From: Acidimicrobiales bacterium
GTDB taxonomy: Bacteria; Actinomycetota; Acidimicrobiia; Acidimicrobiales; RAAP-2
Assembly: GCA_025362585.1 (NCBI GenBank)
Contig: JANYFR010000054.1
Span: forward strand, 1 to 64,000
DNA: 64,000 bases
Reading direction: 5' to 3'
Position 1 is the stretch's first letter. Every line of letters starts with the position of its first letter. Under the pieces are notes generated by a model. It was not told the origin of the DNA. It saw only the letters and a program-made list of their open reading frames with translations, and did no database searches. Both the position numbers and the translations under genes were made by a program. Positions 1 through 64,000 of the stretch are shown here, in pieces.

Positions 1-339
1 TCGACGTGGTTCGCGACGACGCTCGTCGTCCACGCCACCCGCGCCTTGGTAGCCAGCTATTCTGCGGTGACGCCAGACCGCCGCTGGGACAGAAGAGACC
101 GTCGGCCCACGATGCCTTTGCACTCGCGTTCTCAGTGCGGGCCCTCGCATCGAAGGAACCGGTCGGCGTCGAGTGCAATCCCTCGTGCGAGACGTCGTTC
201 CCGAGTTTCCACCATCGACCTCTTTCGGCCAACTGTTCGTCAGCGAGTGCTTGACGAGCGGGGGCGGCGCGCCACTTCCGCACGCCTCGCTCCGGCGACG
301 CCGGATCGGTGCCCGGAGTGGATGGACCATACTTGAACC

Positions 340-1119
340 ATGGACTTGCTATCGCGCGCCGAGAGTTGGCTGTGTGACATGGACGGCGTGCTCATCCGTG
401 ACGGCGCAATGGTCGAGGGAGCCGACCACTTCCTCGCGCGCCTGAAGGCGACCGGTCGGCCGTTTCTGGTGCTCACCAACAACTCAATGTTCACCCCCAC
501 GCAGATTCACGACCAGTTGACCGGCATGGGGCTCAACGTGCACGAGGACCAGCTCTGGACCTCGGCGCTCGCGACCGCGAAGTTCGTCAACTCCCAGCGT
601 CCGTCGGGCAGCGCCTTCGTGATTGGCGAGACGAGCCTGCACGAGGCCCTCTTCGACGTGGGCTACAGCGAGGACGATCAGCACCCGAACTACGTCGTGC
701 TCGGAGAGACCCAGGACTACTCCTTTAGCGAGATCGCGACCGCGGTGCGCCTGATCGAATCGGGCAGCCACTTCGTGGCGACCAACCCCGAGCCGACCGG
801 CCAGTCGCCCACCGGCTCGTTGCCCGGCGTCGGCGCGCTCGCCGCGATGATCCAAAAGGCGACCAAGGTGGTGCCCTATTTCGTGGGCAAACCCAATCCC
901 GTCATGATTCGCGAGGGCCTCAACATCCTCGGGGCGCACTCGAAGACCACCGTGATGATCGGGGACCGACTCGACACCGACATCCAGGCGGGCGTCGAGG
1001 CCGGCCTCGGTACAATCCTGGTGCTCTCGGGCGTCGCTCAGGCCGAGGACGTTGACCACTACCCGTTTCGACCGTCGCGGATCGTCAATTCGGTCGCCGA
1101 CTTGGTCGACGAGCTCTAG
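340..1119 (+). CDS. HAD-IIA (NagD-like) sugar-phosphate phosphatase
   Basis: Translation has the N-terminal HAD motif WLCDMDGVLIRDG, LVLTNNS, and C-terminal MIGDRLDTDIQAGVEAG typical of HAD-IIA. Confidence 0.88.
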   Translation: MDLLSRAESWLCDMDGVLIRDGAMVEGADHFLARLKATGRPFLVLTNNSMFTPTQIHDQLTGMGLNVHEDQLWTSALATAKFVNSQRPSGSAFVIGETSLHEALFDVGYSEDDQHPNYVVLGETQDYSFSEIATAVRLIESGSHFVATNPEPTGQSPTGSLPGVGALAAMIQKATKVVPYFVGKPNPVMIREGLNILGAHSKTTVMIGDRLDTDIQAGVEAGLGTILVLSGVAQAEDVDHYPFRPSRIVNSVADLVDEL

Positions 1120-2639
1120 GGCGTCGTGCTCTCGATTGACGGGTCCTCGAGCGCGCGCAGGCGCGTCGCGTGCGGCGTTTGTTGGAGTGCGCTGAGGAAA
1201 CCCTTGGCCCAGTCGTAGACGTCGCGGCGAATGGTCGCCCGGCGCATCCGCGACATCCGGTCTCGGGTCTCCTTCGGACCGGAGTTCATGGCGTGCAGGA
1301 TCGCCTCCTTGATGCCGTCGAGGTCGTGGGGGTTGACCAGGTACGCGCCGCGCAACTCCGAGGCGGCACCGGCGAACTCGCTCAGGATCAGCTTGCCGGT
1401 CATGTCGCTTCGGCACATGACGTACTCCTTGGCGACCAGGTTCATGCCGTCGCGAAAGGGCGTGACGAGCATGATGTCGGCCGCCAGGTACAGCGCGATG
1501 AGTTCGTCGAAGGGCAGATTCTTGTGCAAGTAGTGGATCGCCGGATGGCCCACCAGCCCGTACTCCCCGTTGACCTCGCCCACGGCCCTCTCGAGGTCGT
1601 GACGCTCCTGCTCGTAGTGGGCGTCGGACTCACGACTAGGCACCGCGACCTGGATCATGACCTGGCGTTCGGCGCTCAAGGTGCCGTCGGCGAGCATCTC
1701 CGAGACGGCCTTGATCCGCTGCTGAATGCCCTTGGTGTAGTCGAGGCGGTCCACGCCGAGGAGGAGGAACTCGGGGTTCCCGAGTCCCTCGCGAATCTCC
1801 TTCGCGCGGGCGCGAATCGCCGGATCGGCGGCCTTCTCCGCAATGAGTCGGCAGTCGACCGAGATGGGAAAGGCCCCCACGCGGATGTCGCGACCCTCGA
1901 AGGTGAGACCCGAATCGGTGCCACTCGCGCCAGTGAGACGACGCGCCAGGCGCGAGAAGTTCGACGCCCCCGAGTGGAGCTGAAAGCCAATGAGGTCGGC
2001 ACCGAGCAGGCCCGTCAAGATCTCGCGGCGCCACGGCAACTGCATGAACAGTTCACTGGGGGGAAACGGGATGTGAAAGAAGAAACCAATGACCACGTCG
2101 GGGCGCAGTACGCGCAACATTTGGGGGACCAGTTGGAGTTGGTAGTCGTGGATCCACACGGTGCCGCCGGGCGCGACGCTGCGCGCGATGGCCTCGGCGA
2201 AGCGCATGTTGACGTTGCGGTAGGTGTGCCACCACTTGCGGTGGTAGGTGGGCGAGCGGATGGCGTCGTGGTAGAGGGGCCAGATAGTCGCGTTGGAGAA
2301 GCCGAGGTAGAACTCCTCGTACTCTTCGGCGCTGATATTGACGGCCTTCAGTCGAATGCCCCCGTAGGATTCGGGGGGCTCCTCGTGGTCGATGGCGCCC
2401 GGCCAACCTATCCACAGCCCGTTCAGGTCCTGGAGGCTGGAGGTCAGGGCCGAGACGAGACCACCCGGACTGGGCAACCAGCCCTCGTCACCGGGCGACG
2501 ACGAGTGCCGTACCGGCAGCCGGTTCGCGACCACCACGAGATCGGCACCCTGTTCGTCAGTCCAGGGGGCCGCGCCCTCGTCACTCGTCTGCGCACCCGA
2601 TCCAGCCGGCAAGAGATAGAGGTTGGATTGAGATGTCAT
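1116..2639 (-). CDS. otsA: alpha,alpha-trehalose-phosphate synthase (GT20)
   Basis: VVVANRLPVRH, GGLVSAL, WIHDYQLQLVPQMLR, GVDRLDYTKGI, PFRDGMNLVAKEYV motifs of OtsA. Confidence 0.95.
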   Translation of the reverse strand: MTSQSNLYLLPAGSGAQTSDEGAAPWTDEQGADLVVVANRLPVRHSSSPGDEGWLPSPGGLVSALTSSLQDLNGLWIGWPGAIDHEEPPESYGGIRLKAVNISAEEYEEFYLGFSNATIWPLYHDAIRSPTYHRKWWHTYRNVNMRFAEAIARSVAPGGTVWIHDYQLQLVPQMLRVLRPDVVIGFFFHIPFPPSELFMQLPWRREILTGLLGADLIGFQLHSGASNFSRLARRLTGASGTDSGLTFEGRDIRVGAFPISVDCRLIAEKAADPAIRARAKEIREGLGNPEFLLLGVDRLDYTKGIQQRIKAVSEMLADGTLSAERQVMIQVAVPSRESDAHYEQERHDLERAVGEVNGEYGLVGHPAIHYLHKNLPFDELIALYLAADIMLVTPFRDGMNLVAKEYVMCRSDMTGKLILSEFAGAASELRGAYLVNPHDLDGIKEAILHAMNSGPKETRDRMSRMRRATIRRDVYDWAKGFLSALQQTPHATRLRALEDPSIESTTP

Positions 2640-2737
2640 GGGGTACCTGGCTGAATCCTAGGGCCGCCGTGCGACAGCGTCCCTGGTCGCTGAACTTAGT
2701 CCATACGAGAAGTACACGTTGGAGGCGTAAGTCCGTT

Positions 2738-2754
2738 GCGTCGGGGGCCGACGC
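2738..2754. terminator. Possible stem-loop in the gap downstream of the GH15 gene
   Basis: Perfect inverted repeat GCGTCGG-GGG-CCGACGC (7-bp stem, 3-nt loop); no U-tract, so terminator function is uncertain. Confidence 0.3.
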
Positions 2755-2848
2755 CCAATGAACGTGCGAGTTTCGTCTATCGAGCTCCGGACACTTCGCG
2801 GACGGAACGGCGAGCGCGACGGCGCGACAGTGGCCATCGCCTAAGGAG

Positions 2849-4972
2849 TTACACCTGATCGATGGGCGCTTCGGGCACCTCGAGCCACACGTCGCTCGCG
2901 GGAATCGTTGCGGGCGTGTCGTTCTTTCCCGCCGCGCTCCACCAACTCTGTGACGTGGGGAAAGTCCCCGCTTCGGCTTCGCTGGCGTGGAACTCCGCCT
3001 TGATGACGCCCAGCACGGCCGTGATCAGGGCCAGGTGCGTGAGGGCCTGGGGGAAGTTGCCGAGGTGTCGGGACGTCGTTGGATCGAGTTCCTCGCCGTA
3101 GAGCCCGAGCGCGCTCGCCGCGCCAATTAACTTCTCACAGTGCGTGCGGGCCCGTTCAGTCTCGCCAATGGCCACGAGCGCCGAGACCAGCCAGAAGGAG
3201 CAGACGGTGAAACTGCCCTCGTTCTGTCCGTCGAGGCCGTCGTCGGTCGTCCAGGGCTTATAGCGGTAGACGAAGGGTCCGTCGGTGAGGTCGTCGGCGA
3301 TGGCGAAGACGGTGGAGCGCACCCGTTCATCGTTCGCCGGCAAGAAGCCGAGCATGGGGAGCACCAGAAGCGAGGCGTCCAGTTCGTCCGAGCCGTAGGA
3401 CTGGGCGAAGCGACCCTTCTTCGTGACCGCGTGCTCGCAGATGTCGGCGTGGATCACCCGGGCCTCGCTCCACCAACGCTCGGCGAGACGCTTTTCGCCG
3501 CGCAACGCGGCGAGTCGGGCCCCGCGGTCGACCGCGACCCAGCACATGACCTTGGAGAAGGTGAAGTGGCGCGGCTCGCCGCGCACCTCCCAGATACCGC
3601 GATCGGGCTCACGCCAACATCCGACGGCGGTCTCCACGGCCTGGACGACAATGCGCCACGAGCGCTCGCTGAGCGAATCGCGCGTACGCGTGTTCTCGAA
3701 AATGCAGTCGACGATGGCGCCGAGGATGTCGAACTGGACCTGGTCCCACGCGTCGTTACCCACGCGCACCGGTTGGCTCCAGACGTAGCCGGTGAGATGG
3801 TCGAGGCTCTGCTCGGAGGGTGCCTCGGCCCCGTCGACGGGGTAGAGCACCTGAAGGTTCGGGCGCTTGTGGGCGGTGCCCGTGCCGGGCGGTTCCAGCA
3901 CGTCGCCGAGGAAGGCGAGGAAGTCGCTCGCTTCGGTGTCGAATCCCAACGCGTGCAGCGCTCGCAAGGTGAAGGCGGTGTCGCGAATCCACGTGTAGCG
4001 ATAGTCCCAGTTGCGGGTGCCGCCGAGGTTCTCGGGAAGTGACGTCGTGGGCGCCGCCAGCAGCGCCCCCGTCGGCGCGTAGGAGAGGCCCTTCAGGGTG
4101 AGCGCGCTTCGCTGGAGGAGCTCGCGCCACGGGTGGTCGGGGAAGCGTCCGCCGTCGATCCAGCCCCGCCAGAACCGCGATGTCTCGTTCTTGTACTGGT
4201 TGACCTCTTCCTGGGTCGAAGGCAGTGCTGAGTCCGTCCAACTCATGACGACGAAGGAGGACTCGCCCTCGACCAGGCGGTGACGCGCCCGCACCGCGCG
4301 TCCCTCGATGCCAAAGCGCATGTCGCCCGTCAGCGAGAGGCGATTGAAGTCGGGGTTGGTCGTCGAGACGCGGTCGTAGGAGGGCCCCGTGTACTCCCAC
4401 TGGGCGTCGACGCGTCCGTAGTCGAAGGCCGGCTCGCAGTTGAGTACGACGTCGACGCTGCCGTGGAGGCACTTGGCCGTGCGCACGAGCACGTGGCGGG
4501 CGTCGGAGTCCCCGGGAATCCTTCGCTGCAGGCTCGAGCGCTCGCCGGTGCGGTACCACGGACCGATCGCGAGGAAGTCGTTCACTTCGAGCCAACCACC
4601 TCGGGTCTGCCAGGTGGTGGAGAGCATCATCGTGCCCGGGTTGTACTGGCGGTGCGCGGGCACGGCGCTGTCCACGGGTGCAAATCGAAAGGACCCGGCG
4701 GCGCGGTCGAGGATGGTCCCGAAGATGCTCGCGTCGTGCGGTTTGGGTAGGCACATCCACTCAATGGAACCGGTGGGGGCGATCAGGCAACTGTTCTCGC
4801 AGTCCGAAAGGAAGGCGTAGTCGCCAATGGGTGGGAAGTTCGCTTCGAGGGCTTCGGGATTAATCGGCTCGGGGATCGCCTGGTCGCGCACCAGTCGGGG
4901 TCCCGTGACCGCCGGCGCCGGGGTCGTGAGGCGACGGGCCTCGGGCTTGTTGGGCTGCTGTGAAGTTGGCAT
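2849..4972 (-). CDS. GH15 family glycosidase (glucoamylase/trehalase-like)
   Basis: PPIGDYAFLSDCENSCLIAPTGSIEWMCLP N-terminus, GTRNWDYRYTWIRDTAFTLRAL catalytic region, QNEGSFTVCSFWLVSAL; resembles actinobacterial GH15 trehalase-type proteins. Confidence 0.9.
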   Translation of the reverse strand: MPTSQQPNKPEARRLTTPAPAVTGPRLVRDQAIPEPINPEALEANFPPIGDYAFLSDCENSCLIAPTGSIEWMCLPKPHDASIFGTILDRAAGSFRFAPVDSAVPAHRQYNPGTMMLSTTWQTRGGWLEVNDFLAIGPWYRTGERSSLQRRIPGDSDARHVLVRTAKCLHGSVDVVLNCEPAFDYGRVDAQWEYTGPSYDRVSTTNPDFNRLSLTGDMRFGIEGRAVRARHRLVEGESSFVVMSWTDSALPSTQEEVNQYKNETSRFWRGWIDGGRFPDHPWRELLQRSALTLKGLSYAPTGALLAAPTTSLPENLGGTRNWDYRYTWIRDTAFTLRALHALGFDTEASDFLAFLGDVLEPPGTGTAHKRPNLQVLYPVDGAEAPSEQSLDHLTGYVWSQPVRVGNDAWDQVQFDILGAIVDCIFENTRTRDSLSERSWRIVVQAVETAVGCWREPDRGIWEVRGEPRHFTFSKVMCWVAVDRGARLAALRGEKRLAERWWSEARVIHADICEHAVTKKGRFAQSYGSDELDASLLVLPMLGFLPANDERVRSTVFAIADDLTDGPFVYRYKPWTTDDGLDGQNEGSFTVCSFWLVSALVAIGETERARTHCEKLIGAASALGLYGEELDPTTSRHLGNFPQALTHLALITAVLGVIKAEFHASEAEAGTFPTSQSWWSAAGKNDTPATIPASDVWLEVPEAPIDQV

Positions 4973-5233
4973 TGTCGTGTCGCTACCCCTCCCACGACGC
5001 CAGATAGGTTGGCGTGGCGCCGCGGGCTAGTTGCGGACCAAACGACTCTCAAAGACGCTCAGACCTTTTTTCCTTACTTTCAGCGTAGTGAGGTGTGAGG
5101 TCAAAAGATGGTCGCATCGTCGAATTGTTCTCACGGTGGCCTCGTGGCCATTGGACGAAAGTTGCAACATTTGAACGGTCGTTGGTCGCTTCCGATCGAA
5201 TTTTGCCGCGAGGTTGGGAGTACGGGGAGGCGA

Positions 5234-5755
5234 TTACTGGACCGAATCGAGGATCTGGCGCACCCAGCGGGTGGCGTGACTGAGCTGGCCGGCGATGAGA
5301 CGATTCTCCTCGTCCACGAGAAAACTGCGGGGTCTGGCGACCTCAAAGAATCCGTTGTCGCACAGGCGACGACTGATCAAGGTGGAGGCCCGCTCCGTGG
5401 AGGCCTGCGAGATATCGAGCCTCGTGTCGAAGGCCGCGGCCGCGACGCCGCGCACGTGCTCGACCACGTCGAACCAGTCGCTGATGCCGGGACTTTCCGC
5501 GTCACGCTCCAGGGTGAGCGTGGGGCCCGTCCCCCGCGCCTCGAGTGGCGCAGGTCGCCTCGGAGATCGTGCGACGTCGTGGACAGTGCTCGGGCCGCCG
5601 ACGATCACGAGGTTGGCGCCCTGGGCCGAATCAGCGTTCGCCCGCTCGGTCGCAACGAGCGTCACCTCACCGACGCGCCGCAGGATTTTCGCCATCTCGT
5701 TGGCGACCTGGAAGGTGTTGCCGTAGATCGACTCGTAGAAGATGACTGTCTTCAT
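5234..5755 (-). CDS. Flavodoxin-family protein
   Basis: Internal ATG start MKTVIFYESIYGNTFQVANEMA (FMN-binding S-x-YGNT loop) preceded by GAGGAG; the upstream ORF extension lacks homology features. Confidence 0.75.
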   Translation of the reverse strand: MKTVIFYESIYGNTFQVANEMAKILRRVGEVTLVATERANADSAQGANLVIVGGPSTVHDVARSPRRPAPLEARGTGPTLTLERDAESPGISDWFDVVEHVRGVAAAAFDTRLDISQASTERASTLISRRLCDNGFFEVARPRSFLVDEENRLIAGQLSHATRWVRQILDSVQ

Positions 5756-5920
5756 CGCTGCTCCTCGCGTCACCGCCATCGTGGTGCGGGCCCAGCGAGG
5801 GGGACCAGGGTCGAAGGTCCCTACCAGCAGAGGTTGAAGGCGCGACGTACCTGCTGGAGGGCCTGGTCGTTTCACCAAACACCGTGTCGGGACGCTGAGA
5901 TCAGTTGATTCGGCGTTCAA

Positions 5921-7423
5921 TCAACCGTAGCGCAGGCACCCGTCGTCGAGGTCGGCGAGGGGGAGTAGGTCGCGTTCGCTCCAGTAGTCCTGGCTCAGTT
6001 GCCACTCCGGTCGGTCGAGGCGGTGCGGCATGAGGTCCATCGAACGCATCATGTAGCCCGGATTGAAGTCCTCGGGGTCGAGCCACCCGAGCACCGGGGC
6101 CGCCTCGTCCTCGCGGCGCAGCTGGGGGGTGACGCGCGTGACGCCGAGTTCGTCCATGTGGCGAAGCAGCCGGCAGACGAAGTCACCGATCAGGTCGACC
6201 CGAAGGGTCCAGCTGGCCCGGAAGTAGCCAAAGATCCAGACCAGGTTCGGAACACCGGTGAACATCATGCCGCGATAGGTGACGGTCTCGGCAAGGTCGA
6301 GGGGGGCGCCGTCGATGGAGAATGCGATGTCGCCAAGGACACTCAAGTTGAAGCCGGTCGCCGTGACAATGATGTCGGCGTACAACTCCTCTCCAGACTT
6401 GAGCACGATGCCCTGTTCGCTGAACGAGTCGATCTCGTCGGTCACCATCGAGGCCCGGCCCGCCGCGATGTCCTTGAAGAGATCACCGTCGGGGACGAAG
6501 GCCAGACGCTGGCGCCACGGTCGGTAGCGCGGCGTGAAGTGCCGCTCGACGTCGTAGCCGTCGGGCAACGCCGCGCGCACCAGTTCGATGAGGGACTCCT
6601 TGGCGAAGTCCGGTTCGTCGAACGTCAACTGGGTCAGGTCGTGCAGATTTTTCAGATTGCTGCGACGAACGATCTCGTGGATCCACTCTTCGGGGATCTC
6701 CAGGTCGCGTAACTGGTCGGCCAACTCATTGCGGTTCTCGCCCGACCAGTAGTAGGTGGGAGAGCGCTGTAACACAGTGACGTGCGCGCAGTCGTTCGCG
6801 ATCGCGGGCGCGAGGGTGGCGGCGGTCGCACCCGAGCCAATGATGACGACCCGCTTGTCGCGGTAGTCGAGGTCCTCGGGCCACGTCTGGGGGTGGACCA
6901 CTGGTCCTTTGAATCGATCGATGCCCGGCCACTCCGGGGTGTAGCCCCGATCGTGGCGGTAGTAGCCCTGGCACATCCAGAGGAAGTTGGCGCTCCACTG
7001 CACCGACGCTCCCGTGTCGGTGCGTCGGGCCCGCACCGTCCAGCGCTGCTCGTCACTCGACCACTCGGCCGACTCGACGTGGTGTTCGAAGCGAATATGG
7101 CGCTCCAGGTGATGATCGTCGATGACCTCACCGAGGTATTTCTGGATTTCGGCGCCCGACGCGATGGGTGCGCTCGTCCACGGCTTGAATCGGTAACCGA
7201 ACGTGTAGAGGTCACTGTCGGAACGGACGCCCGGGTAGCGGTGCGTGCGCCAGGTGCCGCCGTAGCCGGCCTGGGCCTCGAGGACCACGTAGGAACGGGT
7301 GGGGCAGTTGTTCTGGAGGTGTACCGCTGAGCCAATCCCCGAGATGCCGGCGCCGACGATCAGAACCTCGACGTGTTCGACCGCCGTGGTCGTCGTGCCC
7401 AGATGTTCGACTCTCGTGTCCAT
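5921..7423 (-). CDS. EthA-like flavin-binding (Baeyer-Villiger type) monooxygenase
   Basis: VLIVGAGISGIGSAVHL FAD motif, BVMO fingerprint FKGPVVHPQTWPEDLDY, second Rossmann VVIIGSGATAATLAP. Start chosen at the internal ATG (MDTRVEH); the ORF extends to 7471. Confidence 0.88.
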   Translation of the reverse strand: MDTRVEHLGTTTTAVEHVEVLIVGAGISGIGSAVHLQNNCPTRSYVVLEAQAGYGGTWRTHRYPGVRSDSDLYTFGYRFKPWTSAPIASGAEIQKYLGEVIDDHHLERHIRFEHHVESAEWSSDEQRWTVRARRTDTGASVQWSANFLWMCQGYYRHDRGYTPEWPGIDRFKGPVVHPQTWPEDLDYRDKRVVIIGSGATAATLAPAIANDCAHVTVLQRSPTYYWSGENRNELADQLRDLEIPEEWIHEIVRRSNLKNLHDLTQLTFDEPDFAKESLIELVRAALPDGYDVERHFTPRYRPWRQRLAFVPDGDLFKDIAAGRASMVTDEIDSFSEQGIVLKSGEELYADIIVTATGFNLSVLGDIAFSIDGAPLDLAETVTYRGMMFTGVPNLVWIFGYFRASWTLRVDLIGDFVCRLLRHMDELGVTRVTPQLRREDEAAPVLGWLDPEDFNPGYMMRSMDLMPHRLDRPEWQLSQDYWSERDLLPLADLDDGCLRYG

Positions 7424-7568
7424 CGGTGTCCCCCGTGCGCTGACGTCGTTCCAGTGCGATGTCTTGGACACTAGACCGACGAAGTACGGAGTACGAACTA
7501 TTCGAAGGATCCCGAGCGCAACACCGATACTGTCGTGAGATTGGGGTTGGCATGAGTGCGAGGAGTTC

Positions 7569-8540
7569 TTGGTGAAGGCTGCCGTGTACTACGAGACGGG
7601 CGCTCCGAGCGTCTTTCGCTACGAGGACGTGCCCGATCCGGTCGTCGGACCAGACGAAATGCTGATGCGCGTCGAAGCAGTGAGCATCGAGGGCAACGAC
7701 ACGTTGAGTCGCGCCGGCGGCGAGCTGGCGTCCGTGCCCCACATCGTGGGCTACCAGAGCGCCGGCACGATTGAAAGCCTGGGGTCCAACGTCAGCGGCT
7801 TCGCGGTCGGTGAGCGCGTCGTCGCGATCGGACTCCACGGCAGTCACGCCGCCCTGCGCGCGGTCCATCCGCTCGTCAGTTGGAAGATTCCCGACGGGCT
7901 CGGGACCGAGGTCGCCGCCTGCGTGCCGATTGCCTACGGCACGGCTCACGACTGTCTCTTCGAATTCGGACGGTTGGTCGAGGGGGAGACCGTGCTGGTG
8001 CACGCCGGCGCCGGTGGAGTGGGACTCGCGGCCATCCAGATGGCGAAGCGCGCCGGAGCGCGCGTCATTGCGACGGCGTCAAGCCCCGAGCGGCTCGAGC
8101 GACTGCGCGAGTTCGGGATGGATGAGGGCGTCAACTACACGACGAGCGACTTCCCCTCCGAGGTGCGTCGCCTCACGTCGGGCCGGGGCGCCGACGTCGT
8201 CGTCGAACCGCTTGGCGGGACCAACCTCGTGAAGAGTCTCCAGGCCCTCGCGTACCGCGGGCGCTGCGTCACGTTCGGCTTCGCCGGTCGCGAGGGAGGC
8301 TCGCCGCTCGACGTCTCGTCGTTGATCACGGGGAACCAGAGTTTAATCGGGTACTTCATGGGAGCCGAACTGCTCGTGTCGACGCGCGCCCACGGTCTGG
8401 TGCAGTCACTGCTCGACCAAGTGCGCGCGGGCGGTCTGCGCGTCGTGATTGATCAGACCTTCGCGCTCGAAGATGCCGAAGAGGCGCACGCCTACATCGA
8501 AAGCCGTCAGGCCTTCGGACGGGTCGTGCTCGTTCCGTAA
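7569..8540 (+). CDS. Zinc-independent quinone oxidoreductase / MDR-family NAD(P)H oxidoreductase
   Basis: VGYQSAGTIESLGSNVSGFAVGERV, VLVHAGAGGVGLAAIQMAKRAGARVIATASS, typical QOR motifs. Confidence 0.88.
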   Translation: MVKAAVYYETGAPSVFRYEDVPDPVVGPDEMLMRVEAVSIEGNDTLSRAGGELASVPHIVGYQSAGTIESLGSNVSGFAVGERVVAIGLHGSHAALRAVHPLVSWKIPDGLGTEVAACVPIAYGTAHDCLFEFGRLVEGETVLVHAGAGGVGLAAIQMAKRAGARVIATASSPERLERLREFGMDEGVNYTTSDFPSEVRRLTSGRGADVVVEPLGGTNLVKSLQALAYRGRCVTFGFAGREGGSPLDVSSLITGNQSLIGYFMGAELLVSTRAHGLVQSLLDQVRAGGLRVVIDQTFALEDAEEAHAYIESRQAFGRVVLVP

Positions 8541-8572
8541 GTCCGAGACATCGGCGAGTGGCGCGACAGCGA

Positions 8573-8839
8573 CTACATATCGGCTTCGGGGCTCAGTGTG
8601 CCGTACTCGGCTTCGTGGGACTTGATCTGTTCGACGTGGCGGTTGATGTCGTCATCGACGTCCGCCGGGGCACGGCCGGTCGCCTGCAGGTACGTCGCGA
8701 GACCTAACTGTCGCAGCAGGCCGTCCGAGGCGCGCTTGGCCTGCACCTCGCCGACCTTCGCCTGGCCCTTCTGCGCCGCATCCTTCGCCGCCGACGCCGC
8801 TACCGCAGCCTGTTCTTTCACCTTGTCCATGAATCCCAT
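8573..8839 (-). CDS. Small conserved-type actinobacterial protein, 88 aa
   Basis: Strong SD (AAGGAGG) before ATG; Ala/Lys-rich amphipathic N-terminus MGFMDKVKEQAAVAASAAKDAAQKGQ. Confidence 0.6.
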   Translation of the reverse strand: MGFMDKVKEQAAVAASAAKDAAQKGQAKVGEVQAKRASDGLLRQLGLATYLQATGRAPADVDDDINRHVEQIKSHEAEYGTLSPEADM

Positions 8840-9116
8840 GGTTCCTCCTTACGAATTGCCTACCCGAATAATATCGTCATCACCAATTCGTTCGCGCGCT
8901 CGCCCATCGTCGAGCGGGGGCCCGCAGCGCGCGCAGCGTCAACGGACTCTTTGGGTCCGAGGGACTTAGGTCACATTCGGGTGCTCGCACGACTCGCCAC
9001 TGATTGCGGCGATGGCCTCGTTCTAGACTGAGGGACGTGAGGGACGTTGGCGACGTCGTTTCGCGACGTGCGCTGGCCCTGGATGGCAGTCTTGAGACGT
9101 AAGGACCGTATTTGCG

Positions 9117-10499
9117 ATGAGTGTTCCCAGTGCCTCCTACTCGGTGACCATGCGAGTAATCCTCGAGCAGGCCTCGCGTATCGGCGCCATCACGACGGCG
9201 ATCAGTGACGCGGGGGGCGCGGTGACCGCGCTCGACGTCGTCGAGACTCGCGGTGGCATGACGGTCGACATGACCTGCAACGCCGTCGACGAGGGCCACG
9301 CCGAGCGTCTGCGCGCGGCAGTCGACGTCGTCGAGGGCGCGCACGTCGCGGCCATGAGTGACCGTACCTTCCTGCTGCACCTCGGCGGGACGATTTCGGT
9401 GGAGCCCAAAGTCGCCCTGAAGACCCGTGACGACCTCTCGATGGCCTACACGCCGGGCGTCGCCCGGATCTCGATGGCGATCGCGAAGGACCCGTCGGCC
9501 GCGCGCAAGCTCACCATCAAGCGCAACACCGTGGCGGTCGTCACCGACGGATCGGCGGTACTCGGACTCGGCAACCTCGGCCCCGAGGCGGCGCTACCCG
9601 TCATGGAGGGCAAGGCCCTACTCTTCAAGCGTTTCGCCGGTATCGACGCGTGGCCCGTCTGCCTCGACACCCAGGACGTCGACGAGATTGTGCGAATCGT
9701 GCAGTGCATCGCGCCCGTGTACGGTGCGATCAACCTCGAGGACATCGCGGCGCCGCGCTGTTTCGAAATCGAACGACGACTGCGCGACCTGCTCGACATC
9801 CCGGTCTTCCACGACGACCAACACGGCACCGCCATCGTCGTGGTCGCCGCCCTCTTCAACGCCCTGCGCGTCGTCGCCAAGCAGATGCGTGACATTCGCG
9901 TGGTGGTGCTCGGCGTGGGGGCCGCCGGTGTCGCGATCAGCAAACTCCTGCTCCTCGAGGGCGTTGGCGACATCATTGGGTTGAACCGTCGCGGCATCAT
10001 CTCGGCCGACGACGAGACCCTCGACGAGGATCGACGTTGGCTGGCCCGGCACACCAACAATGAGAAGCGGGTCGGCGGGATTGCCGAGGCGATTGCCGGC
10101 GCCGACGTCTTCATTGGCGTTTCGGGTCCGAACCTCGTCTCCGAGGCGCACCTGCAGTCGATGGCGCCCCACGCGATTGTCTTCGCGCTGGCCAACCCCG
10201 ATCCCGAAGTGGACTCGGTGCTCGCGCGCCGCTACGCGACGGTGGTCGCGACGGGGCGAAGTGACGAGCCCAACCAGATCAATAACGTGCTCGCCTTCCC
10301 GGGAATCTTTCGCGGCCTGCTCAACGCCGGCGCGAAGAAGGTGACCGAGGAGATTGAGATCGCCGCCGCGCGCGCCATCGCCGCCGTGGTGACGGACGCC
10401 GAGCTCTCCGCGGAGTACATCGTGCCGACGGTCTTTAACCCCAACGTCGTCATCGCCGTCACCGCTGCCGTCGAGAAGATCGTCACCCCCGCGCGCTGA
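9117..10499 (+). CDS. NAD(P)-dependent malic enzyme with N-terminal ACT domain
   Basis: N-terminal ACT-like segment (MRVILEQASRIGAITTAISDAGGAV) followed by malic-enzyme motifs YTPGVA, VTDGSAVLGLGNLGP, INLEDIAAPRCF, FHDDQHGTAIV. Confidence 0.92.
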   Translation: MSVPSASYSVTMRVILEQASRIGAITTAISDAGGAVTALDVVETRGGMTVDMTCNAVDEGHAERLRAAVDVVEGAHVAAMSDRTFLLHLGGTISVEPKVALKTRDDLSMAYTPGVARISMAIAKDPSAARKLTIKRNTVAVVTDGSAVLGLGNLGPEAALPVMEGKALLFKRFAGIDAWPVCLDTQDVDEIVRIVQCIAPVYGAINLEDIAAPRCFEIERRLRDLLDIPVFHDDQHGTAIVVVAALFNALRVVAKQMRDIRVVVLGVGAAGVAISKLLLLEGVGDIIGLNRRGIISADDETLDEDRRWLARHTNNEKRVGGIAEAIAGADVFIGVSGPNLVSEAHLQSMAPHAIVFALANPDPEVDSVLARRYATVVATGRSDEPNQINNVLAFPGIFRGLLNAGAKKVTEEIEIAAARAIAAVVTDAELSAEYIVPTVFNPNVVIAVTAAVEKIVTPAR

Positions 10500-10546
10500 T
10501 TATCGAGTTCGCCAAAGGACCCGTGGGCCCTCGGTACACTGCAGCG

Positions 10547-12682
10547 GTGCTCGAACGTTGGACTCGGGCGGTGGTGCGATATCGCGGCGCCGTCGTCGCG
10601 ACCTGGCTCGCGGTGCTGGTGCTCGGTCTGCTGTCGATGTCGGGTCTCAACAACCTCCTGTCCACCTCGCTCGTCGTGCCCGGCACGGACTCGGCCCAGG
10701 CCAACGCCATCTTGTTGGCGCACTTCGGTGAGAACGTCGAGGGCAGTTACACCGTGGTGTTGGCCTTCGACCACGCGACCCCCCACCAGGTCACGGCGTT
10801 AGAACAGCGTCTCGCGCGTTCGGCGGCGACGGTGGCGGGTGGTCGGGTGATCGAGCAGCGCGCGATCGGTGGCGTCCTCTACGCCGACGTCGCCACGACA
10901 CTCGACTTTCGCGACGCCACGGTCGCCACGGCCCTCTTTCGAAGGACTCTCGAGCGCGAGGGCCTCGGTCGCGCCCTGGTGACCGGTCCGGCCGCGTTGA
11001 ACTACGACCTGACGCCGGTGCTCGCGAGTGACCTGCGCGTCGGCGAGGTCGTCGCGCTCTTGGTCGCCCTCCTCTTGCTCGTCGCGGTCCTCGGACTGTG
11101 CTGGGCCGTCGTCGTGCCGTTCCTTGTCGCGAGTGCCACCGTCGCTGGAGCGATCGGTGTCGCGTTTCTCCTGGCCCACCACGTACTGATGGTGCTCTAC
11201 GTCCCGAACGTCATTGCCCTCATTGGCTTCGGCCTCGCCATCGACTATTCGCTCCTGATCGTGCACCGATTCCGCGAGGCGCTGGCGCCCACGGACGTCG
11301 AGGTCACGAACGCCATCGTGGCGACGATGGCGAGCGCGGGACGGAGCGTCGTGGTCTCCTCACTCACGGTCGGCATCGGGCTAGCGACGCTCATGCTCGT
11401 GCCGGTCCCGTTCGTGCGGTCCCTCGGCGTCGCGGGGCTCGTGGTGCCGGCCGTCGCCCTTGGCGCGACGCTCACCCTGCAGCCAGCACTGCTCTCGATC
11501 CTCGGTCGAGGGGGCGTGCGACCCCGGGGCGTACCTGGCGTGATGGGCGCTGACGACGCCCTCGGCACCGCGTGGGGCCGCGTCGCGCGCCGCGTGCAGG
11601 ACCGTCCGGTCGTCGTGTTGGTGGGCGCCACAACGCTCCTGCTGGCCCTCACCACTGGTGCACTCTGGCTCCAGTTGACGCCGGGCTCGATCTACGCCAT
11701 CCCCCCGACACTGCAATCGGCACGAGCACTCACTCTCGCGAACGACCGTATCGGGCCGGGCGTGATCACTCCCGACCAGATCGTCATCGACCTCGGCGCC
11801 GCGCACCGGGCCAACCTCCCCTCGTTGAGCGCGGCCCGCCTGCACCTCGCCGAAGCGGTCCTTCACGACCCCGAGGTCTTCGCCGCCGCCATTGACGTGA
11901 AGGCGCCCTTTGTCGACGTGACCGGTCGCTACGAGCAGATTCTCGTGATCGGGCGTCACGAGTTCGGTGCGGTGCAGTCCCAACAGCTGGTGCGCGATCT
12001 TCGCTCGGTCTACGTCGCGCCCTCGGCTCTCGCGTCGTCGGCGCGGATCTACGTCGCTGGCGCGCCGGCACAGGGGGTCGACTTTCTGGGCAGCGTCTAC
12101 GGGGCCTTTCCGTGGATCGTGCTGCTCGCGCTCGTGCTCGCCTACGTCGTGTTGGTGCGCGCCTTCCGTTCGGTACTGCTGCCGCTCGTGGCGGTCGTGC
12201 TCAACCTGCTCACGGTCGCGGCCGTCTACGGGCTACTCGCGATCGTCTTCCGATTCGGCGTCGGATCGTCGTTGCTCGGGACCTATCGCGTCAGCCAGAT
12301 CGAGGGCTGGGTACCGATCTTCCTCTTCGCCATGCTCTTTGGACTCTCGATGGACTACGAGGTTTTCATCGTCTCACGCATGCGTGAGTCCTGGGACCAG
12401 ACGCACGACTCTCGCGCGGCGATCGTCGAAGGGCTCACGCGGACCGGCGGCGTCGTCAGCGCGGCCGCGGTGATCCTCGTGGGCGCGCTCGCGGGGCTCA
12501 TCGCCGGTCACGTCGCGGGCCTCCAGGAGCTCGGCGTGGGACTGGCCTTCGGGGTCGTGCTCGACGCGACAGTGGTCCGTGGACTGGTACTGCCGAGCGT
12601 GATGACGCTGCTCGGGCGCTGGAGCTGGTGGCTGCCCGCGACCGTGGCTCGGGTACTGCGCGAACGCCCCACCCCGGGCTAG
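10547..12682 (+). CDS. MMPL/RND-superfamily membrane transporter
   Basis: Multiple TM segments, two MMPL halves (IALIGFGLAIDYSLLIVHRFRE; FLFAMLFGLSMDYEVFIVSRMRE). Start placed at GTG 10547 because TACACT-N6-GTG sits directly upstream; the ORF track start is 10523. Confidence 0.9.
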   Translation: MLERWTRAVVRYRGAVVATWLAVLVLGLLSMSGLNNLLSTSLVVPGTDSAQANAILLAHFGENVEGSYTVVLAFDHATPHQVTALEQRLARSAATVAGGRVIEQRAIGGVLYADVATTLDFRDATVATALFRRTLEREGLGRALVTGPAALNYDLTPVLASDLRVGEVVALLVALLLLVAVLGLCWAVVVPFLVASATVAGAIGVAFLLAHHVLMVLYVPNVIALIGFGLAIDYSLLIVHRFREALAPTDVEVTNAIVATMASAGRSVVVSSLTVGIGLATLMLVPVPFVRSLGVAGLVVPAVALGATLTLQPALLSILGRGGVRPRGVPGVMGADDALGTAWGRVARRVQDRPVVVLVGATTLLLALTTGALWLQLTPGSIYAIPPTLQSARALTLANDRIGPGVITPDQIVIDLGAAHRANLPSLSAARLHLAEAVLHDPEVFAAAIDVKAPFVDVTGRYEQILVIGRHEFGAVQSQQLVRDLRSVYVAPSALASSARIYVAGAPAQGVDFLGSVYGAFPWIVLLALVLAYVVLVRAFRSVLLPLVAVVLNLLTVAAVYGLLAIVFRFGVGSSLLGTYRVSQIEGWVPIFLFAMLFGLSMDYEVFIVSRMRESWDQTHDSRAAIVEGLTRTGGVVSAAAVILVGALAGLIAGHVAGLQELGVGLAFGVVLDATVVRGLVLPSVMTLLGRWSWWLPATVARVLRERPTPG

Positions 12683-12708
12683 GGGATGGGGCGTTGGCGG
12701 TGGAAGCG

Positions 12709-14415
12709 CTACTTGACGATCGTGATCGCGAAGTGAAACGACGGCACCTGGTAGCCCAACGCCAGGGCCGGGTTGTCGTTGGCGTACGAGAGCAGTGGGA
12801 GCATGCCGTAGGGCGTGTTCGCGAACGACGGCTGGTTCGTGTACAGCATCGGGTAGAGGTCGATGATGTGCGTGCCCGGCGTGCCCGACGCGTGCATGTG
12901 AATGACGGTGTACCCACTCGAGTTAAAGCCGCATCCGTAGCCGACGAAACTGTTGTCGTAGGTGACGGCCAGCGTGTTGTCGAACTGGGTCCAACCAACG
13001 CCGTCCACGTTGATCGTAAACTCCTGTCCGACCTTGAACCGGTAGGTCGGGGTGCCGACCTGTTGGGCGTGGTAGCCACTGGTAGCAATGGCGGTGGCGC
13101 TCGCGACATTGTCGGGACGTTCGATCCCCGCCCCGGCGACCGAGCCGTCCTTGTGGGCGAAGCTGATGATGCTCTCCTTCACGTAGAAGGCGGCCTGCGC
13201 CTCCACGAGCGTTCCGTTCATGACCTTGATCGCGTGCCATCCACCGAGTCCGTCAGGAATGGTGAGTGGTGCGCTCAGGGTGCCGTTGGTCACGGTCGCC
13301 GTGCCGAGCGAGAGGGGTTGGGTCAGCCAGCACGTTCCCGAGCAGTTGACGCGACTGCCCACGACCGTTGACCACACCAGCGAGGCCGTACCGGTCATCG
13401 TGAGTCCCGAGACCGAAATGGTGGTCTTGGACATTACCGGTCCGCGCGACGGCGAGAGGGTCGCGACCGCGGTACTCGCGGGGTCGAGGCCCACCGAGCC
13501 GAGCGTGGTGACCTGGGTCACCGTGGGGGTGACCGTTGCGGGCCACGTCATCGACGGCGCCGGTCGACCGTTGTCCTTGGTCGTGTGGAAGACCGCGGTG
13601 AAGCCGTCGGCGAAGGGGAGCGGCGACTGCATGATGTTCAGGTACTGGACGCCAATGGCGTCAGCGACCGTGATCACGTGGTTGCCCACGGGACCGGCCG
13701 CGCGGATGACGACGCTCGACGTGCCGCGGGTCCAGTGGCCCATCATCTCGCCGGTGTTGTGGTTGTCCCAGAGCAGGGCGGCACCACCGGGGTACAGGCT
13801 GGCCCCGAGTCCGGTGTAGGTGATGGTCACGGGCGTGCCAATCGGGCCACGCAGGGGCGTCACCGTCATGGTGCGCAGTATCGTGAGGCCGGCGTGCGCG
13901 ACGGCGACGCCGTTGGCGATGGCGTAGATGTCGTGGGTCCCGCCGAAGTCGGTCGGCACGGTGGTCGCGTACGAGAAGCTGCCCGCGGCGTCGGTCGTCA
14001 CCGTGGCGAGCACCACGTTCAACTTGGCGTACGAGTCGCCCATGTAGTTGGCGGTCGTCGGCTGAATGTCGGCGACCCAGGTCGCCCGGCTCGTGGACCA
14101 CGTCAGCGTGAGTGTCGTGGTGGGCGTGAGGCCGGTGCCGGCAATGGTGAGGGGCGTGCCCGGCACCGCGCCGTTGGGCGTGACCGTGAGGTTGGCGTAC
14201 GAGGAGGGGACGATGAAGGCGGGCGCCGTGGTACCGGTGAAGGGCATCGGCGGCACCCCCGGCAGGTCACTCGGGGCGACGAGGACCAGTGGCGTGATCG
14301 TCGGCGTGTCGGCGCTGCTGCTCGGGATCCCGACCGCGATCGACAGCATGACCGACGCGGCGATCACACTGGTGGAGAAGGATGCGAGACCCTTCCTGGA
14401 TCGTAACTTCGTCAT
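12709..14415 (-). CDS. Large secreted/surface protein with Ig-like (IPT/TIG-type) repeats
   Basis: Hydrophobic signal region near N-terminus (STSVIAASVMLSIAVGIPSSSA), repeated beta-rich modules starting TVTPxxGxxGTPxTIxxTGL. Confidence 0.75.
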   Translation of the reverse strand: MTKLRSRKGLASFSTSVIAASVMLSIAVGIPSSSADTPTITPLVLVAPSDLPGVPPMPFTGTTAPAFIVPSSYANLTVTPNGAVPGTPLTIAGTGLTPTTTLTLTWSTSRATWVADIQPTTANYMGDSYAKLNVVLATVTTDAAGSFSYATTVPTDFGGTHDIYAIANGVAVAHAGLTILRTMTVTPLRGPIGTPVTITYTGLGASLYPGGAALLWDNHNTGEMMGHWTRGTSSVVIRAAGPVGNHVITVADAIGVQYLNIMQSPLPFADGFTAVFHTTKDNGRPAPSMTWPATVTPTVTQVTTLGSVGLDPASTAVATLSPSRGPVMSKTTISVSGLTMTGTASLVWSTVVGSRVNCSGTCWLTQPLSLGTATVTNGTLSAPLTIPDGLGGWHAIKVMNGTLVEAQAAFYVKESIISFAHKDGSVAGAGIERPDNVASATAIATSGYHAQQVGTPTYRFKVGQEFTINVDGVGWTQFDNTLAVTYDNSFVGYGCGFNSSGYTVIHMHASGTPGTHIIDLYPMLYTNQPSFANTPYGMLPLLSYANDNPALALGYQVPSFHFAITIVK

Positions 14416-14506
14416 GGCGAACCTTTCATGATTCCTCGTGACCCCGGCAACGCTGGGGACTAACTACTTGGACCTAGTGCTCTACTTCGGGTGATGGTGT
14501 TCGAAA

Positions 14507-14545
14507 GCCCGGGCGAGGAATCATTCCTGACTCGTTCGCCCGGGC
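14507..14545 (-). terminator. Stem-loop between secreted-protein genes, probable intrinsic-type terminator
   Basis: GCCCGGGCGA...TCGCCCGGGC inverted repeat (10-bp GC stem) followed on the minus strand by TTTCG; lies 3' of the gene at 14577..15536. Confidence 0.6.
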
Positions 14546-14576
14546 CTTCGCGTGTTGCTCTTAGGTAATGCCTTCG

Positions 14577-15536
14577 CTACTTAGTGGCGTTGAGGGTCAA
14601 CACCGATGACGGCGTGAAGTTGGACTGCCAGGTGCCGGTCGCCCCAGCGACCGCCGGGGTCACGATCACGGTCTTCTGGTAGCGCACCAGGTGGTACACA
14701 ATCCGGTGGTTGACGACCACGTGCTTGCCCTTCACTATCACTGGTACGTACTTGGTCATGACGACCTTCTTCGTGACCGCGGGAGTGGCAATGGTGTTGA
14801 AGGTCACCGTGTAGTTGATGATCCCCAACGTGTTGTACTGGCCCACTGCGGTCCCGGTCGGCAGGACGGCCACCCAGAAGGCAACCGGCCCGTGCGCGCC
14901 GTACGCCATGGGGATCGGCGCGGAGACACCGGCCACGGTCACCGTGGCGCTCGAGACGTTGGCCGGTGTCAATGCCGCACCGCCCAGGTCCGAGTCACTG
15001 CCGTAGACGCGCCAGACGATGGTCTGACCGACGAGGAACTCGTTGGCAATCGAGCACGTCCCGAGCGGGTACCCAGGGGTCGCCGCACCGGTCGCACCGC
15101 CCCCGAGGATGGTGTCCACGTACATCGAGACGGGCGAGGTCGTCATACCTTGCACCGGGAGGGCCACTGCCAACGGCAGGGCCAGGGCGGTGGCGACGGC
15201 GTTGTTCACGGCGTCAGTCGGTGTGAAGGTCGCGCCGATCGACACGGTACCGGCCGCGGTCGCGGTGTAGGGGCAGAGGGCCTTGAAGGGAGTCACCGTG
15301 GTGGTGGCAACCGCCTCGCAGCCGCTGATGGCCACACCACCGACGGTGAACGCCACCGCACCGGCGACGCTCGTCGTCGCGCTGATGTTCGCTGCCGGGC
15401 CGTAGAGGGCCGGCGCCTTACCGCTCAGGACGATGGTCGAGGCGAGCGGGGTCGCGCCGGCGCCACTGACTCCGAGGGTGACGAGGCCGCTGAGCGCTAA
15501 GACCCCAACCGTGATGCCGGACATAAACCTTTTCAT
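14577..15536 (-). CDS. Secreted Ser/Thr/Ala-rich protein with Ig-like N-terminal module
   Basis: Signal peptide MKRFMSGITVGVLALSGLVTLGVSGAGA; SD AGGAGG upstream. Confidence 0.7.
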   Translation of the reverse strand: MKRFMSGITVGVLALSGLVTLGVSGAGATPLASTIVLSGKAPALYGPAANISATTSVAGAVAFTVGGVAISGCEAVATTTVTPFKALCPYTATAAGTVSIGATFTPTDAVNNAVATALALPLAVALPVQGMTTSPVSMYVDTILGGGATGAATPGYPLGTCSIANEFLVGQTIVWRVYGSDSDLGGAALTPANVSSATVTVAGVSAPIPMAYGAHGPVAFWVAVLPTGTAVGQYNTLGIINYTVTFNTIATPAVTKKVVMTKYVPVIVKGKHVVVNHRIVYHLVRYQKTVIVTPAVAGATGTWQSNFTPSSVLTLNATK

Positions 15537-15563
15537 ATGTGTACTTCCTCCTATTAGCGTCGA

Positions 15564-16241
15564 CTACTTGAGAGTGATGGTGCCGCGGAGCGTCGTGGTG
15601 AAACTGTCGTTCTCACTGGATCCGGCCGCCGTGGCCTTGATGGAGAAGCTGCCCTGGACCTTCAAGGTCCCCTTGGCGCCGGCGAACTTGCCCGTGCCGC
15701 TCGTGACGGTGGCCGTGCCGGTCACTGAGACCGAGGTTGGCGCGGCCGAATCGGTGGCGCAGGCCTTCGAGGTGGTCGCCAGTGCGAGGTGCAGGGAGTT
15801 GCCGCCACCGCTCAGGGTGCCGGTGCCGTTGATGGGGTCACAGGTCGCCGAGGGCGAGGAGCCGCCGGTGCCAATGACCGAAGTGAGGCCCTGGTTGGCC
15901 CCGCCGCCGGTGCCGGTGAGGGTCGTGACCTTGACGTCACTGGCACTCCAGAGCAGCGCCATCGAGCCGGCGTACGTGCCCGAGAACACCACGGTCTTGG
16001 CCGTGACCGGCCTCTTCGTCGACCAGCCGGCGGGGCACTTCGGGTGGACCGCGACGACGTGCTTGACCGCCGTCGCCCGGTAGCAGACGAGGCTCTTCTT
16101 CTTCGCGACGTGCGCGCCGAGTGAGTGCGAGGAGGTGTGGTGTGGGGCGGTCGTGGCACCGGCACCCGACGTCACCGACATGCCGAGTGCGGTGACCAGG
16201 GCGAGGGCCCCAACCATTCCGGAGTACTTGAGCGACTTCAT
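15564..16241 (-). CDS. Secreted protein of unknown function
   Basis: Signal peptide MKSLKYSGMVGALALVTALGMSVTSGAGATT; 27 bp upstream of the next secreted-protein gene. Confidence 0.7.
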   Translation of the reverse strand: MKSLKYSGMVGALALVTALGMSVTSGAGATTAPHHTSSHSLGAHVAKKKSLVCYRATAVKHVVAVHPKCPAGWSTKRPVTAKTVVFSGTYAGSMALLWSASDVKVTTLTGTGGGANQGLTSVIGTGGSSPSATCDPINGTGTLSGGGNSLHLALATTSKACATDSAAPTSVSVTGTATVTSGTGKFAGAKGTLKVQGSFSIKATAAGSSENDSFTTTLRGTITLK

Positions 16242-16420
16242 GCGTCCACCCTTCTGCGTCGTGCGTTGTTGTCGTTAGGTTCAGTATCGTCGCGATAATA
16301 AGAAAGTTCTTAGAGTCGAAAGTCATAGAAGTGCGCGAGGTGGAAGAGCTTTGGCGCCACGCCGTAGGCGCGACGTCCCCACTAGTTGCGCGGAAGTCGA
16401 CGTGTAGCGTTGCGTCGACC

Positions 16421-17068
16421 ATGAAACTCAGTCACAGGATTCCGCTAACCCCGTGGCGGGCGCGCAGTCCCTGGGCCTTTCGACCGCGAATGGCGGCGCC
16501 CCTAGTAATAGGGCTCACGCTTTTCGGATTCGGCGAGGGTCTCCTCGTCCAGTCCCACTGGGGCGCGACGCCCTGGACCGTGTTCGCCCAAGGAATCGCG
16601 CACCACGCGCACCTCTCACTCGGCTGGGCGACCGCGCTCATCAGTGCCGTGGTACTGCTCGCGTGGTGGCCGCTGCGCGAACGACCGGGCCTCGGGACCG
16701 TCGCCAATCTCGTGATCATCGCCTACGTACTCGACCGGACGACCTACGTCGTGGCGGTGCCCCACAGTTCGGTGCTGAAGGCGATCTTCGTCGTTGGTGG
16801 CGTGCTGGTCATTGGCGTGGGAAGTTCGTTGTACCTCACGACCGGACTCGGTCCCGGTCCCCGCGACGGTCTCATGACGGGCCTGCACCGACGTTGGCAC
16901 GTCAGCGTCGTCTACGTGCGACTCTCACTGGAAGTGACGGTGCTGTTCATCGGGTGGCTGCTCGGCGGCACCGTCGGTATCGCCACGGCTTTCTTCGCCT
17001 CGACCATTGGTTTCAGTATTGGGGCGAGCCTGCACGCGCTCGAGCGGATCGTTCGACGTCGCGCGTGA
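16421..17068 (+). CDS. YczE/YitT-like integral membrane protein
   Basis: Multiple TM segments; LTTGLGPGPRDGLMTGLHRR is characteristic of YczE-type proteins. Confidence 0.75.
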   Translation: MKLSHRIPLTPWRARSPWAFRPRMAAPLVIGLTLFGFGEGLLVQSHWGATPWTVFAQGIAHHAHLSLGWATALISAVVLLAWWPLRERPGLGTVANLVIIAYVLDRTTYVVAVPHSSVLKAIFVVGGVLVIGVGSSLYLTTGLGPGPRDGLMTGLHRRWHVSVVYVRLSLEVTVLFIGWLLGGTVGIATAFFASTIGFSIGASLHALERIVRRRA

Positions 17069-17706
17069 TCTCGTCGAACCAACTGGTCGCCTTCTTCGCC
17101 GCCTCAATGGCGATCATCCTGGTACCCGGTCCGAGTGTCCTGTTCACTATGGCGCGCGGCGTCGCCTGGGGTCGGGCGGTCGCCGTCTTGACGGTGCTCG
17201 GCAACAGCGTCGGCACGTTCCTGCTCTCGGTGGTTGTCGCCGTCGGCCTGGGGCCCCTCCTCTCGCACTCCAAGGTCTTCTCCACGTTCCTCCAACTGGC
17301 CGGTGGGGGCTACCTGGTCTGGCTCGGTGTCGAAGCGATGCGACACCGAGCCGCGCACGCCGCAGCGATGGCCAAGCGCGAAGGGGCGCGTCCGACGAAT
17401 CTCCTCGTGGTGCGTCAGGGCTTCACCGTCGGGGTCCTGAATCCCAAATCGCTGGTCTTCTTCGCCGCGGTCTTTCCGCACTTTGTCGACCGGACCAAGG
17501 GCAACGTGACCGTCCAGCTCTTGGTCTTCGGCGCAATCTTCAGCGTCCTCGCGTTTCTGAGTGACAGTACCTGGGGCCTAATCGCCGGCACGGCCCGCGA
17601 GTGGCTGTCGGACTCTTCGGGTCGCCTGGTGGTGCTGCGCACGATCGGCGCGACCGTCATGATGACGCTCGGCGTCCTCATCATCGTGACGGCCCTCTCG
17701 ACGTAG
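17065..17706 (+). CDS. LysE/RhtB-family amino acid exporter
   Basis: MAIILVPGPSVLFTMARGVAWGR, GGGYLVWLGVEAMR, GVLNPKSLVFFAAVFPHFV; GTGA overlap with the upstream stop. Confidence 0.9.
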   Translation: MISSNQLVAFFAASMAIILVPGPSVLFTMARGVAWGRAVAVLTVLGNSVGTFLLSVVVAVGLGPLLSHSKVFSTFLQLAGGGYLVWLGVEAMRHRAAHAAAMAKREGARPTNLLVVRQGFTVGVLNPKSLVFFAAVFPHFVDRTKGNVTVQLLVFGAIFSVLAFLSDSTWGLIAGTAREWLSDSSGRLVVLRTIGATVMMTLGVLIIVTALST

Positions 17707-17734
17707 GGTCACACCGCTTTCGTAGCCTTCGAGC

Positions 17735-18253
17735 ATGGCCCGGTTCAACGTCACGGGGTACGCAAGCCCCCGAGCATCGAGCGTTGGATCATTCGTCGCG
17801 AACCTGCCCGAGATGCTCGGCGCGATGGCGCTCGATCCACGTTGTCTCGTTGCGGTCGTGGAGTTCGCCGACGGGCGCTACGTGCAGTTCTGGGTCACCT
17901 GCGGTGGTACGGTCATCGCCGAGGTGGTCTCCAATTTCAATATCGGCGACGCCGTGGCCCTGAGTGACCTCGACGAGACCAGCCTGCGCGCGATGGGTTG
18001 GCACGAGCCGACCGCCGGACCGAATCCGAACTGGCGGGTGCAGTGCAACGACGGGGTGGGCCTGTGGCGCGTCGTGGCGATGACGCGTCGCGCGGTCTAC
18101 GACGTGTTGGGCGAGCGCCCGAACCGTCCGATCACGCTGCGATCGTGGGAGTTCATCGAACCATCGGACACGGCGAGTGACGACGATCGCGAACGGGCCC
18201 GGGTCGGGAACCGCCCACGGCGCCGAGGGCCACCGCATCCCGGCGCCACCTGA
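17735..18253 (+). CDS. Conserved hypothetical, possible TY-Chap/YbjN-like protein
   Basis: 172 aa, central beta-rich region (VVEFADGRYVQFWVTCGGTVIAEVVSN); TAGCCT-N6-ATG promoter/start. Confidence 0.5.
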   Translation: MARFNVTGYASPRASSVGSFVANLPEMLGAMALDPRCLVAVVEFADGRYVQFWVTCGGTVIAEVVSNFNIGDAVALSDLDETSLRAMGWHEPTAGPNPNWRVQCNDGVGLWRVVAMTRRAVYDVLGERPNRPITLRSWEFIEPSDTASDDDRERARVGNRPRRRGPPHPGAT

Positions 18254-18307
18254 CCCGATTGTCGCCGCGACCGTTCTTCCTACACTGCACTGGGCAAAGG
18301 AGACACT

Positions 18308-20194
18308 GTGAGCATGCACGGAAGCGGGGGGTCGGGCGCCGCGCGCATGGGCGTGCGCTCGTTGCGGCGAGATCGCGCCATTCTCGAACACCGCGTCAAG
18401 CGCGGCACGCTGCCGCGAATACTGCGCTTCGCCACGCCCTATAAGTCGGTGTTGACCATCTTTCTCGTGGCGGTGGTCCTGGGCGCCATCGTCAGCGCCA
18501 CCTCGCCCCTGGTGCTGCGGGCCATCATCGACAAGGGGATCAAGCACCACCGCGAAGGTCTCATCATCGGGTTGGCCTTTCTGACGGCGGGACTGGCCAT
18601 AGTGGACGCGGTGCTGGCCCTGTTCGAGCGTCGTATCTCGGCGGTGATCGGCGAGGGATTGATCTACGACCTGCGCGCCGAGGTCTTCAACCACATTCAG
18701 CGCATGCCCGTCGCCTTCTTCTCGCGCACGCAGACCGGCGCGTTGATCAGCCGCCTGAACAACGACGTCATTGGCGCCCAGCAGGCCTTCACCGACCTGT
18801 TCTCCAACGTCGTGGGCAACGTCATCCTCGTCGCCATCGTGCTCGCGACCATGTTCATTCTCAGCTGGCAGATCGCGCTGGTCTCGCTCATCCTCCTGCC
18901 CGTGTTCTTGATACCGGCGCGCCGGGTCGGGCGAAAGCTCGGGACCCTCTTCCAACGTGGCATGGAGCTGAACGCCGAGATGAACATGGTGATGAGCGAA
19001 CGGTTCAACGTCTCGGGCGCGATGCTGGTGAAGCTCTTCGGGCGTCCCCAGGACGAGCTGCATTTTTTCGAGAGCCGCGCGGCCCAGGTCCGCGACATCG
19101 GGATCCATCAAGCCACCTACCAGCGATTCTTCTTCATCGCCCTCTCGCTCACGGCCTCACTCGCCACGGCGTTCACTTACGGCTTCGGGGGCGTCGCGGT
19201 GCTGCGCGGCGCACTGGACGTCGGCACCGTGGTCGCCCTCACGACCTACCTGGGCCGGCTCTACGGTCCGCTGACGCAGCTGTCGAACCTGAACATTGAC
19301 TACATGTCGGCCATGGTCAGTTTCGAGCGGCTCTTTGAAGTGCTCGACCTCGAGCCGATGATCAAGGAGAGCCCCGACCCCCAGTCGGTTCCCGGCGGTC
19401 CGGCCGAACTGCGCTTTGACCACGTGGCCTTTTCGTACCCCGGGGCCGAGGAAGTCTCGCTCGCGTCGCTCGAAGCGGTCGCGCGCCTCGACGACACGCC
19501 GCGCACCGACGTCCTGCACGACGTCTCGTTCGTCGTCGCCCCGGGCACGATGACGGCCCTCGTGGGCCACAGTGGCGCCGGCAAGACGACGATCTCCATG
19601 CTGGTCTCGCGCCTCTACGACGTCGACCGCGGCGCCGTCACCGTGAACGGACTGGACGTTCGCGACGCCTCGGTCGCGTCACTCAACGCGGCCGTTGGGG
19701 TCGTCACCCAAGATCCCCATCTCTTCCACGACAGTCTGCGCGCCAATCTGCTCTTCGCCAAGCCCGACGCGTCGCCCGTCCAGATCGAGCAGGCGCTGCG
19801 CGCCGCACAGATCTGGGACCTCGTGGCGTCACTGCCGCTCGGACTCGAGACGGTGGTCGGCGAGCGGGGCTACCGCCTCTCGGGCGGCGAGAAGCAGCGC
19901 GTCGCCCTCGCGCGACTGCTCTTGAAGGCCCCGCGCCTCGTGGTCCTCGACGAGGCGACCGCACACCTCGACGCCGAGAGCGAGGCCGCCGTGCAACGCG
20001 CCCTCGACGAGACCATGTCCACCAGAACGTCACTCGTCATCGCGCACCGACTGTCCACGATTCGTAACGCCGACCAGATACTGGTGGTCGAGAACGGCAC
20101 GATTGTCCAACGAGGCACGCACACCGAGCTGCTCGCCGCGGGTGGGGTCTACCACGATCTCTACGAGACGCAGTTCGCCGCCCAGGAGAGTTAG
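18308..20194 (+). CDS. ABC transporter, fused TM-ATPase exporter half
   Basis: Six-TM domain then Walker A GHSGAGKTT, signature LSGGEKQR, Walker B LVVLDEATAHLD. Confidence 0.95.
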   Translation: MSMHGSGGSGAARMGVRSLRRDRAILEHRVKRGTLPRILRFATPYKSVLTIFLVAVVLGAIVSATSPLVLRAIIDKGIKHHREGLIIGLAFLTAGLAIVDAVLALFERRISAVIGEGLIYDLRAEVFNHIQRMPVAFFSRTQTGALISRLNNDVIGAQQAFTDLFSNVVGNVILVAIVLATMFILSWQIALVSLILLPVFLIPARRVGRKLGTLFQRGMELNAEMNMVMSERFNVSGAMLVKLFGRPQDELHFFESRAAQVRDIGIHQATYQRFFFIALSLTASLATAFTYGFGGVAVLRGALDVGTVVALTTYLGRLYGPLTQLSNLNIDYMSAMVSFERLFEVLDLEPMIKESPDPQSVPGGPAELRFDHVAFSYPGAEEVSLASLEAVARLDDTPRTDVLHDVSFVVAPGTMTALVGHSGAGKTTISMLVSRLYDVDRGAVTVNGLDVRDASVASLNAAVGVVTQDPHLFHDSLRANLLFAKPDASPVQIEQALRAAQIWDLVASLPLGLETVVGERGYRLSGGEKQRVALARLLLKAPRLVVLDEATAHLDAESEAAVQRALDETMSTRTSLVIAHRLSTIRNADQILVVENGTIVQRGTHTELLAAGGVYHDLYETQFAAQES

Positions 20195-20970
20195 CCCATT
20201 GCGTGGGCGCCGCCGTCGACGTGGATGATCGACGCGGAGGTCGCGCGCATCAATGGTGAGAGCAGGGCCACGGCGGTGTCGGCGACGGCGCTCGAGTCGT
20301 AGACGTCCCAACCGAGCGGTGCCCGTTCGTCCCACGTGTCTTCGAACTGGTCGAAACCGGGTATGGACTTGGCGGCGACGGTGCGGATCGGACCGGCGGC
20401 GAGCATGTTCACCCGGATCCTGTCCGGACCGACCTCTCGTGCGATGTAGCGCCCCAGTGATTCGAGGCCGGCCTTCATGACGCCCATCCAGTCGTACATC
20501 GGGTAGGCGCGCGAGGCATCGAAGTCGAGCGCGACGACCGAGGCGCCCCCGAGCGCCTCACTCTTTTGCAGCAGCGGTCGAAAGGCCCCGACCAGCGCGG
20601 CGAGAGAGTAGGTGGAGACCTGCATCGCGGTCGCGACGTCGGCAAAGGGCGCCACGAACATGCCGCTGCCGAGACAGGTCGGCGGCGCGTAGCCAATCGC
20701 GTGGACCAGACCGTCGAGGCGACCGAAGCGCTGCGCGACCTCGTGCGCGGCGGCCTCGATCTGACCGACGTCGGTGACGTCGAGTTCGATGATCTCGCCG
20801 ACGTCACCGAGCTTTCGCGCGGTGCGCCGGGTCAACGACGTGCCGCGCCCGGCCCCCGAGAGTGCGACCGTGGCCCCCTCTTCGAGGGCCCGCTTGGCAA
20901 TCCCGAAGGCCAGTGAGTCGTCGGTGAGTACACCGGTGACGAGGATTCGGTGATCAGTGAGTAGTCCCAT
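20191..20970 (-). CDS. fabI: Enoyl-[ACP] reductase, InhA/FabI type
   Basis: ILVTGVLTDDSLAFGIAKRALEEGA, YDWMGVMKAGLESLGRYIAREVG, LAAGPIRTVAAKSI, DERAPLGWDV, VDGGAHAMG. Start at internal ATG with TACGCT-N6-ATG upstream. Confidence 0.93.
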   Translation of the reverse strand: MGLLTDHRILVTGVLTDDSLAFGIAKRALEEGATVALSGAGRGTSLTRRTARKLGDVGEIIELDVTDVGQIEAAAHEVAQRFGRLDGLVHAIGYAPPTCLGSGMFVAPFADVATAMQVSTYSLAALVGAFRPLLQKSEALGGASVVALDFDASRAYPMYDWMGVMKAGLESLGRYIAREVGPDRIRVNMLAAGPIRTVAAKSIPGFDQFEDTWDERAPLGWDVYDSSAVADTAVALLSPLMRATSASIIHVDGGAHAMG

Positions 20971-20976
20971 ATTGTT

Positions 20977-20982
20977 AGCGTA
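20977..20982 (-). promoter_or_regulatory. -10 box TACGCT, 6 nt before fabI ATG
   Basis: TACGCT-AACAAT-ATG on the minus strand. Confidence 0.6.
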
Positions 20983-21013
20983 CTTCTCAACTTCTATTTC
21001 TTCGAGGACGACT

Positions 21014-21655
21014 ATGGCGACTGTGGGCATACTGGGCGGAACCGGACCGGCCGGACGAGGCGTGGCGTTACGCCTCGCGAGCGCCGGTCACGACGTGGTG
21101 ATCGGCTCACGCGACGCCGAGCGCGCGACCACGACCGTCAACGCAATGGACGTGCGCGGGGGTACCGTGGTCGGCGCCTCCAATGAAGAGGCCGCGTCGT
21201 GCGAACTGGTCGTCGTCGCCACGCCGTGGGACTCGGCGATCGCGACCGTCACGTCGCTGCGGGGACCGTTGGCGGCAAAGACCGTCGTCTCCATGGTCAA
21301 CGCCCTCGCGCGCGAGGGACGCGAGATGGTACCGCTCTATCCGCCGCGCGGCTCCATGGCCGCCCAAATCGCCTTCGCCCTGCCCGACAGCACGATCGTC
21401 GGTGCGTTCCACCACCTACCGGCCTCAATGATGCAGGACCACGATAGTGGGCTCGAGGCCGACGTGATTATCTTCTCGGACTCCGACGTCGCGCGCACGC
21501 AGGTCGCCTCGTTGGTCGACCAGATGCCGGGGCTGCGCGCGGTGATCGCCGGCTCGATGTCCCTCGCGAGCGCCATCGAGGCCTTCACCGCGGTCGCCGC
21601 GTCGATCAACATCCGCCACCGCGTGCACAGCTACGTGAAGATAGCGGGGCTGTAA
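21014..21655 (+). CDS. npdG: NADPH-dependent F420 reductase
   Basis: VGILGGTGPAGRGVALRLASAGHDVVIGSRDAERA, VVVATPWDS, GAFHHLPA; classic FNO/NpdG layout. Confidence 0.88.
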   Translation: MATVGILGGTGPAGRGVALRLASAGHDVVIGSRDAERATTTVNAMDVRGGTVVGASNEEAASCELVVVATPWDSAIATVTSLRGPLAAKTVVSMVNALAREGREMVPLYPPRGSMAAQIAFALPDSTIVGAFHHLPASMMQDHDSGLEADVIIFSDSDVARTQVASLVDQMPGLRAVIAGSMSLASAIEAFTAVAASINIRHRVHSYVKIAGL

Positions 21656-21660
21656 TCGCG

Positions 21661-22782
21661 ATGCGCCTCTTCGACAGTGCCCGCGAGGGGGTCTTCGCGC
21701 TCGACGTGGGACCGGTCGTGACGATGTACAGCTGCGGGATTACGCCCTACGACGCGGCCCACCTCGGCCACGCCTTCGTCTACCTCACGTTCGACGTGCT
21801 CCAACGTCGGTTGCGCGACGCCGGCTACGAGACGCGCTGCGTACGTAACGTCACCGACGTCGACGACGACATCTTGCGCAAGGCCCGCGAGCTGGGCGTC
21901 AACTACCTCGACCTCGCGGCCCAGGAGATGGCGACGTTCGAGCGTGACATGGCGTTGATCAACCTGTTGGCGGTCCACGCCGAGCCCCGGGCGACCGGCG
22001 CCATTCCCGAGATCCTCACCCTGATTGGCCAGACGTTCGATCAGGGCATCGCCTACGAGGTCGACGGGTTCGTCTACTTCGAGGTGTCCAAGTTTCCCCG
22101 ATTCGGCCAGGTGAGCCACGCCAGTCGCGACCTCATGATCGAACTCGCGTCGATCCACGGCGGACGGCCCGAGGACCCGCGCAAGCGGGACCCCCTCGAC
22201 TTCGTCTTATGGCAGCCCTCACTCGAGGACGAGCCGGCCTGGGAGTCGCGCTGGGGCGCCGGTCGGCCCGGCTGGCACATTGAGTGCTCGGCGCTGGCAC
22301 TGCGCGACCTGGGCGTGACCGTCGACGTGCACGGTGGCGGCCGCGACCTCGCCTTCCCGCATCACGAGTGTGAAGCAGCCCAGAGCGAGTCGGTGACCGG
22401 TGCCCCGTTCGTGAAGCATTGGTTGCACGTTGGACTGGTCGGTCTCGGTGGCACGAAGATGTCGAAGTCCCTCGGCAACCTGGTGTTCGTCAGTGAACTG
22501 GCGAAGCTCGCCGAACCGGCGGCGGTGCGACTGGCCATGCTCAACCAGCACTACCGCGAAGACTGGGAGTGGCGCGACGAACTGCTCTCGCTGGCCGTGT
22601 CGAGGTTGTCAACGTGGCGCTCGACGTTGACGACCGGACGAGCGAGTTCGGTGCTCGACGATGTGCGCGGCGCACTCGACGACGACCTCAACTGTCCCGC
22701 GGCCCTTCGCTGCATTGACGACGCGGCCCATGCGGGCTACGGGGTCGCTCGCGCCGCGGCGCTCTTGGGCATTAACCTTTGA
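21661..22782 (+). CDS. mshC: Cysteine:1D-myo-inositol 2-amino-2-deoxy-glucopyranoside ligase (mycothiol synthesis)
   Basis: CysRS-like with MshC hallmark CGITPYDAAHLGHA, GRPGWHIECSALAL, GGGRDLAFPHHECEAAQ, KMSKSLGN; short C-terminus lacking the CysRS anticodon domain. Confidence 0.88.
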   Translation: MRLFDSAREGVFALDVGPVVTMYSCGITPYDAAHLGHAFVYLTFDVLQRRLRDAGYETRCVRNVTDVDDDILRKARELGVNYLDLAAQEMATFERDMALINLLAVHAEPRATGAIPEILTLIGQTFDQGIAYEVDGFVYFEVSKFPRFGQVSHASRDLMIELASIHGGRPEDPRKRDPLDFVLWQPSLEDEPAWESRWGAGRPGWHIECSALALRDLGVTVDVHGGGRDLAFPHHECEAAQSESVTGAPFVKHWLHVGLVGLGGTKMSKSLGNLVFVSELAKLAEPAAVRLAMLNQHYREDWEWRDELLSLAVSRLSTWRSTLTTGRASSVLDDVRGALDDDLNCPAALRCIDDAAHAGYGVARAAALLGINL

Positions 22783-22798
22783 GTAACGAAAGGCCCTG

Positions 22799-24778
22799 AT
22801 GTCCGAGATCGACGTCGTACTCCCTGACGGCAGCGCTCGGACGTTGCCCGAGGGCTCGACGGCGCTGGACCTGGCGGCCCAGATCGGCAAACGACTGGCG
22901 AAGGACGCGCTCTGCGCCGACGTGAACGGTGACCTGCTCGACCTCAACGTCGCCCTGCCACCGGGGGCCCTGGTGTCCATCGTGACCCCCGCGAGCGCCC
23001 GGGGGCGAGAGGTGCTGCGTCACTCGACGGCCCACGTCCTCGCCCAGGCCGTGACGCGACTCTGGCCCGGCGCGCACTTCGCTATCGGACCGTCGATCGA
23101 GAACGGTTTCTACTACGACTTTGCCCTGCCCGACGACGGGCGCTTCAGCGACGACGACCTCGAACGCCTCGAGGCCGAGATGCGCGTCATTGTCAACGAG
23201 GACCAGCCGTTCGACCGATCCGAGCACACCATCGAAGAGGGCCTCGAGCTCTTCCGCGACCAGCCCTTCAAGGTCGAGATCATCAATGCGGTCGCCCTGG
23301 GCGCCAGTGAAGAGGACCTCACCGAGGTCGCGAGCCCGTCGGTCGTGTCGGCGTACGCGAACTCTGCGCGCTTCGTCGACCTCTGTCGGGGACCGCACGT
23401 GCCGTCGACGGCGCGTCTCGGTCACTTTAAACTGATGCGCGTCGCCGGCGCGTACTGGCGCGGCGACGAGAAGAACCAGCAGCTCCAGCGCGTCTACGGC
23501 ACCGCCTGGGAGTCCGCGGCGGCGCTCGACGCCCACCTCCTTCAGCTCGTCGAGGCCGAGAAGCGCGACCATCGCCGGCTCGCGGTCGACCTGGACCTGC
23601 TCAGTTTCCCCCACGAGCTCGGTGGCGGTCTGGCGGTGTGGCACCCCAAGGGCGGCATTGTGCGTAAGCAGATGGAGGACTACAGCCGCGAGCGACACCT
23701 GCACGGCGGCTACCAGTTCGTCGTGACGCCCCACCTCGCCAACGAGCGACTCTTCGAGACGTCGGGTCACCTCGGATTCTACAGGGACGGCATGTACCCG
23801 CCGATGGAACTCGACAACGGCACGTACTACATGAAGCCGATGAACTGCCCGATGCACTGCCTCATCTACAAGAGCCGTCCCCGCAGCTATCGCGAGCTGC
23901 CACTGCGACTGTTCGAGCTCGGCACGGTCTATCGCTACGAACGGGCCGGCACGCTGCACGGTCTGATGCGCATTCGCGGCTTTACGCAAGACGACAGCCA
24001 CATCTACTGCACCGCCGATCAACTCCAGGACGAGATTGCCTCGCTGCTCGAGTTCGTCATGAGCGTGCTGCGCGCCTTCGGCTTCAGCGACTTCACGGCC
24101 AACCTGTCGACCAAAAATCCTGCGAAGTACGTGGGCGGTCATGAGATTTGGGAACAGTCGACCGAGGCGTTGCGCCTCGCGCTCGAACGATTCGGCCTCT
24201 CCTACGAGGTGAAGAAGGGGGACGCCGCCTTCTACGGACCGAAGATCGACATTGACGTCCGAGACGCGATCGGTCGGACGTGGCAGTTGAGCACCATTCA
24301 GTGTGACTTCAATTCCCCCGAGCGCTTCGAATTGGAGTACGTGGGCGCCGACAATCAGCGTCACCGGCCCATCATGCTGCACCGCGCGCTCTTCGGTTCC
24401 ATCGAGCGATTCTTTGGCGTCGTACTCGAGCACTACGCCGGCAATCTGCCGACCTGGCTCTGCGCCGAGCAGGTGCGCGTGCTCGGCGTGCGCGACGATC
24501 ACGACGCCTACGCCACCGCGGTGGCCGCGAGCCTCGCCGCACACGACGTGCGCGTTAGCACCGACGTCGCGACCGAGCCACTCGGTTCGCGTATCCGCAA
24601 GGCGAAGTTGGAAAAGATCCCCTACATCCTCGTCGTGGGTGACGACGACGTCGCGAAGACGACGATCGGCGTCAACGCCCGCGGTTCCAACGACCCCGAG
24701 CGCGGCGTCAGGCTCGATGCGTTCACGACGCGCCTCACCCTCGAGATCGCCGACCACGGATCGCCCGAGGATCACTAG
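22799..24778 (+). CDS. thrS: Threonyl-tRNA synthetase
   Basis: TGS domain, HSTAHVLAQA, MKPMNCPMHC, RIRGFTQDDSHIYC, HRALFGSIERF. Confidence 0.97.
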   Translation: MSEIDVVLPDGSARTLPEGSTALDLAAQIGKRLAKDALCADVNGDLLDLNVALPPGALVSIVTPASARGREVLRHSTAHVLAQAVTRLWPGAHFAIGPSIENGFYYDFALPDDGRFSDDDLERLEAEMRVIVNEDQPFDRSEHTIEEGLELFRDQPFKVEIINAVALGASEEDLTEVASPSVVSAYANSARFVDLCRGPHVPSTARLGHFKLMRVAGAYWRGDEKNQQLQRVYGTAWESAAALDAHLLQLVEAEKRDHRRLAVDLDLLSFPHELGGGLAVWHPKGGIVRKQMEDYSRERHLHGGYQFVVTPHLANERLFETSGHLGFYRDGMYPPMELDNGTYYMKPMNCPMHCLIYKSRPRSYRELPLRLFELGTVYRYERAGTLHGLMRIRGFTQDDSHIYCTADQLQDEIASLLEFVMSVLRAFGFSDFTANLSTKNPAKYVGGHEIWEQSTEALRLALERFGLSYEVKKGDAAFYGPKIDIDVRDAIGRTWQLSTIQCDFNSPERFELEYVGADNQRHRPIMLHRALFGSIERFFGVVLEHYAGNLPTWLCAEQVRVLGVRDDHDAYATAVAASLAAHDVRVSTDVATEPLGSRIRKAKLEKIPYILVVGDDDVAKTTIGVNARGSNDPERGVRLDAFTTRLTLEIADHGSPEDH

Positions 24779-25278
24779 TGGCCCTCGAGCGCTTCTCGGC
24801 GGCCTGGCGTGAAGGGTACGTGACGAGCGTCTCGGCGACGAACAACACCGTTGACGACGGCGTCTGCGTCTTCTGCGCCCTCGGGCGTGAACCGATCGAC
24901 GAGTCGACGGGGGTGCTCGTGCGCACCGAACTCAGTTACGTCGTCCTGAACGCCTTTCCCTACGGATCGGGCCACCTGCTGGTGCTGCCGCGGCGCCACG
25001 TCGCCGACCTCTGGGACCTCACCGAGGACGAGTACGCGGACTTCTTCGCCACCCAGCGCCGGGCCGTCGTCGCGACGCAGCGGGCCTACGGTCCCGACGG
25101 CATGAACGTTGGGATGAATCTCGGCCAGGCCGGCGGTGCCGGGATTCCCAAGCATCTTCACGGTCACGTCCTGCCGCGCTGGAACGGCGACACCAACTTC
25201 ATGACCACCATCGGGGAGACCAGAGTTTTGCCCGAATCGCTGGCGTCGACGTGGCAAAAGGTGCACGCGGAGCTCTAG
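24778..25278 (+). CDS. HIT-family hydrolase
   Basis: FCALGRE, VLPRRHVADL, NVGMNLGQAGGAGIPKHLHGHVLPRW. Confidence 0.93.
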   Translation: MALERFSAAWREGYVTSVSATNNTVDDGVCVFCALGREPIDESTGVLVRTELSYVVLNAFPYGSGHLLVLPRRHVADLWDLTEDEYADFFATQRRAVVATQRAYGPDGMNVGMNLGQAGGAGIPKHLHGHVLPRWNGDTNFMTTIGETRVLPESLASTWQKVHAEL

Positions 25279-25331
25279 GGGGCCGCGCGGACGCTGTTTC
25301 GTTAGACTTTGGGTGAAGATCCGGAGGATCG

Positions 25332-25997
25332 ATGCTCGACGGAAACTTTAGGCAGTCGGTGGAGACGGTGACCCTGCCCGTCGGTCGCTGGCTCGTGCGA
25401 ATCGGATTCTCCGCCGACGTCCTCACCTCGTCGGGACTGGTCTTCTCCTGCGCCACGGCCTGGGCCATCGCCACCGGTCACCACTGGTTCGCCGCGGCGT
25501 TGCTCACCCTCACTGGTTTTCACGACCTGTTCGACGGCCCCGTCGCCAAGGCCTCCAAGCGCGCCAGCCAGCGGGGCAGTTTCTTCGACTCGGTCGTCGA
25601 CCGCGTCACCGACTCGGTGCTGCTCGGCGGCGTCGCCTACTACCTCATCGCCCAACACCACGGCCAACTGGCTCTCCTACCCTTCGCCATTCTCACGACG
25701 ACCTACATGATCTCCTACCAGCGCTCGAAGGCCGAGAGCCTGGGACTGAGTGCCAAGGGCGGCCTCATGGAGCGGGCCGAACGGATGATCCTGCTCGGGG
25801 TCGGTCTGCTCGCGAAGTCGATCTTCCTGCCGATCCTCTGGGTGATGTTGGTGCTCACCGCCATGACCGCCGCCGGCCGCTTCGTGCGTATTTGGCAGGC
25901 CGCCGCCAGCCCCGAACCGCCGTCGTTCCAGCCGGGTCGGATCCACCACCACAGCAGTCGACTGCGTCGAGGGGTCAGCCGCACCTCTCGCCGCTAA
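25332..25997 (+). CDS. pgsA: CDP-alcohol phosphatidyltransferase, phosphatidylinositol-phosphate synthase-like
   Basis: CDP-OH-P motif HDLFDGPVAKASKRASQRGSFFDSVVDRVTD; position between HIT and patA/pimA as in mycobacteria. Confidence 0.88.
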   Translation: MLDGNFRQSVETVTLPVGRWLVRIGFSADVLTSSGLVFSCATAWAIATGHHWFAAALLTLTGFHDLFDGPVAKASKRASQRGSFFDSVVDRVTDSVLLGGVAYYLIAQHHGQLALLPFAILTTTYMISYQRSKAESLGLSAKGGLMERAERMILLGVGLLAKSIFLPILWVMLVLTAMTAAGRFVRIWQAAASPEPPSFQPGRIHHHSSRLRRGVSRTSRR

Positions 25998-25999
25998 CG

Positions 26000-26887
26000 A
26001 TGGCTCCGACCGCGCGCGTTGTCCTGTTCAAGTCCCTCGGGTCGGTCCTCGAGACGTTGCCCGAACGCGTCGACGTCGCGGTGGCGCGCGCGGCCGCGAA
26101 CGGTTTCGGTCGCTGCTCCACGGTCGCGCGGGGCAACCTGCGCACCAACCTCGCCCACGCGCTGGCGCCCGCCGGAGGAGTCGTTGACGACGAGGTCCTG
26201 GACCGGTTCACGGACCGCGCCTTCTCCAGCTACGGCCAGTACTGGGCGGAGAGTGCGAAGTTGCCCGGCATGGTGCCGGCGAACGTGTTCTCGCGCTTTC
26301 GCATTGGCGAGGGCCTCGAGCATCTCTTGGACGCGAGGGCGAAGGGCCGCGGCACGGTGATCGCCCTCCCGCATATCGGCAGCTGGGAGTGGGGTGGGTC
26401 GTACCTCAACTCGCTCGGCCTGGGTATGACCGCGGTCGCCGAGGACCTCGAACCGGCGGCGCTCTTCGAGTGGTTCAAGAAGAAGCGCGAGTCGATCGGG
26501 ATCCGGATCGAGCCGCTCGACGAACACGCCGGCACGGTGCTACTCCAAACCTTGAGAGACGGGGGTGTGGTGGGGCTGCTCTGTGACCGCGACATCCAGC
26601 ACAACGGTATCGAGGTCGAGTTCTTCTCCGAGCGCGTCACCATCCCCGCCGGCCCCGCGACCTTGGCCCTGCGCACCGGCGCGACGCTCGTGGCGGCGGC
26701 CTGCTACTCGGGCCCGGGTCGCGACCACTTCGCCGTGATCACCCCGCCAATCCCGGTCCAGCGTGAAGGACGCCTGCGCGAGGACGTCACGCGCGTCACC
26801 CAGCTGGTCGCCACGCAGCTCGAAGGACTGATCCGGCGCGCGCCCGAGCAGTGGCACGTGCTCCAGCCGCGCTTCGCGGCAGAGTGA
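26000..26887 (+). CDS. patA: Phosphatidylinositol mannoside acyltransferase (LPLAT family)
   Basis: LPHIGSWEWGG (HX4E), lauroyl/PIM acyltransferase layout; flanked by pgsA and pimA. Confidence 0.87.
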   Translation: MAPTARVVLFKSLGSVLETLPERVDVAVARAAANGFGRCSTVARGNLRTNLAHALAPAGGVVDDEVLDRFTDRAFSSYGQYWAESAKLPGMVPANVFSRFRIGEGLEHLLDARAKGRGTVIALPHIGSWEWGGSYLNSLGLGMTAVAEDLEPAALFEWFKKKRESIGIRIEPLDEHAGTVLLQTLRDGGVVGLLCDRDIQHNGIEVEFFSERVTIPAGPATLALRTGATLVAAACYSGPGRDHFAVITPPIPVQREGRLREDVTRVTQLVATQLEGLIRRAPEQWHVLQPRFAAE

Positions 26888-27987
26888 TGCGCGTCGCCCT
26901 GGTGTCGCCCTACGCGCTGAGTCTCTTTGGCGGCGTCCAGGAGCAGACCCTCGCGATGAGCCGCGAACTGGCGAGCCGTGGCCACCAGGTGCTGATCGTC
27001 GCGCCCGGCGCTGGTGACGAGCGAAGTTACGACACGCCGGCGACGATCCGGCGCTTCGGCCACCCGTGGTCGTGGCCGGCCAACGGCTCGCGGGCCCCGC
27101 TCACCCTGTCGCCCCTCGCGACGCGTCGCGCCTGGTTCGCGGTCGAGCACTTCAGTCCCGACGTCGTGCACTTCCACGAGCCCTTCGCACCCCTGATCGG
27201 ATGGGGCGTGCTGCGCACCCACCGGGTGCCGGCCGTGGGTACCTTTCACCGCAGCGGTGGGGGACCGGCACTCGCCCTCACGCGGCCCCTGCTCGGACGG
27301 CTCGCCCGAGACCTCGACGCCACCGTCGCGGTGAGCAGTTCGGCCGCGACGACCATTAACCGAGCGTGCGGACTCGAACCGACGGTCCTCTACAACGGAC
27401 TCGAGACGTCGCGCTTCACCGAGTTCGCCCGGGAGCGGAGCGACGACGTGGTGCTCGTCTGTGTGGGACGGCTCGAAAAGCGCAAGGGCGTCGCGACGGC
27501 GATTCGCGCCGTCATCTCGCACAACGCCCGCAGCGCCGATCCGTGGCGCCTGGTCGTGGTCGGCGAGGGGACCGAGCGCGTTGCGCTCGAGGAGGCGGCC
27601 CGTGGCGACGCGAGCGTCCACTTCGTCGGCGCCGTGGGCGAAGTGGAGAAGCGACGCTGGCTGCGCCGGGCGAGCGCGGTGCTGTGCCCGGCGCTGCACG
27701 GCGAGAGTTTCGGCCTCGTGGTGCTCGAAGCCATGGCGAGCGAGGTCCCCGCCGTCGTGAGTGACATCCCGGGCTATCGCGAGGCGGCCCACGGCCACGC
27801 CACGCTCTTCGCGCCGGGCGACGATCGCGCGCTCGAGCGCGCGATCACCACCGCGATTGAGGGGGCGAACGACGAGACACTCGCTGCGGCGCGGCGCCAC
27901 GCCGAGGGGTGGTCCATGGTCTCGCTGTGCGACGCCTACGAGGCGATCTACGCGAGTGCGCGCGAGCGATTCGACGGGGGCAGGTAG
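26887..27987 (+). CDS. pimA: Phosphatidylinositol mannosyltransferase (GT4)
   Basis: MRVALVSPYALSLFGGVQEQTLAMSRELASRGH, VHFHEPFAPLIGW, GRLEKRKGVATAIRA, ESFGLVVLEAMA. Confidence 0.92.
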   Translation: MRVALVSPYALSLFGGVQEQTLAMSRELASRGHQVLIVAPGAGDERSYDTPATIRRFGHPWSWPANGSRAPLTLSPLATRRAWFAVEHFSPDVVHFHEPFAPLIGWGVLRTHRVPAVGTFHRSGGGPALALTRPLLGRLARDLDATVAVSSSAATTINRACGLEPTVLYNGLETSRFTEFARERSDDVVLVCVGRLEKRKGVATAIRAVISHNARSADPWRLVVVGEGTERVALEEAARGDASVHFVGAVGEVEKRRWLRRASAVLCPALHGESFGLVVLEAMASEVPAVVSDIPGYREAAHGHATLFAPGDDRALERAITTAIEGANDETLAAARRHAEGWSMVSLCDAYEAIYASARERFDGGR

Positions 27988-27990
27988 CCT
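27985..27990 (+). promoter_or_regulatory. -10 box TAGCCT, 6 nt before GTG of the M48-like gene
   Basis: TAGCCT-TTACCC-GTG. Confidence 0.6.
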
Positions 27991-27996
27991 TTACCC

Positions 27997-28899
27997 GTGG
28001 CCAATAAGCAACGTTCGCGCTCGCGCAAGTCCGGTCCGTCGCGGGACCGAACACCGCACTTCGTGGCGCCCGTGCTCGATCCGACCTGGCAGAGCCCCTA
28101 CGCCCCCTCAATCGCCGAGCGCGACGCCAACGCCCACGCGGTGCGGTCATTCGCAATGCGCAAGAAACTGCCCCAGACCATTGCCGTCGTGGTCGTGGTG
28201 CTCGCGCTGGTGGTGGGCGCGGTCGCGATGTGGTGGCTCGCACTACTGGGCCTGCTGCTCGCGATCCTCTTCTTCGTCGATCTTCGCCGTTCGCTCGCCG
28301 GCTTCGACAAACGCGGCCAGGTGCTCTCGAGCCAAGTCGCCGCCCAGTTCCGGGCCGGGGGGACCGCCAAGGACCGACTGCGCCTTTCGACGGTGCTCGA
28401 CCGGCTGGGCCCCACCTTCGGCGTCGACCACGTGTCGACATTCATCATCGAAGAGCCGGGCTACAACGCGACCCTGGTGCCCGACGAGACGGGCCTGTCG
28501 TTGTTCGTCACGAGCGGGCTGGTGGCCGACTTCGAGCTCATCGAACTCGAGGGCGTCGTCGCGCACTGCCTCGCGCGCCAGCGGCTCGGGCTGCTCGAGC
28601 GCCAGAGTGTCTCGGCGGTCTCGAACCTCAGCGACGCCGCGCGAGCCGCGCTCGCCGGGCCGGGTATGGCCTACCGGGCCGACGAAGTGGCCGCCGCCTC
28701 GATTCGCTACCCCCTCGGCATTGCCGGGGCGTTGCGCCGATGCGAGCGTCAGATGCCGCGAGCGTCGTCGTTCTTCGCGACGCCGAACTTCGCGCAGTGG
28801 CGCTGGACCTGGTTCGACGTCTGGGCCGATCGGGCCGAGCGCGACCTCGCGGACCTCGACGACGTGGAGTTGCGGGCCCTCGCCCTCGAGGAGTGGTGA
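27997..28899 (+). CDS. Membrane protein, degenerate M48/HtpX-like (candidate pseudoprotease)
   Basis: Long TM region (TIAVVVVVLALVVGAVAMWWLALLGLLLAILFFV), then LFVTSGLVADFELIELEGVVAHCLARQRLG aligning by eye to HtpX-type TTGLL..ELEAVLAHELAH with HExxH replaced by HCLAR; downstream YRADEVAAASIRYPLGIAGALRRC resembles the ExxAD-AA region. Confidence 0.65.
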   Translation: MANKQRSRSRKSGPSRDRTPHFVAPVLDPTWQSPYAPSIAERDANAHAVRSFAMRKKLPQTIAVVVVVLALVVGAVAMWWLALLGLLLAILFFVDLRRSLAGFDKRGQVLSSQVAAQFRAGGTAKDRLRLSTVLDRLGPTFGVDHVSTFIIEEPGYNATLVPDETGLSLFVTSGLVADFELIELEGVVAHCLARQRLGLLERQSVSAVSNLSDAARAALAGPGMAYRADEVAAASIRYPLGIAGALRRCERQMPRASSFFATPNFAQWRWTWFDVWADRAERDLADLDDVELRALALEEW

Positions 28900-28913
28900 G
28901 CAACGTCGAAGGT

Positions 28914-28919
28914 TAGGCT
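28914..28919 (+). promoter_or_regulatory. -10 box TAGGCT, 6 nt before pdxS ATG
   Basis: TAGGCT-GAGGTT-ATG. Confidence 0.6.
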
Positions 28920-28925
28920 GAGGTT

Positions 28926-29822
28926 ATGAGTTTCTCGCCCGACCCCTCCACCGTGGGCTCCGCGCTCGTCAAGCGCGGCCTCGCCGACATGTTGCGCGGC
29001 GGCGTCATCATGGACGTCGTCAACCCCGAGCAGGCCAAGATTGCGGAAGACGCCGGCGCCGTCGCGGTGATGGCCCTCGAGCGCGTCCCATCGGACATCC
29101 GCCGTGACGGAGGCGTCGCGCGCATGAGCGACCCCCAGATGATTCAAGAGATCCAGGCGACGGTCACCATTCCGGTCATGGCGAAAGCCCGCATTGGTCA
29201 CTTCGCCGAGGCCCAGGTCCTGCAGTCGCTCGACGTTGACTACATCGACGAGTCCGAGGTCCTGACCCCCGCCGACGAAGAGCACCACATCGACAAGTGG
29301 GGCTTCACCGTCCCCTTCGTCTGTGGCGCCACCAACCTGGGCGAGGCGTTGCGTCGAATCGCCGAGGGTGCCTGTCTCATTCGTTCCAAGGGCGAAGCCG
29401 GGACCGGTAACGTCGTCGAAGCGGTACGCCACCTGCGCACGATCAACAGTCAAATGCGCCGACTCCACGCGGCCGACGCCGCCGAGCTCTACGCCATGGC
29501 GAAGGAGCTCGGGGCTCCACTAGCCCTCGTCCAAGAGGTCGCCGCCACCGGCAAGCTGCCCGTGCCGCTCTTCTGCGCCGGGGGGATCTCCACGCCGGCC
29601 GACGCGTCGCTCGTTCTCCAGTTGGGTGCCGAGGCCGTCTTCGTCGGATCGGGCATCTTCAAGAGCGATGACCCCGTGCGCATGGCCGAAGCGATCGTCG
29701 AGGCGACGACCCACTACCTCGACGCCGACGCCGTGACCAAAGTGTCCACCGGTCTGGGCGCCGCCATGAAGGGCATCGAGACCGCCTCCCTCGAACAGCG
29801 ACTCGCCGAGCGCGGCTGGTAA
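28926..29822 (+). CDS. pdxS: Pyridoxal 5'-phosphate synthase lyase subunit
   Basis: [46 protein letters not shown]; near-identical to the family consensus. Confidence 0.98.
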
Positions 29823-30403
29823 TGCCACTCGTTGGCGTGCTCGCCCTCCAGGGCGACGTGCGCGAACACGTCGCGACGCTGCGCTCGATCGGCGCTGACG
29901 TGCGAGAGGTGAAGAGGGCCGAGCAGCTCGACGGTCTCGACGGCCTTATCGTTCCCGGAGGCGAATCGACGACCATCGCGCGCCTGCTCACGACGTCGGG
30001 AATCCGCGCGGCGCTGGAAAAATCTCTCGCCGGCGACCTGGCGGTCTTTGGAACGTGCGCGGGACTGATTTTGCTCGCCAGTGAGATTCTCGACGGACGC
30101 GCCGACCAGTGGAGCTTCGCGGCGCTGCCGCTTAGCGTGCGTCGCAACGGCTACGGACGCCAGATCGCCAGCTTCGAGACGCCCGTCACGGTCGCCGGCG
30201 TCGGCACGGTGCCCGGCGTCTTCATCCGCGCACCCAAGATCGAGACGTGGTCGAGCGACGTCGAGGTCCTCGCCACGCACGACCACGGCGACGGGAATCA
30301 CCCGGTACTCGTGCGCTACGCCAATGTCTGGGGCTGTTCGTTCCATCCCGAACTGACGAGCGACGACCGCGTCCACCGGCTCTTCGTCGACGCACTTCGT
30401 TAA
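29822..30403 (+). CDS. pdxT: Pyridoxal 5'-phosphate synthase glutaminase subunit
   Basis: GVLALQGDVREHVATL, PGGESTTIARLL, FGTCAGLILLA, FHPELTSDDRVH. Confidence 0.97.
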   Translation: MPLVGVLALQGDVREHVATLRSIGADVREVKRAEQLDGLDGLIVPGGESTTIARLLTTSGIRAALEKSLAGDLAVFGTCAGLILLASEILDGRADQWSFAALPLSVRRNGYGRQIASFETPVTVAGVGTVPGVFIRAPKIETWSSDVEVLATHDHGDGNHPVLVRYANVWGCSFHPELTSDDRVHRLFVDALR

Positions 30404-30419
30404 TCCGGTACGATAGCGA

Positions 30420-30433
30420 CGCCCCGCGGGGCG
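30420..30433. repeat. Perfect 14-bp palindrome between the pdxT and yebC genes
   Basis: CGCCCCGCGGGGCG, directly between a TACGAT hexamer (30409..30414) and the GGGAGGA SD of yebC. Confidence 0.8.
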
Positions 30434-30442
30434 GGAGGAACC

Positions 30443-31192
30443 ATGTCCGGCCATTCGAAGTGGGCGACGACCAAGCACCGTAAGGGCGCTAAGGACAGCG
30501 CCCGCGCCAAGGTCTTCGCCAAGCTCATTCGCCAAGTTGAGGTCGCCGCGCGCGAGGGCGGCAGTGACGTCAGCACCAACGCCAGTCTGCGCACGATGTA
30601 CCAGAAGGCCCGGGAGGCCTCGGTGCCCCTCGACACGATTGAACGGGCCATCAAGCGCGGCACCGGCGAGCTCGAGGGCGTGCGCTACGAGGCCATCAGT
30701 TACGAAGGCTACGGCCAGCACGGCGTCGCGGTGATCGTCGAAACCTTGACCGATAATCGCAACCGCACCAGCGCCGAGATCAAGCACGTCTTCGCGCGCA
30801 ACGGCGGCACCATTGCCGAACCCGGAGCGGTCTCGTGGCAGTTCGATCGCAAGGGCGTCGTTGAGGTGCAGGGCCCCGTCGACGAGGATCAACTGCTCGA
30901 GTGGGTGATGGAGGCCGGTGGCGAGAACTTCGAAGCCAACGGGGAGAACTACACGATCACGACCGAGCCCCACGACGTTGGCTCGGTGCGCGACGCGCTC
31001 GAGTCGCGGGGCGTGAAGGTGCTGAGTGCCGAGTTGACCCTCGTGCCCCAAAATACGATCCCGGTCGAGTCCGAGTCCGACGCGAAGAAGATCCTTCGGT
31101 TGATGGACGCCATTGACGACCACGACGACGTCCAGAACGTCTTTTCCAACTTCGACATCCCCGACGCTCTGCTCGCCGCCTACGAGGGCTGA
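30443..31192 (+). CDS. yebC: YebC/PmpR-family protein
   Basis: MSGHSKWATTKHRKGAKDSARAKVFAKLIRQVEVAAREGG. Confidence 0.97.
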   Translation: MSGHSKWATTKHRKGAKDSARAKVFAKLIRQVEVAAREGGSDVSTNASLRTMYQKAREASVPLDTIERAIKRGTGELEGVRYEAISYEGYGQHGVAVIVETLTDNRNRTSAEIKHVFARNGGTIAEPGAVSWQFDRKGVVEVQGPVDEDQLLEWVMEAGGENFEANGENYTITTEPHDVGSVRDALESRGVKVLSAELTLVPQNTIPVESESDAKKILRLMDAIDDHDDVQNVFSNFDIPDALLAAYEG

Positions 31193-31233
31193 GAACCCGG
31201 GTTCGCCCCGCACCAGGGGGTAGCATCGAACAT

Positions 31234-31746
31234 ATGTTCGTACTCGGTATCGACCCTGGGCTGACGCGCTGCGGCTACGGCCTCGTCGAGGGATCGTTCG
31301 ACGGCGTCGAGTCCTTTCGCGCGGTTCGCGCGGGCACCGTCGAGACCGACCACGAGACGCCCGTCGAGGAGCGACTCGGTCAGGTCCTCGTGGAGCTACG
31401 GCGACTCCTCGACGAGACCAAGCCCGACGCCGTCGTCGTGGAACGGGTCTTCTACCAGCGCAACGCCAAAACGGCGATCCCCGTCGCCCAGGCGAGCGGG
31501 GTCGCCGTGGCGCTCGCGAGTGCGAGCGGACTGGCGGTACGCCAGTTCAACGCCCAGGAAGTGAAACTCGCGGTGACCGGCTACGGCGCGGCGAGCAAGG
31601 CCCAGGTCCAGGGGATGGTCGCACGACTATGCGGGCTCGCCGACATTCCCCGGCCCGCCGACGCCGCCGACGCCCTGGCTCTGGCGATCACCTACTTCGT
31701 CGTGGTGCGTAGCGAGCGCAAGTACCCCGTGGTGGGTCGCGCGTGA
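31234..31746 (+). CDS. ruvC: Crossover junction endodeoxyribonuclease RuvC
   Basis: VLGIDPGLTRCGYGLVE, VVERVFYQRNAKTAIPVAQASG, DAADALALAI. Confidence 0.97.
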   Translation: MFVLGIDPGLTRCGYGLVEGSFDGVESFRAVRAGTVETDHETPVEERLGQVLVELRRLLDETKPDAVVVERVFYQRNAKTAIPVAQASGVAVALASASGLAVRQFNAQEVKLAVTGYGAASKAQVQGMVARLCGLADIPRPADAADALALAITYFVVVRSERKYPVVGRA

Positions 31747-32315
31747 TCGGCTGGCTGGGCGGTCGGGTCCTGCACCACCACGGCAACGGCGCCGTGGTGC
31801 TCGACGTGCGCGGCGTCGGCTACGAGGTGCACGTCGCCGCGAGCGACGTACCGGCCGTCGGCGACGTGGTGGAGCTCTTCATCTACACCGTCGTGCGGGC
31901 CGACGCGCTGCTGCTCTACGGCTTCGCCACGTACGAGGATCGCGAGTTCTTCGAGATGCTCCTAGTCACCCCCGGCGTCGGCCCGTCAACCGCGCTCGCG
32001 GCACTGCGCACCATGTCGACGGGGGAACTCGCCTCGGCGATCGAGAGCGACGACGCCAAACTCGTCGCAACAATCCCCGGCATTGGACCAAAGACCGCGA
32101 GCCGCATCGTGCTCGAACTGAAGGGACGGGTCAACGTTCCCGCCACGTACGTGGTCTCCTCGACGCCCTCGGGACCTCACGACGAAATCGAAGAGGCATT
32201 GCGCGGTCTGGGCTACTCCACGCCAGAGGTGCGCCAGGCCCTGAGTGGGGTGACGCTGGCCACTGACGAGTCCGAGGCCCTGCGCCAGGCGCTGGCGCTG
32301 TTGAGGCGATCGTGA
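31743..32315 (+). CDS. ruvA: Holliday junction helicase subunit RuvA
   Basis: MIGWLGGRVLHHHGNGAVVLDVRGVGYEV, GVGPSTALAAL, GIGPKTASRIVLELKG. Confidence 0.97.
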   Translation: MIGWLGGRVLHHHGNGAVVLDVRGVGYEVHVAASDVPAVGDVVELFIYTVVRADALLLYGFATYEDREFFEMLLVTPGVGPSTALAALRTMSTGELASAIESDDAKLVATIPGIGPKTASRIVLELKGRVNVPATYVVSSTPSGPHDEIEEALRGLGYSTPEVRQALSGVTLATDESEALRQALALLRRS

Positions 32316-33352
32316 GTCGGCGCGAGATCGACGTCGAGCAGTTGACCCGTTCGGTGGTGCTGCCCGTCGCCGACGACCAGGAGCGGCGCGCCGAGGTGTC
32401 GCTGCGCCCGACGACGCTCAACGACTTCGTCGGTCAGCGCGAACTGGTGCGCCACCTCGAGATTGTGCTCGGTTCGGCCAAGGCCCGCCATCAGACCGCC
32501 GACCACCTGCTCTTCGCCGGGCCGCCGGGGCTCGGCAAGACCTCACTGGCGAGCATCGTCGCGGGTGAGATGGGGGCGGGTCTGCGCATCACGTCCGGGC
32601 CGGTGCTGTCACGCCCGGGCGACCTCGCGGCCCTGCTCACCGACCTCCAAGACGGCGACGTCCTCTTCGTCGACGAGATCCACCGACTGTCTCGAGCGGT
32701 CGAGGAGGTCCTCTATCCGGCGATGGAGGACCGCCGTCTCGACGTCATGATCGGACGGGGACCGTCGGCACGCGCCATCCGCCTTGACCTGCCCAATTTC
32801 ACGCTCGTGGGCGCCACCACGCGCACCGGTCTCGTCGCCGCCCCCCTGCGCGACCGATTCGGCTTCGTTGGTCAACTCGACCTCTACGACGTCGAGGAGC
32901 TGACGGTGATCGTGACGCGCTCGGCCGGTTTGCTCGACGTCACCTTGGCGGGCATCGCCGCCAAGGTCATCGCCGGGCGTAGTCGCGGGACGCCGCGTAT
33001 CGCCAATCGTCTGCTGCGTCGGGTGCGCGACTTCGCCGCGGTCGCCGGACACCGAACCGTCGACGAATCGGTCGCGGTCGAGGCTCTCGCCCTGTTTGGT
33101 GTCGACGAGTACGGCCTCGACAAGATCGACCGGCGAATCCTCACGTTGCTGTGCCAACAGTTCGCGTCGCAGCCGGTGGGCCTCACGACGTTGGCCCACG
33201 CCTGTGGTGAGGAGACCTCGACGATCGAGGACGCCTACGAGCCGTATCTGCTGCGCGAGGGTCTGCTCATCCGCACGCCGCGTGGTCGCGTGGCCACCGA
33301 ACGGGCCTACCAGCACCTAGGCATCACGCCTCGTGGTGGGGGACTGCTCTAG
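32312..33352 (+). CDS. ruvB: Holliday junction helicase subunit RuvB
   Basis: LRPTTLNDFVGQ, LLFAGPPGLGKTSLA, LFVDEIHRLSRAVEEVLYPAMEDRRLDVMIG. Confidence 0.98.
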   Translation: MSRREIDVEQLTRSVVLPVADDQERRAEVSLRPTTLNDFVGQRELVRHLEIVLGSAKARHQTADHLLFAGPPGLGKTSLASIVAGEMGAGLRITSGPVLSRPGDLAALLTDLQDGDVLFVDEIHRLSRAVEEVLYPAMEDRRLDVMIGRGPSARAIRLDLPNFTLVGATTRTGLVAAPLRDRFGFVGQLDLYDVEELTVIVTRSAGLLDVTLAGIAAKVIAGRSRGTPRIANRLLRRVRDFAAVAGHRTVDESVAVEALALFGVDEYGLDKIDRRILTLLCQQFASQPVGLTTLAHACGEETSTIEDAYEPYLLREGLLIRTPRGRVATERAYQHLGITPRGGGLL

Positions 33353-33405
33353 GTTCCAGCGCCCCAGCGAGTAGGGTTTCTTGGGTCTATTGACGGAGGA
33401 AATCA

Positions 33406-33759
33406 ATGTTGTTGCTGGCCGCAAAGTCCAAGAGCGGGTCACCCGTATTTTTTATTTTATTGATCGGACTGTACGCCGCGGTCTACTTTTTCTACCTCCG
33501 GCCCCGGTCTCGCAAGAACAAGGCGGCGCGCCTCCAGGTCCGTAAAGTCGAGATCGGTCAGCGTGCCAAGACGATTGGCGGTTTCGTCGGTACCGTCATC
33601 AAGGACCAGGACGGTCTCATTACGCTGCGCAGCGCCAGTGGCGTCGAACTGGACTTCATTCCTTCGGCCATCGCCGGACAGTTCGACCCGGTCGTGCCTC
33701 ACGAAGAACACGAGGAACACCAGGAACACGAGGAACACGAAGAAGGCGACAAGAAGTAA
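33406..33759 (+). CDS. yajC: Preprotein translocase subunit YajC with His/Glu repeat tail
   Basis: Single TM segment, FYLRPRSRKNKAARLQ, VKIGGF-like core; C-terminus HEEHEEHQEHEEHEEGDKK; immediately upstream of secD. Confidence 0.9.
   Translation: MLLLAAKSKSGSPVFFILLIGLYAAVYFFYLRPRSRKNKAARLQVRKVEIGQRAKTIGGFVGTVIKDQDGLITLRSASGVELDFIPSAIAGQFDPVVPHEEHEEHQEHEEHEEGDKK
33700..33743 (+). repeat. Short tandem repeat encoding the His/Glu tail of YajC
   Basis: Imperfect reiteration of CACGAGGAA / CACGAAGAA (9-nt unit, in frame) giving HEEHEEHQEHEEHEE. Confidence 0.9.
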
Positions 33760-35273
33760 TGGTCCAGCAGGTCGGTTCACGACGGTCGATGACCGTCAGC
33801 CTCATCCTCACGATTGCGATTGCCTTCGGCGCTCTCGCGGCGACGCTTTCGCTCGGCTGGGGACCGAAGCTCGGACTCGACCTCGCCGGAGGCCTCTCGG
33901 TCGTCTACAAGCCGATCGGCCCGGCGACGACCGCCAACATGCAAGAGGTGGTGACGGTCCTCACGAACCGTGTCAATGGCCTCGGAGTATCGGGCGCCAA
34001 GGTCAACCTGCAGGGTAAGAACGTCGTCGTCAGCGTGCCCGGGGTGAAGAACGCCCAGGCGGTGCTCGCGGCCGTGGGTCAGACCGCCCAGTTGCTGTTT
34101 CGTCCGGTCCTCTGTCAGGTGACCCAGAACAAGAAGACCGTCGCGTACAACGGGACGTGGCCGCCCTGCTCGCCCCAGTCCGCCCTGACGGCGGCGAACC
34201 TCGCGGTGACGCCCGACAACGCGGGGGGCTACACCAGCAACACGAGGATTCCGCCCGACCTCAAGTACGCGAAGTACCACTTCACCCTGCCCCCGAATGA
34301 CGATCCGAAGAAGTCGGTCATCCTGCCCGCTCTCAATCAACCGGGCGTCTACTACCTGCTCGGACCGGCCCAGATGACCGGTCAGTCCGTCGCCAAGGCC
34401 ATTGCCCAGCAGGACCAGATCGGGGCGTGGGTCGTGAACTACACCCTCACCGGGACCGGAAGCCCCCTGTGGGACAGCGTGTCCAGGGCCAGCTTCCACC
34501 AGCAGCTGGCCATCGAACTCGACGGCGTCGTCCAGTCCGCCCCGCTGATCCAGCCCGGGCAGGCCGCGTTCTCCAGTTTTAACGGAACGGGGCAGATCTC
34601 GGGTTCCTTCACGCAGGCCGGTGCGAAGAATCTCGCGCTCGCCATGGAGTTCGGATCGCTGCCGGTGCGTCTCCAGCCGCTGACGACCCAGACCGTCTCT
34701 CCGACCCTCGGTCACAGCTCGCTCGTCGCGGGCCTCGGCGCCGGCCTCGTGGGCCTCGCCCTCGTGCTGCTCTACACCATCCTCTACTACCGCGCGCTCG
34801 GACTGGTCATCGTGACCGGTCTGGCCGTGACCGCGGCGCTGCTCTGGGCCATCATCTCGGCGCTCGGCCACACTGCCTTCGCGCCGAGCTTCGACCTGGC
34901 GGGGGTGACCGGGTTGATTGTCTCGATCGGTATCACCGTCGACAGTTACATCGTGTACTTCGAACGACTGAAAGACGAGGCCCGAGCAGGGCGTACGGTG
35001 CGCACCTCGGTCGACCGCGGCTTTCGCTCAGCGTGGCGCACCGTCCTCGCCGCCGACACGGTCAGTCTGCTCGCGGCCGTCCTGCTCTACATCATTGCCG
35101 TGGGCGACGTGCGCGGCTTCGCCTTCTTCCTCGGGATTTCCACGCTGATGGACGTCTTCATCACGTGGTACTTCACCCGACCGCTCGTGGTGCTGCTCGG
35201 ACGGCGCAGCACGCAGGGCACCTCGGCGCTGTCGATGGTCGCCGGCCTCTACTCCGGAGCCCCGGGTGAGTGA
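33759..35273 (+). CDS. secD: Protein translocase subunit SecD
   Basis: LGLDLAGGLSVVY, SecD-type TM block GLVSIGITVDSYIVYFERLKDE; upstream of secF. Confidence 0.94.
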   Translation: MVQQVGSRRSMTVSLILTIAIAFGALAATLSLGWGPKLGLDLAGGLSVVYKPIGPATTANMQEVVTVLTNRVNGLGVSGAKVNLQGKNVVVSVPGVKNAQAVLAAVGQTAQLLFRPVLCQVTQNKKTVAYNGTWPPCSPQSALTAANLAVTPDNAGGYTSNTRIPPDLKYAKYHFTLPPNDDPKKSVILPALNQPGVYYLLGPAQMTGQSVAKAIAQQDQIGAWVVNYTLTGTGSPLWDSVSRASFHQQLAIELDGVVQSAPLIQPGQAAFSSFNGTGQISGSFTQAGAKNLALAMEFGSLPVRLQPLTTQTVSPTLGHSSLVAGLGAGLVGLALVLLYTILYYRALGLVIVTGLAVTAALLWAIISALGHTAFAPSFDLAGVTGLIVSIGITVDSYIVYFERLKDEARAGRTVRTSVDRGFRSAWRTVLAADTVSLLAAVLLYIIAVGDVRGFAFFLGISTLMDVFITWYFTRPLVVLLGRRSTQGTSALSMVAGLYSGAPGE

Positions 35274-36426
35274 CCAGACGGTGCTGGACGACGTCGCGGC
35301 GACGCCGACCAAGGCGCCTGGTCACTTCGGCCGCCTCTACCAGGGCCTCACGACAATCGACTTCGTCGGACGCAAGCGCGTCTGGTTCACCATCTCGATC
35401 ATCATCATCGTGATCGGCCTCGGCTCGCTCGCCGTGCGGGGATTCAACCTCGGCATCGACTTCAAGGGCGGCAGCTCCTGGGAGGTGCAGACCACCCACT
35501 CGTCCATCTCGGCGATGACCAACGCCGCCACCCACGCGGGTCTCTCGAACCCCACCGTGCAGAAGCTCGGCAGCGCGACCTACCGCGTCAGTGCCGACCT
35601 CAACGCGCTCGGCACGACCCAACAGGGCGATATCACCACGGCCGTCATTACGGCGCTCGCCAAGACCGCGGGCGTGCCCTTTAATCAAGTGTCGACGAGC
35701 AGCGTCGGACCGACCTGGGGTGGCCAGATCACGAACCGCGCCCTCGAAGCGCTGATCGTCTTCTTCATCGCGGTCGTGGCGTACATCAGCATCCGGTTCG
35801 AGCCCAAGATGGCGATCGCGGCGTTCATTGCCATGGTGCACGACCTGTTGGTCACGGTCGGGGTCTACTCGCTCTTCGGTTTCCAGATCACGCCCGACAC
35901 CGTGATCGCGATCCTCACCATCCTCGGGTACTCCCTCTACGACACGGTCGTCGTCTTTGACCGCGTGCGCGACAACACCGGCACGGTCCTGAAGAGTGGT
36001 GACATGAGTTACGGCGAGATGGTCAACCTCTCGATGAACCAGACGCTGGCGCGTTCGATTAACACCTCATTGGTGGCGATCCTGCCGGTCTTCTCGGTGC
36101 TCGTCGTCGGTGCCTACATCCTGGGCGCCACGACCCTGCAAAACTACGGACTGGCGCTCTTCGTGGGACTGCTGAGCGGGGCCTATTCGTCGATCTTCAT
36201 TGCGAGCCCGCTGCTCGCGGTGATGAAGGAGCGCGAGCCGCGCTTTCGCGAACTGGCCCTGCGCGCCGCGGCCCGCAGCGACCATCGCGTTCTCAGCCCC
36301 GCCAGTGCGGCCAAGCTGAGTGGTGAGGGCGGGCGCGTCGCCCGAGTCGGCGCCCGCGCCAACGCCACGAGTTCGGCGACTAATCGAGCGATCCAGGCCC
36401 GCGCTCGCAAGCAGAAACGCCGTTGA
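35266..36426 (+). CDS. secF: Protein translocase subunit SecF
   Basis: FNLGIDFKGGSSWEV, ILGYSLYDTVVVFDRVRDN, MNQTLARSINTSL. Confidence 0.95.
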   Translation: MSDQTVLDDVAATPTKAPGHFGRLYQGLTTIDFVGRKRVWFTISIIIIVIGLGSLAVRGFNLGIDFKGGSSWEVQTTHSSISAMTNAATHAGLSNPTVQKLGSATYRVSADLNALGTTQQGDITTAVITALAKTAGVPFNQVSTSSVGPTWGGQITNRALEALIVFFIAVVAYISIRFEPKMAIAAFIAMVHDLLVTVGVYSLFGFQITPDTVIAILTILGYSLYDTVVVFDRVRDNTGTVLKSGDMSYGEMVNLSMNQTLARSINTSLVAILPVFSVLVVGAYILGATTLQNYGLALFVGLLSGAYSSIFIASPLLAVMKEREPRFRELALRAAARSDHRVLSPASAAKLSGEGGRVARVGARANATSSATNRAIQARARKQKRR

Positions 36427-36434
36427 CCCACCGG

Positions 36435-36440
36435 TAGGCT
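36435..36440 (+). promoter_or_regulatory. -10 box TAGGCT, 6 nt before relA ATG
   Basis: TAGGCT-GACGCC-ATG. Confidence 0.6.
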
Positions 36441-36446
36441 GACGCC

Positions 36447-38660
36447 ATGGTCAGTGTCACTTCGAGGTCGTCGGCCGATCCCGCGTTGATCGGCTCGCTC
36501 GAGCGTCTGATCGAGCGATTTCTCGACCACCATCCAGACGGTGACGTCGAACTGATTCGCCGGGCCGGCTTCGCCGCGATCCACGCCCACGAGGGACAGT
36601 TGCGTCGCACGGGCGAGCCCTACGTCACCCACCCCATCGCCGTCGCGGACATTGCGGCCGACCTGGGCCTTGATGAGGTGACGCTGACGGCGGCGCTGCT
36701 GCACGACGCCGTCGAGGACACCGGGATTACCAAAGAGTGGCTGACCGCAGAGTTCGGTTCCCAGGTGGCGGCCGTCGTCGACGGGGTCACCAAACTCGAC
36801 CGGCTGGAGTTCGACTCCAAAGAGGAGCAGCAGGCCGCGACCATCCGCAAAATGTTCATTGCGATGGCCCAGGACTGGCGAGTGCTGTTGATCAAACTGG
36901 CCGACCGGCTGCACAACATGCGCACGATTTCAGTGATGCCCATGGCCCGCCAGCGCGCCATTGCCCAAGAGACCCTCGACGTCTACGCCCCCCTCGCGCA
37001 CCGCCTCGGCGTCCAACAGGTCAAGTGGCAGCTCGAGGACCTCAGCTTCGCGACGCTGCACCCCAAGCGCTACGCCGAAATCGAGCAGATGGTCGCGGCG
37101 CGCCAGCCCGAACGCGAGGACTACCTCGGCGAGGTCATGACCACGCTGTCGGCCAAGCTCGACGAGTTCCATATCAAGGGTGAGTTGCAGGGCCGACCGA
37201 AGCACTTCTGGAGCATCTACGAGAAGATGGTGATCGGAGGTAAAGAGTTCGACGACATCTTCGACCTCGTCGGGCTGCGCGTCATTGTGGACGACGAGCG
37301 TGACTGCTGGGCGGTCCTCGGGGCGATCCACGCGCTCTGGTCGCCGGTGCAGGGCCGCTTCAAGGACTACATCAATTCGCCCAAGTTCAACCTCTACCAG
37401 TCGCTGCACACGACGGTGATCGGCCCCCGCGGCAAGTCCGTCGAGGTCCAGGTCCGCACGTACGAGATGCACCGGCGCGCCGAGTTCGGTGTCGCGGCCC
37501 ACTGGGGCTATAAGGAGGGCGCCTCGAACAAGGAGGTCGCCTGGATGCAGCGACTGACTGACGTCGAAGAGGAGGAGAACGACCCGATCGCCTTCCTCGA
37601 AGCGCTGAAGCTCGACCTCGGTCAGGACGAGGTCTACGTCTTCACCCCGAAGGGCCGCGTCATCGCAATGATCGAGGGAGCGACCACGATCGACTTCGCC
37701 TACGCCGTGCACACCGAGGTCGGCCACCACTGCGTCGGCGCGAAGGTCAACGGACGGCTCGTCCCTCTCGACACGGTGCTTCGTTCAGCCGACGTCGTCG
37801 AGATCGTGACGTCCAAGTCCGAGACCGCGGGGCCGTCGCGCGACTGGCTGGGCATCGCCCAGTCGTCCCGGGCCAAATCCAAGATCCGCCAGTGGTTCCA
37901 CCGCGAACGACGCGACGACGCGATCGAGGGCGGACGCGAGGAGCTGACCAAGGCGCTGCGACGCGAGGGACTGCCAATCGCGACGTCACTTTCGTCGAGC
38001 GCCCTCGACGCGGTGATCTCGTCGATGAATCTTGAGGACCTCGACGCGCTGTTCATGGCCATCGATACGGGTCAGAGTTCGGCCCTGGCCGTCGTGCAAC
38101 GCCTCGACCGCGAACTGCGCGGCGGGGGCGAGGCCGAGCAGCTGCCCACCACCGTTACGAAGATGCCACGTTCGAATCGCACCACGCGGCGAACTGCGGG
38201 CGTCTACGTCGAGGGTCTGGACGACGTGATGATTCACCTTGCGCGGTGCTGTTCGCCGGTCCCCGGCGACAACATCATGGGCTTCATCACCCAGGGCCGG
38301 GGGGTGTCGGTGCACCGCGACGACTGTTCGAACGCGGTCGCGTTGGCGCACCGTCTGGGCGAGCGGATTATCGACGTCGAGTGGGACGGCTCGGTGAGCG
38401 GACAGTACCGCGCGGTCCTCGAGGTGATGGCCTTTGACCGTTCGCGACTGCTGCTCGACGTCTCCAAAGTGGTCGCCGAGTACCACCTCAACATCATCTC
38501 GAGCAGTTCGTCGACCTCGGGCTCACGGATCGTGCGCATGGTCTTTGACGTCGAGCTCGCCGATCCGACCCACCTCAATAGTCTCTTGGCAGCGCTGAAG
38601 GGGGTCGACGGGGTCTTCGACGCCTTCCGCCAACTCCCCGGACAGAACAAAACTTCATGA
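36447..38660 (+). CDS. relA: Bifunctional (p)ppGpp synthetase/hydrolase
   Basis: HD motif LLHDAVEDTGIT, LADRLHNMRT, synthetase YQSLHTTVIGPRG, TGS VFTPKGRVI, C-terminal ACT. Confidence 0.97.
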   Translation: MVSVTSRSSADPALIGSLERLIERFLDHHPDGDVELIRRAGFAAIHAHEGQLRRTGEPYVTHPIAVADIAADLGLDEVTLTAALLHDAVEDTGITKEWLTAEFGSQVAAVVDGVTKLDRLEFDSKEEQQAATIRKMFIAMAQDWRVLLIKLADRLHNMRTISVMPMARQRAIAQETLDVYAPLAHRLGVQQVKWQLEDLSFATLHPKRYAEIEQMVAARQPEREDYLGEVMTTLSAKLDEFHIKGELQGRPKHFWSIYEKMVIGGKEFDDIFDLVGLRVIVDDERDCWAVLGAIHALWSPVQGRFKDYINSPKFNLYQSLHTTVIGPRGKSVEVQVRTYEMHRRAEFGVAAHWGYKEGASNKEVAWMQRLTDVEEEENDPIAFLEALKLDLGQDEVYVFTPKGRVIAMIEGATTIDFAYAVHTEVGHHCVGAKVNGRLVPLDTVLRSADVVEIVTSKSETAGPSRDWLGIAQSSRAKSKIRQWFHRERRDDAIEGGREELTKALRREGLPIATSLSSSALDAVISSMNLEDLDALFMAIDTGQSSALAVVQRLDRELRGGGEAEQLPTTVTKMPRSNRTTRRTAGVYVEGLDDVMIHLARCCSPVPGDNIMGFITQGRGVSVHRDDCSNAVALAHRLGERIIDVEWDGSVSGQYRAVLEVMAFDRSRLLLDVSKVVAEYHLNIISSSSSTSGSRIVRMVFDVELADPTHLNSLLAALKGVDGVFDAFRQLPGQNKTS

Positions 38661-39940
38661 GCGAACCGACGACGTTTCAGGCCCCCATTGGAACCCACGA
38701 CGTCCTCGGACCGGCGTCGGCCGAGTGGGAGGGCGTCGTCGCGACGTTCGCCCAACTGGCCTATCGCTTCGGCTTCGAGTTGGCGGTCACCCCGATGTTC
38801 GAAGAGCTCGGCGTCTTTCACCGCGGCATTGGTGAGCACAGTGACGTCGCGCGCAAGGAGATGTACGTCTTCGAGGACCGGGGCCAGCGCCAGTACGCGC
38901 TGCGCCCCGAGGGCACCGCCCCGATTGTGCGCGCCTTCGTCCAGCACGGTCCCGCGACGCCCTGGAAGGCGTGGTACGTCACGCCGGCCTTTCGCTACGA
39001 GCGTCCCCAGGCCGGTCGCTACCGTCAGCACCACCAGCTGGGCGTCGAGGTCCTCGGCACCGACGACCCGGCGCTCGACGTCGAAGTGATCGCCCTGGCG
39101 CTGCGCTTCTACCAGGCCCTCGGACTCGTGCGGGTACGCCTGATCATCAATTCGATGGGTCACGACGAGTGTCGGGCCGCCTACGTAGAGCGCCTGCGCC
39201 GCCACCTGCTCGCCAACGTGGCCGGGCTCTGCGTTGACCACCAGGACGTCTGGCACGAGAATCCGCTGCGGGTCCTCGACTGCAAGAAGCCCGAGTGCGT
39301 CGCGGTCACCTCGGCGGGACCGATGCTCATCGACTTCATCTGCGAGGAGTGTCGCGAGCACTTCGATCGGGTGGTGCGCGGTCTGGACTCCATTGGCATT
39401 GAGAGCGAACTGAACCCTCGCCTGGTGCGCGGCTTCGACTACTACACCCGCACGACCTTCGAGTACGTCGCCGACTCGCTCGTTGGGTCGCAGAACTCCA
39501 TCGGTGGGGGAGGGCGGTACGACAAGCTGGCCGAGCAGCTGGGCGGGCGGCCCACGAGTGGCGTTGGCTTCGGCAGCGGCATCGAGCGGGTCCTGCTCGC
39601 GCGCGCGGCCGAGGAGGTCGAACCACGTAATCTCGTGAACCGCACCCTCGACCTGTTCGTGATCGACACCACCGGCGAGGACGTGGCGACGGTGCTCGTC
39701 GACGAGTTGCGCTCGGCCGGCTTCGCGACCGATCGCGCCTACGATCGCCGTTCGATGAAGGCCCAGATGAAGGCCGCCGACCGGTCCGGGGCGCGATTTG
39801 CGCTGCTCGTGGGACCCCAGGAGTGGGCGGCCGGCGAGGTTACGATTAGGGACCTGCGTAGCGACGACTACGAGCAGGCCCAACGGAGAATCGCCCGCGA
39901 CGACGTCGCGCTGTCCCTCGCCAACCTACTGAACGATTGA
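38657..39940 (+). CDS. hisS: Histidyl-tRNA synthetase
   Basis: GTHDVLGP, LRPEGTAPIVRA, YERPQAGRYRQHHQLGVEVLG, LVRGFDYYTRTTFE. Confidence 0.96.
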   Translation: MSEPTTFQAPIGTHDVLGPASAEWEGVVATFAQLAYRFGFELAVTPMFEELGVFHRGIGEHSDVARKEMYVFEDRGQRQYALRPEGTAPIVRAFVQHGPATPWKAWYVTPAFRYERPQAGRYRQHHQLGVEVLGTDDPALDVEVIALALRFYQALGLVRVRLIINSMGHDECRAAYVERLRRHLLANVAGLCVDHQDVWHENPLRVLDCKKPECVAVTSAGPMLIDFICEECREHFDRVVRGLDSIGIESELNPRLVRGFDYYTRTTFEYVADSLVGSQNSIGGGGRYDKLAEQLGGRPTSGVGFGSGIERVLLARAAEEVEPRNLVNRTLDLFVIDTTGEDVATVLVDELRSAGFATDRAYDRRSMKAQMKAADRSGARFALLVGPQEWAAGEVTIRDLRSDDYEQAQRRIARDDVALSLANLLND

Positions 39941-39941
39941 A

Positions 39942-41687
39942 GTGAGCATGTCGAAGAACTTTGAAGCTACGAGCATGCGCACTCTGTTGTGCGGATCGAT
40001 CGACGAAGGTCACGTGGGCGCCGAGATCAGTGTCTGCGGTTGGGTGGCCAAGCGTCGCGAACACGGCGAACACCTGGCGTTCCTCGACCTGCGCGACCAC
40101 TCCGGCCTGGTGCAGGCGGTCGTGCCCGGATCGCTCGACGTACGAAGCGAGTACGTCGTTCGCGTCACCGGTACCGTGACGCGCCGTCCCGAAGGCACGG
40201 TCAACGACCGGCTCGCGACCGGGCAAGTGGAACTCACGAACTGCACCGTTGAGGTGCTGTCGGTCGCCGAGGCGCCTCCCTTCCAGTTGGACGACCGGGT
40301 CGAGATCGACGAGCAGGTGCGCCTGCGCTACCGCTACCTCGACCTGCGTCGCGAGGCTATGCAGCACAACTTGCGCCTGCGCGCGAAGGTGAACGCGGCA
40401 CTGCGGCGCGCCATGGACGACCAGGGGTTCTGTGAGGTTGAGACGCCCCTGCTCTGGGCACCCACCCCCGAGGGCGCGCGCGAGTTCGTGGTGCCCTCGC
40501 GCCTGCACCCCGGTGAGTTCTACGTCCTGCCCCAGAGTCCCCAGATCGCGAAGCAACTCTTGATGGTCGGTGGGTTCGATCGCTACTACCAGATTGCCCG
40601 CTGCCTGCGCGACGAGGACCTGCGCGCCGACCGTCAGTTCGAGTTCACCCAACTCGACCTGGAGGCGAGCTTCGTGACCCAAGACGACGTCCTCGGCTTC
40701 GTGTCGCGCGCCGTTCTCGACGCCGCCGAGGCGGCGACCGGCGTACGTCCGGGAGCGATTCCGTCGATGACCTGGGCGACCGCGCTCGATCTCTACGGGA
40801 CCGACAAGCCCGACCTGCGCTTCGGCATGGTCCTCTGCGACCTCTCGGCGACCTTCGCCACGACCGAGGTGAAGGCCTTCGCGGCCTCGACCGTGAAGGC
40901 CATGCGCGTCGCGGGAGGCGCGAGCTTCTCGCGGGGCCGCCTCGACCAGCTGACCGACCAGGCGAAGGCCCTCGGCGCCAAGGGGCTCGCGTGGTTTCGC
41001 GTCACGAACGAGGGACTCGACTCGCCGCTGGCCCGTTTCCTGAGCGCCGACGAGAGTGCGGCGATTCGCGACGTCGACGGCGCCGAGGTCGGCGACATTG
41101 TCTTGTGCGTGGCCGACGAGTACGTCGCGGCGTGCCGGGTCCTCGGGTCGCTGCGCGTGGCCCTGGGGGCACCGCCGGTCAGCGAGGGTCCCCACCACTA
41201 CGTGTGGGTCACCGAGTTCCCGCTCTTCGAGGGCGTCGACGAGGACGGACATCTCCAGGCGGCGCACCACCCCTTCACCATGCCGCACCCCGACGACTTG
41301 GACCTGATCGAATCGCGACCGCTCGAGGTCCGATCCCAGGCCTACGACCTCGTCTTGAACGGTTGGGAGCTCGGCAGCGGCTCGGTGCGGATCCACCGCG
41401 CGGACGTCCAGTCGCGAATCTTCTCGGCCTTGGGCATCAGCGACAGTGAGGCGGAGAGCCGTTTCGGCTTTCTGCTCGGGGCCTTCAAGTACGGCGCCCC
41501 GCCCCACGCCGGCTTCGCCTTCGGGATCGACCGCCTGGCGGCGATCTTCGCGGGCGTGGAGAACATTCGTGAGGTCATTGCCTACCCCAAGACCCAATCG
41601 GGGACGGACCTGATGACCGGCGCGCCCAAGAGCATCACCGAACGCCAACGGCGCGAACTGCGCCTTGCGAACGCACCAAAGGGCTAG
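39942..41687 (+). CDS. aspS: Aspartyl-tRNA synthetase
   Basis: CGWVAKRREHGEHLAFLDLRDHSGLVQAV, LRYRYLDLRRE, PQSPQIAKQLLMVGGFDRYYQIARCLRDEDLRADRQFEFTQLDLE. Confidence 0.97.
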   Translation: MSMSKNFEATSMRTLLCGSIDEGHVGAEISVCGWVAKRREHGEHLAFLDLRDHSGLVQAVVPGSLDVRSEYVVRVTGTVTRRPEGTVNDRLATGQVELTNCTVEVLSVAEAPPFQLDDRVEIDEQVRLRYRYLDLRREAMQHNLRLRAKVNAALRRAMDDQGFCEVETPLLWAPTPEGAREFVVPSRLHPGEFYVLPQSPQIAKQLLMVGGFDRYYQIARCLRDEDLRADRQFEFTQLDLEASFVTQDDVLGFVSRAVLDAAEAATGVRPGAIPSMTWATALDLYGTDKPDLRFGMVLCDLSATFATTEVKAFAASTVKAMRVAGGASFSRGRLDQLTDQAKALGAKGLAWFRVTNEGLDSPLARFLSADESAAIRDVDGAEVGDIVLCVADEYVAACRVLGSLRVALGAPPVSEGPHHYVWVTEFPLFEGVDEDGHLQAAHHPFTMPHPDDLDLIESRPLEVRSQAYDLVLNGWELGSGSVRIHRADVQSRIFSALGISDSEAESRFGFLLGAFKYGAPPHAGFAFGIDRLAAIFAGVENIREVIAYPKTQSGTDLMTGAPKSITERQRRELRLANAPKG

Positions 41688-41710
41688 CCACGTCACTCTT
41701 CGACGACGCC

Positions 41711-43015
41711 GTGCGCCAACGTCTCTCCGAGGCGGCGCCCCTCGCCGACCTGCTACGACCGCGCACCCTGGACGAGCTGGTGGGCCAGGACCATCTCGTC
41801 GGTGCCGACGGGGCGCTGCGCCGTTTCGTCGAAGCGGGCCAGCTCAGCTCGATGATCCTCTGGGGTCCCGCCGGTACGGGCAAGACGACCCTCGCGCGAA
41901 TCCTCGCGTCGTCGGCCGGGTACGCGACGGAGAGCCTCTCGGCGGTGACGAGCGGCGTGAAGGACGTGCGCGAGGCACTGGTGCGCGCGACCGAACGCCT
42001 CGGCGAACAGGGCCAGCGCACGGTGCTGTTCATCGACGAGGTGCACCGGTTCAACAAGTCCCAACAGGACCTGCTCTTGCCGGCCACCGAGACCGGCCAG
42101 GTCGTCCTGATCGGCGCGACGACCGAGAACCCCTATTTCGAGGTGAACGCGGCACTGATGAGCCGGTCCACCCTGTGGCGGCTGCGCACGTTGGACGCGA
42201 CCGACCTGACGGTGTTGGTTCGCCGCGGCCTCGACCTTCGCCGCGCCACGATCAGTGATGAGGCACTCGAGGCCGTCACCTCGTCGGCCGACGGCGACGC
42301 GCGCGTGGCGTTGACGACGCTCGACACTTCGATCGTCCTCGCACGCTCGAGCGCGGAGTCGTCGGACCACGTGGAGCTCGACCACGTCGCGCGGGCTCGC
42401 GACGGACGGCTCTACCACCAGTCGCGCGATACCCACTTCGACCAGATCAGTGCCTTCATCAAGTCGGTGCGGGGGTCGGACCCCGACGCGGCGCTCTACT
42501 GGCTGGTTACGATGCTCGAAGCCGGTGAGAGTCCGCGCTTCCTCGCGCGACGCCTCGTGATCCTCGCCTCCGAGGACATTGGACTGGCCGACCCCATGGG
42601 CCTCGTGCTCGCCGACGCGGCGGCGCGCACCGTTGAGTTCATTGGCCTGCCCGAGGGACGTCTGACCCTCGCGCACGCGACGCTCACCCTGTCGCTCATG
42701 GCCAAGAGCAACTCGGTGACGCGCGCCCTCGCCGCGGTGACGAGCGCGGTGCACGACGACGGCCTCGGCGAGGTGCCCGACCACCTGCGAGGCTCGAGCT
42801 ACCGCGGCGCCGAAACGCAAGGTTTTGGCGTTGGGTACGACTACCCCCACGACTTCGCCGGGGGCTGGGTCGCTCAGCAGTACCTGCCCGACGGCCTCGT
42901 CGGTCGTCACTTCTACGACCCGTCGGCGTTGGGGCGCGAGCGGGCGCTGGTCGAGCAGTGGCGGGCGCGCATGGACCTCGACGACCAGGACATTCCGGCC
43001 CCAACGGTAGAGTGA
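41711..43015 (+). CDS. rarA: Replication-associated recombination protein A (AAA+ ATPase)
   Basis: LLRPRTLDELVGQDHLVG, WGPAGTGKTTLARILA, FIDEVHRFNKSQQD. The N-terminus may extend further upstream (see findings). Confidence 0.93.
   Translation: MRQRLSEAAPLADLLRPRTLDELVGQDHLVGADGALRRFVEAGQLSSMILWGPAGTGKTTLARILASSAGYATESLSAVTSGVKDVREALVRATERLGEQGQRTVLFIDEVHRFNKSQQDLLLPATETGQVVLIGATTENPYFEVNAALMSRSTLWRLRTLDATDLTVLVRRGLDLRRATISDEALEAVTSSADGDARVALTTLDTSIVLARSSAESSDHVELDHVARARDGRLYHQSRDTHFDQISAFIKSVRGSDPDAALYWLVTMLEAGESPRFLARRLVILASEDIGLADPMGLVLADAAARTVEFIGLPEGRLTLAHATLTLSLMAKSNSVTRALAAVTSAVHDDGLGEVPDHLRGSSYRGAETQGFGVGYDYPHDFAGGWVAQQYLPDGLVGRHFYDPSALGRERALVEQWRARMDLDDQDIPAPTVE
43008..43013 (+). promoter_or_regulatory. 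-10 box TAGAGT inside the rarA 3' end, 6 nt before alaS GTG
   Basis: TAGAGT-GATCGC-GTG. Confidence 0.5.
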
Positions 43016-43019
43016 TCGC

Positions 43020-45569
43020 GTGGAAGCCGCGCAACTCCGATCGATTTTCCTGGACTTCTTCGCCGAGAACGGCCACCAGGTGGTGCCCTCGGCGAGCCTC
43101 ATTCCCCACGACCAGTCGCTCCTCTTCACCGTCGCGGGCATGGTTCCGTTCAAGCCCTACTTCACCGAAGAGGAGGTCGCGCCCTACCGGCGCGCGGTCT
43201 CGGTGCAGAAGTGCTTTCGCGCTCCCGACATCGACATCATCGGTACCACCCAACGCCACCTGACGTTCTTCGAGATGATGGGCAACTTCTCCTTTGGCGA
43301 CTACTTCAAAGAGGGCGCCATTCGTTTCGCGTGGGACCTGATCACCGGGGGTTTCGGTCTTGATCCCGATCGGCTGTGGGTGACGGTGCACACGAGCGAC
43401 GCCGAGGCCGAGGCGCTGTGGCGCGACCTCGTCGGGGTCCGACCCGAGCGCATTCAGCGCCTCGGCGAGGACAACTTCTGGGGCATGGGCGAGACCGGAC
43501 CGTGCGGACCTTGTTCGGAGATCTTCTACGACAAGGGTCCGGCCTTCGGCGCCGGCGGCGGTCCGGCGCACGGCGGCGAGGACCGATTCGTCGAGTTCTG
43601 GAACCTCGTGTTCATGCAGTACGAACGAGGACCGGGCGGGGCCATGACCGAACTGCCGAAGAAGAACATCGACACCGGTGCCGGCTTCGAACGCTGCCTG
43701 GCCATTTTGAACGGCGTCGAATCGGTCTTCGCGACCGACCTGTTCGCGCCCCTGCTCGAGACGGCGTCGCGGGCCCTGAAGGCGACCTACGGCGCCGACG
43801 AGCAGACCGACGTCGCCATCCGACGCCTCGCCGACCACGGTCGGGCCATGACGATGCTGGTGGCCGACGGCGTCCTGCCGAGCAACGAGGGTCGCGGGTA
43901 CGTGCTGCGCCGCATCATCCGTCGGGCCATTCTCGCGGCGCGCCGCGCCGGTTCGGACGCGCAACTGTCGGCGCGACTGGTTGACGCGACGATGCTGAAG
44001 ATGGACAGCGCCTACCCGTCGTTGACGAAGGATCGTGACCTGATCGTCGAAGTGCTCGAGCGCGAAGAGGCCGGCTTCGCGCGAACCTTGCGCACGGGCA
44101 TGTCGCTGCTCGAAGGCGCGCGCGACCAGGTGCTCGCGGTCCACGCCACCGTCTTTCCCGGCGACGTGGCCTTCAGGCTCCACGACACCCACGGCTTTCC
44201 CATCCAGTTGACCGAGGAGATCGTCGCGGAGTCCGGCCTGTCGGTTGACCACCGCGCCTTCGACGACGCCATGGCCACGCAGCGCGAACGCGCCCGCGCG
44301 AAGGCCAAGACCCTCAGGCTGGCCGACGACGTGCAGTACCGCGAACTGGTCGAACGCCACGGCACCACTGAGTTCGTTGGCCGCGACGCCTCGCGCTACA
44401 GCGTCGAGACCCAGGTGCTGGCACTACTCGTTGGTGAGGACGGTGTCGGGGAGCTGTTCGTCGACGCGACGCCCTTCTACGCCGAGTCGGGCGGCCAGGT
44501 CGGCGACACCGGCACGGTCGTCACCGAGACCGGTCGCTTCCAGGTCCTCGACACCCAGAACGTGGCGGGCGGACTCTTCGCGCACCGGGGTCGCCTGCAC
44601 GGCGAGGTGCTCGCCGGTCAGGCGGCGGTGGCGACGATCGACCCCGTTCGACGAGAGGCGACCCGGCGCAACCACACGGCGACCCACCTGTTGCACGCGG
44701 GACTGCGCGCGGTGCTCGGCGAGCACGTGCGCCAGCAGGGCTCCTACGTCGCTCCGGAGCGACTGCGATTCGACTTCTCCCACGGCGGCGCGGTCAGTGC
44801 CGACGAGACCAAGGAGATCCTCACCCTGGTCAACGAGGACGTCGTTCACAACGGGGCTGTCGAGACGATCCAGACGACCAAGGCCGCGGCGGAGACCATG
44901 GGCGCGATTGCCTTCTTCGGTGACAAGTACGGCGACCGGGTCCGGGTGGTGCGGGCCGGCCGCCACAGTCTGGAGTTCTGCGGCGGCACCCACGTGGAGC
45001 GCCTCGGCGACATTGGCCAGATCCAGATAGTCAGCGAGGCCTCCATTGGTTCCAATACCCGGCGCATCGAGGCGGTGAGTGGCCTCGCGGCCTTTGGGCG
45101 TAGTCGCGACATGGAAGGGGTCCTCGGGGCGGTCGCGACGCTCCTGAAGAGTTCCCTCGACGACGTCGTGCCGTCACTCGAGCGCTTGGTCGAACGCCAG
45201 CGCGACGTCGAGCGCGAGCTGGCGAGCCTCCGTCAATCCCAACTGAGCGCCTTCGCCGAACAGTTGCACGAGCGCAGCGGCGAACCCGTGCTCGTCGCGC
45301 GCGTCGACGGCTACGCCGGCGAGCAGTTGCGCACGCTGGCCCAGGACCTGCAGCGTCGGGGGCGCCGAGTCGTGGTGCTCGCGGGCGTCCACGACGACAA
45401 GGTGGCGATCGCGGTGGCGAGTGACGAGTCGCTCGACGCGCAAACGGCCGTGAAGGGGCTGGCGAAACTCGTCGGTGGCGGGGGCGGCGGATCGGCCCGC
45501 GTCGCGCTCGCGGGCGGTCGCGACCCGAGCGCCATCGACGCGGTGCTCGTCGCGGCCGCCGCGCTCTAG
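43020..45569 (+). CDS. alaS: Alanyl-tRNA synthetase
   Basis: FFAENGHQVVPSASLIPHDQSLLFTVAGMVPFKPYF, RNHTATHLLHAGLRAVLG, EFCGGTHV. Confidence 0.98.
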   Translation: MEAAQLRSIFLDFFAENGHQVVPSASLIPHDQSLLFTVAGMVPFKPYFTEEEVAPYRRAVSVQKCFRAPDIDIIGTTQRHLTFFEMMGNFSFGDYFKEGAIRFAWDLITGGFGLDPDRLWVTVHTSDAEAEALWRDLVGVRPERIQRLGEDNFWGMGETGPCGPCSEIFYDKGPAFGAGGGPAHGGEDRFVEFWNLVFMQYERGPGGAMTELPKKNIDTGAGFERCLAILNGVESVFATDLFAPLLETASRALKATYGADEQTDVAIRRLADHGRAMTMLVADGVLPSNEGRGYVLRRIIRRAILAARRAGSDAQLSARLVDATMLKMDSAYPSLTKDRDLIVEVLEREEAGFARTLRTGMSLLEGARDQVLAVHATVFPGDVAFRLHDTHGFPIQLTEEIVAESGLSVDHRAFDDAMATQRERARAKAKTLRLADDVQYRELVERHGTTEFVGRDASRYSVETQVLALLVGEDGVGELFVDATPFYAESGGQVGDTGTVVTETGRFQVLDTQNVAGGLFAHRGRLHGEVLAGQAAVATIDPVRREATRRNHTATHLLHAGLRAVLGEHVRQQGSYVAPERLRFDFSHGGAVSADETKEILTLVNEDVVHNGAVETIQTTKAAAETMGAIAFFGDKYGDRVRVVRAGRHSLEFCGGTHVERLGDIGQIQIVSEASIGSNTRRIEAVSGLAAFGRSRDMEGVLGAVATLLKSSLDDVVPSLERLVERQRDVERELASLRQSQLSAFAEQLHERSGEPVLVARVDGYAGEQLRTLAQDLQRRGRRVVVLAGVHDDKVAIAVASDESLDAQTAVKGLAKLVGGGGGGSARVALAGGRDPSAIDAVLVAAAAL

Positions 45570-45571
45570 CG

Positions 45572-45991
45572 GTGGCGACGAGACTGCTCGGCCTCGATCC
45601 CGGCACGACGCGCTGCGGCGTGGCGATCACTGATTCGGCGCTGACCATGGCGTTCCCGCGCGACGCGTGGGCGGCGGACGCGTCGCTGCTCGACCGCGTG
45701 GCGCGACTGCTCGACGACGAGGGCGTCGGGGGCATCGTGATCGGTCGTCCGGTAGCGCTGTCGGGCAACGAGACCGCGAGCACTCGCCACGCCGACGGGC
45801 TGTTCGAGGCGGTGCGCGAGCGCTTCGTCGAGCTGACGGTCGTCCAGTGGGACGAACGACTGACGACCTACGAGGCGCAGCAGTCGCTGTCGGCGGCCGG
45901 AGTAAGGGCCCGTGACCACCGCGGACGCCTCGACAGCGCGGCCGCCGTCATCATGCTGCAAAACTACGTAGATGCCCTCCATCCTCGTTAG
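45572..45991 (+). CDS. ruvX: Putative pre-16S rRNA nuclease (YqgF/RuvX)
   Basis: LLGLDPGTTRCGVAITD, DERLTTYEAQQSL, LDSAAAVIMLQNYVD. Confidence 0.92.
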   Translation: MATRLLGLDPGTTRCGVAITDSALTMAFPRDAWAADASLLDRVARLLDDEGVGGIVIGRPVALSGNETASTRHADGLFEAVRERFVELTVVQWDERLTTYEAQQSLSAAGVRARDHRGRLDSAAAVIMLQNYVDALHPR

Positions 45992-46982
45992 GCCGCTAGG
46001 CCGTGCGCTGCTCCTGGTCGCCTTCGCCGGCGTCGTGGTGCTCGGATGGTTCGCCCTCCAGGTCGCACCGATCTTCTCGGGTCACGGCAAGGTGGTCACT
46101 GTAATCGTCCATCCGGGCGACTCCCTGTCGGCCATCGCGAGCGAACTGCACACCGCCGGCGTCATTGCGTCGCCCTTGGCCTTTCGTCTCTACACCCTCG
46201 TCGGTGCGCCCGTCGTGCGCGCCGGCTCGTACCAACTCGCCCAGGGTTCGTCCTTCTCCCACGTCGAAGCGGTCCTCGCCGCGCCGCCCAACGTGGTCGT
46301 CGCCAACGTGACGCCGGGACTCACGCTCCACGAGGTGACGGTCAATCTCGCCAACGACATGGGGCCGACCTGGTCCAATTCCTTCGCGCGGGCCGCGACC
46401 AACGACGTGACGAGGAGCCCCTACGGTCACGGGCGATCCCTCGAGGGTCTGCTCGGCGCCGGGCAGTACGTCATCACACCGGGCACGACGCCCGAGGCGC
46501 TCGCGCGCCGTATGGTGGACAGTTTCGTTCGAGAGGCGGCGTCGGTGGGGCTGCGCCCGACGACGTCACTGCACGGCCTCAGCGCCTACCAGCTGGTGAT
46601 CGCCGCGTCGATCGTCGAGAAGGAGGGTTACTACCCAAAGAACATGCCCAAGGTTGGCCGCGTCATCTTCAACCGTCTCGCGCGCGGCGGTCCGCTACAA
46701 ATGGACGCGACCGTCCTCTACTACCTCGGCCAGGACGGGGGCACCGTGACGCCGGCCGATCTGCGGATCCAGACGCCCTACAACACCTACCTGTACCCCG
46801 GGCTCACCCCGACGCCGATCTGCGCGGTCTCGACGATCGCGCTTAACGCGGTGCTGCACGCGCCGCCCGGCCCGTGGCTCTACTTCACTCTCGTGAACCA
46901 AGACGGCACCGAGGCGTTCGCCTCGACCTTCACCGAGCAGCTCGTCAACGAGCGACTGGCCCAGTCGCGGGGTATTGGATGA
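45972..46982 (+). CDS. mltG: Endolytic transglycosylase MltG
   Basis: N-terminal TM, LysM-like segment, AASIVEKEGYYP catalytic motif, VGRVIFNRLARGGPLQMDATV, YNTYLYPGL. Confidence 0.92.
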   Translation: MPSILVRPLGRALLLVAFAGVVVLGWFALQVAPIFSGHGKVVTVIVHPGDSLSAIASELHTAGVIASPLAFRLYTLVGAPVVRAGSYQLAQGSSFSHVEAVLAAPPNVVVANVTPGLTLHEVTVNLANDMGPTWSNSFARAATNDVTRSPYGHGRSLEGLLGAGQYVITPGTTPEALARRMVDSFVREAASVGLRPTTSLHGLSAYQLVIAASIVEKEGYYPKNMPKVGRVIFNRLARGGPLQMDATVLYYLGQDGGTVTPADLRIQTPYNTYLYPGLTPTPICAVSTIALNAVLHAPPGPWLYFTLVNQDGTEAFASTFTEQLVNERLAQSRGIG

Positions 46983-47761
46983 ACTGGCGCCTCGGCGTGG
47001 CCGGCTCACCGATTGCGCACTCCTTGACTCCTCAGCTGCACGCCGAGGGTCTGCGCCAGGCCGGTCTCGTGGGCACCTCGGAGCGCCTCGAGGTCACGGT
47101 CGCCGAGGCCGCCCGACTCGGTGAACTGCTCGGTGCAACCTTTGACGCGCTGTCGATCACGATGCCGCTCAAGTCGGTCGCCGCGGAGTACTGCGACGAA
47201 CTCGACGAGGTGGCGGCGCGCACCGGCTCCGTCAATTCAATGCTGGCGAGAGACGGCCAGGTGCTCGGATCGTCGACCGACGGTCGGGGACTGCTCGACG
47301 CGCTGGCCGGTGAGCTCGGCGTGGAGGTGGCGGACCGCTACGCCGTGGTGCTCGGCGCCGGGGGAGCGGCCCGCGCAATCGTCGACGCGCTCGTGGCGGC
47401 GGGGGTGGCCGAGGTCGCGGTCCACGGCCGCACCGAATCGAACGTGACCGCGATCACGTCGCGCTACGAGCACGTGCACGGCTTCGCCCAGAGCCTTCGG
47501 CCCATTGCACTGATCGTGAACACCGTGCCGACGGTGGGACGAGTCACGGAGGCGGCCGTGCTGCACGGTGTCGGACCACAGACCGTGGCGGTCGACATCA
47601 CCTACGAGCCGGCGATGACGCCGTGGCGCGCCCTGCACGAGAGCGCGGGATGTCGCACCCAGAACGGCCTCGCGATGCTGGCCTACCAGGCCGCGCTGCA
47701 GATGCGCTGGTGGTTCACCAGCGACATCGACGCGGCACTACTGCTCGGCGCCATCTCGTGA
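46979..47761 (+). CDS. aroE: Shikimate dehydrogenase
   Basis: LGVAGSPIAHSLTPQLH, SITMPLK, STDGRGLLDAL, VVLGAGGAARAIVDAL; ATGA overlap with mltG. Confidence 0.9.
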   Translation: MNWRLGVAGSPIAHSLTPQLHAEGLRQAGLVGTSERLEVTVAEAARLGELLGATFDALSITMPLKSVAAEYCDELDEVAARTGSVNSMLARDGQVLGSSTDGRGLLDALAGELGVEVADRYAVVLGAGGAARAIVDALVAAGVAEVAVHGRTESNVTAITSRYEHVHGFAQSLRPIALIVNTVPTVGRVTEAAVLHGVGPQTVAVDITYEPAMTPWRALHESAGCRTQNGLAMLAYQAALQMRWWFTSDIDAALLLGAIS

Positions 47762-48897
47762 CCGACACGCTGAGCGCCTGGACGTCGCGGCTGCGCACGA
47801 AGGACCGCCTCGACCTCGGCCTGGCGATGGGCCTCATCATCGTGGGCGTCACCGGGGTCATCATGGACTACAGCGCCACTCGCGGACCGTTACTCAACGC
47901 CGGCTACAACCCGCACTACTACCTCGAGCGCCAGGGTCTGTTCGTGGTGATCGGCGTCGTGGCGATGTACGTCACGTCCCTGGTGGACTACCGACGACTG
48001 GAGATCGTGGCGACGCCCCTCTACGTCACGAGTCTGCTGGCACTGGCGGGCGTCTTCGTGGTCGGACAGAGCTCCCTCGGGGCCCAACGCTGGTACAGCC
48101 TCGGCTTCATCCAGGTCCAACCTTCGGAGTTCACGGTGCTCATCCTGATCCTCGCCATCGCCACGTTCTGTCAACGACGGCCCGAGGGGCTCACTATGTA
48201 CGACGTCGCGCGACTCATGCTGATGGCGGTCGTGCCGATGCTGCTCATCTTTCGCCAACCCGACCTCGGCACCACGATCATCATCGTGCTGGTCGTGGGC
48301 GCGATGATGGTCATCGCCGGCGTGCCACCACGGTTTATGACCCTGCTCATCGTGATCGGCTCGGCCTCGGTCGTGGCGGGCGTCTACCTGCAGGTCCTGC
48401 ACAAGTACCAGATCGACCGCTTCGTGTCATTCCTCAATCAGAACTCCAACAATCCCCAGCTGCAGGGGATCATCTACGAGGTAAGTAACGCGAAAGTCGC
48501 CATTGGCGCGGGCGGCCTGCACGGAGCGGGCTTCTTCCACGGCTTCCAGACCATCCTCGGCTACGTGCCCGAACAGCGCACCGACTTCATCTTCACCGCC
48601 ATTGGTGAGCAACTCGGTTTTATCGGGTCGGCACTCATCGTGACGCTGCTCGGCTTCGTCGCGTTTCGGATGTTCGTGATCGGTCGGCGCGCGAAGGACA
48701 CGATGGGCCGCCTGTTGTGCATCGGCGTCTTCATCTTCTTCGCCTTTAGCTGCTTCGAGAACATCGGGATGACGATGGGCATCATGCCGGTGACCGGGAT
48801 CCCGCTGCCCCTCCTCAGCTACGGCGGCTCGTCGGCCCTGGTCTTCTTCGTCGCGGGCGGACTGGTGCTCTCGGTCTCGCGCCGCGGCATCAGTTAG
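47758..48897 (+). CDS. SEDS-family protein, RodA-like
   Basis: FRQPDLGTTIIIVLVVG, GYVPEQRTDFIFTAIGEQLGFIG, PLPLLSYGGSSALVFFVAGGLVLS. Confidence 0.93.
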   Translation: MTDTLSAWTSRLRTKDRLDLGLAMGLIIVGVTGVIMDYSATRGPLLNAGYNPHYYLERQGLFVVIGVVAMYVTSLVDYRRLEIVATPLYVTSLLALAGVFVVGQSSLGAQRWYSLGFIQVQPSEFTVLILILAIATFCQRRPEGLTMYDVARLMLMAVVPMLLIFRQPDLGTTIIIVLVVGAMMVIAGVPPRFMTLLIVIGSASVVAGVYLQVLHKYQIDRFVSFLNQNSNNPQLQGIIYEVSNAKVAIGAGGLHGAGFFHGFQTILGYVPEQRTDFIFTAIGEQLGFIGSALIVTLLGFVAFRMFVIGRRAKDTMGRLLCIGVFIFFAFSCFENIGMTMGIMPVTGIPLPLLSYGGSSALVFFVAGGLVLSVSRRGIS

Positions 48898-48908
48898 TCT
48901 GGAAGCCT

Positions 48909-49385
48909 GTGAGCGAGAGTGACGTGACGGTTGGCGACGGCCCCGACGAGGTTGTCGAGCCCGCCGCGCCGCCGGTCTTTCGGGTCATGAACATCGAATC
49001 AGTCCTCTACGACCTGACCGATTCCTCGCCGCTCGTTCACCTCACCGAGGCCGAGATGCCCTACCGGTACGCGGCGATTCCGATCGCCCTCGCCGAGGCC
49101 GTCGCTCTCCAGCACGCCCTCTCGGACGTCGAGGGCCGCCGCCCGGGGACCCACGAACTGTTCGCCCAGGTGCTCGCGCGACTCCAGTGCGACGTCGTGG
49201 CCGTGCGCATCGTGCGCTACGACCAGGGCGTCTTCTACGCCGAACTGGACGTCATGAGCCCGCGCGGGCGCGAGGTCTTCGACTGTCGCGCGAGCGACGC
49301 CCTCATCCTCGCGACCCGTCAGCGCGTTCCGGCCCCGGTGCTCTGCGCCGAGGAGGTGCTCGCCACCCTCTACGAATCGAACTGA
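48909..49385 (+). CDS. Bifunctional nuclease family (DUF151) protein
   Basis: IPIALAEAVALQHALSDVEGRRPGTHELF, FDCRASDALILATRQRVPAPVLCAEEVL. Confidence 0.9.
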   Translation: MSESDVTVGDGPDEVVEPAAPPVFRVMNIESVLYDLTDSSPLVHLTEAEMPYRYAAIPIALAEAVALQHALSDVEGRRPGTHELFAQVLARLQCDVVAVRIVRYDQGVFYAELDVMSPRGREVFDCRASDALILATRQRVPAPVLCAEEVLATLYESN

Positions 49386-50737
49386 AGGGCGATCACCTCG
49401 CCGCCGCGTCGTTCCGAGGCGATCTCGTCCGAAATCCGCAACAGAAACGCGACGATGAGGTAGTTGGCGAAGAGTGAGCTGCCGCCGTAGGCCATGAAGG
49501 GGAGCGTGATGCCGGTAAAGGGCAGCACCCGCAGGACGCCGGCCATGATGAAGAAGGCCTGGAAGCCCATCAGCGCCGAGAGGCCGGTCGCCGCCAATCG
49601 CACGTAGTCCGAGTGGGCCCCTTGGGCGATGCGGAATCCCTCACCGACGAAGGCGGCGAAGAGACAGAGGACGAGAATGACGCCGAGGAAGCCGAGCTCT
49701 TCGCCCACGGCGGCGAAGATCATGTCCGAGGTGATGTAGGGGATATTGCCCGAGTGGCCGAGGCCGAGGCCGGTGCCGGTGATCCCGCCGGCGCCGAACG
49801 AGAACCAGCCGTAGGCCAACTGGCAGCTGCCGTGCGCGGCACAGGTGGACCAGGGATTGAGCCAGAGCGCGACGCGCGAGTGGACTTGGGTGAAGAGGCT
49901 GGCGGCGACGAAGCACCCACCGGCGAACAGTCCAATGCCGAGTACCACGTAGGTCTTCAGGCCCGTCGTGACCCACAGCAACGAGATGAAGAGCGCGAAG
50001 AGCAGCAGCGCGAATCCAATGTCGTTCTCGGCCCCGAGGATGGCCATGGAGAAGCCCCAGGCGAAGAGAATCGGCAGGAGGACCCGTGGCGCCACGATCT
50101 GTCGTCCGAGGAGCCGTTGCGTGGGGGTCGAGAGCAGCTCACGATTGGCGGCGAAGTAGGACGCGAAGAAGAAGACCAGGAGGATCTTCGCGATCTCCAC
50201 GGGCTGAAACGAAATCGGCCCGACGACGACCCAGAGGCGCGCGCCGTTGATGTTCCGGCCGAAGTGCGGCACGAGCGGCAACAAGAGGAGACCGAGGGCA
50301 CTCAGAAGTGAAAGGTACCGGTAGCGGTCGAGGTCGCGCACGTGGCGAACGAGCATCAGCGTGACCACGAGGCCGACGGCACTGACCAGGAACCAGAAGG
50401 CCTGCCGGGACGCGTACGCCGGATTCCAGCGAGCGATTTCGACGTACCCGAGGCCGTTCAGCAGCGTGGCAATCGGCAGGAGGACCTGGGAGGCCTTGGG
50501 GGCAAAACGGCGAATCGCCACGTGCATCAACAGCGAGATCGCGACGACCGAACCGAGGAAGTACCAGATTCGTGTCGGCAGGTGGCCCTTCGCCCCGAGT
50601 GAGGCCAGCACGTAGAACGATCCCACGATGATCCAGGCGAGCACCATCAGGCCGAGCTCGGTAGCGCGCCCGCGTGACGGTGAAGTGGTCGTGGCGCGCT
50701 CGGGCTGGGCCAGCTCGGTCCTCGCGTGTTTCGCCAC
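49370..50737 (-). CDS. SEDS-family protein, FtsW/RodA-like (second paralog)
   Basis: NGARLWVVVGPISFQPVEIAKILLVFFFA, TSDMIFAAVGEELGFLG, TLPFMAYGGSSLFANYLIVAFLLRIS. Confidence 0.93.
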   Translation of the reverse strand: MAKHARTELAQPERATTTSPSRGRATELGLMVLAWIIVGSFYVLASLGAKGHLPTRIWYFLGSVVAISLLMHVAIRRFAPKASQVLLPIATLLNGLGYVEIARWNPAYASRQAFWFLVSAVGLVVTLMLVRHVRDLDRYRYLSLLSALGLLLLPLVPHFGRNINGARLWVVVGPISFQPVEIAKILLVFFFASYFAANRELLSTPTQRLLGRQIVAPRVLLPILFAWGFSMAILGAENDIGFALLLFALFISLLWVTTGLKTYVVLGIGLFAGGCFVAASLFTQVHSRVALWLNPWSTCAAHGSCQLAYGWFSFGAGGITGTGLGLGHSGNIPYITSDMIFAAVGEELGFLGVILVLCLFAAFVGEGFRIAQGAHSDYVRLAATGLSALMGFQAFFIMAGVLRVLPFTGITLPFMAYGGSSLFANYLIVAFLLRISDEIASERRGGEVIALQFDS

Positions 50738-50743
50738 GTTGCA

Positions 50744-50749
50744 ACGTTA
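50744..50749 (-). promoter_or_regulatory. -10 box TAACGT, 6 nt before GTG of the ftsW-like gene
   Basis: TAACGT-TGCAAC-GTG on the minus strand. Confidence 0.55.
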
Positions 50750-50753
50750 GCCC

Positions 50754-50759
50754 TACGAT
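50754..50759 (+). promoter_or_regulatory. -10 box TACGAT, 7 nt before ppk1 GTG
   Basis: TACGAT-GGTCGGG-GTG. Confidence 0.55.
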
Positions 50760-50766
50760 GGTCGGG

Positions 50767-52863
50767 GTGAGCTCACCGAACGAGGGAGAACTGTCTGCGT
50801 CGCCCATTGACGTCCAGGCCTTCGGACCGGAGCGCTTTTCGTCACGCGAGTTGTCACGGCTCGAGTTCGGCGCGCGTCTGCTCGACCTGGCCGACGACCA
50901 CCAGTTAGCGATCCTGGAGCGTTGCAAGTTCGTGGCGATCTTTGCCGACATGGTCGACGAGTTCTTTCAAGTGCGCGTGGTGAGTCTCGGCGACAAGGTC
51001 GCGGCGGGCGTGCAGACCCCGTCGGTCGACGGCGTGCGCCCCCGTCAGCAGCTCGCGGCGATTCGCGAACGCGTCCTATCGCTCGTCGAACGACAGGACC
51101 GGCTCATGCTCGACTTCATCTTGCCCGAGCTGGCCCAGAGCGGCATCGCGATCACGCGATTTGGCGACCTCGACCCGGATGAACGAGAGGGACTCACGAA
51201 ATACTTCGACGAGAACGTCTACCCCGTTCTCACCCCCCTCGCCGTCGACCCGGGCCACCCCTTCCCAATGATCTCGAACCTGTCGCTCAACATCGCGGTC
51301 ACGGTGCGCGACGAGATCTCCGGCGAGGAGCGCAGTGCGCGCGTGAAGGTCCCCAACTCGCTGCCCCGATTCCTTCAGGCGGGCCCGAACCAGTGGTGCA
51401 TGCTCGAGGACCTGATCATGGCGAATCTCGGCCGGCTCTTCTCGGGCATGACGATCGGTCGCGCCGATCTCTTTCGCGTGACCCGCAACGCCGACCTGGC
51501 GCTCGACGAGGACGAGGCCGACGATCTCCTCGTCGCGCTCGAAGTCGAACTTCGCCGGCGCCGCTTCGGCGAAGCGCTGCGCGTCGAAATTCAAAGTGGC
51601 ATGTCCCAGGAGTTCCTCGAGCTACTCGTCGACCAGTTGGAAATTGATCGGTCCAACGTCTACGTGACCGACGCCCCCCTCGGACTGCACGACCTCTGGA
51701 GCCTCTACGCCATTGACCGGCCCGACCTGAAGGGCGAGGGTTGGTCGCCGGTCACGCCCAAGCGCCTGCTCGACGGCGACCACGTGGGCGACATCTTCGC
51801 CGCGATCCGCGACGAGGACATCCTGCTCCACCACCCCTACGAGTCCTTCACCGATTCGGTCGAAATGTTCGTCGCCCAGGCGGCCTCGGACCCCAAAGTG
51901 GTCGGAATCAAGCAGACCCTGTACCGAACGTCGGGCGACTCGCCAATCGTGGCGTCGCTCATTGCCGCGGCGGAGCGCGGTAAGCAGGTCGTCGCGCTCG
52001 TGGAACTCAAGGCGCGCTTCGACGAGGCCGCCAATATCGAATGGGCCAAGGCGCTCGAGGACGCCGGCGTCCACGTCGTCTACGGCATCGTGGGACTGAA
52101 GACGCACTCGAAGACCGCCTTGGTCCTGCGGAGCGAAGGTGACACCACCGCGCGTTACGTCCACGTCGCCACGGGCAACTACAACGGCAAGACCGCCCGG
52201 ACCTACGAGGACTTCGGCCTCCTGACGAGCGATCCCGCGATCACCGATGACGTCGGCGAGCTGTTCAACTACCTGACTGGTTTCGCGCGAATCGGCCACT
52301 ACAAGAAGATCATCGTCAGCCCCCAGGCGACGCGCGAGCGGATCCTCGAACTGATCAAGGTCCAACGAAACCGGGGCGTCGCGGGCAAGATTTCGATGAA
52401 GGTGAACGGCCTCACCGATCCCTCGATCATTGATGCGCTCTACGAGGCGAGCGGTGAGGGCGTCGAGATACGCCTCGAGGTGCGAACACTGTGCTGTTTA
52501 CGCCCGGGCGTCGCGGGACTGTCCGAGAACATCACCGTGCACAGCCTCGTGGGCGAGTTCCTCGAGCATTCGCGGATTCTCATCTTTGGTCGCCCCGAGG
52601 AGCCGGACTTCTCGTTGTACCTGGGCTCGGCCGATCTCATGGAACGCAACCTCGACCGCCGCGTCGAGGTGCTGGTGCCGATCGAGGACCGCCGCCTGCA
52701 GCGCGAACTGCTCGAGGCCTTCGAGATCACCTGGCGCGACGACCTCTTCACGTGGGTCCTCGGCACGGATCGTCGCTGGCGGCGCCTGCAGGCCGTGAAC
52801 CAATTCTCAGCGCAGAGGGAGTTCAAACGTCGAGCGAAGGATCGCTCGCCGTTACCCTCCTGA
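50767..52863 (+). CDS. ppk1: Polyphosphate kinase 1
   Basis: FSSRELSRLEFGARLLDLA, HHPYESF, VGIKQTLYRTSGDSPIV, VYGIVGLKTHSK, ATGNYNGKTARTYEDFGLLT. GTG start chosen from TACGAT-N7-GTG. Confidence 0.96.
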   Translation: MSSPNEGELSASPIDVQAFGPERFSSRELSRLEFGARLLDLADDHQLAILERCKFVAIFADMVDEFFQVRVVSLGDKVAAGVQTPSVDGVRPRQQLAAIRERVLSLVERQDRLMLDFILPELAQSGIAITRFGDLDPDEREGLTKYFDENVYPVLTPLAVDPGHPFPMISNLSLNIAVTVRDEISGEERSARVKVPNSLPRFLQAGPNQWCMLEDLIMANLGRLFSGMTIGRADLFRVTRNADLALDEDEADDLLVALEVELRRRRFGEALRVEIQSGMSQEFLELLVDQLEIDRSNVYVTDAPLGLHDLWSLYAIDRPDLKGEGWSPVTPKRLLDGDHVGDIFAAIRDEDILLHHPYESFTDSVEMFVAQAASDPKVVGIKQTLYRTSGDSPIVASLIAAAERGKQVVALVELKARFDEAANIEWAKALEDAGVHVVYGIVGLKTHSKTALVLRSEGDTTARYVHVATGNYNGKTARTYEDFGLLTSDPAITDDVGELFNYLTGFARIGHYKKIIVSPQATRERILELIKVQRNRGVAGKISMKVNGLTDPSIIDALYEASGEGVEIRLEVRTLCCLRPGVAGLSENITVHSLVGEFLEHSRILIFGRPEEPDFSLYLGSADLMERNLDRRVEVLVPIEDRRLQRELLEAFEITWRDDLFTWVLGTDRRWRRLQAVNQFSAQREFKRRAKDRSPLPS

Positions 52864-53878
52864 GGGCGCTGTCGCGACGCCACTGGAGAGTGGCGTAGGA
52901 GAGCCCCCCGATGGGGATCGGAATCCAAAAGTTCACCAGTCGATAGGCGATCACCGCGAGGATCGCCTGACTGTGCGGAACCCCGAATCCGACGAGCGTC
53001 GTGATGAGCACACCCTCGATGACCCCGAGGCCCGCGGGCGTCACGGGGATGGCGGCGAGAATGTTCGCGAGACCGTAGGCGACGAGTAAGTCGATTGGCG
53101 ACACGACGTGGCCGAAGGCCCAGACGAAGACCCAGAGGCAGGCCGCGTCGAACAGCCAGTTGGCCGACGCCCACGAGAAGGCGGACCACAGGGTGCTGCG
53201 ATTGTTCACGAGCATCGTGATGCGCTCGGCCACCTTGGCGATGAGCGACGAGATCTTCTCGGGGTCGACCACCGGCACGTGGCGCGCGACGAACTGCAGC
53301 CAGTTCGCGGCCTGCCGCTGTCCCCGCGTGATCAGGAGGATCGTGCCGAAGAACGCGGCCAACAAGAAGACGCCGGCGAGGGCGGCGAAGCCGTACGCCG
53401 GGTTGAACCCCCGCAGCGGAATGGAGATCACGAGCGCGGTCCAGAAGATCATGTTCAGCACGACCGCCGAGCCACTGCCCTGGACCGCGAGACCAAAGGC
53501 GTTGGTCTCGCGCGGCACCCCGAGCTCGTTGAAGATCCGGTAGGAGAGGGCGCCGGCGGGGGCCGTGCCGCCGGGCACGACGTGGCTGATCGCGAGGCCC
53601 GCGAGATTGACCCGCAGCAGGGTGAACCGGCCGGGGGCGTGGGGGTAGAGCACCGAACGGGTCAGTTCAACGTAGGAGTAGATCGCGGCCATCTCCAACA
53701 GGACGGCCACCACGACGAGGTAGGGGCTGAGGGAGGTGAGCAGGTGCAGCGAGTGGCGGGCCGAAGCGAATTGGGGAAGGACCAGCAACTTGATCACGAA
53801 GACCAGGCATCCGACGCTCAAGATGATGCGCACCTCTCGAGGCAGCGTGAAACGTCTCCTCTGCACGGGCTCGGGCAT
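52823..53878 (-). CDS. UPF0104/lysylphosphatidylglycerol synthase TM-domain protein
   Basis: Multiple TM; GLAISHVVPGGTAPAGALSYRIF, ANILAAIPVTPAGLGVIEGVLITTLVGFG. Confidence 0.88.
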   Translation of the reverse strand: MPEPVQRRRFTLPREVRIILSVGCLVFVIKLLVLPQFASARHSLHLLTSLSPYLVVVAVLLEMAAIYSYVELTRSVLYPHAPGRFTLLRVNLAGLAISHVVPGGTAPAGALSYRIFNELGVPRETNAFGLAVQGSGSAVVLNMIFWTALVISIPLRGFNPAYGFAALAGVFLLAAFFGTILLITRGQRQAANWLQFVARHVPVVDPEKISSLIAKVAERITMLVNNRSTLWSAFSWASANWLFDAACLWVFVWAFGHVVSPIDLLVAYGLANILAAIPVTPAGLGVIEGVLITTLVGFGVPHSQAILAVIAYRLVNFWIPIPIGGLSYATLQWRRDSALRRVTASDPSLDV

Positions 53879-53884
53879 GGGTCA

Positions 53885-53890
53885 ACCTTA
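53885..53890 (-). promoter_or_regulatory. -10 box TAAGGT, 6 nt before ATG of the UPF0104 gene
   Basis: TAAGGT-TGACCC-ATG on the minus strand. Confidence 0.55.
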
Positions 53891-53952
53891 AACGTTCGCT
53901 AAATCCCTGTTCGTCACCGTGGCGGACCCGTGAAGAGTCCCGAGGGCGCCGG

Positions 53953-53958
53953 TAGAAT
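53953..53958 (+). promoter_or_regulatory. -10 box TAGAAT, 6 nt before ATG of the polyprenol-P-mannose synthase
   Basis: TAGAAT-TGGCCA-ATG. Confidence 0.6.
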
Positions 53959-53964
53959 TGGCCA

Positions 53965-54681
53965 ATGCCCGCGCTCGTGGTCCTGCCCACGTACAACGAG
54001 ATCTTGAATATCGAGCCGATGCTGCGGGCGCTGCGCGACGTGGTGCCCCACTGCGTCATCCTGGTCGTGGACGACGCCAGCCCCGACGGGACGAGCGAGG
54101 TCGCCGAGAAGATGTCCGACGAATTGGGCCAAATCGAAATACTGCGCCACGGGTCCAAGAGGGGACTCGGCGCCGCCTACCGTGCCGGCTTCGGGTGGGG
54201 TCTCGCGCGGGGCTACGACTATTTCGTGGAGATCGACTGCGACTTCAGCCACGACCCCCGAGCGCTGCCGCAACTGCTGGAGGCGGCCGCCACCCACGAC
54301 GTGGTGATTGGTTCGCGCTACGTGCCCGGTGGCCACATTCCCCAGTGGTCGCTGTCGCGACGGATGCTCTCGCGCGGCGGCAACCAGTACGCGTCGTTGA
54401 TGCTCGGGCTCGGCGTCGCGGACTCCACCGCGGGTTACCGGGTCTACTCGGGCGCGGTCCTCGAGCGGATCGACTACGCGACGGTCGACGCGCGCGGCTA
54501 CGGCTTCCAGATCGAGATGACCTATCGCGCCAAGCGGGCGGGCGCGACGATCATCGAGGTGCCGATATCGTTCACCGACCGTGAACGCGGCGAATCGAAG
54601 ATGTCGGGCGCCATTGCCTTCGAGGCGCTAGGGCTGGTGACCAAGTGGGCCGTCGAGCGGACCCTGCAACGCGCTCACTGA
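53965..54681 (+). CDS. Polyprenol monophosphomannose synthase (GT2)
   Basis: LPTYNEILNIEPMLRAL, VVDDASPDGTSEVAEK, KRGLGAAYRAGFGWGLARGYDYFVEIDCDFSHDP, ADSTAGYRVYSG. Confidence 0.93.
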   Translation: MPALVVLPTYNEILNIEPMLRALRDVVPHCVILVVDDASPDGTSEVAEKMSDELGQIEILRHGSKRGLGAAYRAGFGWGLARGYDYFVEIDCDFSHDPRALPQLLEAAATHDVVIGSRYVPGGHIPQWSLSRRMLSRGGNQYASLMLGLGVADSTAGYRVYSGAVLERIDYATVDARGYGFQIEMTYRAKRAGATIIEVPISFTDRERGESKMSGAIAFEALGLVTKWAVERTLQRAH

Positions 54682-55919
54682 ACGGCGTCGACCAACACCG
54701 ACGACAGCACGCTCATTAATTTCGCCTTGGTCTCTTCGCGTTCGGCCGTCGGGTCGGACTCGCTCACGATGCCCGCCCCGGCCCACGCTTCGAACTCCCG
54801 GCCGTCCAGGACGACGCCACGGAATCCAATCCACCACTCACCGTCGCCGTTGGCGTCGAGCCAACCGAGCGGGCCCGCGTAGTGTCCCCGGTCGTGGCCC
54901 TCGAGCCGGTGGATCAAGTCGTAGGCGCGCGCGCGCGGGACGCCGCCGACCGCGGACGTCGGGTGCAGCAGGCGCAGCACCGCGAGGGCGTCGGGCGCCC
55001 GGCTCTCCGACGAGCACGAGGCGCTGATCCACGTGCCCAGGTGGGCCAGCGTGCGCAGCGACACGATCGACGGCGTAGGGTCGGCCGACACGTCGTCGTA
55101 CACGGTCGCGAGGGTGTTGACGATTTCGTTGACGGGCACGTTGTGCTCGTGGAGGTTCTTGCTACTGCCGAGCAGCCACTTCTGGTAGTCGTCGGGCGCG
55201 ACGTTTGCCGGTAGGGCGATCGTGCCCGCGAGGGGGTTCGAACGGAGCGTCGACCCGGTGCGGCGCGCGAGTAGTTCGGGGGTGGCGCCAACGTAGCGTC
55301 GCCCGTCGACCGTGGGCATTGAGTAGATCGCGCAAAGGGGCTCGCGACGTCGCAGCCGTTGGGCGACCGCGGCCGGGTCGATTGCCTCGGGGACGGAGCC
55401 GAGCACGGCGCGCGCCAGCACGACCTTGTCGATCTCCTTGTTGCGCAGTATCTCAACGGCGAGTGCCACGTTGTGGGCGTACTCCTCGGGGGTCGGCACC
55501 AACGTCAGAGAGCGCAGGCTCTGGGTCTCCTGGACCGGCGCCTGGGCGTGCTCGAGGCGTTCGCGCCATCCGTTGCTGCCCGGGGGGGCGCTGAGCCACG
55601 CCGCACCGTCGCGGCTCTGGGTGAGGCAGAACTCGGGGACGGCGAGGTGCGCCGGGGCGGAGCGGTCAAAGGGGAGGGTCCCGAAGGCCACGACGCCCGT
55701 GCCCGGCGGTCCGTCGTCGCCCACCAGCTCGTGTTCGCCGAGCGCTCGTCGTGCGTCAACGGGCTCGTCCAGCCCGCCCTCGAGCACGACCTGGTCGACC
55801 GTGCGCCCGAAGCCCACGCGCAGGACGTCACTCGTCTCCAGGAGCCAGCCGTCGCGGGCGCCGACGGCGCGCAGGGCCTCCAGGCGCTGCGGGTCAATGC
55901 GCTGGCGAACGAATCTCAC
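54675..55919 (-). CDS. menF: Isochorismate synthase
   Basis: IDKVVLARAV, YVGATPELLARRTGSTLRSNPLAGTI, HPTSAVGGVPRARAYDLIHRLEGHDRGHYAGPLGWLDANGDGEWWIGFR. GTG start overlaps the menG stop (GTGA). Confidence 0.92.
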   Translation of the reverse strand: MRFVRQRIDPQRLEALRAVGARDGWLLETSDVLRVGFGRTVDQVVLEGGLDEPVDARRALGEHELVGDDGPPGTGVVAFGTLPFDRSAPAHLAVPEFCLTQSRDGAAWLSAPPGSNGWRERLEHAQAPVQETQSLRSLTLVPTPEEYAHNVALAVEILRNKEIDKVVLARAVLGSVPEAIDPAAVAQRLRRREPLCAIYSMPTVDGRRYVGATPELLARRTGSTLRSNPLAGTIALPANVAPDDYQKWLLGSSKNLHEHNVPVNEIVNTLATVYDDVSADPTPSIVSLRTLAHLGTWISASCSSESRAPDALAVLRLLHPTSAVGGVPRARAYDLIHRLEGHDRGHYAGPLGWLDANGDGEWWIGFRGVVLDGREFEAWAGAGIVSESDPTAEREETKAKLMSVLSSVLVDAVQ

Positions 55920-56608
55920 AGGGCTCTCGTCGCGACGAACTGTTGGCTGAGGCCACCCATGACGCGCCGGTGGTTGACGGCGCTGAAGCCCGATCGGTTG
56001 AGCATCCGGGCAATCTCGTCGCTCGGGGGCAGGTACGCGGTCGACTGCGGTAGGTAGTGGTAGGCGGCGCGGTCCGACAGTATCGAGCCCATGAACGGCA
56101 CGACGCGCCGGAACCAGAAGCGAAAGCCGGCGCGCCAGAGGCCCGAGCGCGGTTCGGCCACCTCGAGCAGCGAAAGACGTCCTCCGGGGCGCAGCACGCG
56201 GGCCATCTCGTCGAAGGTTCCCGCGAGGTCCGTAAAGTTGCGCAACGCGTACCCGCACGTCAGTCCGTCAAAGCCGGCGCTGCGAAACGGCAGCGAGGCG
56301 GCGTCGGCCTGGACGCCCTCGCACAGTTCGCGCCCGGCGTGCAGCATTCCGAAACTCAGATCGGTCGCGACCGCGAGGTGGCCCTGGCGGCGCAGTTCGC
56401 GGGTGAAGTCACCGGTGCCGGCAGCAACGTCGAGCACGACGCTCTCGCGCGGCAGGCGCAGGTCGCTCACCGCGCGCCGACGCCAGCGCGCGTCGAGGCC
56501 GAACGTCATGAGCCGATTGACTAGTTCGTAACGTGACGCAATGGCGTCGAACATGGCGCGCACCTGACGCGTCTTCTCTTCGCCTTGGGGGAGCGGACTT
56601 TCGGCCAC
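55916..56608 (-). CDS. menG: Demethylmenaquinone methyltransferase
   Basis: VRAMFDAIASRYELVNRLMTFGLDARWRRRAV, VLDVAAGTGDFT, FDGLTCGYALRNFTDL. Confidence 0.93.
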   Translation of the reverse strand: MAESPLPQGEEKTRQVRAMFDAIASRYELVNRLMTFGLDARWRRRAVSDLRLPRESVVLDVAAGTGDFTRELRRQGHLAVATDLSFGMLHAGRELCEGVQADAASLPFRSAGFDGLTCGYALRNFTDLAGTFDEMARVLRPGGRLSLLEVAEPRSGLWRAGFRFWFRRVVPFMGSILSDRAAYHYLPQSTAYLPPSDEIARMLNRSGFSAVNHRRVMGGLSQQFVATRAL

Positions 56609-56613
56609 GTCGT

Positions 56614-57069
56614 TCAGTGGTAGTAGCGAAAGACCACTTGGGCGACGCACGACGGCTTGGGGGCGTCCTTCACCTCGACGACCACGTCCAGACAGACCTG
56701 CACCCCGCCGTTGACCGCGTCGACCGAGGCGAGGGTCGCGCCGGCCCGGATCTCGGAGCCGACCGGCACCGGACTCGTGAATCGAACCTTGTTGGTACCG
56801 TAGTTGACGCCCATCGCGACACCCTCGACGCGAAGCACCCCGCCCAAGAGCACGGGGATGAGCGAGAGGGTGAGGTACCCGTGGGCGATCGTCGTGCCGA
56901 AGGGTCCGCTCGTCGCGCGCTCGGGGTCGACGTGGATCCACTGGTGATCCCCGGTCGCGTCGGCGAACAGATTCACCTGCTCCTGGGTAACGACCTGGTA
57001 GGGCGAGTAGCCGAGGTGGGTCCCCACGAGCGCCGTCAGTTCGTCAATGCTCCCTACGTGTGTCGTCAT
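56614..57069 (-). CDS. MaoC-family (R)-specific enoyl hydratase-like protein
   Basis: VTQEQVNLFADATGDHQWIHVDPERATSGPFGTTIAHGYLTLSLIP. Confidence 0.92.
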   Translation of the reverse strand: MTTHVGSIDELTALVGTHLGYSPYQVVTQEQVNLFADATGDHQWIHVDPERATSGPFGTTIAHGYLTLSLIPVLLGGVLRVEGVAMGVNYGTNKVRFTSPVPVGSEIRAGATLASVDAVNGGVQVCLDVVVEVKDAPKPSCVAQVVFRYYH

Positions 57070-57135
57070 CAGAACCTCCGCAGCAACTCTATCTTTCGGA
57101 TTCCGCGACCGGTCGCTCGTCACGCGCACGACCCT

Positions 57136-57141
57136 TACAAT
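57136..57141 (+). promoter_or_regulatory. -10 box TACAAT, 6 nt before ATG of the VIT1-like gene
   Basis: TACAAT-GGTGAG-ATG. Confidence 0.6.
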
Positions 57142-57147
57142 GGTGAG

Positions 57148-57849
57148 ATGAGTGAAGAGGTCCACCCCGAACGACACCGTCAGATCACGAGTGGCTGGTT
57201 CCGCGCCGCGATCTTTGGCGTCAGCGACGGTCTCGTCACCAACACGTCGCTGATCCTGGGCTTCGCCGGCGCCAATCCCGGCCACAGCGTCGTGCGTCTC
57301 GCCGGCCTCGCCGGACTGGTCGCGGGGGGCTTTTCGATGGCGAGCGGCGAGTACGTCTCGATGCGCGCGCAAAAAGAGACCCTGGAGTACGAGATCGGTG
57401 TCGAGCGCAAGTCGCTGCTCGATCACCCCGACGAGGAGCGGGCCGAGTTGCGCGCGCTCTTCATCAAACAGGGCATCGAAGCCGATCTGGCCGAGCGACT
57501 CTCGGTCGACCTGATGAGCGACCACGAGCTCGCGGTGCGCACCCACGCCCGCGAGGAGTTGGGCGTCGACCCCTCCGCGACCGGTTCACCCTGGGGCGCG
57601 GCGTTCTCGTCGCTGTTCGCTTTTGCGATAGGGGCCTTCATTCCCCTGGTCCCCTGGCTGATCAGGTCGTCGGGCAACCAGGTGGTCTGGTCGATCGGCC
57701 TCGCGGTCATCGCGGCCTTCATCATTGGAGGCTCGATCGGGCGCATCACCCGCAAGGGCGTCGTTCGTTGGGGGCTGCGTCAAGTAGCGATTGGGGCGTT
57801 GGCGGCGCTCGTCACCTTCGGGATTGGGCGCCTCGTCGGGGCCCGCTAG
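57148..57849 (+). CDS. VIT1/CCC1-family transporter
   Basis: FGVSDGLVTNTSLILGFAGA, GGFSMASGEYVSMRAQKE, SLFAFAIGAFIPLVPW. Confidence 0.92.
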   Translation: MSEEVHPERHRQITSGWFRAAIFGVSDGLVTNTSLILGFAGANPGHSVVRLAGLAGLVAGGFSMASGEYVSMRAQKETLEYEIGVERKSLLDHPDEERAELRALFIKQGIEADLAERLSVDLMSDHELAVRTHAREELGVDPSATGSPWGAAFSSLFAFAIGAFIPLVPWLIRSSGNQVVWSIGLAVIAAFIIGGSIGRITRKGVVRWGLRQVAIGALAALVTFGIGRLVGAR

Positions 57850-58691
57850 CTCCGACTGAAGCGCACCAGTCGATCGTCGCGCACGACCGTGAAGCCGAGC
57901 GCCTGGTACAGCGCCTTCGCGCCCGCGTTGGACTCGTCGACGAAGAGCATGGCGCGCGAGACGCCCTTGCGGCGAAGGACTTCGAGTCCCTGGGTGACCA
58001 TCACCCGTCCAAGCTGGCGGCCCTGAAAGTCCGGGTGAACCGAGATGATGTAGATCTCGCCGAAGCGGTCGGGGTGCAGCTCGTGGACCTTGGTCCAGCA
58101 CGACGCGGCGAGTTGTCCGTCGATCTCGAGCAGCAGGAACCCCGACGGGTCGAACCACGGTTCGAGGAGACGCTCGTCGAGATCGGCCATCAACCACGCC
58201 CCCTGTTCGGGATGATGGGCGAAGGCCGCGTTGTTCTGCTCGAGCCAGGGCTGTTCGTCGCGACCGCGCTCGAAATTGCGCAGCGTCGCCCCCGCGGGCA
58301 CTGCCACGCACGCGACCGGGAGCGCTACCTGCATCAGCTGGAGGGTGCGCACGACCTGGCACGAGCCGTGGTCCAGCGTCTGGGGGCCGCGCGTCCACCA
58401 GTCCAGGGTTTCGTGCGTGACGAAGAGGTGGGCGAGCAGGTGGTCTTCGACCTCGCCACCACACATCTCGACCACGGCGCGTTCAATTCCGTTCACCATC
58501 GCGTAGCGCACGAGCACGCCGTCGCGGAATTGGAGCCAGTGTTCGGCCCGCCAGCCGTGCACCACGATGCGCCGACGGGCCTCGTCAATCGCCTCGCGGC
58601 CGAGCAGGCTCTCGGTGCGATTGAGCAGATCCAGGACGTCGAGTCGCTCTTCGGTCGTGAGCGACGAGCAGGACTGCCACGATTCGGTCAT
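57846..58691 (-). CDS. mshD: Mycothiol synthase (tandem GNAT)
   Basis: C-terminal GNAT: GEIYIISVHPDFQGRQLGRVMVTQGLEVLRRKGVSRAMLFVDESNAGAKALYQALGFTVVRDD; GFLLLEIDGQLAASCWTKVH. Confidence 0.9.
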   Translation of the reverse strand: MTESWQSCSSLTTEERLDVLDLLNRTESLLGREAIDEARRRIVVHGWRAEHWLQFRDGVLVRYAMVNGIERAVVEMCGGEVEDHLLAHLFVTHETLDWWTRGPQTLDHGSCQVVRTLQLMQVALPVACVAVPAGATLRNFERGRDEQPWLEQNNAAFAHHPEQGAWLMADLDERLLEPWFDPSGFLLLEIDGQLAASCWTKVHELHPDRFGEIYIISVHPDFQGRQLGRVMVTQGLEVLRRKGVSRAMLFVDESNAGAKALYQALGFTVVRDDRLVRFSRS

Positions 58692-58697
58692 GGCAGC

Positions 58698-58703
58698 AGG
58701 TTA
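58698..58703 (-). promoter_or_regulatory. -10 box TAACCT, 6 nt before mshD ATG
   Basis: TAACCT-GCTGCC-ATG on the minus strand. Confidence 0.6.
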
Positions 58704-58713
58704 CCGGCGCCAC

Positions 58714-58902
58714 TCAGTCGGTTCGACCCGCGACGCGCGTAAGACGTCGCAGCAGCGCGCCGATCGTTCGCTCGGCGGCCACTAGCTCGCTGTAGATGTC
58801 GGGCGCCATCGCCGCGCCCTCGGCCTCGACGAGGGCCGTCACGCGCGTCGAGACCTCACTCAGCGTCGAGGTGATGGTGTTGAGTTCGCTCTGGATGCTC
58901 AT
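58714..58902 (-). CDS. Small conserved-type protein, 62 aa
   Basis: MSIQSELNTITSTLSEVSTRVTALVEAEGAAMAPDIYSELVAAERTIGALLRRLTRVAGRTD; amphipathic helical, fits between mshD and ygfZ. Confidence 0.6.
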   Translation of the reverse strand: MSIQSELNTITSTLSEVSTRVTALVEAEGAAMAPDIYSELVAAERTIGALLRRLTRVAGRTD

Positions 58903-58956
58903 CGAAGCCTTTGGTCGAGGTCGTGCGCCGCGTGCTGGCGCCTACAGTACTGGTCG

Positions 58957-59652
58957 ATGCACGAGTCGACGATGATCAGCGAAGCGCACCTCGAATGGTC
59001 GCGCCTCACGGTGCGCGGGCCGCAGAGTCTGGAGTTCCTCCAGGGTCAACTGAGTCAGGACCTGGCGTTGATGTCGGACGACCACGCGTGGGCCCTACTG
59101 CTCGCGCCCGACAGCGTGGTGATCTCGTCGCTCTACGTCACCAGGGTCGATGATGGATTCGACCTCGTCGTCCCCCGTAGCCTGGGGGAGGCGGCGCTGA
59201 CCCGACTTCGTCGTTTCCTGCTGCGAACAAAGTGCACCCTCGAACTCAGCGACGTCGAGGCGGGACCGTTCGCCACGGTCGTCGACCAGATCGCCGCGGG
59301 CGCGCCCGGCCCGAAGGAGTTCGCGCGCGCGCTGACGCCGCACTGTTTCGGCGCGTCGTTCGTCGCCGCGACGATCTCGTTCACGAAGGGCTGCTTCACC
59401 GGGCAAGAGTTGGTGGGTCGCCTCGACGCGCGACACTCGAGCGTGCCCTGGCGCCTAGTTCGGGTGACGGGCCCGACGGTCGCGCGCGTGGACCAGGTCC
59501 TCGGTCTGAAGGGTCCCGAGGGTCCTCGGGGCGTCACGTCGTGGACCGGCGACGGCGACGGCGTGATCGCGCTCGGGATCGCGCATCGCACCGTGCTCGA
59601 CCCCGTGGTGCTCGCCACCATTGACGACGTGCGCGTGGAGCCGATCGCCTGA
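58957..59652 (+). CDS. ygfZ: YgfZ/GcvT-like folate-binding protein
   Basis: LEFLQGQLSQD, hallmark KGCFTGQELVGRLDAR. Confidence 0.92.
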   Translation: MHESTMISEAHLEWSRLTVRGPQSLEFLQGQLSQDLALMSDDHAWALLLAPDSVVISSLYVTRVDDGFDLVVPRSLGEAALTRLRRFLLRTKCTLELSDVEAGPFATVVDQIAAGAPGPKEFARALTPHCFGASFVAATISFTKGCFTGQELVGRLDARHSSVPWRLVRVTGPTVARVDQVLGLKGPEGPRGVTSWTGDGDGVIALGIAHRTVLDPVVLATIDDVRVEPIA

Positions 59653-59697
59653 ACGGCGCGGCGCTCGCCGTTAACGTGGTGGGCAAGGAGATTGCTC

Positions 59698-60363
59698 GTG
59701 CGACTCAACATCGAAGGACTCTTCATCAAGATTTCGGGCGTGACCAACGAGGACGACGCCCTCTTCTCCATTGGCCTCGGGGCGACCGCGGTCGGCTTCG
59801 ATTTCACGCCGACGCCGCGCCAAATCTCGGCAGCGGCCGCCCACGACATCGTGCGACGACTCCCGAGCGGGGCCCTCTCGGTCGGACTCTTTCGAAACGA
59901 GATGCCCGAGCGCGTCGTTGAGATCGCGAACACCTTGGGGCTCAGCGCGGTCCAACTGGACGGACCGGTCACCGGGGCCTCGCTCGCCTACATCGCCGAA
60001 CGGGTGAACACCGTCATGCGCTCCCTGCCGAGCACCGGTAACCCCGACCTGGCGGCGCCCATCGTGGGCGTGGACTACTTGGTCCTACCCGAAGCCGACG
60101 ACCACGACTCGCTGGTGGACTGTCTCGCCATCTTCCTCGACGACGCCATTCGCACGCCCACGGTCGCCTCGGGCGGGCTGAACCCGTCCAACGTGGTCGA
60201 CGTGGTCCAGAACTATCCGGTGTGGGGCATTGACGTCCGCTCGGGCGTCGAAACGGCGCCGGGCGTCAAGGATCCGGTGTTGCTAGGCCGATTTATCGCC
60301 AACGCCCGATGGGCCTACGACAACAGTTACGTCGAACGCCACCACGACGAGTGGCCGCTCTGA
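59698..60363 (+). CDS. Divergent TrpF-fold protein (phosphoribosylanthranilate isomerase-like)
   Basis: IKISGVTNEDDALFSIGLGATAVGFDFTPTPRQIS and VASGGLNPSNVVDVVQNYPVWGIDVRSGVETAPGVKDPVLL match TrpF, but the catalytic Cys is Ser and the GGTG-type loop is absent. GTG start after AAGGAG; a TTG start at 59692 is also possible. Confidence 0.75.
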   Translation: MRLNIEGLFIKISGVTNEDDALFSIGLGATAVGFDFTPTPRQISAAAAHDIVRRLPSGALSVGLFRNEMPERVVEIANTLGLSAVQLDGPVTGASLAYIAERVNTVMRSLPSTGNPDLAAPIVGVDYLVLPEADDHDSLVDCLAIFLDDAIRTPTVASGGLNPSNVVDVVQNYPVWGIDVRSGVETAPGVKDPVLLGRFIANARWAYDNSYVERHHDEWPL

Positions 60364-61563
60364 TTAGGCCTCGAATCGTCTGAAGACCACGCTGCCGTTG
60401 TGGCCGCCGAAGCCGAAGGAGTTGGAGAGCACGACGTCGACCTTGGCGGCGCGCGGCGCGCCAATCACGACGTCGAGCCCGCACTCGGGGTCGACCTCGG
60501 TGGTGCCGGCCGTCGGGGGAATCAACTGGTGGACCAGCGTCAGGACCGAGGCCACGCCTTCGAGGGCGCCCGCCGCGGCGAGGCTGTGGCCGAGGTGGCC
60601 CTTGATCGACGTCACCGGCGGCACGTTGTCGCTAAAGACCTGGCGCACGGCGTAGGACTCGGCGAAGTCGTTGAGCGGCGTCGACGTACCGTGAGCGTTG
60701 ATGTGCGAGACGTCCGCGGCGGCGACGCCGGCGTCGGCGAGGGCGAGCTCCATGCAGCGAATCGCGCCGTGGCCCAAGGGATCGGGCGCGGTGATGTGGT
60801 GCGCGTCGGCGGTGGAGGCCGCACCGATCACCTCGGCGTAGATCGTGGCACCGCGCGCGAGGGCGTGCTCCCACTCTTCGAGTACCAGGATCCCCGCGCC
60901 CTCGCCCATCACGAAGCCGTCCCGGTTGACGTCGAAGGGACGTGAGAAGTCGGTACTGGAGAGCGCGGTCATGTTGCGAAAGCCGGCCTCGGCGATCTCG
61001 ACCATTACCGCCTCAGCCCCGCCCGAGACCGCGACGGTGCTCCGCCCGGACGCGACGAGGCGCGCGGCGTTACCGATCGCGTGCGTTCCCGCGGCGCAGG
61101 CCGTCGTCACGGTCTCGGCGGGACCGCCCAGGCCGAAGCGCATGGAGACCGCGGCGGTACCGGCGTTGGGCATCATCATGGGCACCAGGAAGGGCGACAC
61201 CCGATCGCGCCCCTTCTCGTTCAAGATTCGGTTCTGCTCGATGACCGTCTGGAGACCACCGATGCCGGTCGTCACGATACTGCCGGCGTCGAGAATCGGC
61301 CCGACGAGGCCGCTCTGGATCCAGGCCTCGTCGGCGGCCATCAGCGCGTAGAGCGTGAAGGGGTCGAAGCGGCGAAGCTCCTTCGGTCCACCGATATGGG
61401 TGGCGTCGAACGGGGCGATGCGCTTGGACCCCGGGGCGGTGCTCTTCGCGAGGGCCGACCACAGCGCCTCCACGCCGACGCCGGCGCACGAGAGCGCGCC
61501 GAGTCCCGTGACCGCGACGCGCAGGCCCTGAACCGGCCCCGAGGGGGTAACGGCGACGTGCAC
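60364..61563 (-). CDS. fabF: 3-oxoacyl-[ACP] synthase II
   Basis: VTTACAAGTHAIGNAARLVASG (Cys nucleophile), INAHGTSTPLND, IKGHLGHSLAAAGALE, LSNSFGFGGHNGSVVF. Confidence 0.97.
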   Translation of the reverse strand: MHVAVTPSGPVQGLRVAVTGLGALSCAGVGVEALWSALAKSTAPGSKRIAPFDATHIGGPKELRRFDPFTLYALMAADEAWIQSGLVGPILDAGSIVTTGIGGLQTVIEQNRILNEKGRDRVSPFLVPMMMPNAGTAAVSMRFGLGGPAETVTTACAAGTHAIGNAARLVASGRSTVAVSGGAEAVMVEIAEAGFRNMTALSSTDFSRPFDVNRDGFVMGEGAGILVLEEWEHALARGATIYAEVIGAASTADAHHITAPDPLGHGAIRCMELALADAGVAAADVSHINAHGTSTPLNDFAESYAVRQVFSDNVPPVTSIKGHLGHSLAAAGALEGVASVLTLVHQLIPPTAGTTEVDPECGLDVVIGAPRAAKVDVVLSNSFGFGGHNGSVVFRRFEA

Positions 61564-61802
61564 TACAGCTTGGCGTAGATCAGTTCGAAGGCTTCGCCGA
61601 CGGTGCGAATATCTTTCAACTCGTCCTCGGCGACTTCGATGTCGAAGGTCTCTTCGAGCGCCATGACGAGCTCGACCAGGTCGAGACTGTCGGCGCCGAG
61701 GTCGTCACTGAAGGACGCCTCCATCGTGATCTTGGCGGGATCGACGGCCAACACCTCGACGGCGTTGTCGGTAAATTTCGCTAAGGCTTCGTTGCGGTCC
61801 AT
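61563..61802 (-). CDS. acpP: Acyl carrier protein
   Basis: DDLGADSLDLVELVMALEETFDIEVAEDE; internal ATG start MDRNEAL. Confidence 0.97.
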   Translation of the reverse strand: MDRNEALAKFTDNAVEVLAVDPAKITMEASFSDDLGADSLDLVELVMALEETFDIEVAEDELKDIRTVGEAFELIYAKL

Positions 61803-61859
61803 GGTCCTACCCCTAATCGTCGGATGTCTCATCGTACTCAAAGGTCGCGGCGAGCGGGC

Positions 61860-62564
61860 TCAGTGGCCCATCGCCATGCCGCCGTCGACGCACAGCACGG
61901 CACCCGTGACGTACCGGGCCTGGGCACCGGCGAGGAAGGCCACGACGCCCGCAACGTCTGACGGAGTCCCAATCCGTCCCATGGGAATCATCGATTCCAT
62001 GGCCTCCTTCGCCGCGCCGAGATCGGTCGTCATGTCGGTATCGATGAGGCCCGGAGCAACGACGTTCACGGTCACGCCGCGAGACGCGACCTCCTTCGCG
62101 AGCGACCGGGCGAGGCCGACCAGTCCGGCCTTGGCGGCCGCGTAGTTGGCCTGACCCGGCACGCCGATGAAGGGGCTGACCGAACTGATGAACACAATCG
62201 ACCCGGCTCGGGCGCGCACCATTGAGGCCATCGCCGCGCGCGCGGTGTAGAAGGCGCCGTCGAGATTGGTGGCGATCACCTCGTGCCACTGCTCGTCGGA
62301 CATGCGCATTGCCAGCCCGTCGCGCGTCACGCCGGCGTTCACGACGGCCACCGCGACGGGGCCGAACTCCTCGATGGCGGCCTTGATGGCGCTCGTGACG
62401 GCGCCGGAGTCGGCGACGTCGACGGCGAAGGACTTCGCGCAGCCCGCCGGCGCGTCACCCGAGCGTGACAGCGCGACGACCTGATCGCCGTCGGCGACGA
62501 ACGTGGCGGCGATCGCCGCGCCGATGCCGCGACTGGCGCCGGTGACGAGGACGTGTCGGTTCAT
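61860..62564 (-). CDS. fabG: 3-oxoacyl-[ACP] reductase
   Basis: VLVTGASRGIGAAIAATF, NAGVTRDGLAMRM, SSVSPFIGVPGQANYAAAKAGLVGLARSLA. Confidence 0.97.
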   Translation of the reverse strand: MNRHVLVTGASRGIGAAIAATFVADGDQVVALSRSGDAPAGCAKSFAVDVADSGAVTSAIKAAIEEFGPVAVAVVNAGVTRDGLAMRMSDEQWHEVIATNLDGAFYTARAAMASMVRARAGSIVFISSVSPFIGVPGQANYAAAKAGLVGLARSLAKEVASRGVTVNVVAPGLIDTDMTTDLGAAKEAMESMIPMGRIGTPSDVAGVVAFLAGAQARYVTGAVLCVDGGMAMGH

Positions 62565-63490
62565 AAGGTGGTCTCCTCAAGTTCGAGCAGCGAAGCGAAG
62601 GAGAGTTGGACGGTGAAGGGACGAATCCGTTTCGTGAGACCCGTCAGCACTGCGCCCGGGGGCATCTCGACCGTCGTCGTCACGCTCTGTGGCAGCGCGA
62701 GCGTGGCGTCGAGGAACTGCACTGGCGAGGTCAGTTGGCGCGACAGGAGGTCGCGCCACTCGAGCGCCGACGTGTGCATCGTGCCGTCGACGTTGGCGAT
62801 GAGCATCGCCTCGGTGGTGCCCCACGTCACGTTGGCGAGCGCCTGGTCGAGTTCGCCCTGGGCGGGGACCATTAACGGGGAGTGAAAGGCGCCGCCGACG
62901 GCCAGCGGTGTCGCGCGACGCCAGCCCAGTTCCCGGTGACGCGCGAGCAGGTCGTCGAGGCCGCGACGGGTACCGCTGACGACGACCTGGCCGGTGCCGT
63001 TGATGTTGGCGACCCACGCCTCCTCGAGATGCTGGAGCTGTGCGCGAGCATCGTCGTCGCCGCCCATCAGGGCGACCATCGAGCCCTCGGTGGTCGCGGC
63101 GGCTCGCGCCATCGCGGCCCCGCGCACGCTAATGAGTCGGGCGCCGTCTTCGATGCTGACGAGGCCCGACGCGACGAGGGCCGAGAACTCCCCGAGGCTG
63201 TGACCGAGCAGGTACCGGGGCCGCACCCCGCGATCGACGAGCTCCCGGTAGCCAATAGTCGAGAGGGCGAAGGTGGCGATCTGCGCGCGGTCGGTACGCA
63301 CGACCTCGTCGTCGGAGGCGTCGAGCAGGAGTTCCGCGACGTCGACGCGCGCGACGTCGCTGATCTGGTCGACCACCGCCCAGTGCGGCGACGTCCGCCA
63401 GGCCCTCCCGGCGCCACCCGTCAAAGAGCCCTGGCCGGGGAAGAGCGCGACGACGTCGTCGCGAAAGTCGAGGGAGGCCGGTTCACGCAT
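62561..63490 (-). CDS. fabD: Malonyl-CoA:ACP transacylase
   Basis: VVALFPGQGS, LLGHSLGEFSALVASG (GHSLG), GAFHSPLM. Confidence 0.95.
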   Translation of the reverse strand: MREPASLDFRDDVVALFPGQGSLTGGAGRAWRTSPHWAVVDQISDVARVDVAELLLDASDDEVVRTDRAQIATFALSTIGYRELVDRGVRPRYLLGHSLGEFSALVASGLVSIEDGARLISVRGAAMARAAATTEGSMVALMGGDDDARAQLQHLEEAWVANINGTGQVVVSGTRRGLDDLLARHRELGWRRATPLAVGGAFHSPLMVPAQGELDQALANVTWGTTEAMLIANVDGTMHTSALEWRDLLSRQLTSPVQFLDATLALPQSVTTTVEMPPGAVLTGLTKRIRPFTVQLSFASLLELEETTL

Positions 63491-63506
63491 GTTCACAAAG
63501 TTATAG

Positions 63507-63590
63507 TGCCCGGAGTGGGACTCGAACCCACACACCCTCTCGAGTAAAGACTTTTGAGGCCTCCGCGTCTGCCGATTCCGCCATCCGGGC
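63507..63590 (-). tRNA. tRNA-Leu (anticodon CAA)
   Basis: GCCCGGA...TCCGGGC acceptor stem plus A discriminator; anticodon loop CTCAAAA; TTCGAGTCC T-arm; long variable arm; 84 nt. Confidence 0.95.
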
Positions 63591-63627
63591 TGCGGCGACC
63601 ACGGTAGCAGTCCGTAAGGTGACGGGG

Positions 63628-64000
63628 ATGAGAGCGACGCTCTGGCGACAGGAGATCGAACTTCGCCACAGCGTGCGGACCTCGTATGAACACCACCAGC
63701 GCCGTACGCGCCTCTACTTGCGAATTGAGCACGACGGCGCGTCGGGCTTTGGCGAGGTCGCGCCCCAGCCAACGGCGCTACACGGCGACCCGGGCCTCGA
63801 GGACGTGCTCGACGAAGTACGGCGCTTCGTGCTACCCCAATTCGTCGACGTCGTTCGTCGAGAACGCGGCCTGCCGTCGTGGAGTCGGGTCGCGCGCTTT
63901 GCGGGCCCGCGTCGCGCCAGTGGGTTCGCCGTGGCGCTGCTCGAGATGGCCCTGCTCGATCGCGAACTGGAGGTGACGGGCGAGCGGGTCGAAGAGCGCT
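63628..64000 (+). CDS. menC: o-Succinylbenzoate synthase-like, N-terminal part (runs off window)
   Basis: MRATLWRQEIELRHSVRTSYEHHQRRTRLYLRIEHDGASGFGEVAPQPTALHGDP; enolase-superfamily N-terminus, open to the window end. Confidence 0.75.
   Translation, partial: MRATLWRQEIELRHSVRTSYEHHQRRTRLYLRIEHDGASGFGEVAPQPTALHGDPGLEDVLDEVRRFVLPQFVDVVRRERGLPSWSRVARFAGPRRASGFAVALLEMALLDRELEVTGERVEER

Follow-up and report, generated by a model that had tools for sequence, protein, structure and literature searches.

A Cys-less TrpF paralog retained at the site of an ancestral trp operon in a genus of Acidimicrobiia

The window analysed here, a stretch of 64,000 nucleotides from a MAG (2.09-Mb, 96% complete) of the class Acidimicrobiia, encodes a TrpF paralog of 221 amino acids (59698..60363, + strand) that has lost the catalytic residues and remains as a relic at the place of the original trp operon of its genus. 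On balance, and with no great confidence, we read this relic as a pseudoenzyme left from that operon and serving a non-catalytic role, probably the binding of a protein through its helical and N-terminal faces. Its reading frame starts with a GTG codon, 7 nt downstream of the Shine-Dalgarno sequence AAGGAG (59685..59690, +). The product scored 76 bits against the Pfam PRAI profile (PF00697, cut-off 22.7), which places it in the family, but missed all the NCBIfam trpF equivalog cut-offs (best score 103 bits, with 215 required). It matched the TrpF of T. maritima in sequence (E 1.6e-24), and the same protein (1NSJ) was the best structural match to its AlphaFold2 model (pLDDT 87.7, pTM 0.86), with TM values of 0.81/0.87 that indicate a TrpF fold.

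In TrpF, Cys7 (T. maritima numbering) acts as the general base. Its place in the relic is taken by Ser13, encoded by TCG (59734..59736, +) within IKISGVT, just as the original prediction of a TrpF-like protein without the catalytic Cys had it. In an alignment of 43 relics and 101 catalytic relatives, from which all the residue counts given here derive, this position is Ser in 37 relics, Ala in five, and Gly in one; its loss in 43/43 relics, against its retention in 101/101 catalytic relatives, exceeds chance. Absence of the general acid and of the loop after strand 6, also claimed beforehand, was borne out: at the position of Asp126, named as catalytic in TrpF (PMC9088769), the relic carries Pro131, followed by Glu132 (60088..60093, +), and the subsequent G-S-G loop of TrpF is missing. 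Pro occupies the general-acid position in 38 of the 43 relics. The loop varies little or not at all across the 101 catalytic relatives, whereas at most four of the 43 relics retain its glycines.

Two further changes went beyond that prediction. The conserved active-site His83 is replaced by Asp88 (59959..59961, +), a position occupied in the relics by Asp (20), Glu (10), Val (4), and other residues, and by His in 99/101 catalytic relatives. In addition, an acid was gained at the end of strand 2, Asp35 (59800..59802, +; T. maritima position 29), this position being Asp in 31 relics and Glu in the other 12, with no acid among the catalytic relatives. The C-terminal phosphate-binding elements ASGGL, GIDVRSGVE, and PGVKD are present, as had been noted, the first of them (60166..60180, +) corresponding to strand 7. 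Throughout the relics, the GGL and GVD of strands 7 and 8 are largely kept, as is PG.KD, and the strand-8 element acquired Arg181 (60238..60240, +; T. maritima position 180), found in 36/43 relics at a position held by Ser, Ala, or Cys in catalytic relatives, with Ser/Ala changed to Arg. T. maritima Arg36 is retained in most relics, and Arg41 is lost in 8/43. TrpF/PRAI (PF00697; T. maritima 1NSJ, 1LBM) is the best match of the relic in both sequence and structure, with fold, length, both phosphate elements, and mostly Arg36 in common, but it differs in Cys7, His83, Asp126, and the GxG loop, all of them lost from the relic, and in the location of the conserved positions, which in the relic lie off the catalytic face.

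A second PRAI match (114 bits) was found elsewhere in the same genome (C1), within a complete trpC-trpF-trpB-trpA operon beside a divergent trpD, and its product has an intact KICGVT motif and GSG loop. As trpE, hisA, and hisF are present too, the relic is not needed for PRA isomerisation. The relic as sole trpF, the finding that would have undone the original prediction, was accordingly rejected on the basis of the canonical gene in C1, and so was the relic as a substitute for a missing HisA, since hisA and hisF are there. A PF00977 (His_biosynth) profile search of the genome did not list the place of the relic among its matches, and only PRAI matches were found there. Within the window, a weak HisA-profile match at 28926-29822 is, judging by its translation, nothing but the ordinary gene for PLP synthase, pdxS, with pdxT coming next. 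That the relic is still a PRA isomerase working through other residues seems very unlikely to us: the PRAI match, the fold, the phosphate elements, and the mostly retained Arg36 would agree with it, but base, acid, His83, and loop have all been lost, and the clade has a second, intact trpF. Where one of these genomes has a gene annotated as trpF next to ygfZ and fabF, that gene probably encodes no PRA isomerase.

The relic had been described as lying next to ygfZ and fabF and not to trp genes. Both neighbours were correctly named, but the arrangement is a derived state, as the site is that of the original trp operon of the genus after deletion of the remaining trp genes. Upstream lies a ygfZ-like gene (58957..59652, +), assigned by profile and a direct neighbour in nearly every relic or ancestral locus, which was kept from an ancestral trpE-ygfZ-trpC-trpF-trpB-trpA order; directly downstream and convergent is fabF (60364..61563, −), identified by profile and locus comparison, the same gene that closes the ancestral operon. 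Of trpC, the window retains no trace in the 45 bases that separate ygfZ from the relic, and of trpB and trpA none on the other side, where the stop codons of the relic and of fabF touch.

Among 47 genomes read as belonging to the genus, 34 contained two PRAI matches and 13 a single one. In 9 of these 13, the match was a Cys-bearing TrpF encoded within ygfZ-trpC-trpF-trpB-trpA, behind a GNAT gene and before fabF, which is the position of the relic (the contig of one of the nine, G102, ends before fabF); at locus L144, the gene preceding ygfZ was trpE. Early-branching members of the genus thus show trpE-ygfZ-trpC-trpF-trpB-trpA with a catalytic TrpF at the exact place of the relic, before fabF, whereas the two-copy genomes examined carry ygfZ, the Cys-less TrpF, and fabF at the old site, and a complete operon elsewhere. 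In G378 and G126, ygfZ directly adjoins fabF, the operon TrpF is present, and the relic is absent. The relic of G376 is truncated where its contig ends, and in G391 (86% complete), the relic alone was seen.

A functional link to ygfZ drawn from adjacency was considered and found uninformative because the adjacency is inherited; at locus L131, a 4.5-kb insert parts ygfZ from the relic, and both persist. This insert (5511-9832) holds two related tandem genes of about 700 codons each, with signal-like N-termini and repeated segments. At locus L109 (2789-5689, genome G379), the relic trpF is separated from fabF by a gene of 966 codons that resembles a large ATP-binding regulator of LuxR type. The relic locus, with its gene order unchanged, was also found at L040, on a contig titled as an Acidobacteria MAG that is probably mis-binned, and two TrpF-like matches per genome appeared in other members of the class too (G269, G060, G131, G154, and G191).

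In a TrpF tree of 102 rows, the 43 relics formed one clade (100/99), the sister of which was the catalytic TrpF in the ancestral position of G063, G373, G394, and G165 (99/84), and all the TrpFs of the genus fell into one clade (100/99). The alignment of orthologs, one of the checks proposed for the original prediction, places the loss of the Cys as fixed in one clade of the genus, with the loop largely lost as well. A tree of six proteins independent of TrpF (FabF, FabG, FabD, GNAT, VIT1, and MenG), built by a quick method with SH-aLRT support only, likewise united every genome that carries a relic in a single clade (100), inside which G378 and G126 are nested and whose sister is G394, with its ancestral operon intact. 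The history of the relic is one gain followed by one clean loss in the G378/G126 sub-lineage, and because of this loss, its role must be dispensable. As for the second operon, its TrpF joins G055/G365 in the TrpF tree, although this join is unsure because of long branches; since TrpC, TrpB, and TrpA also group within the genus in their trees, the operon was duplicated or moved inside the genus, and a foreign origin was rejected.

The relic is under strong purifying selection and is not decaying. Frames were intact in 43/43 aligned relics, and Nei-Gojobori dN/dS values were 0.04-0.17 in most close pairs (0.27-0.36 in a few diverged ones), comparable to those of fabF and below those of ygfZ from the same genomes. 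Over 16 genomes, the relic diverged more slowly than the working TrpF (mean -ln(identity) of 0.65 and 0.84, respectively). Moreover, a −10-like box, TAACGT (59672..59677, +), precedes the gene and is conserved across relic loci: the pattern TA[AG][CG][CG]T occurs 18-34 nt before the start in 41/44 of them, against 0.6% at random positions, and it was found before none of seven ancestral trpF starts and none of five second-operon trpF starts. The relic apparently has its own promoter. Most of the ancestral loci L137-L149 show TACGCT just before the ATG of trpC, resembling a promoter for a leaderless message, and the box of the relic may descend from this trpC promoter. A decaying pseudogene that stays open by accident, for which the clean loss in one sub-lineage and the strong divergence in a few species could be cited, is hardly credible given the intact frames, the low dN/dS, the conserved box, and the slower change relative to the working enzyme. 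What was found instead, an intact frame under purifying selection, lost catalytic residues, and an intact trpF paralog, is the set of features that defines a retained pseudoenzyme. Being well conserved, apparently with a promoter of its own, and stripped of the catalytic residues, the relic seems to be kept for a job other than tryptophan synthesis. To this extent, the original prediction, a paralog of TrpF fold that either uses another substrate or acts without catalysis, appears well founded, with the canonical trpF located elsewhere and the Cys loss fixed in the clade.

Comparison of the loci shows the following course of events. In the ancestor of the clade, trpC-trpF-trpB-trpA came to be present a second time beside trpD, in the copy that now serves tryptophan synthesis. 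The old site lost trpE, trpC, trpB, and trpA, and trpF is now directly preceded there by a −10-like promoter. The TrpF left behind gave up base, acid, His83, and the catalytic loop at an early stage, after which strong purifying selection set in. Its product would most likely be a stable (beta-alpha)8 barrel incapable of PRA isomerisation that retains the phosphate-binding half of the pocket, and it would work by binding something through the helical and N-terminal faces, now its conserved regions.

The location of conservation bears on this proposal. Relative variability of the catalytic face was 1.07 in the relics and 0.73 in the other TrpFs of the class, and that of the helices was 1.02 and 1.26, respectively, the two sets being equally diverse overall (mean pairwise identity of 0.58 and 0.56, respectively; mean entropy of 1.20 in each), with secondary-structure classes taken from the predicted model. 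The shift of the catalytic face gave a permutation p of about 1e-4, an approximate value because sites share phylogeny and are not independent, and it holds without the strand-6 loop, Cys7, and His83; the same test on the working TrpF copy gave no shift (p 0.36). Of 33 near-invariant positions in the relics, 13 are helical, nine belong to the N-terminal face, and three to the catalytic face. This displacement of conservation favours the non-catalytic half of the earlier proposal, at least as far as sequence comparison can tell, although the helices and the N-terminal face could owe their conservation to the stability of the fold and not to a binding surface.

Counting against a non-catalytic role, the acid at position 35 in all 43 relics and Arg181 in 36 of them could represent a rebuilt active site. 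The relic would then be a new enzyme, with the phosphate site kept, the acid moved to strand 2, Arg181 gained, and a different phosphorylated substrate. The kept GGL, GVD, and PG.KD elements, an acid at position 88 in 30/43 relics, and the placement of these residues at the C-terminal strand ends in the model are in line with it. However, the catalytic face overall is now as variable as the remaining protein, Ser13 has become Ala or Gly in some relics, Arg41 has been lost in 8/43, and residues 88, 132, and 181 differ between sub-clades, so we consider this alternative unlikely, though one to be taken seriously.

The working copy has also changed. Operon TrpF is accelerated with respect to the other enzymes of its own operon (ratio 1.71, versus 1.17 for TrpC, 1.30 for TrpB, and 1.14 for TrpA; loci L003 and L150-L164), and at these loci it has lost residues that are conserved across the class. 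The losses of the two copies are reciprocal: 15 ancestral residues lost by the relic are kept by the working copy, including Cys7, His83, Asp126, and the loop, and 19 lost by the working copy are kept by the relic (E12, L16, D45, R49, L50, P51, E63, R67, and others, in T. maritima numbering), many of the latter being >95% conserved in 72 outgroup TrpFs. It is conceivable, if only tentatively so, that the ancestral TrpF of the lineage had a second, non-catalytic function, residing in the helical and N-terminal faces, and that the duplication allotted its two functions to separate copies, a catalytic one that dropped the residues of those faces and a non-catalytic one that retained them; if true, this would reveal an unrecognised job of TrpF.

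The same reciprocity and acceleration would be expected if the relic were a dedicated partner to some other enzyme of tryptophan synthesis, for instance in a hetero-oligomer with operon TrpF in which each copy keeps half of the ancestral conserved residues, an arrangement with precedents in plant TSB-like and in PDX1.2/PDX1.3. We find it rather improbable: the relic and operon TrpF showed no excess co-divergence (partial r 0.08), co-divergence of the relic with operon TrpF, TrpC, TrpB, TrpA, TrpD, or YgfZ was in no case above that with unrelated neighbours (fabG 0.42, trpB 0.30), and G378 and G126 carry operon TrpF without the relic.

With respect to these precedents, PDX1.2 is a non-catalytic (beta-alpha)8 barrel that assembles with its active paralog, and PDX1.2/PDX1.3 structures were among the structural search matches of the relic model, but PDX1.2 belongs to the PdxS family and has only the fold in common with the relic. 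The eudicot TSB-like pseudoenzyme, derived from TrpB and acting on tryptophan synthase alpha (PMC12727527), likewise arose as the extra copy of an enzyme of tryptophan synthesis, lost residues needed for catalysis, and was retained in a non-catalytic capacity, as the relic would be, but bears no sequence relation to it. In Actinomycetota, the PriA/HisA subfamilies SubHisA2, SubTrpF, SubTrpF2, and AdeK (PMC5404923, PMC13055916), in which gene loss or duplication drove shifts of function, offer a parallel within the same phylum of a retained or extra (beta-alpha)8 isomerase changing its function; they are, however, derived from HisA, and in PMC13055916, HisA or TrpF activity was still present in the members assayed, whereas the relic derives from TrpF and lacks the catalytic residues. 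Pseudoenzymes from amino-acid synthesis enzymes are already known; in the literature searched, no TrpF-derived one was found, nor any paper on TrpF paralogs without the Cys or on trpF in Acidimicrobiia. In this genus of uncultured soil bacteria, all the stages can be seen in living relatives (the full operon, its duplication, the relic, and the loss of the relic), which makes it a good natural system for studying the loss of catalysis with retention of the protein and for testing for a possible second job of TrpF. Finally, at loci L161 (4660-6615, genome G366) and L163 (5962-7917, genome G381), TrpC and TrpF of the second operon share a single frame of 652 codons without interruption and are apparently fused.
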